A DNA stretch of 64,000 nucleotides. Origin: Rhizophagus irregularis. Its lineage: Eukaryota > Glomeromycota > Glomeromycetes > Glomerales > Glomeraceae. Of the stretch, positions 1 through 64,000 are shown piece by piece. The notes under the pieces were generated by a model, which did no database searches, had not been told where the DNA came from, and saw only the letters and a program-made list of their open reading frames with translations. A program made the translations under genes and the position numbers. Positions within the stretch are counted from its first letter, which is position 1; every line of letters starts with the position of its first letter. Location: assembly GCF_026210795.1 (NCBI RefSeq), contig NC_089455.1, forward strand, positions 1,364,001 to 1,428,000. The letters are read 5' to 3'.

Positions 1-866
1 TCGCCCAGATATCATTAAATTGGGTAACTGCATCCGCGGAGGAAAACTGGATATGTCCATTATAGTAATGTTTCCTATGAGTAAGTTTGCACTTGATTAC
101 AGTACCGTATCGGGAAAATGCCTGACGGACTTGAGTCTCAGTTAGGAAAAGTGGGATATCAGTGACGAATAAGGACTTCATCTCGTCACTGAGCTTGGCG
201 TCTGCAGGGGAGTAATGACTGAAGGCCAAATCGAGGAGATCGGCACGTGGAGAGGTGATACAATCGGTATAATCATCATGATTATTAAAGAAGACAAGGA
301 TTTTCTTGTTATCGCCTGATCCATCGCATCGTGCGCGAGCACCATAAGAGGAATAACGGGAGAGTGAACAATCCACCTCGTCACACATAGAACGATTGGT
401 GGTGAATTTAGCTTTGAACGCGTCAGGCGCATCACGTAGATAGGCCGCAGCATGATAACGAGAGGGTGCAGATCTGATAGCAGCAGCATTACCATCGGGT
501 GATGGTCGTCATTCTGGGACATCAAAGACGACAGCTTTGCCTTTACCACTGGTGTTAGAGGGAGCATGGATAGAAGCGTCAATAGTTTCAACAGAAGTGG
601 TAGTATTTTGAGGAGAAGTAATCACGTGGACTTTGTTGACAGGAAGACCAGAAGGAACGGTAGAAGTAAAGGTGGAAGCAGGAGCTGAGGGCGAAGTTAT
701 ATCAACATTCATCGCGTCATCAGAGACAGTACGTGTACGTTTATTAGGAGCGCCAGCGGTATTGGTAGGAGACAAGGGTCGGTCAGCCAGAGGGAGTAGA
801 AACAGCAGGACGCGGTGGCGGCAGAATATCCGGGTTAATAACAGAAGGAGCTGGAGGTGTAGTCAT
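1..866 (-). pseudogene. LINE ORF1 (gag-like), copy 1, partial and frameshifted
   Basis: The start codon at 864-866 matches that of copy 2 at 8876-8878. The N-terminus is Pro-, Ser- and Thr-rich, followed by a stretch ending GKGKAVVFDVPE (about 509-545). Reading then moves to other frames, so the copy is broken. By homology with copy 2 the protein would continue into an RRM-like fold and a cysteine knuckle outside the window. ORF1 proteins of LINEs bind the element RNA. Confidence 0.75.
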
Positions 867-1008
867 AGTTTAGAGCTCAGTAAAGAGGAAAGCAACTGGG
901 AAAATATTAGTATTTAGAACGAGCACTAAGAAATTTTCGAACGAAAATTTCAAAAATAAATTTTATTAGTATTTTCAAAAATTCAGGAAAGAGTTGCGAT
1001 GATTCTCG
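1..1008 (-). mobile_element. LINE copy 1, 5' part (runs off the window)
   Basis: This is the 5' end of a non-LTR retrotransposon read on the minus strand. It aligns along its length with 8010-9021, the same part of LINE copy 2, including the untranslated leader (roughly 867-1008 against 8879-9021). By eye the two copies differ by many substitutions and small indels. The 5' end at 1008 (...gattctcg) is the same end point as that of copy 2 at 9021 (...gatcctcg). The 3' part lies to the left of base 1. Confidence 0.85.
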
Positions 1009-1022
1009 TATTTGGTGATTAT
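1009..1022. repeat. Target-site duplication of LINE copy 2, left
   Basis: The 14 bases tatttggtgattat lie exactly between the 5' end of LINE copy 1 and the 3' end of LINE copy 2. The same 14 bases recur at 9022-9035. They belong to the pogo-like element, as the uninterrupted copies at 19081-19094, 25725-25738 and (reverse) 32887-32900 show. Confidence 0.85.
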
Positions 1023-1287
1023 GAGCAAACAGTCTTATGACTTTATCTTTTATTATTAAATTTAAACGAAAAGTACAATAAACAGATCGAACAATATTAT
1101 AAATATCAAATATAGAAAATAAACATAAAAAATAAAAAGAACTAGCTTCACGATTCATACAAGTAAAGAAATCTAAACAAAATAAAATTAAGTAAAGAAA
1201 AACTAAACTATTACAGAAACGCATACCCCATCTTTACCCGAAGGCCAGTGTGAGTCAACTATCCAGCATGTCCTAAGATCCAATCAG

Positions 1288-4200
1288 TTACCAAAAAGAA
1301 ATCCTAAGTAGAGGCTGAACTGTTAAGCGGCGCCAAAAATCCAAATGCGAAATCCAAGATCCCCCACGGATTATAGAAGAGGAAACCCAAGAAACCCAGG
1401 AATCCAAGGAAGCTGTCGCCAAGGAAGGTGTCGGAGAGTCAAGAGGAATGTTAGAGGAAAGTCGAAGAATAGAAGAAGGCCCAAGAGCTGACGATTTCAT
1501 TTTTTTTGTAATGCCTTGAGCTAATTCCCAATGATGAAAAAAAATGGATCGGCACAACCAGATTTGAACATAAAGGTCAAAATGAAAGTCGTGCAAAGGT
1601 GTATCCAAGATAGACCATATGGTAGGTGAAGAAAAATAAGTTCCAAGAAATTCTGTCAAAGATTTCGGTATAAGTCCTCTTGTGAGTCGCAGGCAGGAAA
1701 TTGAAGGAGGGTCACAATCCCAACAATTAAGAGCCATAAATTCAGCAGCAAAAGAGTCCGGTAAAGGGATTAAAGATGACGCGGAAAGGAAATTATCAAG
1801 ATAAGTAGTCCGAAGAGCCAATAGTAATGTTTTAAAAGTTTGTAAAGAGCTAAATTCCGGTAAAATATAAGGACAAGTCCACAAGTGGTCTAAAGTCTCA
1901 GGAAAGGAATTACATTGAGGACAAAGCCAACTTGGATTATAAAGATGAGGCTTTCGTCTCTGAAGAGTTGTAAGCGTTGGGCAACGTCTAAAAGTAGACT
2001 TGATACGGAAACCACAAAACTCAGAACGGCCATTCCGATGAGAGACAAAATGCTTATTGTTATTGAGACAAAATTTGGTGCAATGCCCAGTCAATATCAG
2101 AAGTTGAAGAATAGGAATTAAATCTTGGTAAGACAGCAAGAGTTAAAAGACTTTTGGCGTCAAAAATATTTCTAATAAATTTCCGGATATTCATATCCAC
2201 AGGTAAGGAATTAAATTGTAAAATGCAAGGAGCCATCAAATCCAATGGTGGGCAAGAAGAAAGATGTGAGTCAGTATGAGCGGCTTTGGCTAATGCATCC
2301 ACACGATTATTCAAGAGGTCGTCAGCATGAGCAGGAACCTTGATCGAGGTAACATCCAGATTCTTTTGCAACATAATAGTGCGTATGGAGGACCACAAAA
2401 GGTGGTTGGATTCTTTAAGCATTCTGGGAATAAAAGGAGCATCCACATATAAAGACCATAAAGAAAGTAATTGAGCACAATCAGTGGCAACAGTAATCTT
2501 TGAATTCCGGAGGTGGAGTCCAATCCGTGCAATAAAGCAAAAACTTCTGAACGTAAAGCAGAAGGAAAAATGGAAAAGATGATATTATAATGGGATTCCA
2601 AAATAAATCCATCAGGATCTATAGCAGTCCATGCATAAGCCATCGAGGATACCGGATGACTAGGAGGAGAAAGGAAGGAACCATCAATATAAAGGGTAAA
2701 CACCGAAGAAGGAAGTAGGATATCAGAAATCCTAAGCACTAGTTCATTCGTAGGAGGTAAGCGAACCGGAGCAAAAAGATGAAATAGTAAAAGAGATTTG
2801 GCATAGCCTAACGAGGCAGAAAGTGAAACTGAACGAGTATCCGCATGTATATAAGTACAAGGTTTCGTAGGATAACGGATCAAACTTCGATAACGGAACA
2901 TAAGAGAAACATCCTTCGGAGAGGGACATCGTTTAATCAAAGTCTTAGAGGTAGAGGATCGCGGAATAGCAGAGGCAGCAGCCTTGGCATGCAGTAAATT
3001 CAGAAAGTAAATCATCAACCGACGACGCAATCCAATGTGAAATAAGAAGCTTCATTACGTGGAAGGAGGTAGGTAGTAATCACACGGCCAACGAGGAAAG
3101 AGTTAGTATTGCGATTAAAAGAAATAGCCCATTGAGGGTTAAACCAATAATTTCGACTAATATCTATAAAAGAAATAGAAGCTACGGTATGAGAACTAGG
3201 AATTCTAAATTGTTGTAAAATAAAAAAGGAAGGTGAATTAGTAATAACAATAAGATTAAACAAATAATTAAACCAAGCAGGCACAGATCCTTTGTTTGAT
3301 ACTCGTTTAAGAAAGCGTAAATCTTTCCATGAGAGAAGTCGAGAGCCACACGGTGTAATCAATTGAGCAAGAAATTGAGTGCAGAAATTTATCCGAACAT
3401 TTTTCATGGAAGTAAATAAATCTTTTGGTAAAATAGTAGAAGTGGAATCGCCGGACGTAAATCTTTCCTCGGAGGTCGGAACAGTAAAGACCACGTGATA
3501 TTTAAACGAGAAGAGAACAATAAAGAATTAAATAAAGAATGTGTTCGCAAAGAAAAGGTGTGGGACCATGGTTCCAGGTCAATAGTAGAGGGGCAGACAT
3601 CACAGTCAAAAAACCTTGGAGATAAGTAATCATATAATTAGCAAAGAGCTTATATGAAGGGTGAGAAAAAATTTTCTGCCATGAAGCTACATGAGATGAT
3701 AGAAATCGACCAAACGCTTGTTGAATAGAAAAAGGCAACAGTGTGAAGAGTGTGGAAAGAGGGGTTGACTGAGGCCAAACCAGCCTTCTGACGAATAAGA
3801 GAAAGCATTGGAGAAACTATGCGATTAATGGTGGATTCTGCAAATAATGTGGTTTGTAGGCGAAATTCAAGCTCGGAAGTAGGACAACATTATAAAGATA
3901 AGCTATATGTTGCGCTAAAAGCTTTTTAGGACTGAGTAGGCTGGCCATGCCTTTGACCACGGAAACAGTTTGGTTACGAACAAAACGAAGAAGCCGAAAG
4001 ATTAAACCAAACACCTAAAAACCGAAAAGATGTAGATAAGGCTAACGCTTTTAAAGTAAGGGTATGAATCGTATTTAAAGAAGATGGAAATAGATCAAAT
4101 ACAATAGTTTGAGAAAATTGTTCAGAAGAAAGAAGGATATATTTTGCTGAATTTGCTTGAGTATTATTTAAGGTGTAAAATTCAGCAGTAATGGAAAGGC

Positions 4201-6861
4201 GATCCTCAATTCCTTGTTTAGATGAAGCAATCAAAGTAGAGTCATCCATAAATGTAATATGCGAAACAGGAAGATTATGTTGTTCATATTCAATTGGAAA
4301 ATAATCCAATAATGCATTTAAGATTTCAAAATAAAGGATCACAAGTTCTCGATTAAGTGTGGTAAGTAATGGATCCAAGTATATAACCCATAATAGTGAA
4401 GAGATGATTTCACCTTGGTCAATACCAATTCTAACTCTATATCCAGAAGTATCACCATAATGTGTAATAATTTTATTATTACGCCTTGTAAAAAGGTTAA
4501 TGATAAATTTGATCAATAAAGACGGAATATGCAGACGGATTAAAGCCAGTCTAAGCCGTATTCAAATCAATTGAGTCAAAGGCCTTAGAAATGTCCTGAG
4601 AAACAACCCATAGTTCTTGGTCATCGCTTTTATCAAAGCGTCGTTGATGAATAATAGCATCAAACATCTTAATAGGAATGTCGGTGGAGCCGCCTGGTAA
4701 TCCAGCAAAATTACCACCTTGGAAAGCACTTGATTGTCAGCCAGGATTTTTGATAGTCGAGTTGTAACGACCTTAACCACACATTTTCGTACTGTTTCCA
4801 ATAGAGTGATAGGTCGCGTATTCTTCAATTGGGCGTCAAATTCATGAGGCTTTGGAATGGGATAAACAAGCGCTTCACGCCAATCGGCAGGAATATCTCC
4901 ATTGAATGAGACAAGCATTGGCTAATACAAGGACAAATTGAAAGTTTCTCCAGTTAAATGTTTGAGCATCTCATAAGAGACTTGGAAGGACCAGAGGCTT
5001 TATTATTAAAGGATGAATTAAGAGTGTTTTCCATTCATCGGCCAGAATAGGAGACATAACCAAGTTATATAAGGACGAATCAATATCTGGAAGAGGAGTA
5101 TAAGCTCGTTGCCATCGTGGAGGAAATGAATCCGTAGAAGAATACTGGACCAAAGGAGGAGTGACAACCGATTGAAAGTGTTTAATAGCAGCTTGTTTGA
5201 TATCTGAAGGATCAGTAAGTAATGTGGGTTTGGAATCAATGACAACCAAAACTCTATCAAGGACAATAGAACGATGTTCTACTGATAGGGCTGAAGAAAT
5301 AAAAGAGCCCGGGGATGTAGAGAAATGTTCGTCTCTAAGAGCAGTATAATATTCAATGGAATCTACACGATGCATGAAATTGTTGGAAAGATCTGTAGCC
5401 AAAGCTTTTTGCGAACGTAAAAATTTGACAAAAGTTGGAAGCGGTGTTGTACTATAAGAAGGTATAGTATAATCTGTTAAAAGAGACTTAAGGAGGATTA
5501 ATTGGGTTGGTAAAGAATTAATCATTTGTAAAATTTGAGCAAGACGACCAGGCCTAGATGTGGTGGCGAATTTAAACAATAATCTATCCAAGAATTTGTT
5601 GATAGCAATAAGCATGGTAAGCTCGGGAGGATATTTATGGTGATGAGTGTTGGATACATGTTGGAATGGTAAAGAATCAATGGCACCACCAAGAATAGAA
5701 CGTTTAAGAGCGTGCCAAAGTTTGTCCAATGAAAGAGCTGAAAGTGAAGATACTGAAGGGTGGTGTGTGGTCAAATATAACTCAAGACGTGAGTTAACTT
5801 CATTGGAAAATTTATCCCAAGTGTCATCTTTCAAATTTTTGTAAAGAAAGATGGTGCGTTGTTCGCTTTTCTGCTTTAATCGAACTTTAGATAAAATAGC
5901 GAAACATGAGCTAAAATCAAAGGCCGTTATAAGTGCACGGTGATCAGTAAATTGATTATCATTCAGCTTAGGACAAGTTTCAACTTGAGAAAAAAGACCA
6001 GGAGCAGGGGAATCCAGGGGATGACCAGATATAATCAAGTCTTGAAGAACCATTCTGGTGATAAAAGGTAGGACTAGGACCTGAAGTTGATGAAATATGG
6101 GATTGATGATCCGTGAAATATCGAGAAGAAAGTGATCGTAAAATTTTTAAATGATGTTGAGGAAGATGTGAATGTGAAATTTCATCTGCATTAAAATCAC
6201 CAAGGATGACTACGCGATAGTTATTAGAACGGGCTTTATCAAGCCATAAATTAAGTTGTGCAAAAATAGCATCTCGTTCTTTATAATGAATAGAATGATA
6301 AGGAGGAATATAAATAGAGATAATAGAAATTTTTGTCTGATGAAAGAAAAGATCTAATTTTAAAAGACGACCTTTCCAGGGATCAATCTTCTGAACATGT
6401 TTATGTAAAGGATGACGAAGTAAGAGACCAACACCATCATGTGGTCGGGAATTAGAAGGGGAAGGAGCCCAATAGGACTTAAAATTATATAAGGAATGTT
6501 CATTTTGATTAATAAATTTAGCACCAGAAGAAGTAAGGCGAGTATCGTTTAAAGATAAAACGCCAAAGGAAGAATGCAAAAAATAATTTAACAAATGCAA
6601 TTTTCGGACGGGGGAACACAAACCATTAACATTGATTTGTCCAAAATTAATAAGAGGAGAAGAAAAAGAAGGAGAAGAAAATTTATTAGAACTATTATTA
6701 TTAAGTATCGCACTATTAGGGGGGTGAAATCCCTGTAATACACCCGATATAGATTGGTGTTCAATCATTGGAAGGGGAGGGTTTTGAGGGAGAGAAGGTG
6801 TCCAATTTTTCCATAATCGAACCAAGTTGGGCAGAAAGATTCTTTTGTGTATTGGTGACAT
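1288..6861 (-). pseudogene. LINE ORF2: endonuclease, reverse transcriptase, RNase H (frameshifted)
   Basis: An apurinic-like endonuclease spans about 6650-5940, with INVNG, VILGDFNAD, SRLDYIW and, after a frame change, FTDHRAL. Its usual Glu position reads LNDTRL. The reverse transcriptase (about 4918-3970) shows YPIPKP, NTRPITLLE and the catalytic box FMDDSTL near 4252-4240. RNase H (about 2720-2270) begins LYIDGS and ends VPAHADDLLNNRVDALAKA. A C-terminal CPQC-x(n)-H-x(3)-C motif lies at about 1930-1870. Five or more frame breaks separate these parts. It would copy the element RNA into DNA at a nicked target. Confidence 0.85.
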
Positions 6862-8878
6862 TAAAAATTTCCGATTGCAAACGAAGTATGTCAGGCACCG
6901 GGGGCAACATTAGTAGGTCGGGAGATAGGTAAAGGGACGTGTCTTCTTGATAGAACAGAGTTAGGATCCAGAGCTGAGAAGGAAGCATCAGGGGAAACGT
7001 CCATAAGAGAAGAAGAGGTATTGGGAGGAAGATTGAATCCAGAATTCATGACTCGGGTTGGAGCATCATCCCATCCATTATTATAAGAATGAGTATAATT
7101 TTCATGATTATCCTGAGGCGAATGCAATTCAGAGTCGCCAGGGGCGTCATAATTCATCATTGATTCCAGCTCAGATAGTCTATATTCATGAGCCGTAATA
7201 GTGTCATTCATCCAAGAGACTGTTTCCTCTAGAGTGTGGAGGGTGGTAGCGATCTCTTTCGATTTGCGCCTTTAATTCATCAATGACATGTTGAGGAAGC
7301 GTAGGGGCAGGATTGTCGGATGAAGAAGTAGGGTGTATAGAACTGATAGGATGAGGTCTGTGTGGAGGTTGGGCAGAACCAGAAGAATTATCATTGTCCT
7401 TGGAATTATTATTATTATTGTTTGGTTCTCGTTATTACTTCGTGAAGTGGTGGGACGAAGTGTTATTAATATTGTCGTTGTTGTCGAACGGAATGAAGAG
7501 GAATTATTATTGCGGATCTAGAGTTGGAACGCGATCTTGAACGGGAATTGGAATTGTCGCGTGATTGGCGCGAATCGACGACCACGTTTAGGTCCAGCAT
7601 TGAAACGAGAATAAAGCTTGTTGAGGCGATCGTCCACTTTCAGTGCGGGACGAGGATTGCATACAGAGGGAGAACATCCAGGACGCCCACAAACATGGCA
7701 TAAAGTTTGTGCTTCATTGGGAGGATGCCATGTTAATCCTTTGCCGCGGAAAGCCACAGTCATTTCTTTGGCAGCTTCAAGAGATTCGAACGAGGAGAAA
7801 TTCGAAATACGCATAGGGTTTAAGGCTTGTATGAGCTGATAGACGAAGGAACGTTAAGAGCCTTAGCGTTAACTTGCGTAGCAATTTCTATCAGATCAGC
7901 TTCTTTAATATTTTTGGGGATGCCGGCAAGGATAGCAACATGTTCTCTGCGGCTATCGCGTTGGGATTTCGAATAAGATGCCGGGCAGACGCGTAAAGAA
8001 TTACCAAGGCAAATGATCGCCCAAATATCATGAAATTGGGTAATTGCGTCCGCGGAGGAAAACTGGATATGTCCGTTGTAGTAATGCTTACGAGGAGTAA
8101 GTTTGCACTTGATTACAGTGCCATATCGGGAAAAGACCTGACGGACTTGAGTCTCGGTAAGGAAAAGTGGGATATCGATACAACAAAGACTTCGCTTCGT
8201 CATTGAGTTTGGCATCTGCAGGGGAATAATGAATAAAGGCTAAATTGAGAAGATCAACACGTGGTGAACTGACACAATCAGTATAATCGTGTTGATCATT
8301 AAAGAAGACAAGGATTTTTTTATTATCGCCTGATCCATCGCAGCGTGCACGGGCGCCATAAGAGGAATAGCGGGAGAGTGACAATCCACGCCGTCACGCG
8401 TGGAGCGATTGGTGGTGAATTTAGTTGTGAACGCGTCAGGGCGCGTCGCGTAAATATGCCGCAGCATAATAATGAGAAGGAGCAGATTTAATAGCGGCAG
8501 CATTACCATCGGGAGATGGTCGCCGTTCGGGACATCAAAGGCGACAGCTTTGCCTTTACCACTGGTGTTAGAGGGAGCATGGATAGAAGCGTCAACAGTT
8601 TCAACAGGAGTGGTAGTATTTTGAGGAGATGTAAGCACTTGGATTTTGTTGATAGGAAGACCTGAGGGAGCGGTAGAAATAAGGTTGGGAGCGAAGCAGA
8701 AGGTGAAGTTATATCAACATTCGTAGGCGTCATTAGAGACAACGCGTGAACGTTTGTTAGGCGCGCCAGCGGTAGTCGTGGGAGACAAAGGTCGGTCTCC
8801 AGAGGGAGTAGAAGTAATAGGACGCGGTGGCGGTGGAATATCCGGGTTAATAACAGAAGGAGCTGGAGGTGTAGTCAT
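6761..8878 (-). pseudogene. LINE ORF1 (RRM-like plus zinc-knuckle gag-like protein), frameshifted
   Basis: Starts at 8878 with MTTPPAP. The order is: a Pro/Thr-rich N-terminus; a segment around 8384-8090; an RRM-like stretch (about 8180-8020, including VRQVFSRYGTVIKCKL); a basic linker; a Cys-rich motif CHVCGRPGCSPSVC (about 7700-7660); an acidic/Asn-rich region (7211-6891); and a short coiled-coil-like end stopping at 6761. At least three frame changes are needed to read through. It acts as an RNA-binding partner of ORF2 in the retrotransposition particle, by analogy with other LINE ORF1 proteins. Confidence 0.75.
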
Positions 8879-9021
8879 AGTTTAAAGCTCAGTAAAGAGG
8901 AAAGCAACTGTGGAAAAATTAGTATTGTGAACGAGCACTTAGAAATTTTCGAACGAAAATTTCAAAAAATAAATTTTATTAGTATTTTCAAAATTTCAGG
9001 AAAGAGTTGCGATGATCCTCG

Positions 9022-9035
9022 TATTTGGTGATTAT
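9022..9035. repeat. Target-site duplication of LINE copy 2, right
   Basis: tatttggtgattat, identical to 1009-1022. Here it runs straight on into the pogo-like sequence aaagagatgtgactat, so it marks the target of insertion. Confidence 0.85.
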
Positions 9036-9942
9036 AAAGAGATGTGACTATATAAAAAATTTCTTATATTTGTATATCATAATTCCGGCCAAAAATTAAC
9101 ATAATTTTAGCCAGAATTATACTTAAAACTTTATTGTATCGTAACTTCGTCAATATTAATCGTAGAAAGATGATCTTACCGCCATTCGATTCGTCTTGAT
9201 GAGACGGTTCTAATGGTATAAAATACGTCGAAATCCAATCACTAGATTAATTTCCGAAATTAAAAAAATATTAATGGTTTTTGTTTAATACCTCTGCCAA
9301 TATTGATCCTAGAAAGACGATCTTACTACCATTCGATTCGTCTTGATGAGACGAATCTAATGGTATAAGATACATCGAAATCCAATCACTAGATCAATTT
9401 CCGAAATTAAAAAATATTAAATGGTTTTTAAGTAATAACTCCGTTAATATTGATCACAGAGAGATGAGCTTACCACCATTCGATTCGTCTCGATGAGGCG
9501 ATTCCAACGAGCTATAAATCGTCTTTTTACAATCACTAGGTACCGAGAAATCTAGCAAAATGTTAAATGGCGCAGTAAACGTAAATCAAGAAATATTATA
9601 ATGCCGATATTTAACATTTTGTTGAATAACTCGTCAGCCAGTGATCGGAAAAGAATAAAACTACCACCATTCGATTTGTCTCAGTGAGAGGATTCTAACA
9701 AGCTATGATACATCTTTGTACGATCATTAGATGCCAAGTTATTTAATATATTCTTTATATAACTGTGATTATAAACGGTTTTTTTTAATATAAGATTTTT
9801 GAGGATAGGTGTGATAGTGACTATAGATAGATTGTGACTATATAGGATAGATTTTAATAATAATGTGTTTTGAACATTCAACTGGTGTGACTATATAGTA
9901 GAATGTGACTATAACGGGAGTGACTATAGAGGGAGTTGACTG
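9022..9942. mobile_element. Pogo-like non-autonomous element, copy A (left ~40 bp displaced by LINEs)
   Basis: Member of a family of about 0.96 kb. Complete copies begin CAGTCAACTC(T/C)CTTTATAG, end with the matching inverted terminus ...GAGGGAGTTGACTG, and are flanked by TA. Near the right end there are several direct GTGACTATA motifs. Inside are four or five modules of about 140 bp, each holding a hairpin (GATTCGTCT, 5-nt loop, AGACGAATC). No transposase is encoded. TA targets and CAGT-type ends fit Tc1/mariner-pogo mobilisation. The missing left terminus should lie beyond LINE copy 1, outside the window. Confidence 0.8.
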
Positions 9943-9944
9943 TA

Positions 9945-10661
9945 CATCGAAATCCAATCACTAGATTAATTTCCAAAATTAAAAAAACATTAATGGCTTT
10001 TGTATAATAACTCTGCCAATATTGATCCTAGAGAGACGATCTTACTACCATTCGATTCGTCTTGATGTGACGAATCTAATGGTATAAAGTACATCGAAAT
10101 CCAATCACTAGATCAATTTCTGAAATTAAAAAATATTAAATGGTTTTTAAGTAATAACTCCGTCAATATTGATCACAGAGAGATGAGCTTACCACCATTC
10201 GATTCGTCTTGATGAGGCGATTCCAACGAGCTATTAATCGTCTTTTTACAATCACTAGGTACCGAGATATTTAGCAAAATGTTAAATGGCGCAGTAAATG
10301 TAAATCAAGGAATATAATAATGCCAATGCTTAACATTTTGTTGAATAACTCATCAGCCAGTGATCGTAAAAGGATAAAACTACCACCATTCGATTCATTT
10401 CAGTGAGACGATTCTAACAAGCTATGGTACATCTTTGTACGATTATTAGATGCCAAGTTATTTAATATATTTTTTATATAACTGTGATTATAAACGGTTC
10501 TTTTTAATATAAGATTTTTGAGGATAGGTGTGATAGTGACTATAGATAGATTGCGACTATATAGGATAGATTTTAATAATAAAGTGTTTTGAACATTCAA
10601 CTGGTGTGACTATATAGTAAAATGTGACTATAACGGAAGTGACTATAGAGGGAGTTGACTG
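9945..10661. mobile_element. Tandem duplication of the inner and right parts of the pogo-like element
   Basis: Sequence 9945-10663 repeats 9225-9944 almost base for base (about 720 bp units). The second unit begins abruptly in the interior (catcgaaatccaatcacta), right after the first right-hand TA, and ends with a second right terminus. It therefore has two right ends and no second left end. Confidence 0.85.
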
Positions 10662-10663
10662 TA

Positions 10664-12047
10664 TTAACTGTATTAAATAAAAAAAATAAATTTCAATTTC
10701 ACTTTTATATATAATATTTAAATCTTACTTTTTTTTTTTATATAGTAATTATTTTTTTTTATTTTTTTTAAAAAAAGTTATCAAACTATTACAAAATAAA
10801 ATTTCCAAACAAGTTGGTCCAGCTATACTTTATTTTATAGTAATCATTTAAGGATTTAAAATTTACCTTCTATATTATTGATATTATATGTAATTAGTAT
10901 TCTAAACTCTTTTTAATTTTATAAGTAAAGATTTTATAATAGGTACATAAAGTTTGCATTGCATTTATTTAATAATATATTGCAATATTCCTGTGTAAAA
11001 TTATTATTTCCATATAATTTAATAAAAAAAATCTGAAAAAAAAATTGTCAAATAAATCCAAATAATATTTAAATCTATTTTTATTACTCTAAATAAACTT
11101 GCAAAGCAGGTAAAAATATATATGTTAAAAAAATTTGTATATTAAAAATTTCTTTTTTACAAATTTTGTGAGATTTGAACACATGTAAATATAATGTATT
11201 TTAATTATTTAACTTTGGAATAATTTAAATTACTACTATATTAATTATTTTAATTTCAAATTCATATATATAACAGATAATTTTACTTTTTTTCTAATAA
11301 TATATTTTTTTAGAATTAAAGGCATTTTAATAATATATTAATACAGTATATTTGTTTTTTAAGTTTTATTTAAATAAATTAAATAATGGTAAAAATAAAT
11401 TAAAAGATAACTGAAAAATTGGTAAATTTATTAAAATTTTTATAATATATTTACTAAAAGTAATATTGATTATATATAAAAAAGAATTAGAAATTTTTTT
11501 AGAAAAATACATAGTTAACAGATTTATATAGTACTACAAAACGCTCCATGATTGATAAATAAATAGGCAATAATAAACTGGAAAGTGTATATTTGAATAT
11601 TTTATCTGATAAAGTTATTGTATATTTTGAGCAAAAAATGTTAGAACGTTACGGCATGGCATGGCAAATATCTTTCTACTATTATAATGTATTAATTATG
11701 TCGTCAATTATAGCAATTTTGACAAGAAACCTATATCAAAAAAGGGCGGATTTTTTATCGGTACAGCGAATGCATAAAACCGGGGAAAAGTTTTGACTCG
11801 AAATAAACAGACGTACAAATTCATGTCATTCCTTGACTCTCGAATTTTCGCTCCAGAGGTAATTTTTTGAAAAAAAAAAAGAAACCCATGTAAAATATTA
11901 CTTATAAGGAACTTCTCACCGTTTTGAGTTTTCCTAACGTTTAAATAACTTTTTTTTCCTTTCAATATCAGCAACGCGTTGCAAACTTTACGCTTATAAT
12001 CTTATCTATAACCAATATCATTTCAAAAACTTATACTATCTACCAAC
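10664..12047. other. AT-rich intergenic stretch upstream of the PP4R3 gene
   Basis: Poly-A/T runs and no supportable gene. Short open frames at 11593-11974 overlap on both strands and have no recognisable feature. The last part (about 11700-12047) is less AT-rich and probably holds the promoter of the gene starting at 12048; no TATA box or initiator is clear enough to call. Confidence 0.6.
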
Positions 12048-15000
12048 ATGGAAACAGCATTTAAATCACGTCGTGTAAAGGTTTACCAACTTAACAAGGA
12101 TAGCGAATGGGTGGACAAAGGGACCGGGATTTGCTCATGTTTGCGCAACAGAGTAAGTTTTATTTTATCTTTCAACGAACGATTTCAACTACCAATGTTA
12201 ACAAAAAGCAATATATAAATAAATTGTCATTACTGCTTTTAAGATTTTGTTATTTGAGCTCATCTTAAGAGTTGGGACATTCCTCCTGCTTGATCAAAGC
12301 AAATAACCTAATAAAATGTCATTGAATAAGCATAAACGTAAAAATATTAATCAATTTTGTATCGAAGAAATTACATTATAAACTTCATATAGCTTATACG
12401 AGGATTTATACGTGAAATAAGAGCTTTGTTAATTTCGTTTTAATAACATAGGCAAAGGACGATGCTCTTATAATTGTCCGATCGGAAGAAGACTCATCAT
12501 CTATTTTGTTAGAATCTCGTGTTTTACGAGATATAGACTATCAAAAACAACAGGGTATGAATAAGAATTTTTTTTTTTTGGCTTGTTTTGTTCGTAAGTT
12601 TTTATTGATCTTTAATAATATATAATATATAATAGACACATTGATTGTCTGGACTGAACCGAATGGCTCAGATTTAGCCTTGAGCTTTCAGGAAGCGGAA
12701 GGTTGCACGGAGATATGGTAATTATAAATGTTATCTCATTTTAATAATTCTTTCTTAACAATACTTGTCTAAATTATTTTTAGCACCTTTGTGAATGATA
12801 TACAATCCAATATGACGTCAGAAAAAGCGAAGGGAAAGCGAAGAGCTTCCTCCCCTCTTCCAGAGAGAGAGCCACGAGGCATGGCTGTTGTACTCCCGGA
12901 ACCAACTCTAGCAAATTTACCAGAGATTGAACGAGTAGTCAAAAAGGCCACCCGCTCAATTTACGAACGAGAAAAACTTGCATCACATGTCTCGCAGGTA
13001 TATATTTAATCTTTTATTTGAGTTTATTTTTGGCGTAATCGAAGATTTTTCTTATATAATTTATCATAGGAGTACATAGCTAGGCTTCTGCCATTGCTTA
13101 AAACTTGTGAAGATCTTGAGCAGGTGCAAGATCTTTACAGATTATGTAATATCATGAAAGGTTTCAGTAAGTAGTATTTACATTTATTGTTTGAATAATA
13201 TCAATAATATCATCAATACATATTTTATCTTATTCTTGTTTTTTCTTAATTATTAGTAATGTTGCAAGATAATGATATCATCCGATACGTACTTCGTGAC
13301 GATGTCATTCTTGATGTTGTAGGATGTCTAGAATATGACCCAGACTTCCCAAAACATAAGGCTAATCATCGGGAGTTTTTGACCAAAAATTCAAAGTTCA
13401 AAGAAGTAGTATAGTTTATGATTTAGCCATTTTTAAAAAATTAATTTTGATATTGACTTAATTTTTAACTAATAGATCGTAAAGATATCTAACAAGACAA
13501 TCAAGGCAAAAATTCACGAAACATTTCGCCTACAATACCTCAAGGACGCTGTATTTGCCAGAATGATGGACGATCCCACGAATTCGGTGCTTGCATCGTT
13601 AATTTTCATTAATCATGTTGAAATCTGCAAGCACTTTACACAAGATGAGAAGTTCCTAGATGAACTTTTCCAAATTTTAGAACGCGAAGAGGAATCGTCG
13701 GAACGAAAACGTGACGTCGTATTATTCACGTCACAACTTTGCATTATAGCAAAGAACATACATTTACCACATAGAAGAGATTTGCATAAGCAAGTATAAG
13801 TATTTGTTAGCTCTTAAATTAGTATCGCATATTATAACCACAATTCAATTATAGAGCACTGGTTCGTAATGGAGCATTACGTGTTTTCGACTTTTCATTG
13901 AGTAATAACCATGCAACCATTAAAGCGGCTGGTGGAGATATATTGGCAAATATTCTTGAGACCGACGCAAGTCTTGTTAGAACTTACAACGTAGTTCAGG
14001 CAGAACATAAACAGAAGACTTTGGCTGAAACCATTATCAACCGTCTATTAAAAGACAGGGACTGTTTTACCAAAGGACAATACGCCGAAGCTATCCGAAT
14101 GCTATTGGATTTGAGTGCCGATCAAACCGAAGTTGGCACAACTACTACTGAAGACCCGCAGGCCAAAAAGGACAATGAGGAATTTATTACTTTTTTCTAT
14201 GAACATCTTATTAAGAAATTGGTTAAACCAATAATGGAATTCCCAGAAATTGCAGATGATGAGGGTAAATATTACTTTGGCTCTTTCGGTATAAATTTTG
14301 TCAGATGACGAGATGATTGAGATGATTGATTTAAATTTTACACTGTAACAGAAATTCCATGGTTATCATATGATAAGGCTACTTTAGCATTTCATATTTG
14401 TGAACTTTTATCGTTCCTCATCAAGCAGCATACCTACCGAAGCAAATATTTCTTACTTTCAAGTAAGATAAGTTTAAAAGTAGTCGAATTGCTTCGATGT
14501 CGTGAAGGAACAGTTAAACTTGGTAAATAATATTAATTTATCGATTAATTATTCATCAAAAAAGATTTTTATTTTCAATACTAATCTTAATCTTTTAGCT
14601 GCATTGAGATTTATTCGTGCTTGTATAGGAACGAAAGATTATGAAATCATCTATCGGCATTTTATTAGTAAAGAGAAAGATATATATGGTCATATAGTTC
14701 GCGCCTTATTAGCTACGAAGGGAAGGGATAATCTTGTTAACTCGGCCTGTCTTGAATTTTTTGAATTCATTCGAAAGGTAATTCAACTTCCTTAACCTTT
14801 TATACTTAAATAGTTAATTGTTGTAGCGATTTAACGAGAGTTTTTTTGCTAATTAATAGGAAAATATTAAGTTTCTTGTAAATCATATTTGGGAAAAATA
14901 CAGGGACAAGCTCTCAACAATTAAATATGTCAATTGTTTTAATCAATTCAAACTTCGTTACGAGCAGAATAGTGAAGTAATTCAACCATCTATACAACAA

Positions 15001-16322
15001 GCAGTATCTGCTTTGAGGTAAATTTTATGACATCTCTAACATTTATGAATGAGCTTTAACTTATGATTACCATTCCTCCTTTTTTTTCAACTAGCCAAAC
15101 TACTTCTCGTAGATCCGGTAATTATGGATGGGAAACTGATTACATGGACATTGACGAAGAAAATTATTTTAACACTTCCGATGACGAAGACGATAATGTT
15201 GCCGAAAGTACGAGCACTCAGGCGACAGAATCTCCATTAGGGTTAAATGAAGAATCATTGTCCGCCAGTTCTAGCACTTCAACAAGTGAATCATTGCTTG
15301 ACAACGATTTTTTAACATCAACGAAAGAAACATCCTCTTCCGAAGATAGTTCCTCATTTAACGAAGATTTTCAATTTACTTTAGATACATCATCCTCGCA
15401 GAACAATGCATCTTCTTCTAATGTTGAATTTTCGCAAAATAATTCAAGTTTTTCCGATACAGCTAGCAACTCTAGTGAGGAGTTTTCTCAGGCTAATACA
15501 ACCTCTTTTGGTGTCAAATTCCTTCAAAACAATGTACTATTTTCTCAATACGGGCAATTACAAAATAATTCACCTTCTACTGTCGATTTCTTACCAAATT
15601 TAAATTTTACGTTGAACGCTAGCTCAACCTTGATACCTTCATATTCTAGTCACGAAGCGGTTCCAAATTTTCTGAGCTTTGGTCATTTGGGCTACGAAAC
15701 TTTTTCATCTTCCATCAATTCAGGAGGATTTCGTATGAGTTATGACGAACGGAGAAAACAAAAAAAAGTTGTGTCTTCATCCAACAGAACTACTGTATCA
15801 ATGTCCAAATCAATATCAGCAAATGTTTTCTCTTATAATGTTGCATTTTTGAGCTCATTGAGTGGTGAAACTTCACAAATCGCCGTCCCTGTGAATTTAG
15901 CTAATTCCTACAAACTTGTCGCTCCGGTGTCAGCTTCTATTGGTATGGAATCATCAAACGTTACAACAGAAAAGGAAGAAATTGATGCCAACTTGGTGGT
16001 TATCAATCAAGTTTGCGACAGATGCTTTCTGAAAGACAATGGAAAAAATAAAGAAAATTTTGCTCCTCGTATAACTAGTCCGCAAACGATAAATTATGGT
16101 CTCGCTGACTCAATGAGGATTGAGCAAATATTTCCACGGAGTAATAATGCAATAATTCCTGTTATATCGTCCACAAAAGTAAACAAAGACAAAAAAAAGG
16201 ACAAGGTAATTCGCCCAAGAAAAACTGATAGCCGGGCGCTGAGGACTGCCATTAAGAAATTAAAATCTGAAGAAAATGATGATGATAATGGCGAAGAAAA
16301 CGATAAGACAAAGAAAGAATAA
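12048..16322 (+). CDS. PSY2: Protein phosphatase 4 regulatory subunit 3 (SMEK/Psy2 family)
   Basis: Regulatory subunit that targets the PP4 catalytic subunit to substrates, including DNA-damage checkpoint proteins. Exons inferred: 12048-12152, 12452-12554, 12636-12717, 12784-12997, 13070-13166, 13257-13405, 13476-13789, 13855-14288, 14352-14522, 14599-14777, 14860-15017, 15095-16322. They sum to 3234 nt, giving 1077 residues in one frame. Residues 1-105 form the PH/EVH1-like domain ([20 protein letters not shown]). The SMEK domain follows at about 165-360 ([47 protein letters not shown]), then alpha-helical repeats to about 670. The tail is Ser/Asn-rich and acidic, with a Lys-rich end. The tail makes it longer than animal homologues (about 800-850). 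One intron (13790-13854) appears to be GC-AG. Upstream ATG context is ccaacATG. Splice sites are read by eye. Confidence 0.92.
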
Positions 16323-17314
16323 GATAATTTATTGAAAAAAAAATTCTTATTTTCTTTTTTTTTTTGTATCCAACAGTCATTTTTTTGGGGGCTGCGATTG
16401 GTACTGACGTCCTCGTCGTGTAGCCTGGATATTGGTAATATTTCATACCAGTAGCGAACAAGTACCAAATCTCTTTAACTTTTAATTAGAAATAATTTTA
16501 ATTTTATGTCGGTTTAATAATATAGATATATAGCTCAATGATTGTAATATTCTCCTCCTTTATAAATATATTTACTTTATTCATAACATTTATTTATTAG
16601 ATTCATGGCAAAATCTGAAACAATTACATCTATCATTCAAAAAATAATTCATAGCACATACAGACCCCAGCAAAAGTAACGGTAGTTAACTTTTTTTTAA
16701 TCCTATGAAAATTTATTATAAATTATGAAATTTTTTTCTTGATCAAAATATACTTTTTAAATACTTTATATAATAAATTGGTTTAACAATAATGTAATAA
16801 TATTGTAATTAATATTAAAATATTTGATTTGACAAATTAGCAGTAATATATTTAGAATAACAAATAGTAAATCCCACTATATATAAAATAAAGTAATTCA
16901 GAAAAGTTTTTATCTGCTACTATTTTACTCTATATTAGCTGAAATTTTAATATCTTTAAATTGAAGAATTATTGCTATTAAAATGGTTAATTTGATTTTT
17001 TTGTAAATATCAAAAGTTAAAAGGCTATTGCTGGTGGTAATTATTGGCAGTATTATATGATTTTTTAATTTGGCCAGAATTAAATGATTGATATAAAAAT
17101 GTTCTTTTTTGGAATATTGTGTAAATGCTTTATAAAAAACAAATTGCTTTTTTAAATTATGTAATATTATTCAAATACTAAAAAAAGGAAAATTTGGCCA
17201 AAATTATAAAATTTAACTGAAATTATGAGATATAACAAATAAGATGACAAATAGAATTTCTCATACTGAAATTCTAAATTTTTAAAATATATAGTAAAAA
17301 TAGAAATATGCAAT
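16323..17314. other. AT-rich intergenic stretch
   Basis: No gene seen. It contains several copies of a short dispersed palindrome-like motif with a GGCC core, for example aatttggccagaattaaa near 17070 and aatttggccaaaattata near 17190. Confidence 0.6.
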
Positions 17315-17324
17315 ACAACCAACT
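17315..17324. repeat. 10-bp target-site duplication, left
   Basis: acaaccaact, repeated exactly at 18936-18945 on the other side of the 1.6 kb element. Confidence 0.95.
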
Positions 17325-18935
17325 AAGGTTGCCTGCCGAAACTCATTTGGCCTGGTGCCGAAAGCCAAAACTCTTTTATTAGTGCCAAAACTGCCGAAAC
17401 GCTGAAACGCCGAAACCTGCCGAAATGCCGAAACTGCCGAAACTATTTGCAAGTTTCGGCATAGTTTCGGCATAGCTAATACTAACATCTTAATATAGTT
17501 TTGGCATAATTTCGGCATTCTATAATAACTTTTTTTCATTAATTTAATTCCAATATATATATACGTAATTAAATATTTTATTATATTATTTATTTTATTG
17601 TAATAAACCAATTTTTATAAACAATGGTATACTATAAGAAACACACTCGTTTCTTCGAAGCAATTAAATAAAACTTTCCATATAAAAAAGTTTGGTAAAA
17701 AAAAACAAAAAAAATAGAAGGAACGTTATAACGTTTCTTCAATATATTAAAAAAAAGATTCCTTCCCCCTTCCTTAAGCCTTACATACCAAGTATCCCAA
17801 GTTCGGGTTCTTCAAGTTCCTAGGAGTCCGGTAACCTAAAAAAACAGAAAAAAGAAACATTAGTACGTTTCTTTAACACAATTAAACACAGTACCCCATA
17901 TACTTACCGAAGACCGGTTCTTTTCCAAGCCTCCGAGTCCGGTATCTTAAAAAAAAACAGAAAAAAGAAACGTTAAGTACGTTTCTTTAACACAATTAAA
18001 CACAGTACCCCCATATACTTACCAAAGATCTGTTCTTCCAAGTTCCTAGGAGTCCGGTAAACTAAAAAAAACAGAAAAAAGAAACGTTAGTACGTTTCTT
18101 TAACACAATTAAACACAGTACCCCATATACTTACCAAAGACCGGTTCTTCCAAGTTCCTAGGAGTCCAGTAACCTAAAAAAACAGAAAAAAGAAACGTTA
18201 GTACGTTTCTTTAACACAATTAAACACAGTACCCCATATACTTACCGAAGACCGGTTCTTCCAAGTTCCGGAGTCCGGTATCCTAAAAAAAACAGAAAAA
18301 AGAAACGTTAGTACGTTTCTTTAACACAATTAAACACAGTACCCCATATACTTACCAAAGACCGGTTCTTCCAAGTTCCTGGAGTCCGGTAACCTAAAAA
18401 AACAGAAAAAGAAACGTTAGTACGTTTCTTTAACACAATTTAAACACAGTACCCCATATACTTACCAAAGTCCGGGTTCTTTCAAGTTCCTAGGAGTCCG
18501 GTATCCTAAAAAACAAGAAAATAGAAACGTTTGTACGTTTCTTTAATACAATTCAAGAAAAAATTAAAAAAAATTAACGTTAGTAAAATATACTAACGTT
18601 AAAATAAAGGGTGGGCGGGCGATCATAAAATTCAACGTTAAATTATCTTTTTAACGTTAAAAAAGTTTTTTTTAAAAAAAAAATAACGATAACGGTTTAA
18701 AAACCCGTTTTAGATTATCAATGATCAGTTAAAAAACTGATCGAAGCTTAACTGAATTAAGAAATGCCAAAACTATATGTATATCATATGATATACTGCG
18801 CTAAAACGCCGAAACAGTTTCAGCAGTTTCGGCAGTTTCAGCATTTCGGCATTTTCAGTTGCTTGCCGAAACCTAGTTTTGGCAGTTTTGGCAGTTTCGG
18901 CATGCCGAAACTCCCTAGTTTCGGCAAGCAACCTT
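17325..18935. mobile_element. 1.6 kb AAGGTTGC-type non-autonomous element (10-bp TSD, MULE-like)
   Basis: Inverted ends are AAGGTTGCCTGCCGAAAC and GTTTCGGCAAGCAACCTT, with perfect 10-bp direct repeats outside. Subterminal regions are rich in gccgaaac/gtttcggc repeats. Nine- to eleven-bp duplications are typical of the Mutator/MULE superfamily. No transposase is present; the interior instead carries a tandem array (17690-18550). It is the longest member of a family also seen at 20396, 31441, 44091 and 44911. Confidence 0.9.
17690..18550 (-). repeat. Tandem array of exon/intron-like units (about 7 x 108-120 bp)
   Basis: Read on the minus strand each unit has GTAAGTATATGGGG, then a hairpin GAAACGTACTAACGTTTC, a polypyrimidine tract ending TTTTTTTAG, then 36-40 nt beginning GTTACCGGACTCC and ending CGGTCTTTG, then GTAAGT again. 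The stretch from GTAAGT to TTTAG is about 72 nt, the size of introns in the PP4R3 gene. The exon-like blocks differ by 1-3 nt (cctagg, cctgg, ccgg variants), so no reading frame is kept. The first unit, near 17690-17830, is degenerate. Confidence 0.88.
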
Positions 18936-18945
18936 ACAACCAACT
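18936..18945. repeat. 10-bp target-site duplication, right
   Basis: acaaccaact, identical to 17315-17324. Confidence 0.95.
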
Positions 18946-19040
18946 CTTATAATGAATTTTGATTTAATTAAAATTATACTTGAAAATTTTATTATATCAT
19001 AATACTACAAATATTAATTGTAAAAAAATAATTTTATTAT

Positions 19041-20003
19041 TAGTCAACTTTCTTTATAGTCACACATTTGGGACAGTCCATATTTGGTGATTATAAAGAG
19101 ATGTGACTATATAAAAAATTTCTTATATTTGTATATCATAATTCTGGCCAAAATTAACATAATTTTAGCCAAAATTATACTTAAAACTTTATTGTATCAT
19201 AACTCCACCAATAATAATCGTAGAGAGATGATCTTACCACCATTCGATTCGTCTTGATGAGACAGTTCTAATGGTATAAAATATATCAAAATCCAACCAC
19301 TAGATTAATTTCTGAAATTAAAAAATATTAATGGTTTTTGTGTAATAACTCTGTCAATATTGATCCTAAAGAGACGATTATACTACCATTCGATTTGTCT
19401 TGATGAGACGAATCTAATGGTATAAAATACATCGAAATTCAATCACTAAATCAATTTCTGAAATTAAAAAATATTAAATGGTTTTTAAGTAATAACTCCG
19501 TCAATATTGATCACAGAGAAGTGAGCTTATCACCATTTGATTTGTTATGATGAGGCGATTCCAACGAGCTATTAATCGTCTTTTTATAATCACTATGTAC
19601 CAAGAAATTTAGCAAAATGTTAAATGGCACAGTAAACGTAAATTAAAAAATATTATAATGCTAATGTTTAACATTTTGTTGAATAACTCATCAGCCAGTA
19701 ATCATAAAGAATAAAACTACCACCATTCGATTTATCTCAGTGAGTCAATTCTAACAAGCTATGGTATATCTTTATACAATTATTGGATGCCAAGTTATTT
19801 AATATTTTTTATTTTTTATATAACTGTGATTATAAATGGTTCTTTTTAATATAAGATTTTTGAGGATAGGCATGATAGTGACTATAGATAGATTGTGACT
19901 ATATAGGATAGATTTTAATAATAAAGTATTTTGAACATTCAACTGGTGTGACTATATAGTAGAATGTGACTATAACGGGAATAACTATAGAGGGAGTTGA
20001 CTA
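19041..20003. mobile_element. Pogo-like non-autonomous element, copy C
   Basis: Full-length copy of about 963 bp with a slightly decayed left end (TAGTCAACTTTCTTTATAG) and right end (GAGGGAGTTGACTA, then TA). It shows the uninterrupted LINE target at 19081-19094. It holds the same hairpin modules and GTGACTATA repeats as the other copies. The 66-codon minus-strand frame seen in other copies is disrupted here. Confidence 0.88.
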
Positions 20004-20005
20004 TA

Positions 20006-21185
20006 CTAGTATAATAAAAATTACTTATAATAAAATTTAGTAATGTTTTTTTTAATTAATTTGCAAAATAAATAAAATTTATTTATTATATATTTAATTT
20101 AAAATTCAGTCAACTTTTTATAAATACATTTCTTTGAAACTATATATATTTAGAAAAAATATATATTTGATAAAATTATATTGAATAATGAATTTATAAA
20201 TTATAATAATAAATAGTATTAACTTTGTGATTTTTTTTTATTATAAGTTTGAATTAAACCAAAGGATATATTTAATGAAAATATATATAATAAAAGGATT
20301 CATTTATAAAAGATGTATTTATGAAGAATTAACTGTATATTTATTAATTTTTTTTATAATATATTATATTAAAATATTATATTAATGACAGTACTAAAGT
20401 TGCTTGTCAAAATTAGTGAATTTCATTATGTTAAAATTGTTAAAATTATTTTTCTATTTTATCATTTGCATTTTGATCAATTTTAATAATAGAATAATTT
20501 TGTCATTTCATCATATTAAAATGTCAAAATTATTTTTACCATTTTGGCAAGGTCTTTTTATTTTTGCCAAGCAACTTTAAACAGTGCATATATGGAATAA
20601 TCTTATATTATAATAATAATTAATAATATTAGAATAGATAGAATTTATCATTTTACTATATATAATTTAATTTTTTGAATTTTAATAAACTATCAAATAT
20701 ACTGCAATTAAAAAAAAAATATTTTTTTTATTTTTATTTATTTATCAATAACTAGGAAAAAAAAAGTATTATTAAAAAATTATTTAAGGATTCTTTTATA
20801 CAAATATCTTTAAAAAAAAAATAAGTAATAATTAGTTATAAAAAGCTATTTTCTTTATATTTACTTTTTTAAAATATTTTTAAAAAATATAGATTTAATA
20901 CAAAAATTTTTTTTATTAATAAATTATTTTAATTAAGTTTTTTTTAAATACAATATGACTAAATAGTAAAAGTCTATTATACAGTTTTAAAAAAATTTTA
21001 ATAGTAATAAGGTATTATAAATATCATATATGTTTAATATATATATAAAATATATATATTACATATAAATTTTTCATTTGCCAAGTAAAATTGGCCAATT
21101 TGTCATATATTTCATATATTACAGTCATAATTTTCTATAATTATAAGATGATCATCAGATATATACTAATTTCTTTGATGAATTA
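20006..21185. other. AT-rich intergenic stretch
   Basis: Very AT-rich, with homopolymer runs and no gene. The one structured item is a small inverted-repeat element at 20396-20578. Confidence 0.6.
20396..20578. mobile_element. Eroded AAGGTTGC-type MITE, 183 bp
   Basis: Ends AAAGTTGCTTGTCAAAATT and ...TTTTTGCCAAGCAACTTT form an inverted repeat matching the AAGGTTGCTTG family. The flanks (tgacagtact and aaacagtgca) agree at only 6 of 10 positions, so this is an older insertion with a decayed target duplication. Confidence 0.65.
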
Positions 21186-22617
21186 TTATACTGTATCATT
21201 GCTGTTTCTTGCAAGTGAGGAACTTGGACCAGCTATAGTAGGATAAGTTATTCTTTTATCAGGTGATATCAATGAAGTTTCAGCACTACCTTCTAAATCA
21301 TCCCCAATTCCCCCCCAATTCAAGAAAACAAGAGGTAAACAACAACCTGTACAACAAAATAAAAGTGATAAGACAATAAATACAGGAATTAAAATAGAGG
21401 ATAATTTAATTCTATTATTTCCATCAAGCCTGCTTGCTAATAATCCTATTAGAGTATAAGATAAAGTTCCAACTATGCCAAATGCAATAGCTGAAACTAT
21501 GACATCGACTTTTAATCTATTTTGCAATGATTCGGCTTTTCTTAATGCTAACCATTGCCATAAGATCCAAAGAGCATAACGAAGTCCAATTAAGTATAAT
21601 GGAAAGAAAACAATTCCCCAGCTAACAGTAATAACTTCATCAATCCTAAGAACGATCAAGATTGCTAAAGCTACTCTAATTAAAAGCCACCAAAAGGTCT
21701 CAAAGAACATTTTAATCTTGAGCTTTAAGGAAGGACTGCCGTTATCATCATATATCCTAGAAGTTTTGAGTATGACAATATACTCTATGATATTTGGATA
21801 CATATTAATAGTTTCAATAATAAAATATGGAATAAATACGATAGCTGCATTCCAAATTATAACCCGATCGGCTCGAAGAACAATTAATATTTGAAATGTA
21901 AAGACCAATAATACATATGCAATCGCCAAAAAATTTCTAATACGATGTAATCTTCTTTGTTGTTGTCTTCTTTTCTCTCTCGCTTGTTCCCTGATTCCAG
22001 GATCATCAACTTCAAATTCTTCCTCATCATTTTCATCATCAGTCGGTTCTTTCTTTGTTTGTGCCACCAAAACACAAAATGCCACAAGATCTACGATCCA
22101 TATTGGTATAAACACAACTCCCAGGCTCCATGATACTTTTCCATCTACTCTTATCGATAAAAAAGTAAAGAACAAGATCAAGAGAATGATCGAAATTGAA
22201 ATGACAGTGAAAAAAAAGCAAAGTGGTCCTTCGATATCTGGATCAAATAAAAATCCGGCTACCGAATCCATCATATTTACTCCCATTTCCCCATATTTAT
22301 CATATACTGATCGCTTCTTAGGATCGCTAAGTATTTCGTATGCATGTGTAATTGCCTTAAACTTTTTTAAATTAAATTGGTTTAAAAATTGATTTTCAAA
22401 GAATTGAAATACCAGACAATTAATGAAAATCATATGAATCCTTTTTTTAACATGTTAGGAAAGTTCTTAAAAAACATTATACCTGATCAGCAGCATTTGG
22501 GTTCTTGTCAGGATGAAATCTTAATGCCAAACGTCGATATGCTTTCTTAATCTCTTCTTCGGTAGAGCTTTTTTGTACCCCCAAAGTAACATATAAAGCG
22601 TTCGTATCCCGCTCCAT
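21186..22617 (-). CDS. J-domain co-chaperone fused to TMEM185-like multi-pass membrane region
   Basis: Two exons on -: 22617-22483 ([17 protein letters not shown] ... [11 protein letters not shown]) and 22361-21186, giving 436 residues. The intron (22482-22362) starts GTATAATG and ends AAAAAG. Residues about 6-75 are a complete J domain with the HPD motif, which stimulates Hsp70 ATPase, ending [17 protein letters not shown]. After that come roughly eight hydrophobic segments with repeated R(V/I/A)D(G/E/R)..(S/I)W...VF.P motifs, like the TMEM185A family. A charged cytosolic loop ([19 protein letters not shown] plus an Arg/Gln-rich stretch) lies after the second pair. The tail is polar and ends SNDTV. 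It probably recruits Hsp70 to an internal membrane; the organelle is unknown. The start is the first ATG giving a canonical J domain; a longer upstream frame (to 22808) is out of frame with it. Confidence 0.9.
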
Positions 22618-25600
22618 GCTGCAATCTTTTCAATAAGTTTGACCGCACGGAGCGGAGTCAATGAGATCCAAATAAGCGTTAAAAGAAACAGAAAAAGAGA
22701 AACAAAAGAAACGACCAACCAAAGTACAATCGAATATCCTATATATATACAATAAAAAGGATATTGAATAAAAATTGCATACGAAAACAGAAAAAGGTTC
22801 GTGTACAAAAACCTAAAAACACCACATTATGTAATAATCTTTCAAAAAAATCTTATGTGTACCTTTTTATCCTTTTTTTTAGCGGCTTTGCTTAAAAACT
22901 GCAGCAAAAGATTTGGAGATTTAATAATATACGATTCCGTTTTTCAACAAAGTGTGATCAACTTGAATCAGCCACAGTTTCACAAAGAAATCGATGATAT
23001 TTATATTCCCAGTAATAATATTATACATATGTTAACCAGTAGTTATCATATACTAGATATACTAGCAGTTTTTATTAGAAAAAAATTCAATAAATTATAT
23101 AATATAATACTTATATTATGAAAATAAAATACTATTAGTAATAGTTACCATACTAGCATTATGATATACTCTTGGCCAGAATTAAAAATTTAATAAATAC
23201 TGGTATTAAATTTACCACTGGTAATATTTAATATAAATTACTTTATTAAGTTTTTTTATATGACAAAATTAGTACAATATTAAAGGTAAAAAATTTGTTA
23301 TACTTTAAAAAAATAGAAATTTAAAGAAATAATCTGGTAACTTTGTTTTTAAAATAATATATATATAATAATTTTCATAATTTAACATATAAATGAGTTT
23401 TATTATTTATTACAAATAAAAATAAAAAACAAAAAAATTTAAAAATATTACTATTATAAATAAAAAAATTAACAAATATTTTTAAAGTAAAAATCAATTT
23501 TCTTTTTTCAATATTTACTATATAGAAGTTTTTTAATCAAGATTTTTATATAAATAATAACTAAAAATATTTTTATTAATAATTTTAAATAAAATAAGTA
23601 AATACAGTCTATTTGCAAAATTTCCAATTATTTGTTTATTTTTTAATAAAATTTTCAGATATATTCAAATGTATTTAAATGCAGATTATATGATCAATTT
23701 GCTAATCATTTTTTTTAGTGATAACTTATAATATAATTATTAAAGAAAGAAAAAAATAATTAAAATTTTACATTACACTTAATAAAATTATATAATTATA
23801 TGATTTATAATATTAAATTTGAAAGGAAAAGGTAAGTTTATATTAAACTAAATATGATGTTAATATCTATTACTTTAATTATTTTAATTAAAAATTTTAA
23901 TTTTTTAGAAAATGATTTTAGATAAAAATTTTTCAAAAAGAAATAATTATAGAATTAATATATATATATATATATAATCAAATATAATTTGCATTTAAAT
24001 ATATAAAAAATTTATTAAAAATTGAATAGGAGGAATAATAATCATATAATTTAATTTATTTTTATTTTATATCTAAAAAAATTTACATTAAAAATTGAAA
24101 TAAATATATAGAAAAAATATAATATAATTATCACTTAAATGTAACAATTATTAAAACAAATTTTGCAAACGCAATTTCATCAAATTTCAGCTCTCATTTC
24201 AATTTTATAAAAAATAAAGCAATTTTAATAAAATTTTTTTTCAAAATAGTTTAAATTATTTATTGTGTAGCAATTATTATCATTTATAAATTTATATATT
24301 AGAAAATCAAAAATTATCCATTGGTCAAAAGTTGTATTTTAAGATAATCACAAAATTTTAAAATCTTTGCACTTAACTTTGACAATTTCATTGATAATTA
24401 ATTGTAGCTATATAAAAGCTTAATAGAACATGTAGAATTTGGTGTGAGAAACAACTTTTGTTAATATGATTTTTTGATGTTTATAAGTAGGATTTTGACT
24501 TTATATAGAACCTAAATGAAAATTTTATTATACATTTTAATTATATACTCATAAAAATTAATTTTTTTTATCTCTATTTTGTTTATTATAATGCAAAATT
24601 TTTATAATGAAAATAAAAAGTTATAATTAATATTCAAATAGAGAAAAAATATGATAAGAAAAGTCTAGATTTTATTATATAAAAATTCCAATACTATTTT
24701 TGCGAGTTAATTTCTCATCCAATTTTAATGATCAACCGCATATCTAACTCATACAATTTATGGCCAGAATGTAGATTAATTTGGCTACAAAATTATGTGA
24801 TGATCTGGCTAAAATTAAAAAATATTTATAGCGTCATTTATTCTAATTTAGAAATTGCGAGCAAATTTGTCCGCAAACGGTTTAAGAGATAATTTAAATA
24901 TATAATAATATATTTAAAATATATTTATTTTTTAGGTGGATATAACTCATAATAATTTATTTGTATGATATATAAATTTAATATCAATAAAGCATATATA
25001 AATCATTAAAATATATATATATATATATATATTTATTTTATAAATATACTTAAAATATACTGAAATGAAAAATTAAATATAATTTAAGTATAGTCATCTT
25101 CTTTTATAGTTACTACTTCTTATATAAAAATACCCTTATTTTATTAGTTATATTATTGTCAAATTCCATTTTTTTAAATATTAAAATACCTTTTTGTTGA
25201 TATAATAATTACACAAGTCGAACAGATGCTATTGTCACAAAATTTACCTGAAATTTTTCTGGCAAATTGAGAATTATTTCGGTAAATTGAGGTAAATTGT
25301 GTTACAATTTTAGAATAATGAAGGACTTATAATTTGGCAAATTTTGTCAAAATGGCATTATTTCTACAGAATTTTTAATTCAAATATTGAAAAAATTTTC
25401 AGTAAATAATTATTAAATTATAGGAAATTTTAAATACATTTTTAGTAATCATGTTATGTAAACGTAATGTAAATTGTATAAAATTTAGATAAATTTTTAG
25501 TAATTTTATGCAAATATAATGCGAATTGTAGTAAATTTAGATAAATTTTTAGTAATTTAATGCAAACGTAATGCAAATTGTGGTAAATTTAGTCAAATTT

Positions 25601-25682
25601 TTAGTAATATTATGTTAGCTAAAATTTTGAATAATTTAATGAAATTTAGGATAATTTCAGGCAATTAAGTGAAAATGTTATT
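22618..25682. other. Long AT-rich intergenic stretch
   Basis: No gene found. It holds poly-A/T runs, a (ta)n microsatellite near 25010-25030, GGCC-core motifs near 23175 and 24760, and a short repeat series just before the pogo-like element (25430-25620). Confidence 0.6.
25430..25625. repeat. Short tandem repeat, about 65 bp x 3
   Basis: Three imperfect copies of a unit containing taaatttttagtaat and atgcaaa(c/t)(g/a)taatgc(a/g)aattg. Similar sequence continues on the far side of the pogo-like insertion (about 29590-29700), so copy D landed inside this repeat region. Confidence 0.6.
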
Positions 25683-26219
25683 TACAGTCAACTCTCTTTA
25701 TAGTCACATATTTGGGACAGTTCATATTTGGTGATTATAAAGAAATGTTACTATATAAAAAATTTCTTATATTTGTATATCATAATTCCGGCCAAAAATT
25801 AACATAATTTTAGCCAGAATTATACTTAAAATTTTATTGTATCATAACTTCGCCATTATTAATCGTAGAGAGATGATCTTACCGCCATTCGATTCGTCTT
25901 GATGAGACAAATCTAATGGTATAAAATACATCAAAATCCAATCACTAGATCAATTTCCAAAATTAAAAAATATTAAATGGTTTTTAAGTAATAACTCCGT
26001 CAATATTGATCACAGAGAGATGAGCTTACCACCATTCGATTCGTCTCGATGAGGCGATTCCAACGAGCTATAAATCGTCTTTTTACAACTACTAGGTACT
26101 GAGAAATCTAGCAAAATGTTAAATGGCGCAGTAAACGTAAATCAATAAATATTATAATGCTGATGTTTAACATTTTGTTGAATAACTCGTCAGCCAGTGA
26201 TCGGAAAAGGATAAAACAA

Positions 26220-26310
26220 GGGTTGGTCACCCTATCTTGGTGGTTAGTCACTGAGACCCTCATTAAGCCTGAGTATGGTGAGGTCGCAGGTTCAATTCCC
26301 ATGACCACGG
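26220..26310 (+). other. tRNA-like module (A and B box) at the head of unit 1
   Basis: Contains TGGTTAGTCACTGAG (A-box-like, about 26240) and GGTTCAATTCC at 26289-26299 (B box with one change), about 50 nt apart. The start (TTGGTCA) and end (TGACCAC) can pair imperfectly like an acceptor stem. This is how tRNA-derived SINEs begin. It does not look like a functional tRNA: no clear anticodon loop. Confidence 0.6.
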
Positions 26311-27216
26311 AAATAAAAAGAATTTTACTGCGGACGCTACAACCAATAGCGTGAAGGTACAGGGATTAGTGTAGTTGGACTGCATCATGGTGAATTAGTG
26401 TGTACGGTTAGGCCGCACATTTCAACTAAGGGTCATGGTGTCCTTCTAACGTTCCCTATGAGGCCATTGGCATGTGCGCAGTCTTGTCCTGGCGTCACTA
26501 CTATACGCCGGGGACTTCCTGTCCAGGCGTGGTCACTCTATGATACCGCAAAAGGGGTCAGTAATGGCTAGATGGTCGTCCTAGATGGTAAAGCTGAGGG
26601 TGCAATGTCTTAGTGGTAGTTAGACCTTATGTTAGGTCTTAGACCAACCAAGGTGTTCGTGCGCAGAACAGGTAGCGTAGGCTATGGGGTTCGGTCCCTC
26701 CCCTCTCCTTGGGTCCGGTTGGTGATCCCTGGTGGTTGATACCCACCATAAGGGGTGATCCTGGACAGATGCCTGCTACTTCCTGTCTGAGTGGTCACTA
26801 TAAAGTATACCACCACGGTGGGGCAAACAACTGTACTATCGGTACTAGGTAATCGCGGGCTGTAGTGGCTTTGTGGAGTCGTACCTAAAATGGTGGTATG
26901 GAAGGGTACTAGATGGTTGATGTTACCTGTCGAAAGTCCTCCATGAAAGTAGATGCTCTCTAAAGGTCGTTAAATAAATTGAGTATCAGTATCATGCAAT
27001 GGGTATAGGATGAGTAGGCGGCGTGTACTCAGCTTCGAATCAGCCTAAATGGCCGATGGGGGATGTGGCTTCATAGTGGTGCTGTTACGAGGAATTAAGT
27101 ACTTCGGTATAATGGTTGCGTTGAAGATGATAGGGGACAGCAGACCCGAGATTAGTCCCCATAAGAGGCAATGGGTGGTCTGGCCGTAAACGCTTGCAAG
27201 GAAAAGGATAAAACAT

Positions 27217-27320
27217 TTGGGTTGGTCACCCTATCTCGGTGGTTAGTCACTGAGACCCTCATTAAGCCTCGAGTATGGTGGGGTAGGTCGCAGGTTGAGA
27301 TTTCCCATGACCACGGAAAT
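27217..27320 (+). other. tRNA-like module at the head of unit 2, degraded
   Basis: Same A-box-like stretch (tggttagtcactgagacc), but the B box is disrupted (caggttgagatttccc) and a gtagg insertion precedes it. This unit is probably transcriptionally weaker than unit 3. Confidence 0.5.
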
Positions 27321-28207
27321 AAAAAGAATTTACTGCGGACGCTACAACCAATAGCGCGAAGGCATACAGGATTAGTGTAAGTGGACTGCATCATGCGAAC
27401 AATGCGTACTAAGCAGCCGCACATTTCAACTGCAGGTCAGCGTGTCCTTCTAACGTTCCCATGAGCCATTGGCATGCGCGCAGTCCTGTCCTGAAGTCAC
27501 TACTATACCTGGGGACTTCCGTTCAAGGTCACTCCACGATACCACTTCGGGGTCCAGTAATTGGCAGACGGTCATCCTGATGGTAAAATGGGAGGGTGCA
27601 ACGTCTTACGGTAGTTAGACCTTCTGACCGTCTTAGGCCCAAGTAGTGTTCGTGCGGGAACAGGTAGCATGGTTATGGGATTCGATTCCCCACTTCTTGG
27701 GTCCTGGTTGGTGATACCCCAGGTGGTTGATACCCACCATAAGGGGTGATCCTGGACAGAAGCCTGCTACTTCCTGTCCGAGTGGTCACTACATAAGTAT
27801 ACCACTTGGGGTAAACAACTGTACTATCAGTGCTAGGTAATCGCGGGCTGTAGTGGCCTTTCGAGTGACACTCGTACCTAAAATGGTGGTGGTAGGATGG
27901 AGTACAGATGGTTGATGTTACCTGTCGAAAGTCCTCCATGAAAGTAGGTGCTTCTCTAAAGGTCGTAAAATAAATTGAGTACCAGTATCATGCAATGGAT
28001 TAAGGATGAGTAGGCGGCGTGTACCTAGCTTCAGATCACCTAAAATGGCTCGATGGGAGATGTCTTCTACATGGTGCTGTTACCTGAGGAATTAAGTACT
28101 CGGTTTAATGGTTGCTATTAAAGATGATAGGACACGACCCGAGATTAGTCTCATAAGAGGCAATGGGTGGTCTGGCCGTAAACAATAGTAAAGGAAAAGG
28201 ATAAAAC

Positions 28208-28300
28208 TAGGGTTGGTCGCCCTATCTCGGTGGTTAGTGAGAGGCCTCATTAAGCCCTGAGTATGGTGAGGTCGCAGGTTCGATTCCCATGACCACAGAA
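28208..28300 (+). other. tRNA-like module at the head of unit 3, consensus B box
   Basis: GGTTCGATTCC at 28277-28287 matches the RNA polymerase III B-box consensus perfectly. The A-box part is shortened (ggtggttagtgagaggcc). Confidence 0.6.
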
Positions 28301-28589
28301 ATAAAAAGAATTTTACTGCGGACGCTACAACCAATAGCGTGAAGGTACAGGGATTAGTGTAGTTGGACTGCATCATGGTGAATAAGTGTGTACGGTTAGG
28401 CCGCACTTTTCAACTAAGGGTCGTGTCCTTCTAACGTTCCCTACGAGGCCATGGGGCTGGCATGTGCGCAGTCCTGTCCTTGAGGTCACTACTATACCTT
28501 GGGAAGGACTTCCTGTCCGGGTGGTCACTCTACGATACCGCTTGGGGTCAGTAATGGCTAGATGGTCGTCCCTAGATGGTAAAGCTGAG

Positions 28590-28690
28590 GGTCATGTTGT
28601 GGTAGTTAGACCTTCGTTAGGTCTTAGACCAAGCCAAGGTGTTCGTGCGCAGAACAGGTAGCATGGCTGGGGTTCGATTCCCTACTCCGG
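28590..28690 (+). other. Second Pol III-like promoter module inside the unit
   Basis: tggtagttagacc (A-box-like, about 28600) followed by GGTTCGATTCC at 28671-28681. Counterparts exist in unit 1 (near 26690, ggttcggtccc) and unit 2 (near 27680, gattcgattcc). A two-module layout suggests a dimeric tRNA-derived element. Confidence 0.5.
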
Positions 28691-29482
28691 GTCGGGTCTG
28701 GCGATCCCTGGTGGCCGATACCCACCATACGGGGGCTGATCCTGGACAGATGCCTGCTACTTCCTGTCTGAGTGGTCACTACAAAGTATACCACTTGGGG
28801 TAAACAACTGTACTATCGGTGCTAGGTAATGCGGGGCAATATGCTTTGAGTGAGGCTTAGTATCAAAAATGGTGGTATGAAAGTGCTTAGATGGTTTATG
28901 TTACCTGTCGAAAGTCCTCCATGAAAGTAGATGCTCTCTAAAGGTCGTTAAATAAATTGAGTATTAGTATCACGCAATGGGTATAGGATGAGTAGGCGGC
29001 GTGTACCTAGCTCAGATCAGCCTAAATGGCCCGATGGGGGATGTCTTCTATAGTGGTGCTGTTACCTGAGGAATTAAGTACTCGGTTTAATGGTTGCCCA
29101 TTGAAGGTGATAGGACACAGACCCGAGATTAGTCTCATAAGAGGCAATGGGTGGTCTGGCCGTAAACACTTGCAAAGGAAAAGGATAAAACTACCACCAT
29201 TCAATTCGTCTCAGTGAGACGATTCTAACAAGATATGATACATCTTTGTATGATTATTAGATGCCAAGTTATTTAATATATTCTTTATATAACTGTGATT
29301 ATAAATGGTTCTTTTTAATATAAGATTTTTGAGGATAGGTGTGATAGTGACTATAGATAGATTGTGACTATATAGGATAGATTTTAATAATAAAGTGTTT
29401 TGAACATTCAACTGGTGTGACTATATAGTAGAATGTGACTATAACGGGAGTGACTATAGAGGGAGTTGACTGTATATACAGC

Positions 29483-29570
29483 ATGGAAATCTTCATGATA
29501 GTACCAATCCCTAAGCCACACAATTTCAACTACTATTGTATGGAAAATGTCTTATTGGAATCTATTTAAT
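29483..29570 (+). pseudogene. Small relic of a LINE reverse transcriptase
   Basis: One short open stretch reads VPIPKPHNFNY and then NVLLES, resembling the (V/Y)PIPKP ... NTRPI.LLE segment of the LINE reverse transcriptase near 4860. Nothing else of the gene is recognisable. Confidence 0.45.
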
Positions 29571-29731
29571 ATTTTGAAGACAATTTAATAAAATTTTGCA
29601 AACAATTGAATGAAATTTAGTAATAATTTTAAACAATTACAATTTACTGTAAACGCCATAATAATTTAAAATACTAGCTTAATAATTTCATATAATTTAT
29701 CATAATAATATTTATTAATAAATACGTAATT

Positions 29732-30074
29732 GCACTGAAGTGGGTCAGTGTTAAAGATGTTGGCTGTAAGATGTTAGAAAGTAATTGGAATAAATGGAAT
29801 GATTTGGCATTCTATCGAGGCGGTCATTGGGCAAATTTTTAGGTAGATCATGACAGTCACCTTTGAATTTGAGGTCGCATCATAGTTTTTAACAATGATG
29901 TGATCGTTTAGGTGACAGGTCGACTTGTTCTTTATGAAAAGTAGTCTTGTTTCATAATGCTTAATTTTTATATGTATTTGTTTATCTTATATTTTGTAAG
30001 TTTATATATGTAAGTAAGCGTGATTATAATAGGACATAATCGCATCTATAATAAAGTATTAAAAAAAAAAAAAA
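29732..30074 (+). mobile_element. 5'-truncated retroposed fragment with poly(A) and TSD
   Basis: A 343 bp insert ends with aataaag, then a run of about 16 A. It is flanked by 18-bp direct repeats (29714-29731 and 30075-30092) with two differences. The first third is open and ends ...FYRGGHWANF then stop, which may be the end of a retroelement or host protein; it was not identified. Poly(A) plus a long TSD shows LINE-type target-primed insertion. Confidence 0.75.
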
Positions 30075-30092
30075 ATTAATAAATACACAATT

Positions 30093-30423
30093 ATTATTAT
30101 TTAACAATAATCTATATTTATCAGATATCTGATGATTTATGGATAATCCATACCTCTAATTCATTCATATATCAAATGTTTAGTATTAAAATAAAAGCTG
30201 GTGAAAACCTAAAAAAGAAAAAAAAATAAAATATTAATATATTTTTTGTTGAAAAAAATTAAAATAAAAAACATTTCAAATTATATATCTTTGAAATGTT
30301 AAATTCTATATATCTAAGGACAAGAACCGCTGAACCTAAAAAAAGAAAAATGAAACATTAATATATATTTTGTTAAAAAAAAATTAAAATAAAAAAGATA
30401 TTTTAAAGTAGAAAATTTATAAA
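30093..30423. other. AT-rich stretch with relics of the exon/intron-like repeat
   Basis: Read on -, it holds CATTTTTCTTTTTTTAG followed by GTTCAGCGGTTCTTGTCC, and a second similar polypyrimidine-AG near 30210. These match the pattern of the tandem arrays at 17.7 and 61.0 kb. Confidence 0.5.
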
Positions 30424-31440
30424 TGTACACGTAGTGTGTGGACACATACCACATGATATATGTTCGCGTCATGATAAATATAGCTGCTGCGCCAATAGCG
30501 ATACATTTATTTACGTCATACGATGGAATTATTTACGTCATAATCATAAGGTCCTATTGTTAAAATTACATTGTTCTTCTCTCTTGCTTTCTATCTAACC
30601 TTTTGGTATAATCAAGATGAATAAAACAGAACAAGAAAATGTTAGTTGTGGTGAACAATATGATGCTTCACTTTCAATGATAACTTACATAATTTTCTTC
30701 TGTTGTATATCGTTATGTTTTCTCTATCTTCTGTTACATGTTCCCTCTTTCTTTCGTTATATATGTTTTCTCTATCTTTGTTGTATATGTTTCTTCTATC
30801 TTATTATTTGTCATCAATCATCTAATTAAAGAATCTGCCTAACAGCTTAATGAAACGAACTCAAATTCATTTGTTGATAATGTAATGGACCCAAAATTAT
30901 TCGTTGATAATGATATAGACCTGAAATCATTCATTGATGATGAAACGGATGAGTCTGATAGACCAGATGAGCCATCTGATTCTTTAAAATTAACCTCTGG
31001 GCTTACCTTTACCGACTGGGAAGACTTCAAAGTTGGTTACATAGGTTTGCGTCAAAAGAGGGTTTCAGTTATAAGATCAGAATAAGCGAAACTATTCAAG
31101 GTGTAATGCGAAGGGCCACTTACGAATGCACAAAATCTGGGTCTCATAATCCACAAACTACATCGGATCCGACAAAGCAACGCAATGCTCATTTCCAACA
31201 AACACTATGCCCTTGGAAACTTAACGTCACTCGTTCAAAAACAGGAGTTGTAAAAGTAAACTCGTTTAATAACGAACATAATCATCCGCTTATCCTGTTG
31301 ATTCAAGAAATAGCCCCGCGGTTTCAGAAGTTGACAAAGGAAATGTTGGCCGATATAGAGAAGTATGTCATTAAAGGGCGAATGGATTCGGTATCTATAT
31401 ATCCCCTATCAAGGCATGACTATCTAGATCAGCCTATTCT

Positions 31441-31682
31441 AAGGTTGCTTTCCGAAACCTAGGGGTTTAGGCAAGATGGCGTTTCGCCGAAAAGCGAAAT
31501 TCTGCCGAAACTATATTAAAGTTATATTAAAAAACTGGCGAAACTTTGGAGAAAGGCGAAACTGCCAAAACTTATTATAAATGCTGAAACTGCTGAAACT
31601 CTGTCAAAACTATAATAAATCTATAGTAAAATTTTGACAAAACTAATCGTAGGATTTTGAAGAGGTTTAGACAAGCAACCTT
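31441..31682. mobile_element. AAGGTTGC-type MITE, 242 bp, inside the MULE gene
   Basis: Ends AAGGTTGCTTTCCGAAAC and ...CAAGCAACCTT. Flanks agcctattct and agcctattta match at 8 of 10 positions. Same length as the copy at 44911-45152 but inverted relative to it. It splits the coding sequence between VSIYPL and the next transposase segment. Confidence 0.88.
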
Positions 31683-31979
31683 AGCCTATTTACAAAAAAA
31701 TTTGTATAATGCAATTTATCAGTTTCGACAAAAATATAATCCGGGAGATGAGGATGCCCTCGATCTTTCAACGATTGATGGACTGGAAGAACTTGGAACC
31801 GCTTTGGGTTGTAAAGACTCGATTAGATCCAATTTCAAGGAGGTTGATTTCTCTTTTATGGATGTCATCTACACAAAGAGAGTTATATAGTAAGCACAAT
31901 GATGTCGTTATAGTTGATAGCACTTATAACACAAACCAATTTCAAATGATCCTTTGTACCGTAACCATAATTGATAATA

Positions 31980-32940
31980 CAGTCAACTCCCTCTATAGTC
32001 ACTCCCGTTATAGTCACATTCTACTATATAGTCACACCAGTTGAATGTTCAAAACACTTTATTATTAAAAACTATCCTATATAGTCACAATCTATCTATA
32101 GTCACTATCACACCTATCCTCAAAAATCTTATATTAAAAAGAACCGTTTATAATCACAGTTATATAAGGAATATATTAAATAACTTGGCATCTAATAATC
32201 GTACAAAGATGTATCATAGCTTGTTAGAATCGTCTCACTGAGATGAATCGAATGGTGGTAGTTTTATCCTTTTGCTATCACTGGCTGATGAGTTATTCAA
32301 CAAAATGTTAAGCATCGGCATTATTATATTTCTTGATTTACGTTTACTGCGCCATTTAACATTTTGCTAAATTTCTCGGTACCTAGTGATCGTAAAAAGA
32401 CGATTAATAGCTCGTTGGAATCGCCTCATCAAGACGAATCGAATGGTGGTAAGCTCATCTCTCTGTGATCAATATCGACGGAGTTACTACTTAAAAACCA
32501 TTTAATATTTTTTAATTTCGGAAATTGATCTAGTGATTGGATTTCAATGTTTTTTATACCATTAGATTCGTCGCATTAAGACGAATCGAATGGTAGTAAG
32601 ATTGTCTCTCTAGGATCAATATTGGTAGAGTTATTACACAAAAACCATTAATATTTTTTTAATTTCGGAAATTAATCTAGTGATTGGATTTCGATGTATT
32701 TTATACCATTAGAACCGTCTCATCAAGACGAATCGAATGGCGGTAAGATCATCTCTCTACGATCAATATTGGCGGAGTTACGATACAATAAAGTTTTGAG
32801 TATAATTTTAGCTAAAATTATGTTAATTTTTGGCCGGAATTATGATATACTAATATAAGAAATTTTTTATATAGTCACATCTCTTTATAATCACCAAATA
32901 TGGACTGTCCCAAATGTGTGACTATAAAGAGAGTTGACTG
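31980..32940. mobile_element. Pogo-like non-autonomous element, copy E (inverted), inside the MULE gene
   Basis: 961 bp, bounded by TA on both sides (31978-31979 and 32941-32942). Ends CAGTCAACTCCCTCTATAG and CTATAAAGAGAGTTGACTG. Removing it and one TA rejoins the MULE reading VTIIDN to the downstream sequence, which gives direct evidence for a 2-bp TA target duplication. Orientation is opposite to copies A, C and D. Confidence 0.93.
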
Positions 32941-34814
32941 TAACTACAAAACCAGGATCGTAGCGTGCGCAATAATTGAGGACAAAACACTGGATACTTA
33001 TCGGTGAATATTTGATAGTATATCTACCGAAACGGGTGTTTCTCCGGGAGTCATTTTTTCTGATTCTGATCTTTCTTTGGTTCGTTCGATCAAGGATATT
33101 TATCCCAATGCTCAGCAATTGCTGTGCATATTTCATATAGATCTGAACCTCCAGAAAAAGCTTAAAGGAAAGCTAGGTAGTCAGTTCGAGGAATTCCATC
33201 GTAAATTTTATGTATGTCAGAATTCTCTTTGCGAAGAATTATTCGAACTTCGATGGAAATAATTAGTTAAACAATATCCAGTAGCGGTTAAGTATTTGAC
33301 TGATACCCTGTATAGTACTAAGAATTCATGAGCGGTACCTTGGATTCGTAATAGATTTACCGCCGGTGCTCAAAGCACGCAGCGAATTGAATCTATAAAT
33401 AGTCATATGCACGGCAAAGTAGATCGTTCTACATTGTTATGCAATCGGTTGGTTAGTATTAATGATCACGTTAAGAATGACAAACATTTCGAGCAATTTG
33501 AAATTGAACGAGATGCCTTACCAACAGTTGGTATGCTGATGCTGAATACCAGATTCTTCAGTTAAGTGGATGCTATTATTAAAGAATTTTTAACTCCAAC
33601 AATGCTCGGGAAACAAAGAAGTCAAATGAATCAATCTGTGTGTTATGATATTAGTCAGATCACGGATTGGCATCATTTGATGGAAGTAGGTAATCATTTC
33701 AAAATTTATTCGAGATAGGATATAGCCTTGCGAAGGGCAAGTCACAAAATTTGGATCTACTAATCTCATTGTTTTTGATTGATTTCTACGTTTCCTACAA
33801 TTATAGATAGAAACCGATAATGAAGAAATAAGTATAGGAATCAGAGAACAAGAGCAAGATACAAGACAAATCCTTTTGCGATCGTTGGTTTCAACTATAC
33901 TGATAGAAGCAATCCTCGAAGTATAGAACGTACGAGCGACTGGCACACAGGGAATCAGACATTACATAATTCTACTCAATGAAGGCACGCATTTATGCAC
34001 TTGTCTTCTTTTAATTAATAAGGGATTGGTATGTCGGCACTTTTTTCATGTTGGTATTTACTCTAGATTCGCCACCTTCCACATATGTATAATTCTGAAT
34101 CGATGGTATATAAATCCTGATGTTGAACTGAACGATCTCCTACAACAATATCCTTTTATTCCAGTATGTGATAAGATACAATCGGAAGATAACATACCAT
34201 TCAAAAATCCTATCACTTTCCAACATTTCTTTTCTATTCGGATTGATTCACACGACTCTCAACCATCCCAACCAGCCATAAACTCACCTAAAGCTATATA
34301 CGCAGAATTGGCCAGATTATCGAAAAAGGCTATTGACTGTGCCCTTAAAAGTGATAAGCAACAAGAATTGTTAAATATTTTCAAGGCCTTTATTTATGAT
34401 GTAATGAGCAGACTGGAACTGGAAAACTTTACTGATGTTATTAATCCTGTTGTTATCAAGCATAAGGGTTGGCCACCGAAAAGGCTAATATCAAGCATTG
34501 AAAAGGTTTTAAATAGAGAAAACCGGGTTCTAAAAGATGTTAGCAATAGTAATGTAATAGAAGACAACAATACTTCAAATATTATAGAAGGCTTTACAAA
34601 TGATACAAAAGGTCGAAAGTGCAGTAAATGTAAGCAGTATGGGCATTACGCGAAGACGTGTCAAAATGTTATTTAACATTTAGGCGCATTTATTTAAGCG
34701 CATTTTATTGTAATTGGTTAATTGATTTTATATAATAAAAATGGACCGCAGTTTAAAGTCACATGATATAAATATATCAAGTCACGTGATACGTGTCCAT
34801 ACACTACATGTACA

Positions 34815-35193
34815 AATAGAAATCGCCTTTAAAGTATAATATACCTTTAAAATATTGAATTCCAGTATGTTCAAGAAGTCACTGAATTTAAGGTGCTAGG
34901 TGAAACCTAAAGGTTTAGATAACTAACGTATGAGAAATTAGTTGAAACATTTAGATAAATTTTTAAAAAAATGTAAAACTGTGAAACCTGCGAAACCTGT
35001 GAAATCTGCTAAACGTTTTGCAGTATTTTTATATATTATTTATTATAGTTTTACCACCTGTAATAATAAACGCCTAATGCATATTTTTTCTTATATAGGT
35101 AGTAGATGTATACAATCAATTACATATTTACACATGATCAATTTGTAAATTAATAAAACATGCTTTACAATTCTTAATTTTTCATAAATTTTA
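34815..35193. other. Intergenic stretch between MULE and hAT relics
   Basis: Contains a decayed gaaacctg-rich stretch (about 34885-35010), similar to the inner sequence of AAGGTTGC elements. No gene. Confidence 0.5.
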
Positions 35194-38100
35194 TTATTCA
35201 TTTACATATTCATCAAATAAATCATTTATATTATAATCTAAAATACCTTTTCCAATTGTATCATTATCATTAGTTAAAGTATTTTCATTGTCATTTTTAC
35301 CTTTAGTATTATTAAATAAATCATTTTCCAAGTCTTCAGGTATTTTGCCAATATCTTGTAAAATTAACTCATTGGATAAATCAATTTCATTTTCAATTCA
35401 AGTATTTTCAATTAAGACAATCACTCTATTATCTGGAATAATTTCACCATTAATTGTTCATTGCAAAGGGTTTTCTACATAAGAATTATCTTTAAGGGGA
35501 GCATATAGTCATGTGATTTATAATAAAACTATCAATAGCACAAAAATTTAAAATATGAAGCCCAAGAACAAAGTACTTTAGTTTGAATAATTTTGTATTA
35601 TTTTATTATTATTTTTGTAATGACATGTGAAAACATACCTATAGAATACAAATATATTAAATTAATAAATGATAAAATACTTTTTGTTAAAAAAAAAAAT
35701 ATTATGTTTTCCAGTAGAGATATTCTAAACTTTCACTAAGCGATTCGCAACCTTTTTGGAACTTCTTTTGATATTTTCTCCAAAGTATAATATTTAAGTC
35801 TAAATAAAAACTATACCTGGTGAACTTTCAGGTTCCAAAAGGTAAGAAAATAATATATATTTTTTTAATATTAAGTAATTTACAAATGTTTTATTAGTCA
35901 CGGACGTACTGAATAGCACAAAAAATTTTTTGTGCCATGATAGTCAATTAAAAGTCACATGATTATACTCTCTCCTTAAACTTACTGTCATCTTCATCTG
36001 CATCATCAGGTTCAGCTAAAGCTTTGGTAATTCTTTGATTTAATTCAATATCACTCAATTTTGAATTATTTTTTATATCTTAGCTGAAAAAACTAAGTTC
36101 TTTTCTTGGATTTGATTTTCAATAAGTAATCATTTTACACATAGTTTATAATGTATCAACTCTAAGTTGTAAGTAACATTTATTTGTAAGCCATCCTAAA
36201 GTTAAAAATCCATTTTCACAAGAGGCTGAATTTGGATAAATAGAGAAAAGATGCAAAGCTATTAAAGGTAAAGAGTTTGGTTGAGGTTTGGTTTCAATTA
36301 TATTCCACCAACTAATTAGTTCTTCAAACCCATATCCAAATTCTAAATCAAATGGGAATTCCTTTTTTTTATATTGGTTTAACTGTGAACATAGTGCATG
36401 AGATTCTTCAAGATCAAAGCCTAAATTTTTCCAATAGATAAAGTTTCTTGTGTAAATACCACTTTTTAAAGGGATATCTAGTAAAATATTTATAACATTA
36501 GATAATAATTAAGTTAAATTAATTATTAATTTTTTATTTACTTCAGTTAAAACAAAGAAAGTATTTATCATCATCAAACTCCTCAAATCACTTATTCATC
36601 ACAGTAAAGCAATGATTTTGAAAATCACGATGAAAGCTTTGTGGTAGATTTTTTAAAGCTGCTCCAAGTCATGCGAGACTTAGGTAACAATCTACCAATG
36701 TTATCCTACGAGATTTTTTAAAAAAAACAGCTTTTCGTAATGGATTTAACACAAAGGCCAAAATTTCAAGATCTGAAAAAAAATTACGCCTTTGAATGAT
36801 TGATTTTATTCAATTATTTGTTAATATTCATTTGCCATCTAAAATAAATTAAATAATTAAAAATACGTTTTAGTTTTACAAACAAAATTAAAAGACTTTA
36901 TATTACCTTTTCAAGAACTGGTTTTAAAGTTAATACAGAATTTACCGATTCACTTGAAGTAGTTCACCTGGTTATATAATAAATTTTAAGACCACCTTTA
37001 ATACCTGATTCTTCTATTAATTTTCAGAATTTGCTACCTATATACGTATTATATAAAAAAATTTATTTTATCAATAATGTCAGTAATTAATAATCATATA
37101 ATAAAAATTATATATTTACCTGCCATATGACAATTGCGAAAAAAATCCTAATATGTTTACTTTATGAAGTAACTGATCTGCGAATGTATGATAAATAATA
37201 TTATATGTAACTAAATTAATGCAGTGTGATATGCATTGAACATTTTCAATTCTTGGATATTTTTCGCTAATAATTGCTCTTGCTTTTTTAACATTAGCTG
37301 CATTATCAGATACTATTGCAGAAATTCGATTAGGTCCTATTTTTTCAATAACATCTTCAATTTTTGCAGCTAAAAATTCTGTGGCATGTGAATTTGATGA
37401 TAAATCCAAAAGTTAATACAAGTATTCTTTACGAGATGATGTAAAAATAACAAAATTCCAGATAGATTGGTAGTGTCCAGATGTCCAACCATCCAACGCT
37501 ATATTTAAAAAATAATTGTAATAATAATTTAATTAAATAATACCAAATTGTGAAAAAGACAAAAGAGTGAAACAAAAAGTACTTACTAAGAGTCAAATTT
37601 TGCTGATTCATAATGTCATCTTCTATTTTATCATTAATGATAAATAATTCAGTTTCAAACAAACGTTCAGATAAATATTCACGCGTTGGAGGATTATAAC
37701 CAGCATTAAGTTCTTTTAAAAGGTCAAGGAAAAAGGGGTGCTCCACGATTTTGTATGAAATTTCACAACAAACAAAAAATTTTACAAGAGCATGGTTAAT
37801 TCAATTAGTTCTTGCTTCTGAAAGATTACTTAAATCATGAAAAGCTGTTATAGTAGTTTGACCAGTTGTAGACTTGTCAAGTTTCCTCTTTTTGTTAGAA
37901 ATATTTTCACGTGCCCCAACCTTTTGCATATATTCACGCAATACAAGTCTTGGTACATTTAAACAATGACTTGCAAGATGTTCTTCTAATATAGAAACTT
38001 TTTCACATTTCCAAGTTTTTGAATAATATTTACATTCAGCCTCAAATTTTCCAGGCGAAACTTTACTTTTTCTAGAAAAATGTTGCCATACGGCTTCTAA

Positions 38101-38211
38101 AGGTCACCCACCTAAACATTTTTCTTTTTCAGACTGTTGAGCTTGTTGATTAACTGGAGTATTAACAGGTTCTATTACTTCTATAGGACTAATAGGAGTT
38201 AAAGTGTCCAT
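35194..38211 (-). pseudogene. hAT-superfamily transposase (BED zinc finger, DUF659-like, dimerisation domain)
   Basis: Begins MDTLTPISPIEVIE at 38211. A BED-type finger follows (AVWQHFSRK...AECKYYSKTW...HLASHC, about 38100-37960). Then PFFLDLLKELNAGYNPP (37740-37690), an intron-like gap (about 37590-37510), the catalytic DGWTSGHYQS and IVSDNAANVKKAR (37350-37290), and the C-terminal dimerisation block ISWWNIIE...LPLIALHLFSIYPNSASCENGF (about 36320-36210). The acidic tail continues after a MITE to a stop at 35194. TGA stops replace expected Arg codons, for example before INHALVKFF (about 37800) and before PLEAVW (about 38105). Cut-and-paste transposase, now dead. Confidence 0.8.
35491..35980. 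mobile_element. 490 bp inverted-repeat element in the 3' part of the hAT gene
   Basis: Outer ends TTTAAGGGGAGCATATAGTC and the reverse complement of the right end (TTTAAGGAGAGAGTATAATC) form inverted repeats of about 50 bp, including ACTATCA..GCACAAAA. It separates the dimerisation domain from the acidic tail. The target duplication was not resolved. Confidence 0.7.
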
Positions 38212-39419
38212 TTTGAACGTAGTTTAGTTTTATAAAAATGAAAATAAATGACACATAAAAATTTTTCTTTGCAAGAGTAGAGAACGAATTTATACATACT
38301 CCCCCTATTTTACACACACGAGGAGCTGTAATTGACAAATGACAGTAAGAATATATGTTCATTATATAATAATTAAGTTTTGGTTTGAAATTAAAGTACT
38401 TCGCAATACTGTATATATGAAAAATTTTTTACTGCAATATGATGATCTAAATCATCTGATCATATTTTATTGGTTGAAATGATTTTCCACAGTTTTGACA
38501 TTTCAACATTAGTTTTGATATTTCGCAAATGCTAAAATATTTTTCAATAGTTTTAATGTTACTAATTAAAGTTTTAACGTTTTCCAAAATCACAAATGGG
38601 TTTCACCTGGTATCCTTAACTGAATCTAAAAAAAGAAAAAATAAATGAAACATTAAACATTTTATTAAAAAAAAAATAAAAAATAAATATTTTGAAAGTA
38701 TAATAAACATTTTAAAGTATATTTTAAAATGTTCTTTCACTCTATTTTAGTTTTTTTTTTCTTTCTCTTTTTCTTTTTCCTTTTGTTTTCACCTTTTTTC
38801 ATTTTTCCGTTTCTTTAACTTATAAAAAAATATAATTTTCAAAGTTCTAATACTAAAGATAGTCATCGGTTCTAAAAGACCATGGTATTGTAGCACTGGT
38901 CAAAATCAAAAAATTGGACATATAAAAAATTAGCTAAAAATCAGACCAAAATCGACTAACATTACAAATCAGCATATCAGATTGATGCCAATCAGACAAT
39001 TTAATAAAAATCTAGCAAAAAATCATCATATTTGATTGATGGCTGATTGATGCTAGTTGAAATCAAAAAAAAATCAGACAAATGGCAAATCAACCTAAAA
39101 TTTACCCAATATTCAAATATGCACTTCCGATTTATGGAAAATTGATAATTCAATAAAAATTCAATAAAATTCAATAAAAATTCAATAAAAATTTGGCAAA
39201 AAATCATTATATTTGATTGACAGCTGATTGATACAAAAAAAGTTATCAAAATTAACTTTTGAAAAACATGATTTGTCATTCAAATTCAGAAATTCAGAAA
39301 AATCAACACCAATTTAGTCAATTACTCAATTTATTATAAATTTATGTTTAAAACTTATAAGTTTATAATTGGTATTTTCTACTAATTGGATTTACGGCTA
39401 AATACTCTTTTGCATTTTG
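38212..39419. other. Intergenic stretch with repeat relics
   Basis: Near 38590-38640 the minus strand shows TTTCTTTTTTTAG, ATTCAGTTAAGGATACCAG, then GTGAAACCC: one relic of the exon/intron-like unit. At 38890-39330 there is a family rich in attgatggctgattg/aattcaataaa, related to 54820-54960. No gene. Confidence 0.55.
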
Positions 39420-41773
39420 CTAGTTTGAGATTTTATAACTTACTGGTACAAATCTACCTAAAATATGATGCACAGGTATTATACAATCACGACTTATTGG
39501 ATAAAATTCAGTATTCCATAACTCAACATTACAAATTTCATCACTGCTGAAATAGTATTGAATATTGGTTGAATTTGCATGTTTATACCAATGAACGTAT
39601 GCTAGAAAATGTTTGACAGGACCATCCAGAAAGTCTACTACCATACTATATGAGTAAAATAATACTAAATTTGACCTGGGTAGATGTCAACATCTTTGCT
39701 AAGACATACGAACTTTTTACATGTCTTAACGATAATGATAATCCAAAGACTTCGGAACCAATCTGACACCTTCCGAATTAGTTAATTTTGACCCTAATTA
39801 TTATATCGTTATCTAAACCTTCTACAAGAAGCCTTTAAAATCCAAATGATTCGTAAGTCGCATTGTAATATTTGACCATTAAATTTAACATTTTGTTTGA
39901 AAGTAGTATATTATGAGATACCGGCTTAAGAAATTCACCTGGAAAGCCTTCTTTGCCAGAAATCTGTGAATCTACAATATTTTGTGAATTCAGCTAAAAT
40001 CAATGCATTTCATCTGACGAAGATTCATCAGTAACTGAAAAAGACCCGATAGTACGCTGACTGTTTAGCAATTCAAGACTTTTTACTTCAATACCTGAAC
40101 TTATGATATTTTTGATTTGTTTATCAAACATTAATCGACGTATAAGTTCAGACTCAATTTTCCTGTTGCTGTTTGGTAACGAACCTAAAAGTGTGAAATC
40201 AATAAATTATAAGCTAATATTGAAGTCGTTAAAATCGTTAAAAAATTGTTAATGGATATTTATTATCTAATATACTGTTCATACGTTCAAAAAAGAAACA
40301 CCAGAATGCATATAATAGTCCATAATCAGATGAGCAATCACGCAAATGCAGAGAAAGATAAAGATTCAATGTGATCTTATCTCTGCCGTGATGATTCTCA
40401 ATTAGTTTGACTATTTCAATAAAACTTTTATGGGCTTCATCCACCAAATTAAATTCTAGAATCTGATTTACCAAAATCGAACAAACCCTGACAAAATAAG
40501 TCAGAATTCTTCTATCTACGTCTGATAGGTATTTCCAAAGTGATACAGTTGAATAAATTGTAAAGAATATTCGCTACTGATCGGCCATAATATTGGTGAA
40601 TCCCTCTTCACTATGAATTTTTCCTGGAATTCGATCTAAATCGAATGGTATCTGAAACTCATCCATCTTTTTCTGAATTTTGTTCAAAGAATTTGGTGTC
40701 AAAATACCCCATCAATCCAAATTTGTTTTACTATCCACTTCACAATGCCCAGAAATAAGCAATGCATTAGATCGACTGTAATAAATCTAATAAGGTCAAA
40801 ATATGATAGATGCAACAATTTGGACCATCTAATACCAGTTTTTTTGACGAAGCACTTTCTAGCAGTATCTGAGTTGCATCTTCGCCAACCTAATGCATTT
40901 TGCCAGTTCTCATTCAAATCTCAAGTAGAAAACCAGTTGTCCACATCATCTATTCCTCATAATTTGCTTTTTTCTCACACTTGTGACATGAAACTAAGGC
41001 AGAAACATGACCGCAAATTTTTCTTGTGGCGGAAATGTTACATGATACTAAAATTAAAGTGCCACAAACTCTCTTTCCATTTTTGCATTCATAAGTATGA
41101 TTTAGTGTTAACCTAGTCCAGAGTGTTTCCAATTCATTAATTATTGGTGCTAAATAGTGATTCACTTTATGTAGGCTGACCTCCTTTGGCACAGGTAAAA
41201 TGTTAAGAGTCAATAAATTTTCACGTCTAAATCAGATATCGCGTAGCAAATTGCATATAGTGATGTATATGACACTGATACTATAAATGGTACTATCATA
41301 TAGCTAAAACCAATCAAAATTTAGCATCAAGCCAAGATGAGAATCAGCCACTTTGCTTCTGGAAAAATTTGGTGAATTTTCATTGTCCAATTCTTTAAAA
41401 TTCTTTCACATTTGTCCATCATATATATCGGTCAAAATAAAACCTGAGCTAACAAAACATAATGGCAAGTTGTTGATTGATTCTAGCAAACGGATACATT
41501 AAATTAGGTCATATTATTGTTCGATTTGTTGATATGCTAATTTTTTCAGACAATACCATATTGCAAAGACGTGATCTTGTAAACTAAAGAATTGAAAAAT
41601 TCTATGTGTTGACATTTCATTATAACAGGATTGTCCTCTTGTTTGAAATCTACTACTTCCTCTTTTTTATACAATTTGTGACATTTCAGACAAGGTACAA
41701 AACTATGAAATTGGTTGTTTAATTCAAGTTTCTTTCTTGTTAAGTAAAGCGAATCTGGAAAATCATTAAAATA

Positions 41774-42932
41774 GGATCCCGGACATCACATATATAACTT
41801 ATAACTGATCTGCATGAATTTAAGTACTTTTTGCTCCTGCTAAAATGAACCTAATTTGCTAAAAATCAAATTATCACATTTCAAATCTATACTAATTTGC
41901 TAAAACTCAAAATATGAGTTAATAATCTTTTCTTTTATTATCAATAAAAAAATAAATGATTAATATAAATTAAACTGCCAATTTTTATAATTAAAATATG
42001 TAGATTATAGATAAAATAATAATTAATAAAAATAATAAATTAAATAAATAATTATTAAAAAATAAAATGTTGCGAAACTAAACGAACGGTTTTTGGCCCG
42101 CATTATGCTTAATTTTGGCCGGAATTATATTTAATTTTGGCCAAAATATAACCTGAACCCCGAAACTAATATTTTTAAAAATACTAGTGTTTACCTGCTT
42201 GTACATAATGAACAGTTAATATGTAATTCCGGCCAGAATTAAAAGATCTGCAAAGAATTTCCTTTTTTGGAAATTTGAGCAACACAATTTTTTAATTTCT
42301 CTGAAAAGTAAGGGCAGTGACAGATATTACCTAATATTCTAGGGGGAGGGGGGGTAATTGAAAATCTTAGGTTACATATATACTATATAAGGAAATTACA
42401 TATATAATATATATTACCTGGGGGAGGGGGGGTAAGCTCTTATAATAAACTGATATTAGGTAATATCTGTCATTGCCCTAACAGAAAACAAAATTTCCTT
42501 TTTGGAAATTTGCGTAACTGACAATTTCTTTTTATAAAATCCCGTGTAACTCAAAATTTCAGTTTTTCGCCAAAAACAAAATTTCCTTTTTGGTCTTATA
42601 TAACATTGGCGACGAATAGGAGTAGGGTTACACAATTCAAATGACTTATTTATATGGTTAATCTAAACATAATGCTTACGTGATTGCAGTGTTTTTTAAT
42701 ATATAGATTATTTATAAAGTTAAAAAAAATGATAAGTTAAATTTAAAAAAAAGTACCAATTTGCTCAAATATAAAATATGACTTTGTAAAATCAATACAA
42801 TTTGCTAAAACTCATAATTATGACTATTAATTAATTTTCAATCAATTTGCTCTATCTAAAATTATGAGTTTAACCTAATTTTGATTGAATTTGCTAAAAC
42901 TCAAATGTGAGTTATATATGTGATGTCTGGGG
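41774..42932. mobile_element. 1.16 kb inverted-repeat element (CCGGACATCACATATATAACT ends), TA target
   Basis: Left end ggatcccGGACATCACATATATAACT and right end AGTTATATATGTGATGTCTGGGG are inverted repeats next to TA dinucleotides (41772-41773 and 42933-42934). The interior has tttgctaaaactcaaa repeats near both ends and GGCC-core motifs (42106, 42232). It carries a smaller MITE (42311-42479). A related left end seems to start at 63893. Confidence 0.65.
42311..42479. mobile_element. 169 bp MITE with G-rich core, nested
   Basis: Ends agggcagtgacagatattac and gtaatatctgtcattgccct are inverted repeats of about 27 bp. Two gggggagggggggtaa tracts sit inside, one on each side of an AT-rich centre. 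Related copies are at 51045-51229 and 53927-54094. Confidence 0.8.
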
Positions 42933-42934
42933 TA

Positions 42935-43530
42935 AAGATGCTGCCCGAAACTTAGTAGTTTCTGAAACTGTCAAAACCGAAACTTGGTAAAATTATTTCT
43001 GAAATTTTCTTATTTTTCAAAACTGGTAAAACTGGTAAAACTAATTTGAAACTGGTAAAACTAACCCGAAACTGGTATAACTAACCCGAAACTGGTAAAA
43101 CTAATCTGAAACTGGTAAAATTAATCCAAAATTTATAATGCCAAAATTATTACTGAAAGTTCAAAATTTGGCCGAAATTATTGATATAATCCTGGCCATT
43201 TTTAGGATGTAATTCTGGCCAAGAAAATAATTGACATTAAAATTTCCTTTTTTGGATTTTTGTGTAACCATTGTGTAACTAATTTTTCCAATTTTACTGG
43301 GAAACATAATTTCCTTTTTAGGAAATTGTTGTAACGTCACGTGATAAAATGTCATAATTTCGACCAAATTTTAATTTTGGCCAAAATTAGTGAGTTTTGG
43401 GCTAGTTTCGGGAGTTTCAGGCTAATTTCGGAAGTTTTGGCTAGTTTTGGGAGTTTCGGAATAGTTTCAGGTTTAGTTTCGGTTTCAGTTTCAGTTTTGG
43501 AAACTGAAAAATAGTTTCGAGCAGCATCTT
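42935..43530. mobile_element. 596 bp inverted-repeat element (AAGATGCTGC ends), TA target
   Basis: AAGATGCTGCCCGAAACT at the left and AGTTTCGAGCAGCATCTT at the right, bounded by TA (42933-42934, 43531-43532). It is filled with gaaactggtaaaactaa repeats and their reverse form (agtttcgg, agttttggc). It sits directly against the right end of the preceding element. Confidence 0.8.
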
Positions 43531-43704
43531 TAGTAGGGTTCTATTAAAATCGTTACTTACTTGAGCTCGCATGAGGTCAATTCATAAATTTTATTATTGA
43601 AATCTTTCAGTAGTAGCTGTCTCTGCAATATTGAATTTTGTTTAAAAGTTCATTATTCAAAGTAAAATCCATAAAAATCGATCATAATTCGATTTCTTGA
43701 ATAT

Positions 43705-43971
43705 CACTGGTAAAAAAATGGTCTATCCTACACATATCCTACACATATCTTACATATATCGTCTAAATAGAAAATTCATAAAATAATACACGTATATTTT
43801 GCACTATCGTACTTATATATAGTATACCTATCAGGTACCTGATATATGTATGATATATATATTAGTACCCGATATGTGTATGATATGTGTATTATTTGTG
43901 TATGATTTTCTACATTTTGAGTGCCCTATATGTGTAAGATATGTGTAGGATAAATCATTTTTTTACCAGTG
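43705..43971. mobile_element. 267 bp MITE with CACTGGTAAAAAAATG ends, TAT target
   Basis: CACTGGTAAAAAAATG on the left and the matching ATTTTTTTACCAGTG on the right, flanked by TAT on both sides (43702-43704, 43972-43974). The interior is made of repeats such as tacacatatcc and tatgtgta(a/g)gata. CACTGGTAAAAA-type ends with TA-containing targets are seen in Tc1/mariner-derived MITEs. Confidence 0.85.
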
Positions 43972-44090
43972 TATGGTGGGTTTTGAAATGGTTCATAACT
44001 AGGTAGTGAATAGTTTTCAAAAATTTTAGAAATTCCAGAAATTGTATCATTATTTGATTCACTGCCTATAGACAATGTATCATTGTAGAT

Positions 44091-44288
44091 AAGGTTGCGG
44101 GCTAAACTGGTTTTTAAATTTGGCAAAACGTCTAAACCTCAGTTTCGTCAATTTTTTTATAAGAGTTTATTATCATAGTTTTGTCATTTCATATGATTTT
44201 TATAGTCAAGTTTCACCAAATTTTTATTAATATTTTAATATAGTTTTGTCAAATTTCGTGTTTACTATAGGGTTTCACCTGCAACCTT
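44091..44288. mobile_element. AAGGTTGC-type MITE, 198 bp, inside the Tnp2 gene
   Basis: Ends AAGGTTGCGGGCTAAAC and ...GGGTTTCACCTGCAACCTT. Flanks cattgtagat and aattgtagat match at 9 of 10 positions. It splits the acidic N-terminal region of the transposase relic. Confidence 0.88.
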
Positions 44289-44910
44289 AATTGTAGATAT
44301 CTTCCTCTGTAGTATATTCAGATGATGATGAATCTTCTGAATCTTCTGAAATTTCTGGACAATTTGTATACTTTCTTGCACGTTATCGAGATAAGAAGTT
44401 AAATTCGATATCTTGATATTCATCATCAACATCATCTTGATTACTGTTATCTGATTCTTCCAATTCTTGTCTAATAGATTCATCAATCATTTGTCCAGCT
44501 GAAGCGGGTGTTGATATTTCACCTATTTCAAGTTGACGAACTTGAGACAAAATTGTACCTTGCGAATCTTAGTATTCTTGATGTCTGAAATCGTGAATTT
44601 CTTTTGTGCAAGAATCCACCAAGTTGCCATAATAATCAGGACAATTACAAACTACTAGTTTTCTTTTATTACTTGTTGGTCTAGCAGAAGATACTATTTC
44701 TTCGTTTATTTCTACGAGTAGAAAATAGCTGATTTGAAGGTGATTCTTCATCATCAAGATCATTAAGTATACTAGAGACTGACCTTTTTCTGCTCATTTA
44801 TTTAGTATTTGAATAAGTTTAATAAGTTTGGCAAAATCCAAATTTGTAAAAAGGCTGATTTTTATAAAATTTGGAATAACACAAAATTTGTATAATTTGT
44901 ATGTATAATT

Positions 44911-45152
44911 AAGGTTGCTTGTCTAAACCTCTTCAAAATCCTATGATTAGTTTTGTCAAAATTTTAATATAGATTTATTATAGTTTCGGCAGAGTTTCGG
45001 CAGTTTCGGCATTTATAATAAGTTTCAGCAGTTTCGCCTTTTTCCAAAGTTTCACCAGTTTTTTAATATAACTTTAATATAGTTTTACCAGAATTTCACT
45101 TTTCGACGAAACGCCATCTTGCCTAAACCTCTAGGTTTCAGCAAGCAACCTT
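44911..45152. mobile_element. AAGGTTGC-type MITE, 242 bp, exact 10-bp TSD
   Basis: Ends AAGGTTGCTTGTCTAAACC and ...TTTCAGCAAGCAACCTT. Flanked by exact atgtataatt (44901-44910 and 45153-45162). Reverse-oriented sister of the copy at 31441-31682, with the same length. Confidence 0.93.
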
Positions 45153-45539
45153 ATGTATAATTAATGTAATCCTAGTTTTTATGATTTTTCAATAATTTTT
45201 TAGGATTTAATATTTTTTTTGCAAATTTGGCAATTTTCTAATTAATATACTTTTAAAAATTGCAATATGATTTAAGCTTATTTTACAATAAAAAGCTTAT
45301 TTTTAAAATAAAAAGCTTATTTTATTTTAAAATAACAATCATTTTCAGATGCTAAATAAACCTTATCAAAAGAAACTGTAAATTTTAGCGAAAGTTGAAA
45401 AGTAACATTTTGTATTAATTTAAGTAGTATTGCTATAATAATAATATCACTACAGAATCTAAATATACAAGAAATATTTTCGATTTTACTGCAAATTTCG
45501 ACAAAGTATAACTTGCCACATTAAAGTATATCAAATTAT

Positions 45540-45850
45540 AACGCAGTAGAACGCTAACGATTTTTTTATTATTATTAATTGATTTGACTTTTTAATTATG
45601 ATTTATAGTTGATTTTTCAATCGAAAAATCAACGCAGTAAGATGCTAAAGATTTTCTTATTAATTAATTGATTTGACTTTTTAATTATGATTTATAGTTG
45701 ATTTTTCAATCAAGAAATCAATGCAGTAGGACACTAAAGATTTTTGTAATTTTAATTGATTTGTCTTTTTTAATTATGATTTATAGTTGATTTTTTTCAA
45801 GAAATTAATGCTATAGGACACTAACGATTTTCTTATTAATTAATTGATGA
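45540..45850. repeat. Tandem repeat, about 95 bp x 3
   Basis: Units begin acgcagtagaacgctaacga / acgcagtaagatgctaaag / atgcagtaggacactaaag / atgctataggacactaacg. Each continues through ttgatttgactttttaattatg and ttgatttttcaatc. Copies diverge gradually from left to right. The array lies just upstream of the gene starting at 45932. Confidence 0.75.
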
Positions 45851-47367
45851 TTTTTAAATTTATAAATAGGATGATATGATAATATTGAACCTGCTTTGAT
45901 TTTTTAAAACGAATATTGAGTGAATATCAAAATGTTAAATAATAGCAATAATAAAAAAAACAATAAAAAAAATAACAAATAAAAGCAACAGAAGTTTCAA
46001 GAAGAAACACCTGACAAAGGATCTAATCATCAATGGGAAAGAACGGAAGAAAAAAGTAATCTGAATGAGACGAGTAACAAGACTAATAAGTTGACTAGCA
46101 AATCATCACCCATCAAGTCGATCCTCAAATCTGCAAAGTTGACTAAACTGACTCAAGAAGAGTCTGACGATGAGGTTATAGAAATTGAACCGCCAAATAT
46201 TCCTAAAGGTAATTGAATTTTGGAAAATTGTTGATTGATATGTACGATAATTAATAATTTTTATAGATCAATAAGAGATGTTATCAGAAATGAAAAAACG
46301 ATATGAAAATATTTGAATCCACAAAAATTCGTATTAGTGGTTAAAGACAATCAAGGTAATGAAAAGATGATTGATAATGACGATACTGATTGAGAAGCAG
46401 ACACGATTTTAATTTCATTTGTATAAATTCAGAATTATTCATAAAAAAATATTACTATTAATAAAATTCTTTATTTAGAAAATTTAAAATTAAAGAAACA
46501 AATTGATGAAGTACAAGTAGAGAATGTAAGGCTTCAACGTGAAAATAACTGATTATTTGATAAAAATCATTTTTTGACTCAAGTAAATGAGGCCTTTGCA
46601 AATGAAAATGACGAGCTACGTGAAAGCTTAAACAGATATTTGAGAATCCGTCTGCCTAAAGCCATTCATAGGCAGACGGATCTCGAACAGCTGGCAAAAA
46701 ATCAAAAAAGAATTAAGACAAAAAAGTCTGAGCGATATGAAAAAAAATCAGAGGAATAACGGTCTAGTTCGATGAGTACGACGAAAAAAAAGCTAAGGTA
46801 TATTAATTTTATTTGTCTAATTCAGTTATTTAAAATTGCAGTATTGAGTAATTAAGTAACGGTTATCATTATTTAATTGTTATATTTAGGCTGAAATGAA
46901 GTCTATTTTGAAAACCATTGATAAAACTCGAGGACTAGATTACAATGAAACGTTTAATAGCGCAAAAAATCTCAAGATTCGTCGTAAGCTAGTTCCTAAA
47001 TTGCGTTCAGCCCTTACTTCATATTTTTCCGCTTCGAATGGGCAACTTACAAAATGGTTGGATTGTCTCCACAAGTCTCATCATTCTCATCAAAGATTAA
47101 TGGATAGGGGAAAAGCTGATGAAAATAAATACCAGGTGCACTCAAACAATCGAGTACACGATATTAGTAATGATTTATAATTATTATGCTGAATTTTATT
47201 CCAATTATATATTGAATTTTATTCAAATTATAACGTATTTTAGAAGAAAATCTGCCGAATGAAGGCGGCAAAGAGATTATATAGTTTTGATGATGAACGG
47301 ATAACAAAATATGATAAGCATAGATTACTAAAGATGTTATCCAATCACTTATTTCATTCTCCAGAAA

Positions 47368-47784
47368 TAGTGCTCCGAAACGAGTCAAGTTGACTCGCGA
47401 GTTGGTCAAGTCGAGTCGAGTCGAGTCGAGTTGAAAATTACAATCAAATCGAATCGATTTGAGTCGAGTTAATAATTTAATAAAATCGAGTCGAGTCGAG
47501 TTAAGCCGAATTAAACATAATTCCGGCCAAATTTATGGAATTTCCTTTTTTGGAAATTATGTTACACAAAATCCGAGACGAAAAATTTTTGAAAATTACA
47601 AAAATGGAACTTTGTAGAACGGCTATCGCCAAAAAAAGGAAATGATCGGCATAGCCGAATTAAAATCACGTGATTTAATTCGACTCGACTCGATTCGATT
47701 TGACGGGCCAACTCGACTCGAATCGAGTCGAGTTTATATTTTTATAATTTTAACTCGACTCGACTCGACTCATTCGGAACTCTA
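47368..47784. mobile_element. 417 bp hAT-type MITE with 8-bp TSD
   Basis: Starts TAGTGCTCCGAA and ends TTCGGAACTCTA, flanked by exact tccagaaa (47360-47367, 47785-47792). TA(G)NG termini with 8-bp duplications are the hAT signature. The interior is largely gagtc/gactc pentamer repeats (gagtcgagtcgagtc), giving long foldback arms, plus a GGCC-core motif near 47520. Confidence 0.92.
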
Positions 47785-47996
47785 TCCAGAAATAAGCAAG
47801 ACAGACGAAGAAGATCCAACAAAGTCCATAATGCTATTTACTACTATTTGTGAAGATCTGATGAGGTTAGAACTTCTGAATCTTAATTTTTCAGACGAAT
47901 CGCTAGATTTAATTTTTATATTTATTGTTTCTTCAACTTAAAGATTTGCTACGAAATGTACTTGATGTACATTCGTCAAATAAGTCGAAATTAATA

Positions 47997-48731
47997 CAGT
48001 GCGGTGCATACATAATAGGTACGCATATCTTGTGATCTAATGGTCAGAATTTTATAAAATTTTAAAATTAGATAGCTTTTAAAAAGATAAATACATTAAG
48101 TAAATAAAAAAATTTTCTCAATTTTTTTTGCTGACATAATACAAAATCACATGACTTAAAATAAATTTGATTGGCTGATGCAATACCTAATGTTAATTAG
48201 AATTATGCATAATTTTTTATATATAATTTATTATTCATTATAATTATTTAAAGTAATTTGATTAAGTATATTAACAGGAACTTTTCTATGGGATTTATAT
48301 TTTTTTTAGCAAGTTTTTCCATGATTCCTTTTTGAGAAATAGATATAATATAATTTGTAATAAATAAAAACTACCAAAATTTTTTTTGAATTTTTTTTCA
48401 AAATTTTTTTAATAAAGTATGGGTAAGTTTATAAGCTAAAATGATTTATTTGAATAAGCACTATCAAATGATTATTTTTTTTTATGTTACACAAAAATCA
48501 CTTATTCTCAAATTTTTCCCATCATAATAAATTACCTGAACTTCAAACTTATGTAGCACTAGCAAAATTTATTATTTTTTAATTCAACCCGATAAGTTTA
48601 AAAGCTCTTGATATGCTTTATTAAAATTATTGGTTAGAATTTTAAAATATTATTTTTTGCTAATGTGACATCTTTTTGAAAATGTCACATTATGACTATA
48701 AAATTGGGTTGGTTATAGAGGTACCGCACTG
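47997..48731. mobile_element. 735 bp TA-target element with CAGTGCGGT ends
   Basis: CAGTGCGGTGCATACAT at the left and GAGGTACCGCACTG at the right, with TA on both sides (47995-47996, 48732-48733). It has no coding capacity. CAGT-type ends and TA target suggest pogo/Tc1-mariner mobilisation by a transposase different from that of the CAGTCAACT family. It interrupts the gene at 45932-49027. Confidence 0.85.
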
Positions 48732-49027
48732 TACGTGAATGAAGATATGCATGACTACAAGGTACAAAAATACGACTAACCACATCCGTCAAATGCTTTC
48801 AAATGGTCTTATATCGTATAATAATAAGATTTAATATTCGATACTGATATCGATCAGGGTATGAAGAAGTAGAAGAAGTTAGTAGAGTGACAACACCAGC
48901 AACTGGCAACACCACCAAAAATGATGAAGGCTATAACAAAGAAGGAGAAGAAAAACTATCAAAATCAACAGTTGGCGACAATCATAATAATTCAGATTCT
49001 GATTTACATATGGACGACGCGCAATGA

Positions 49028-49483
49028 ATAAATTTGAATTAATTTGGTAGAAAACTTTCTTTTTTCGTTAAAAATCTAGATATATATATAATTAATATTC
49101 CAAATTATTAGTATTAGAATTTTCCATAATTAGAAATAAATTTGTCTTAATTCAGAAAAAAATTACTGTATATTGCGAGCCATAGTACCCCCCTATGCAT
49201 AGTACTTCCCTTGAAAAATTTCATAGAATTGTATAGTACCTGGGAGGATATTTTACAATTATCTCGTGATCTAGTGATTAGATTTGAGCCATCTTTTTTT
49301 ATTTGATAGCTCTCATTGAGCTCTTCAAAATAAAAAAAGATCATTTAAATTGGACTGGTAGATTGTGAGATATTCGCAAAAAATGGAATTTTTAGGTTTT
49401 GTTTAGTACCCGGAAGTACAGGATCAAACTCCCGATTTTTGCAAGATACTCAAGGTACTGTGGCCCGCTATATATGGTAATTA
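49028..49483. other. Stretch between broken gene and minisatellite
   Basis: No gene. Contains acaattatctcgtgatctagtgatta (49255-49280), a relative of the 'nnagatatctcagcatccagtgatc' repeat family seen at 52000, 54290 and 63975. Confidence 0.45.
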
Positions 49484-49935
49484 CAATTCAAAATAAATTT
49501 ACTGCAAATTTACCGTAATTCAGAATAAAATTTACTGCAATTCAGACGTAATTCAAAATAAAATTAACTGCAATTCATTAAATTTTTACCACAATTCAGA
49601 ATAAATTTACCGCAATTCAGAATAAAATTTATTGCAATTCAGAATAGAAAATTTACCGCAATTCAGAATAGAAAATTTACTGCAATTTAGATTAAAATTT
49701 ACCACAATTCAGAATAAATTTACTGCAATTCAGAATAAAAAATTTACTGCAATTCAGATTAAAATTTACCACAATTCAGAATAAATTTACCGCAATTCAG
49801 AATAGAAAATTTACTGCAATTTAGATTAAAATTTACCGCAATTCAAAATAAATTTACTGCAATTCAGATTAAAATTTATCGCAATTTATCAAAATTTATC
49901 ATAATTCAGAATAAATTCACTGCAATTCGGTAAAT
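49484..49935. repeat. Minisatellite: caattcagaataaaatttac type
   Basis: About 18 imperfect copies of a 22-28 bp unit reading (g)caattcagaataaatttac, with variants aga(a)aattta, gattaaaattta and a/g changes. It forms one continuous head-to-tail block. Confidence 0.85.
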
Positions 49936-50249
49936 TTATGAATATATTTTTTTAAACAATTCAGATTAAAAATACTAAGCAATTTAGATACAATTTTAAT
50001 ATTCTGATCGATGTCGATTGGCCTGCCAATTGAAACTTTGCCTAAATTAATAAATTGGCCATCTTTATCACCAAATTCAGCCTAAAATCGGACATCTGAT
50101 TTCTAGCTGATTTGGACTATTTTGACCGGTGCAATCCTATACCTTAAAAAACAGGCTAGTCCGTTTTAGTATAGAATTGTGGTCTTTCAATTCTGCTACA
50201 TGTACAATAAGATCGTCAGTCTTTTTAAAACTGACCAGTCTTTTTTATC

Positions 50250-50632
50250 GCTGTTTTCAAATTAGTGGAATCTCTATATATCACCCTAATAAGGAAATCG
50301 ATTTCCAAAAATTTGCAAAAATCCAGAATTTTTCTGAATAACTATGTAGGAAAAGGTCAATTATTAGCGATTTTTAGAGGAAATCTTGGGAAATTCTCAA
50401 TTACAAAGGTAATTTGTTTATAAAAAAGTATTTATATTACACAAAGTTTTATCACTCACTTATAAGCAAACTATTTGAATAATTAAGAATTTCCTGAGAT
50501 TTCCTCCAGAAATCACTAGCAATTGGACCTTTACTACAAAGTTATTCAGGAAAATTCTGGATTTTCCACATTTGCGAAAACTGATTTTCTTAGTGGGTGA
50601 CATGCAGGAGATCCCACTAATTTGAAAACAGC
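50250..50632. mobile_element. 383 bp foldback element, copy 1
   Basis: Two arms of about 180 bp are inverted copies of each other: CTGTTTTCAAATTAGTGG ... at the left and CCACTAATTTGAAAACAG-like at the right, through the whole length. A second copy is at 55839-56217. Frames in it (50129-50341, 50460-50654) are by-products of the arms, not genes. Confidence 0.85.
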
Positions 50633-51044
50633 AATAATTTCTTTTTTTTTGCAAATAATAATTTTTTTAATTACTTTATTAACTTTATAAATAAACATTA
50701 ATTGTATAAATTTATAGGATTTTTCAATAGGCGTGTAAGTAGGAAAAATGATTTCCTTTATTTATTGATTTGTAATTATCAAAATTAGTCAGTTTTCTTA
50801 TTTTTTTTATAAAGATTTTCATTAGTGAGGTTAATAACTTTATTTAATATAAAAATCATTTATATATAAAGACTGATACGAAGACCAGGTCAGTCTCAAG
50901 ACTGGTCCTACTGCACCAGAGAAAAATGAAAGATCATGGTTCAGTCAGGACCCGTTTACTTATAAGATAGGTCACCCCCAGACCTAAGGTAAAAATCATA
51001 TATAAAATTCTTTGCAGATCTTACTATAAAAGGAAATTTTATGT

Positions 51045-51229
51045 TAAGGAAGTGACACATATGACGTAATTATTAGAGGGGAGAGGGAATAATTAAAATC
51101 TGATGTTACACTTATTCTATTTATATAAATTGTATAATTAAATTTAATTGGTTATCAAATCTGACAAGGAAGGGAGGTGGTAGAATTCATAGTAAAATGA
51201 ATATGATGTAATATGTGTCACTTCCCTTA
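51045..51229. mobile_element. 185 bp MITE, G-rich core family
   Basis: taaggaagtgacacatatga at the left and tcatatgtg-type inverse (atatgtgtcacttccctta) at the right. Inner purine tracts aggggagaggg and ggaagggaggtgg. Related in layout to 42311-42479 and 53927-54094. Confidence 0.75.
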
Positions 51230-51429
51230 CATTATTATGATTTTTTTCCTTTTTAGCTAATTAACCAATAGAATTTAAGAAAAAAGTAAGGTAAAAACTA
51301 TTAGTAAAAGGCTAATTTTCTATGGTGACCTTTATTATAAGTAAGCGGAGTCCTGTTCAGTCCTACAAGTATTGAGACTAACTAGTTCAGGATTGAGTAG
51401 AACTGGTAGAACCAATGACCATTTTTATC

Positions 51430-51690
51430 TAATACTTTCAAAATATTGAAACAGTATCCTGAAATCTAAAAAATGAAACTGAAATATTAGTAAATATTTT
51501 ATTATTGTAAATAAAACAAATAAACTTCGAAGGTTCTTATATTTATCTTCAAAATTTTTCCGTCTAAAAGAAGACCAGAAAATAAACTACAAAAAAATAA
51601 ACAAAATGTTAATAAATGTTTACTAATGTTTTGTTAAACAAAAAAAAAATAAAATTGATTTTGAAGGTAAAAAACTGAAATGTTAGTTAA
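51430..51690 (-). repeat. Relics of the exon/intron-like unit
   Basis: The text has 36-44 nt blocks separated by aaaaaatgaaactgaaatattagtaaatattttatt and similar. On the minus strand this reads as polypyrimidine plus AG, a short exon-like block, then a new unit. More decayed than the 17.7 and 61.0 kb arrays. Confidence 0.45.
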
Positions 51691-51999
51691 TATTTTGTAA
51701 AAAAAATTATTTAATAAGTAAATATAAGAAAACACAGTTTGGATCATAATTTTGTTTAGTTATATAGGCTGATTTGTTTACCTTTAATTAAAATATTGAT
51801 TTTATTACATTTTTATTATACAAAATACTATATAATATACAGTAAATTGGAGATGAGTATTAAAAAATTTTTATTTAATGTTATTATACTATAATTTAGT
51901 AAATATTTCCTTTAAATTAATATAATTCTTAGCATTTACTATATATATTAAAAATTTGTATCTTAACCTTAACTGTTAAACGTAAATATCTTCAGATCC

Positions 52000-52260
52000 A
52001 GTGATACAATTGAAAAGCTCTTTTTTTGTTCATATAGACCAGATCAAGAGCTTTCCAAAGAGCCTAAATTTATAAAAAATGGATCAGTGGATCTTAAGAT
52101 ATTTGCATTTAAGCATGTATTTCCAGATCTAATAATTCAATCAGTGAGCTCTTTTTTCGCCTATAAAGTCCAGAACAAGGGCTTTCCAACGAGCCTAAAA
52201 TTATAGAAAACGGATCGGTGAATCTTGATATATTTGCATTTAAAGATAGTAATATAAACT
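52000..52260. repeat. Direct repeat, about 125 bp x 2
   Basis: Two copies of a block: cagatc(c/t)a.t.atacaatt.a..gagctctttttt..., agtccaga.caag.gctttcca, ggatc(a/g)gtg(g/a)atctt...atatttgcattta. It belongs to a dispersed family (49255, 54190-54330, 63975). Confidence 0.65.
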
Positions 52261-53926
52261 CTAACATAAAATAATTATTTTTATTGTTTGAAAATATCTA
52301 TTATGATACCATCTTTTATATCATATCCGCCAATTCATGAAATTAGTTAAATTAAGATTTTCATAAAGATTTGCACATTTTAACAAGAATTATGTTTCAC
52401 AAGCTTAAATTATATGTGTTATATAATTAGATGATTTAAATCTATCAAAAAATAAAAAAAAATTTTTAACATTTATTCAAAAATAACAATGGCAACTACT
52501 TTCTTTTTCAATCACTTTTCAATCATTTTTCAATTAGATTTTTGTTAGGTGACTTAAAAAAGTTTATAGGCATATATAGCAAGTTTTTTTTAATTAGTAA
52601 GTAAGAAAACAAATATTAATAATTTATATTAATAAGAAAAATCTTTTTTCATTTATTTTTAACTTTAGTTCCTTCTTTTTTTTAGTAAAAATATATACAA
52701 AATAAAAATGTGAATTATGATTTAGAGTTTTTGAGATGTTTTTTTTGTTTTTTACTATACTAATTTTATTCTACTTGTTAATTACTTTTTAAAATTGATT
52801 TTATTAATTTATTCAATTTAAAACAGAAATAGCAAATAAAACCTTGTTAAGTAAAGTAAAAAGAACTCAATAATACCTGTAAAGATCATCTTTTAGTAAG
52901 AATTATAATTTTAAAAATTTTTGTGTCAGAGTTTTATTCAATTAACAAAATCGTTAATATCTTGACGTACATGCATGCTAAACACATATATTTATATTTA
53001 TATGAAAGCCCAGAACCTACTCTACCTGAACAAAAGAAGATCATTCAGATTGAATTACTAGATGTGAAGATATTAACGATCAAAGTCAAAAGTTAAAAAT
53101 AAATATATTGAACGTAATTATTCAGCAACTTGTGATTCAATTCATGCGATATTTGGTTTATGGATAGCTCTTGATTACCTCTTTCTAATGAATATAAATT
53201 CATTCGTCTAGCATACATATATGTTAAGTTATTCAATATTTTATCATGACAATTATATTTAAATTTTTTAATTTTAATGATATTATTAAAAAAAATCAAA
53301 AAATAATATAATTAAATCAATTTTATTTATGTCAGCTGGTGTGAATCTATCATTTTCATGTAACTTGTATTTACATTTGCTTAATAAAATTAGTTTTTTG
53401 AATATAAAACTTAATTCCATAAATCAGCCTATATGTGATATTTTTATTATACTTTTATAAACATTTATAGCTACTAAGACTATATAAATTTTTATTTTAC
53501 TTTATATTTTATTAAAATATACTTACTTTTTAATAATATATGTTAAAAATTCCATATATATAAGAAATGGGTTTTTATTAGTAAAATGGGTTTTTTCACA
53601 TCTTTTTTACATTTAATAATTTAAGTTTCGCAAATGTAAATTTTATTCAACTTATTATTTAGTCAAGTGATCATGATTTTTTGGTATTACAAAACAATTT
53701 TGAGTAACAAAAATTGTTGAAAATCAATTCAATAATTCTTTTTAATGCAGAGTAAACAAATCAGCCCATATGTATTTCTATAAAAAGAAAAAAGAAAATA
53801 TTAGAAATATTTTTTAAAAGAAATTAAAAAAAGTAAATTTCAAGCATATTCAAAACTTACCATTTCACTTTCTAAAGTTGAAGACCTATACAAAAAAAAA
53901 ATAGTGAATATTAGAAATATTTCCTT
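52261..53926. other. AT-rich stretch without genes
   Basis: Mostly A/T tracts. A short minus-strand open frame at 53093-53299 has no recognisable features. One relic exon/intron-like unit at about 53770-53900 (minus strand: TTTTTTGTATAG, a 25-nt block, then GTAAGTTTTGAATATG). Confidence 0.5.
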
Positions 53927-54094
53927 AGGGTGCTGTCAGATATTACCTAATATTTTAGAGAAAGGGAAAGTAACTAAAGATCTTAGGTTATATATAATAC
54001 TATATAAGGAATTATATATATAATATATTTTACCTAGGGGAGAAAGGGTAAGCTTTTATATTAAAGTAATATTAGAATATCTGACAGTATCCTT
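53927..54094. mobile_element. 168 bp MITE, G-rich core family
   Basis: tagggtgctgtcagatatta at the left and ttagaatatctgacagtatcc at the right form inverted ends. It matches 42311-42479 almost throughout, including the cttaggttatatataatactatataagga centre. Confidence 0.8.
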
Positions 54095-55838
54095 ATAGGA
54101 CCCTAAACATCTCTTATAGAACTCATAACTGACTTTTTGCCAAAAAAATCCAATTTACTCTTTTTTTATTTTCAGTTTTTTTGCAATTATATCGGCAACC
54201 AGTGATCTGATTCATGCAGATTTTTTTTTATTTTGTAAAGCTTGATAAGGGCTACAAAACAAAAAAAAAGTTTACATAAATTGGATCACTGGATGCTGAG
54301 ATAATCGCAAAAAATGTGATTTTTTTTTTGAAATTTAGGCCAATTTGCTAAAAAGTTACTTTCTGAGTTGCTTGTATATATAATGTCTGGTTACAAAAAA
54401 GAATAAAAAAAATTTTTTAAAAAAAGTTTTGAAGTAAAACACTTCAAAATTTACCATCATTTCAGTTTATTTTAAAATATCAAAAATCTTACAAAAAAAA
54501 TAGAAAGGAAATGTTAGAAACGTTTTCTTACAATAAAGAATTAAAAAAAAAAAATTTAAAAAGTTTTGAAATTTTTGCTTCAAAACTTACTATTATTTTT
54601 CTGAAATATAGTTCTGAAAAGAGGAAAGGAAATGGAGAAGAGGAGAAAAAGAGGAAGTAGAGAAAAAAAAAGAAAGGAAAGAGGATAGAAGAAGAGAAAT
54701 TAAAAGGGAGAGGGATAAAAAAGAAAGGACCAAAAAATGGTGCAAAAAAAGGATTCAATAGAATACAATTGGATATTAATAATTGATAACTTTTCATTAA
54801 ATTTATAATACAGGTCAAAAGATGTCAAATCAGTCATCAATCAGTCATCAATCGGGTATCCGATTTGTGCCTGATTGGCATATGATTTCTGCCAAAATCC
54901 ACAATTGATGGTCAATTTATGGTCAATTAATAGTTAATTTATGGGTTAATTTATGGTAGTAATCATATAACCAATAATAAAATTTATTACAACATATTAT
55001 AATATTTATTAAAATTATAAACTAAACAAACAATAAAATACATAGTGTCTTTATCTATTAATATTTTAAAATAAAAACCATTCATAATCTTTTTTAAATA
55101 CTTTATACTACAAAATGATGTAATATTTGATAAAGTTAGTAATATTTAATAAATAGTAAAGTGTAAAAGTTAGTAATCATAGTAAAGTATAAATACAAAA
55201 TTAGTATTATGAAGAGTTTGATAAAAAAAAAGAAAAATACATGATAATGTTAGTAAAATATAAAAAAAAGAATAACATTAGTAATATAAAAAAAAGAAAT
55301 ATATTGTTACATTAGTAATATTAAAAAGTGATAATATTATAAAATAAAATATAGTTAGTACAATAAATTTAATGACAAAAATACAATAATTAATATATCT
55401 GTAAAATGTAAAGAGAGTAAGAAAAAAACAGAAAAAATAAACAAACTCTAGTTTGGTAATTTATATGCATATTAAGATCAGGTTACGTGCATAAAAATCA
55501 GACCGAATTTTAATTGGTTAATAATAGATAAATATCAAATTTACTCATCTCATGATTTTACCTTTATATATATAGTGACCTTTTAAATTTGTATCAAATT
55601 TACCTTGACTTTTGGAGACCTAAATTTTTTTAAAAATTGTTTAATAATATTAATTTATTTAATATAAATTTAATAAAAAGTATATTATTTTTTATTTAAT
55701 GTTACGAATTCTAAAAAAATTCTCTATTAAAAATATCTCATATAAACCTAAAAAATTTTACAAAAAAGAAATCTCTATTAATCAAAAATATCCCATACAA
55801 ATCCTAAAAAATTTTACAAAAAAAATCTCTATTATCAA
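54095..55838. other. AT-rich stretch with repeat relics
   Basis: Includes ccagtgatctgattcatgca and ggatcactggatgctgagat (54190-54305), facing each other across about 75 bp; two exon/intron-like relics (54430-54610); a gattgatggtcaattta family block (54820-54960); and plain AT-rich DNA. No gene. Confidence 0.5.
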
Positions 55839-56217
55839 CTGTTTTCAAATTAGTGGGACCCCCTGCATGTCATCCACTAAGAAAATCAGTTTTCGCAAAT
55901 GTGGAAAATCCAGAATTTTTCTGAATAACTTTGTAGAAAAGGTCCGATTGCTAGTGATTTCTGGAGGAAATCTCAGGAAATTCTCAATTATTCAAATAAT
56001 TTGCTTATAAGTGAGTGATAAAACTTTGTGTAATATAAACACTTTTATAAGCAAACTACCTTTATAATTGAGAATTTCGCAAGATTTCCTCTGAAAATCA
56101 CTAATAATTAACCTTTTCATACACAGTTATTCAGAAAAATTCTGGGTTTTCACAAATTTTTGAAAATCGATTTCCTTAGGGGGTGACATACAGGGGGTCC
56201 CACTAATTTGAAAATAG
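55839..56217. mobile_element. 379 bp foldback element, copy 2
   Basis: CTGTTTTCAAATTAGTGGG to CCCACTAATTTGAAAATAG, arms inverted over the full length. Similar to 50250-50632, but the arms are joined in the opposite order, so the two copies are inverted relative to each other. Confidence 0.85.
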
Positions 56218-57720
56218 TGATAAAATATCTCATATGAACTCTTCCTATATGAACTCTTAGAAAATCTTTATCAAAATATCCCATATAAACTCTTCTTATA
56301 CGAACTTTTAAAAATCTCAAAAAAAAAAATCTCTATCTATCAAAAAAAAATTTTTCTATCAGATATCCCATACAAACCCTTCCCCATATAAACTTTTAGA
56401 AAATCTCTTAAAAAAAAATTTTTTATCAGATATTTCATATGAACTTTTTCCATAAGAAATTTAGAAATCTCAAAAAAAAAAACTCTATTTATTAAAAAAT
56501 ATTCTATACGAATTTTAGGAAATCTCTTAAAAAAAAATTTTTTATCAGATATCTCATATGAACTTTTTCCATAAGAAATTTAGAAATCTTACAAAACAAA
56601 ACTCTATTTATCAAAAAATATCCTATACGAATTTTAGGAAATCTCTTAAAAAAAAATTTTCTATCAGATATCTCATATGAACTTTTTCCATAAGAAATTT
56701 AGAAATCTTAAAAAAAAAAACTCTATTTATCAAAAAATATCCTATATGAATTTTAGGAAATCTCTTAAAAAAAAATTTTCTATCAGATATCTTATATGAA
56801 CTTTTTTCATAAGAAATTTAGAAATCTCAAAAAAAAAAAACTCTATTTATCAAAAAATATCCTATACGAATTTTAGGAAATCTCTTAAAAAAAATTTTCT
56901 ATCAAAAAATATCTCTTAGAAAATCTTTCAAAAAAAAATTTCTATTAGATATCCTATACGAACCCTTCCATACTATACATGCTGCCCAAATTATTTTGGG
57001 ATGCCATAATTATAATTTGGGATGCCATAATTTATTCGGTTTATATATAATTTACTATATAAAGTGCCAAAATAATTTGGGATGCCATAATTGAATTTGG
57101 GATTTTACTTATAATTACGGCAGTCCAAAATAATTTGGGTGGCATGTATATTCCATACGAACTCTTAGAAAATTTTTATCAAAATATCCCATATGAAATC
57201 TTCCTATACAAACTTTTAAAAATCTCAAAAAAAAAAAAAAAAATCTTTATCTATCTATCAAAAAAAAATTTTTCTATCAGATATCCTATACAAACCCTTC
57301 CCATATGAACTCTTAGAAAATCTCTTAAAAAAAAATTTTCTATCAGATATCCCATACGAACTCTTTCTATACGAAATTTAGAAATCTCAAAAAAAAAAAC
57401 TCTATTTATCAAAAATATTCTATACAAATTTTAGGAAATCTCTTAAAAAAAATTTTCTATTAAAAAATATCCCATACCCTTTCCATATGAACTCTTAGAA
57501 AATCTTTCAAAAAAAATCAAATATTTTATATGAACTCTTCTCATACGAACTTTTAGAAATCTCAAAAAAAAAATCTCTATTTGTCTATCAAAAAAAATTT
57601 TTCTATCAAATATCCTGTACGAACCCTTTTCATATGAACTCTTAGAAAATCTCTTAAAAAAAATTTTCTATTAGATATCCCATATGAACCCTTCCCATAT
57701 GGAGTTTAAAGAGTTTTAAA
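56218..57720. repeat. Large tandem array, about 110-120 bp units
   Basis: Repeats of a block with atatcccatatgaactc, ttcc(c/a)atacgaaattt/cttttag, aaatctc(a)n, ctctatttatcaaaaaatat and aaattttctatcag. About a dozen units; best ordered at 56420-56940 (four near-identical units). Interrupted by a 169 bp MITE at 56978-57146. It starts immediately to the right of foldback copy 2, and similar blocks also occur to its left (55720-55830), so the foldback probably landed in the array. Confidence 0.85.
56978..57146. mobile_element. 169 bp MITE with CATGCTGCCCAAATTATTTTGG ends, TA target
   Basis: Left catgctgcccaaattatt and right aataatttgggtggcatg are inverted, bounded by TA (56976-56977, 57147-57148). 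Inside, ttgggatgccataatt is repeated three times. It sits within the tandem array. Confidence 0.88.
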
Positions 57721-57839
57721 AACTGTATAAAAAAAAATATTTTAAAACATGTTATTAAACCCATTATTGAAAAAATCTAACTAAATATTATACAAGTTCA
57801 GAAATATAAACAATTTTACCTTAAATTACAAAACACCAC

Positions 57840-58045
57840 TCCCCCTTCTTATATTCCTTACATTCCAAGTCCTGGGTTCGTTTTCAAGAGTCTGGCATCC
57901 TAGTTTTACAAAAAAAAAAAGAAAGAAACGTTAAAAATGTTTCTTAATTACAAAACACATAACCTTCTCCCACATTACCTTTATTATATAGGTACAGCTC
58001 GACGATTCGTCCTGGTTTTCAAGAGTCCAGCGTTCTACAAAAAAT
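57840..58045 (-). repeat. Two exon/intron-like units
   Basis: Minus strand: polyT-GTAAAACTAG, then GATGCCAGACTCTTGAAAAC, then GTAAGGAATATAAG; and a second, partial unit at 57960-58040. It has the hairpin gaaacgttaaaaatgtttc. This resembles the 17.7 kb array in order and spacing. Confidence 0.6.
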
Positions 58046-58053
58046 AGGACCTA

Positions 58054-58848
58054 CGGTGCAGAACCTCTATAATAGGAACTTAAAAAAAATTGAATAAAAT
58101 TTGATTTTATGATTGGATTTTAATTTTATAAAAAAAATTAAACTCTATTTATTAAAAGGAATTGATTTATAAAATAAAATAAAAAGTCTCAATTTTTCAG
58201 ATTATGTAAGCATCACGTGATACATATATTAACCAATCAGAAATTAGAATTTTAGATATTAAAATTTATATAATATATTTATTTATTGTATTTCATTATA
58301 AACTGATGAATCAGGTATATGATGATGAGATTTGTATTTTATTATATGTATTTTTTGATCAAATTAAAGTAAAATTACTTAGTTTTTGAATTTTTTCATT
58401 TATAAATTCATCTGAACTGTCTTTTAAATATTCACTTGATGGTATATAATTATAATCTATAACATTAAATTAACCTATATTTAAACAACCTTATTTATTA
58501 AATCTTTTTTTGCAGTTTTAAAAATTTTTTTTCTTCTTAGCATATTAAAAAAAAAAAAATCTGTACATTAAATATGGCTAAAAAAACTTGTAATACAAAA
58601 ATTTAAACTAATCTCAATTTTAACTAAATTTAATCAATATATTTAAATTACAGATTTTTAAACAGCTAAAACTCAGCCAAAATTTAATTTAGAAAAAAAA
58701 TAACCGATAATTTTTAAAGCTAATGGTCATATCTATAAAAATTATCGGTTAAATTTTTTAATTTAATATAAAAAAATTTTTTTTTAGGAATTTATAATCA
58801 ATCAATTGTTATTATACATAAGTAGTTGAGTATAGAGGTTCTGCACTA
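58054..58848. mobile_element. 795 bp TA-target element with CGGTGCAGAACCTCTATA ends
   Basis: cggtgcagaacctctata at the left and tatagaggttctgcacta at the right, flanked by TA (58052-58053, 58849-58850). Non-coding AT-rich interior. The ends resemble the CAGTGCGGT element at 47997 in layout (…GTGC…ACCTCTATA), so the two may use related transposases. Confidence 0.8.
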
Positions 58849-59040
58849 TACAAAAAAAATAAAAAATATATATATATATATATTCTTTTTTTTAGCACAT
58901 GATGTAGATGATATAAATGCTAGTCAAATCAAGTTTTTGGCGTAAAATTTGAAATATTCACATTTATTCGATCTAATCCTATAGCAGCACCGAAGTCATA
59001 TGACATACATATAGTTTGATAATCTGTAGATTATCTATTA

Positions 59041-59056
59041 TAAAAAAAAGCCATTG
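59041..59056. repeat. Target-site duplication, left (16 bp)
   Basis: taaaaaaaagccattg, repeated with one change (taaaaaaaagccgttg) at 60986-61001. Confidence 0.8.
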
Positions 59057-60985
59057 GAGGTACGGGAAAACTCTTTCTCCTTTTCATTTTTACGAAAATT
59101 TCTGCAAAAATTTTATTTAAATTTTTTCACTTTATTTAAAATTTTTTACATAAAATAAAAATGTCGAACACAGGAGACTTTGTTGGAACTCTAGAAGAAG
59201 ACTTTTTAAAGTTTATTTCTGTAGAAGGGGAGTCGTTTTTATCTTACACAACTTTTCAGCTTGGACAGTTCGTTGAGAATGGCTTCCTAAAAACACTATT
59301 TGATAAAAATCCACAACAACCAATAGATAAAGCACAGCTTTTAGTAGATATGTTTGGCGAGTCAGCCAACCTGAACAACTTTGCTCAACAAGCGGCGGTG
59401 ACGAATATACAACCTTCTACCCTTTCACTAATATTTTTTATAGCTCTTTACGCTTCGTCCAGGTCGTGGGATTATTTTGCTATCTGCGCCTATACTAGAT
59501 TTGGTGATATGGGTGACTCAGAGTCAGAATGTCCCTCCGCTGATGACGAATTTGGATCTACGTTTTTATCAATTCCGAAAACTACACCAAAACCAGTACA
59601 TGTTTCACCCCAATACTGCTTGATGTGGAAATGATTCTGTTGATCAAACTGTGACACCCAAAACTTTCCGAAAGAAAAATAAACAAAGGCGCATATTACA
59701 GGAGATAAACAAGTTACACACTAATCATTTACGGCAAATCCTGAGGCACAAACCCCAGACAAATAAAATACCCTATTTTTGGGGCAAAAACTACCGCACC
59801 TGGGGTCACACATATACTGACAGGATACAAAGAAAGTGATGACGAGCGAGAGCAAGTCAGAGACATTATTGTATACGACATTCTATATACCTGGGACGTT
59901 GAAAAAATCTTAGGAGAATTAACGTTATAGGGCAAAACCATTAAGTTATCATTAAAACGGTAACACAAATACCAAACTCTTAGAGTTAAAACCGTTTTGA
60001 ACCCATTTACTCTTCCCTAATTTAACAAGTTCTGGACGATTGATCTGGGAGATATACCTGTGAGATGGTTTCCCGCATGTTAGACTTTACGAGAAAGAAA
60101 ACAACGTGAAAAGTTCCAAGCTGTCATTCATAATATTTCAGTTGACATGACGATGGCTACCTTGTGGGCAGACCGTAAACCACAACCATTTTTAACGACG
60201 TGCGGTGCTAGCGTGTTTAAAATTATATAAACAAGTAAAGGTAAGAGGAAGCTCGTAGGATATTTCGAAAATTGGGAGGCTACGCTCAAAGCCTTAAGAA
60301 CTCTGCAAGCTTTCTGGGAGAATTCTCCAGAGTTGAAATGGTGTTGACACTCTTTACCTACCTTGAAGAAAGCACCAACCAAACAAAAGGCAAAGAATAT
60401 TCCTGACAAGAAGCCTGGGAAAACTGCGCAATAGTCCGGTAACGTTAACCTTAAGAAGAAGGACCTGAAATCCTCGACTAGTGCTAAGAAGCAAGTCAAA
60501 TCTACTAAAGACCCGTTGAAGGATCCCATATCCTAGAAGTCGAAGTCCAATAAGAAGTCTAGGGATAAAGGAGGTAATAAAGATAACACAGTGGTTTTAG
60601 CAGAAATTTTATCCTTACTGCGAAAATTAGTCTAAGAACTTCTCTTGGTTAACAGCTAAGGGATTCATTTTTTTTTTCTTAAAGATTTAGTAGTTATAAG
60701 AATAATAGATTTTATTCAGAATAGGCAGAATTAATTTTTTCTTTTTTGACTGGGAACTCTTGCTATATTAGTGTTTGAGTGTCTTTTTTTTGTTCTATTT
60801 GGTTCGTAGCTTGAGTTGCGGCTAAGCCTGCGTTCCTTGTGGAGCGAGGCTAGGCGACCCCTTCAATTCGTTCGAGAGGTTGGGTTAATCTTTAGCTTGG
60901 AATAATGGTTTTACTTTGTTTGTACTTGTTCCTATGTATAGTGCAACTCCAGTACTAGCCTTTATTTTAAAAATAAAATAAAAAA
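59057..60985 (+). mobile_element. ORF1-only non-LTR retroelement, about 1.93 kb
   Basis: Bounded by 16-bp target duplications. It has a 5' leader (ggaggtacgggaaaactctt...), one broken ORF1-like gene (59161-60635), a GC-richer 3' region (60790-60960), and an A-rich end with aaaataaaataaaaaataaa repeats. No endonuclease or reverse transcriptase is encoded. This looks like an internally deleted or non-autonomous LINE derivative that needs enzymes from elsewhere. Confidence 0.75.
59161..60635 (+). pseudogene. Gag-like ORF1 of the retroelement, frameshifted
   Basis: An intact first part of 157 codons (MSNTGDFVGTLEEDFLKF ... CLMWK) has a hydrophobic centre and acidic linker (SESECPSADDEF). A later part in another frame reads RERKQREKFQAVIHNI, VDMTMATLWADRKPQPFL and GKRKLVGYFENWEATLKALR (about 60090-60310). 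It then has a Lys-rich tail (KKKDLKSSTSAKKQVKSTKD) ending at 60635. The second part looks like an RNA-binding, RRM-like gag segment; the Lys-rich tail would bind nucleic acid. Several stops show that the copy is inactive. Confidence 0.65.
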
Positions 60986-61001
60986 TAAAAAAAAGCCGTT
61001 G
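60986..61001. repeat. Target-site duplication, right (16 bp)
   Basis: taaaaaaaagccgttg, one difference from 59041-59056. Confidence 0.8.
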
Positions 61002-61009
61002 AATCAGGA

Positions 61010-61870
61010 TTTAGTAAACATTTCCTTTTTTTTCAGATTGCTAGACAAAAACTATGACCGGACTTTTGGATTATGTAAGTGGAAGGGGAATTATATTTTA
61101 TTTTTTTGAGAAACGTTACTAACGTTTTCTTTTTCTTTTTTTTTTAGATTATCGGACGAATAATATGAACCAAACTTTGGAATTTAGGTAAAAAAGGAGG
61201 TTGGAAAGTGTATTTTTTTATTATATTCTTTAAAAAACGTTACTAAATGCTTCTTCTCTTTTTTTATTTAGGTTACTGGACAAAAATTACGAACCAGACT
61301 TTGGAATTTAGGTAAAAAGAAGGTTGGAGGTTTTTTATTAATTCTTTAAGAAACATTATATAATGTTTCTTTCCTTTTTTTTCAGGTTGCCAGATGAAAA
61401 CTACAAACTGAACTTTAGAATAAAGGGTGGGTGGATAACAATTTTTTAAGAAAAATGTTCTAATGCTTCTATTTTTCTTTTTTTTTTAGGTTGCCAGACG
61501 AATAATACGAATCAGACTTTGGAATTTAGGTAAAAAAGGAGGGTCAGAATTTTGATTTTTTTTATTATATTCTTTAAGAAGCGTTACTAAATGCTTCTTT
61601 CTTCTCTTTTTTTAGGTTACTGGACGAAACTACGAACCAGACTTTGTAATTTAGGTAAAAAGAGGGTTGAAGAGTAGGTTTTTTTATTAATTCTTTAAGA
61701 AATGTTATTAAACGTTTCTTTCATTTTTTTTTCAGATTGCTGAATGAAAACTATGAACCAGACTTTGGAATTATGTAAGTGAAGGAGGGAATAACATATT
61801 TTTTTAAGAGAAACGTTCTAACGCTTCTCTTTTTCTTTTTTTTAAATTGCCGGACGAATAATACAATCCA
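61010..61870 (+). repeat. Second tandem array of exon/intron-like units (about 8 x 105-125 bp)
   Basis: On + each unit has a polypyrimidine ending (T)nAG, a 38-40 nt block of the type GTTGCCGGACGAAAACTACG...CAGACTTTGGAATTA, then GTAAGT or GGTAAAA, an AT-rich spacer, a hairpin (AAGAAACGTT ACT AACGTTTCTT-like), and polypyrimidine-AG again. One unit (61385-61440) has lost its donor. The exon-like blocks resemble those of the 17.7 kb array (GTTACCGGACTC...GAAC...ACTTTGG). The array starts right after the ORF1-only retroelement. Confidence 0.88.
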
Positions 61871-61919
61871 GAAATAAAAAATTTGTAAATCAGAATGTTA
61901 TTCATCTTTATTAAATGAA

Positions 61920-62240
61920 TGTTTTTTTAAAGCCAATCGGTCACTAATCAGCTATTCATTTGGTAGCCGATTTTCTTTCATTTTACATATTAAAGTAATA
62001 AATAAAAATTTTGAATTGCAAACCAATCAGTAACCAATCGGCCACCAATTGCTTATATCAGATTGGTGACCGATTAGTATCAGAACAAACTCAAAAGCTG
62101 TTTTACAAGACTATAATGCTAATTTTTTAACTTTAATACGTAAATCAAATATTGTAAACCAATCAGTAACCAACCAGTTACCAATCGGCTATATCAGATT
62201 GGTGACTGATTGGTGACTGATTGGCAATTTGTTAATTTTA
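61920..62240. repeat. Repeats of (a)ccaatc(a/g)gtaaccaatcgg
   Basis: Multiple direct and inverted copies of ccaatcggtnacc / ggtgaccgattgg. Includes cagattggtgaccgattag and cagattggtgactgattgg, the second followed by another ggtgactgattgg. The blocks can fold on each other, so a decayed MITE is possible. Confidence 0.6.
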
Positions 62241-62449
62241 TTTATTATATTTTATTATTATTAATATATCTATTTATTATATTCCATACATTATTATATA
62301 TTCTTTTTAAAGCTAATTAATTAAAAGTATTAAATAAATATAGCTTCAATAATTAAATACTAAAACCTATCTAATTCTATTAATTTTAAAATTATTATTA
62401 CAACTCCCATTAGTTGCATCAGATTTTGGTATTAACTTCATATTTAAAG

Positions 62450-63065
62450 CCCCAAAGCTGGATATCTATAAAAAAAAAATAAAAAAAGCATCATTAATAT
62501 CTTTGAATAAAAACAAAATCAAAAAAATTTCTTTAAATATATGTACCTTATCTCATGCCAAAATATATAATCTCAAGCAATATTTAAGTTTAAAGTTGAT
62601 ATCTACAGGAGAGAATTAAGAATACTATTAGTATTATTCTTTTAATTAAATTTTATTAAAAAAATTATTATTAAAAGTAATTTCCCATTACCAATTTTCA
62701 CATGTTTAATATTCAAATAAACAAATCCGTCTACAAAAGAAAAATTGAACTGTTAGAAATAATTCATTAAAAAAATAAAAAATAAAAATTATTTAACTTT
62801 ACCGAAAGACTCAAAGTCTAAAATATTTTGTTAAAAGAATATTCTCACCAAATTTTACATCTAAAAAGCTGAAGATTGAAGAACAACTCTTTAAAAAAGA
62901 AAAAAAAAATTAGTAACCGTTTAAAAGACACAAAAAGGAACATTAGTATTTAGTATTAATCCTCAACTTACCATTCCATACTAAAAACTGAGTCCAAAGA
63001 AAAAAATATAATTTTTTTTTAAAAATTATTCAATTTAAAAACTGATAAAAAATCACTTAAGCTAA
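62450..63065 (-). repeat. Decayed exon/intron-like units
   Basis: Minus strand shows TTTTTTTATAG + ATATCCAGCTTTGGGGC (62460), CTTTTGTAG + ACGGATTTG (62730), TTTAGATG/T-tract near 62860, and CTTTG + GACTCAGTTTTTAGTATGG + GTAAGTTGAGG (62970-63000). Spacing is 100-150 bp. Looks like an old array. Confidence 0.5.
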
Positions 63066-63609
63066 AATTTCTTTTTAAATAAATTCAAAAAAAAAAAAGA
63101 TTTATAAAAAGAAAATAAATTTTTTTGATTATCAATTGGTAAATCAGATCGATAAGTCATATGATCTATGCCGAAATTGCAGATTTATTTGTAATATATA
63201 ACTGTGTTACTGAAATAATAATGTGCAATCACATCAATTTAATAAAAAGAATTTATAAATGTACTGTAATAATAATTCTTTGGTATTTCAGCTCTTTGGT
63301 TTTAAGGTACATTTTTTTTCTTGTAAAGTAATTAAATATATTAATCATTTTTAGGTAAAACTTATTAGACATTGGATAAAAGTGGAATAAATTTTTTTAA
63401 AAAAAAAATAAAGGCAAAAGTAAGAAATAAAAGATGTTTTTAAAATCCAAAATGAAACTTAAATGACAATAATATTGAAAGTGATCAATTTTCAAAAAAG
63501 GACAAAGTACGGATAATTATACATCAACTCTGCTAAACGAGGTGAGAATATAATTTTAATATTTAATTTTCACAAAATGTCCTTTAATTCTTTAGCTAAC
63601 CTTTCGGCA
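63066..63609. other. AT-rich stretch without genes
   Basis: Nothing supportable beyond A/T tracts and short open frames. Confidence 0.5.
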
Positions 63610-63815
63610 AATATATCGTTTTTGATTAAGGAGGTGATGCTTTTGATTATAGAAGTTAGTTGTACAAACTGTTGTATCGTTTTTGATTATTGAAAAAATA
63701 AATGTATCATTTTTGATTATTGAAAAAAAATTCTGTCATTTTTGATTATTGAAAAAAAATTCTATCGTTTTTGATTATTGAAAAAAAATGTATCATTTTT
63801 GATTATTTGATAGTA
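63610..63815. repeat. Minisatellite: tatcgtttttgattattgaaaaaaaat, about 6 copies
   Basis: Unit of 26-30 bp repeated with small length changes in the A-run and a first, shorter copy (atatcgtttttgattaag, atgcttttgattatag) at the left end. Confidence 0.85.
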
Positions 63816-63892
63816 TCACGTTTTATTTATTTAATTTATACTAAACAAGTTAATGTATCATTGTATAACATTTAACGTGTTCACATAATAGG

Positions 63893-64000
63893 ACCCCGGA
63901 TATCTAATATAAAGGTCATAATGGACTTTTGGCCAAAAACACCCCTTTTTGCTGAAACTCAAAAAATCGTTTTTTGTAAATATCTCAGCATCCAGTAATT
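63893..64000. mobile_element. Start of an element related to 41774-42932 (runs off the window)
   Basis: taggaccccggatatctaat resembles the left end taggatcccggacatcacat at 41772. It is followed by kaatatctcagcatccagt-type sequence, the same motif as at 54290. Right end not in the window. Confidence 0.4.

Follow-up and report, generated by a model that had tools for sequence, protein, structure and literature searches.

A micro-exon-like array with near-identical hairpin introns inside a candidate Mutator-type element of Rhizophagus irregularis

Introduction

What is an array of short repeats in which each unit is built like a tiny exon followed by an intron? Such an array lies in a 64,000-nt stretch of the genome of Rhizophagus irregularis (contig NC_089455.1; this whole stretch is called the window here), which has 30% G+C and many repeats and encodes FAR1, LINE-type endonuclease and PP4R3 domains, all in keeping with an arbuscular mycorrhizal fungus. 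In the excerpt of the R. irregularis study drawn on here, repeats over 24% of the genome are left uncharacterised, and MULEs are described as adjoining expanded genes and as proposed drivers of the expansion, with Pack-MULEs as the cited parallel (PMC8647823). Cargo of a mobile element, ordinary satellite, live gene and spreading intron are the answers that we weigh for this array.

Results

A tandem array with the signals of short introns

On the minus strand, from 18505 to 17790, seven exon-like blocks of 37-46 nt are parted by introns (array 1, Table 1). TRF reports the tandem repeat at 17806-18553 with a period of 110 nt and 6.7 copies, which confirms the location and the minus-strand repeat of the original prediction. 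That prediction had put the blocks at 36-40 nt; the blocks do repeat, and the measured range replaces the predicted one. Introns 1-6 start with GTAAGTATATGGGG, with one extra G after block 5, and after block 7 the diverged GTATGTAAGG stands in its place. The palindrome AAGAAACGTACTAACGTTTCTT is present exactly four times, in introns 1-4; variants of it occur in the other introns and a diverged form follows block 7. About seven units had been said to present TACTAAC in a hairpin with 7-bp arms. The hairpin is indeed there, but its arms in array 1 extend to 10 bp, and TACTAAC is intact in four introns only, with changed motifs in introns 5 and 6 and in the remnant upstream of block 1 (Table 1).

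In the order expected of U2-type introns, GT, branch motif and T-tract-AG follow one another in introns 1-6, with GT and AG in all six. The strict chain GTAAGT, TACTAAC, T6+ and AG is found in four of these six introns on the minus strand, and a scan of both strands of the window returned it only once elsewhere, at 61075 on the plus strand, within a second array described below. The chain was absent from all 200 simulated single strands of 64 kb, drawn from a first-order Markov model, a null that shows its rarity and not a blind choice, the pattern having been drawn up after the array was seen.

Nine introns of the PP4R3 gene, placed by eye, served as a comparison within the window. They are 65-90 nt long and one measures exactly 72 nt, which makes the earlier likening of the 72-nt spacing to PP4R3 introns a fair one. 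At branch-like sites they form stems of 5-7 bp at best, as against 10 bp in array 1, and the longest T-run within their last 30 nt is 2-8. The spliced PP4R3 frame is broken somewhere, its longest open stretch being the last 585 codons, and we think that an intron near 14.3 kb was omitted from the splice model. In the same gene, a GC-AG intron with a GCAAGT donor is probable at 13790-13854 (+), as judged by eye from frame continuity.

A CRISPR-like repeat-spacer reading of array 1 was ruled out, the variable blocks 1-6 being 83-97% alike. Across the whole window, no tRNA was found and no known RNA family reached its gathering score.

Table 1. Positions in the window of array 1, the surrounding element and related features
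Feature	Position	Strand	Remarks
Element E1, 1611 bp, holding array 1	17325..18935	.	TIR element; inverted ends 18/19 alike, 10-bp TSD
Left TSD copy	17315..17324	+	ACAACCAACT, exact
Left terminal inverted repeat	17325..17343	+	AAGGTTGCCTGCCGAAACT
Diverged old-type intron after block 7	17697..17789	-	array-2-like sequence; without clear AG
Exon-like block 7, 46 nt	17790..17835	-	end uncertain
Intron 6, 72 nt	17836..17907	-	branch motif TACTAAT
Exon-like block 6, 38 nt	17908..17945	-	
Intron 5, 77 nt	17946..18022	-	branch motif changed to TACTTAAC; 3' end TAAG
Exon-like block 5, 39 nt	18023..18061	-	
Intron 4, 73 nt	18062..18134	-	
Exon-like block 4, 39 nt	18135..18173	-	
Intron 3, 72 nt	18174..18245	-	
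Exon-like block 3, 37 nt	18246..18282	-	
Intron 2, 73 nt	18283..18355	-	
Exon-like block 2, 38 nt	18356..18393	-	
Intron 1, 72 nt	18394..18465	-	GTAAGT, branch-point hairpin, T-tract-AG
Exon-like block 1, 40 nt	18466..18505	-	
Remnant intron 3' half upstream of block 1	18509..18555	-	hairpin with TACAAAC; nhmmer E 2.1e-7 vs array-1 profile
Right terminal inverted repeat	18917..18935	-	AAGGTTGCTTGCCGAAACT
Right TSD copy	18936..18945	+	ACAACCAACT
E1 family ends			AAGGTTGCNTGCCGAAACT
MITE, 242 bp	31441..31682	.	E1 TIR family; TSD 8/10
MITE, 242 bp	44911..45152	.	E1 TIR family; perfect 10-bp TSD ATGTATAATT
Locus 3	57827..58030	-	two related blocks, one hairpin intron
Array 2	61037..61884	+	8 related exon-like blocks of 38-40 nt, 7 introns of 64-86 nt

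Array 1 is enclosed by inverted ends and a duplicated 10-mer

Array 1 sits inside E1, an element bounded by terminal inverted repeats (TIRs) and a TSD (Table 1). Scored as a 20-nt arm pair, the ends of E1 are 95% complementary. The TSD 10-mer ACAACCAACT occurs twice in the window, both times abutting an end of E1, where 0.10 occurrences are expected. Given TIRs and a TSD copy at both sides, E1 was therefore most likely inserted as a unit. A pattern built on the E1 ends and allowing up to three mismatches matched the window six times (0.02 expected); two of these matches arise by construction, and the four others are the ends of two 242-bp MITEs that are mutually 92.6% alike.

TIRs with a 10-bp TSD are typical of Mutator-type elements, whose TSD class is 9-11 bp. 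Both E1 and the MITE at 44911-45152 combine TIRs with a 10-bp TSD, and from TSD length and TIRs only we infer that E1 is probably of the MULE type. MITEs are defined as TIR elements of 50 bp-1 kb without transposase (PMC11075540), a size that E1 exceeds at 1611 bp.

Several other repeats were noticed in the window. The MITE at 31441-31682 starts within the end of a FAR1-domain ORF (30980-31462), which appears to lie inside an element with ends unlike those of E1; a possible larger element round this ORF, 29430-32022, has the TSD-like ACTATATAGT and ends AGAATGTGAC. Repeats of 15 nt (GTGACTATAAAGGGA or similar, other strand) are located at 9905, 29435 and 31981. A 146-147-bp tandem repeat family occupies four places: 9142-9504, 9942-10214, 19199-19566 and 32427-32788.

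Related arrays in the same window

Array 1 has relatives at two other loci, array 2 and locus 3, and the order GT, G-run, hairpin, T-tract and AG is common to all of them. Of the seven array-2 units, a profile of array-1 units 1-6 detected two at E ~2e-5 (61057-61143 and 61755-61842) and two further ones only at E 0.56 and 0.97; locus 3 was matched at 58030-57910 with E 8.3e-4. A profile of array-2 units 1-7 matched unit 7 of array 1 (17833-17707) at E 9.2e-8, locus 3 at E 8.9e-5 and the remaining six units of array 1 at E 6.8e-5 to 0.011. Compared by their exon consensuses alone, arrays 1 and 2 are not significantly alike, the score being reached by 475 of 5000 shuffles, and for this reason the family link depends mainly on the introns and block boundaries, whose sequence is T-rich. 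The two arrays are tied together by the intron that follows block 7, which belongs to the array-2 type. All intron-profile matches in the window lie between related blocks and none outside them. Among the parts of the window looked at, no intact member, no first exon with a start codon and no donor gene was found.

In array 2, roughly every three units make up a higher-order repeat (TRF period 342-349 nt), and the array is situated directly 3' of an ORF-bearing stretch that runs from 59140 to ~60995 and closes in an A-rich run. By eye, inverted ends like TATAGTGCAGAACCTCTATA were seen next to locus 3, at ~58070 and ~58855, and resemble those of a small TIR element.

Introns of array 1 are far more uniform than its exon-like blocks

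When units 1-6 were aligned (unit 7 excluded), substitutions were present in 16 of 40 exon columns and in one of 79 intron columns (Fisher 3e-8). Dropping also unit 6, the middle part of which may be misaligned, left 8 of 40 exon columns and 0 of 79 intron columns that vary (Fisher 1e-4). A circular change-point scan that was blind to the splice sites selected columns 0-39, which is the block minus its last G. Permutations as good as the observed segmentation numbered 0 of 300 with unit 6 and 1 of 300 without it, with a slight bias toward the observed value in that they used every second segment length only. In an introns-only alignment of array 1, 2 of 78 columns are variable, and the remaining intron changes are length changes of one to a few bases, mostly in homopolymers. 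Mean divergence in array 1 amounts to 15.4% for exons vs 0.9% for introns. Near-identical introns between differing exons are the reverse of what is seen in an ordinary gene. We conclude that the two parts of array 1 have had different histories or are under very different constraint, with the edge between them at the predicted splice sites. Constraint on the intron, or its spread, fits the uniform introns better than a normal gene does.

Could the intron itself be the unit that spreads? One version would then have taken the place of older introns at six junctions of an exon repeat that had already diverged, whether through conversion or through reverse splicing, or would itself have been selected as a product. 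Pairwise identities of 99-100% over aligned bases for introns 1-6, as against 83-97% for their exons, are in keeping with this idea, and so is the last unit of the array: the first 40 nt of exon 7 are about as close to the other array-1 exons (83-92%) as these are to each other, whereas the intron after it shows 78-85% identity to introns 1-6 with 21-26 gap positions. The contrast is moreover absent from array 2, where both parts have diverged (exons 26% and introns 34% by MAFFT); gapped pairwise alignment gave exons 65-92% and introns 81-94% alike there, the introns having 7-30 gap positions. The pattern is however confined to six junctions of one array, no copy of the array-1 intron stands outside related blocks in the window, and gene conversion centred on the palindrome could mimic it. 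We accordingly hold a spreading intron to be improbable, and give hardly more credit to the narrower claim of intron-level copying, in which a 72-nt hairpin intron swept six junctions of a mobile array with exact splice-site edges and left the exons diverged. If intron-level copying were true, the array would be an intron nursery, or what is selected would be the introns excised from it. Gene conversion centred on the hairpin is itself weakened as the source of intron uniformity, because exon positions 1, 2 and 6 vary although they are closer to the hairpin than the 5' end of the intron, which does not.

The branch-point hairpin and its predicted folding

Folding predictions make the branch-motif hairpin a plausible structure. 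The 16 family hairpins were aligned in 13 rows (four identical ones forming a single row, some ends clipped by 1-2 bases), and the eight inner pairs were formed in 92.1% of 101 cells, compared with 40-70% when the pairing was slid. The minimum-energy fold contained the branch-motif hairpin in all six of introns 1-6 and in five of the seven array-2 introns. Pairing between the T-tract and the purine-rich 5' end was predicted in five of seven array-2 introns. RNA folding z ranged from +0.64 to -4.10 over 15 family introns. It was -1.3 to -1.9 for introns 1-6, a modest gain over shuffles, -0.9 for the old intron after block 7, +0.6 to -4.1 for array 2 and -1.8 for locus 3, where the folded stretch runs a few bases past the intron; the nine PP4R3 introns gave +0.9 to -2.0. 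We count the modest z of introns 1-6, the one PP4R3 intron at -2.0 and the altered branch motifs of introns 5 and 6 against the explanation that we prefer (see Discussion).

Covariation in the hairpin was at shuffle level, with its score reached in 159 of 500 shuffles and the two-sided changes in 136 of 500. This non-significance too counts against the preferred explanation, and it is in line with an ordinary satellite within a transposon, whose splice-like motifs would be the unused by-product of a T-rich palindromic repeat. TIR elements often contain internal tandem repeats, and blocks that do not code cleanly would likewise be no surprise in a satellite. Against a satellite stand the full signal chain, which is absent from 200 null strands and present once in array 2 as well, the rate boundary on the predicted splice sites, and, in array 2, GT in six of seven introns and AG in six of seven despite strong divergence. 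A satellite is the more serious of the alternatives in our judgement, although a rather unlikely one.

Coding capacity of the spliced blocks

Only two of seven block lengths in array 1 and three of eight in array 2 are divisible by three, and the exon lengths thus break the frame as had been predicted. Stops are found inside several array-1 blocks and, after splicing, in all three frames, two of which each have a stretch of 76 open codons. Searched against Pfam, three spliced peptides (two from array 1, one from array 2) gave no match above cut-off, and for array 1 neither a start exon nor a signal peptide was seen by eye. Array 1 is not regarded as an intact protein gene. Since the lengths of the blocks put the frame out of step and stops occur in some of them, the chain no longer encodes a uniform repeat protein; we therefore take array 1 to be a copy that is decayed or non-coding, with introns that have stayed uniform.

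A live, effector-like micro-exon repeat gene, with exons diversifying under selection and introns kept for splicing, would account for variable exons between invariable introns and for the 76 open codons in two frames. It would also have precedents, as far as the cited excerpts go: micro-exon genes (MEG) encode secreted proteins in Schistosoma (PMC10526429), accelerated evolution is reported for micro-exon genes at the host interface (PMC4350168), and in Rhizophagus AGL genes the introns are more conserved than the mature coding sequence (PMC8786786). The frame-breaking lengths, the stops and the negative searches for a start exon, signal peptide and Pfam domain all speak against such a gene, and a near-100% intron identity exceeds what splicing alone needs; we attach little probability to it. 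An SP7-like repeat effector was rejected on a misfit of motif and intron layout: visual inspection of the blocks, translated in three frames, did not show the SP7 motif Y[KR]Rx[AP]x[AP] as given in the excerpt of PMC11333574.

Discussion

The explanation that we favour, and consider somewhat probable, is that the locus represents a non-autonomous Mutator-type element with an amplified micro-exon/intron cassette that would be spliceable if transcribed and would no longer code cleanly. A TIR element of MULE type, with the array as its cargo, would have entered as a whole and left a 10-bp TSD. The cargo would be a cassette amplified in tandem, made up of a single micro-exon of ~39 nt and a single short U2-type intron, a member of a dispersed family with three loci in the window, perhaps captured from a gene and since bereft of its coding function. 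Were the minus strand transcribed, the spliceosome could excise each intron and the micro-exons would be joined in a chain; the predicted signals are the U1 site GTAAGT, UACUAAC or a variant displayed in the hairpin, and T-tract-AG.

The exon/intron reading of the original prediction is supported by the absence of the signal chain from the null (0/200), by the edge of variation on the predicted splice sites and by a similar anatomy at two other loci. For its further ideas, a spliceosome sponge and the seeding of introns, nothing in the window speaks. New beyond that prediction are the array as cargo of a TIR/TSD element, the related arrays, and introns that are far more uniform than exons. A DNA transposon with ready-made exon-intron cassettes would give a simple genome route for the spread of introns and repeat exons. 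The sharp rate change at the predicted splice sites provides a sequence-only test of intron homogenisation apart from exons, which bears on intron gain.

Scans for exact matches to patterns of the hairpin, also in degenerate form, of the TIR and of the exon returned no relatives in viral contigs and prokaryote genome contigs; around their lone match, in the IMG/VR contig L001, 2400 bases look like unrelated coding sequence. By title and start of abstract, no such array was described among the matches listed in literature searches that covered mostly papers outside subscription, and a literature search yielded no paper on introners in Glomeromycotina.

Among known systems, Pack-MULEs and MULE-type gene-carrying elements resemble E1 in having TIRs, a 10-bp TSD, a non-autonomous make-up and exon-intron-like cargo. 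What sets E1 apart from them is that its cargo consists of micro-exons in tandem and has relatives beyond the element, at 58 and 61 kb. Introners are near-identical introns at many unrelated positions. Like introners and sequence-similar stwintrons, array 1 has near-identical introns, but within the window all copies occupy one and the same junction of a single repeat, and no twin intron is among them. The near-terminal stems of sister stwintrons, as described in the excerpt of PMC12403724, recall the pairing of 5' end and T-tract in five of seven array-2 introns.

Repeat proteins of arbuscular mycorrhizal fungi offer a further comparison. The intron conservation of AGL genes resembles that of array 1; yet, in the excerpt of PMC8786786, these genes have one or two introns and not one between every repeat. 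For SP7, the excerpt of PMC11333574 describes a conserved intron that precedes the first repeat, and not, as here, introns between all repeats. Of known gene architectures, that of the schistosome micro-exon genes comes closest. According to the excerpted part of PMC10526429, their very short exons of 6-81 bp alternate with introns, and the array-1 blocks of 37-46 nt fall inside that range; the exons of these genes are mostly multiples of three and their introns measure 0.1-5 kb, whereas here the frame is broken and the introns are 64-86 nt long.
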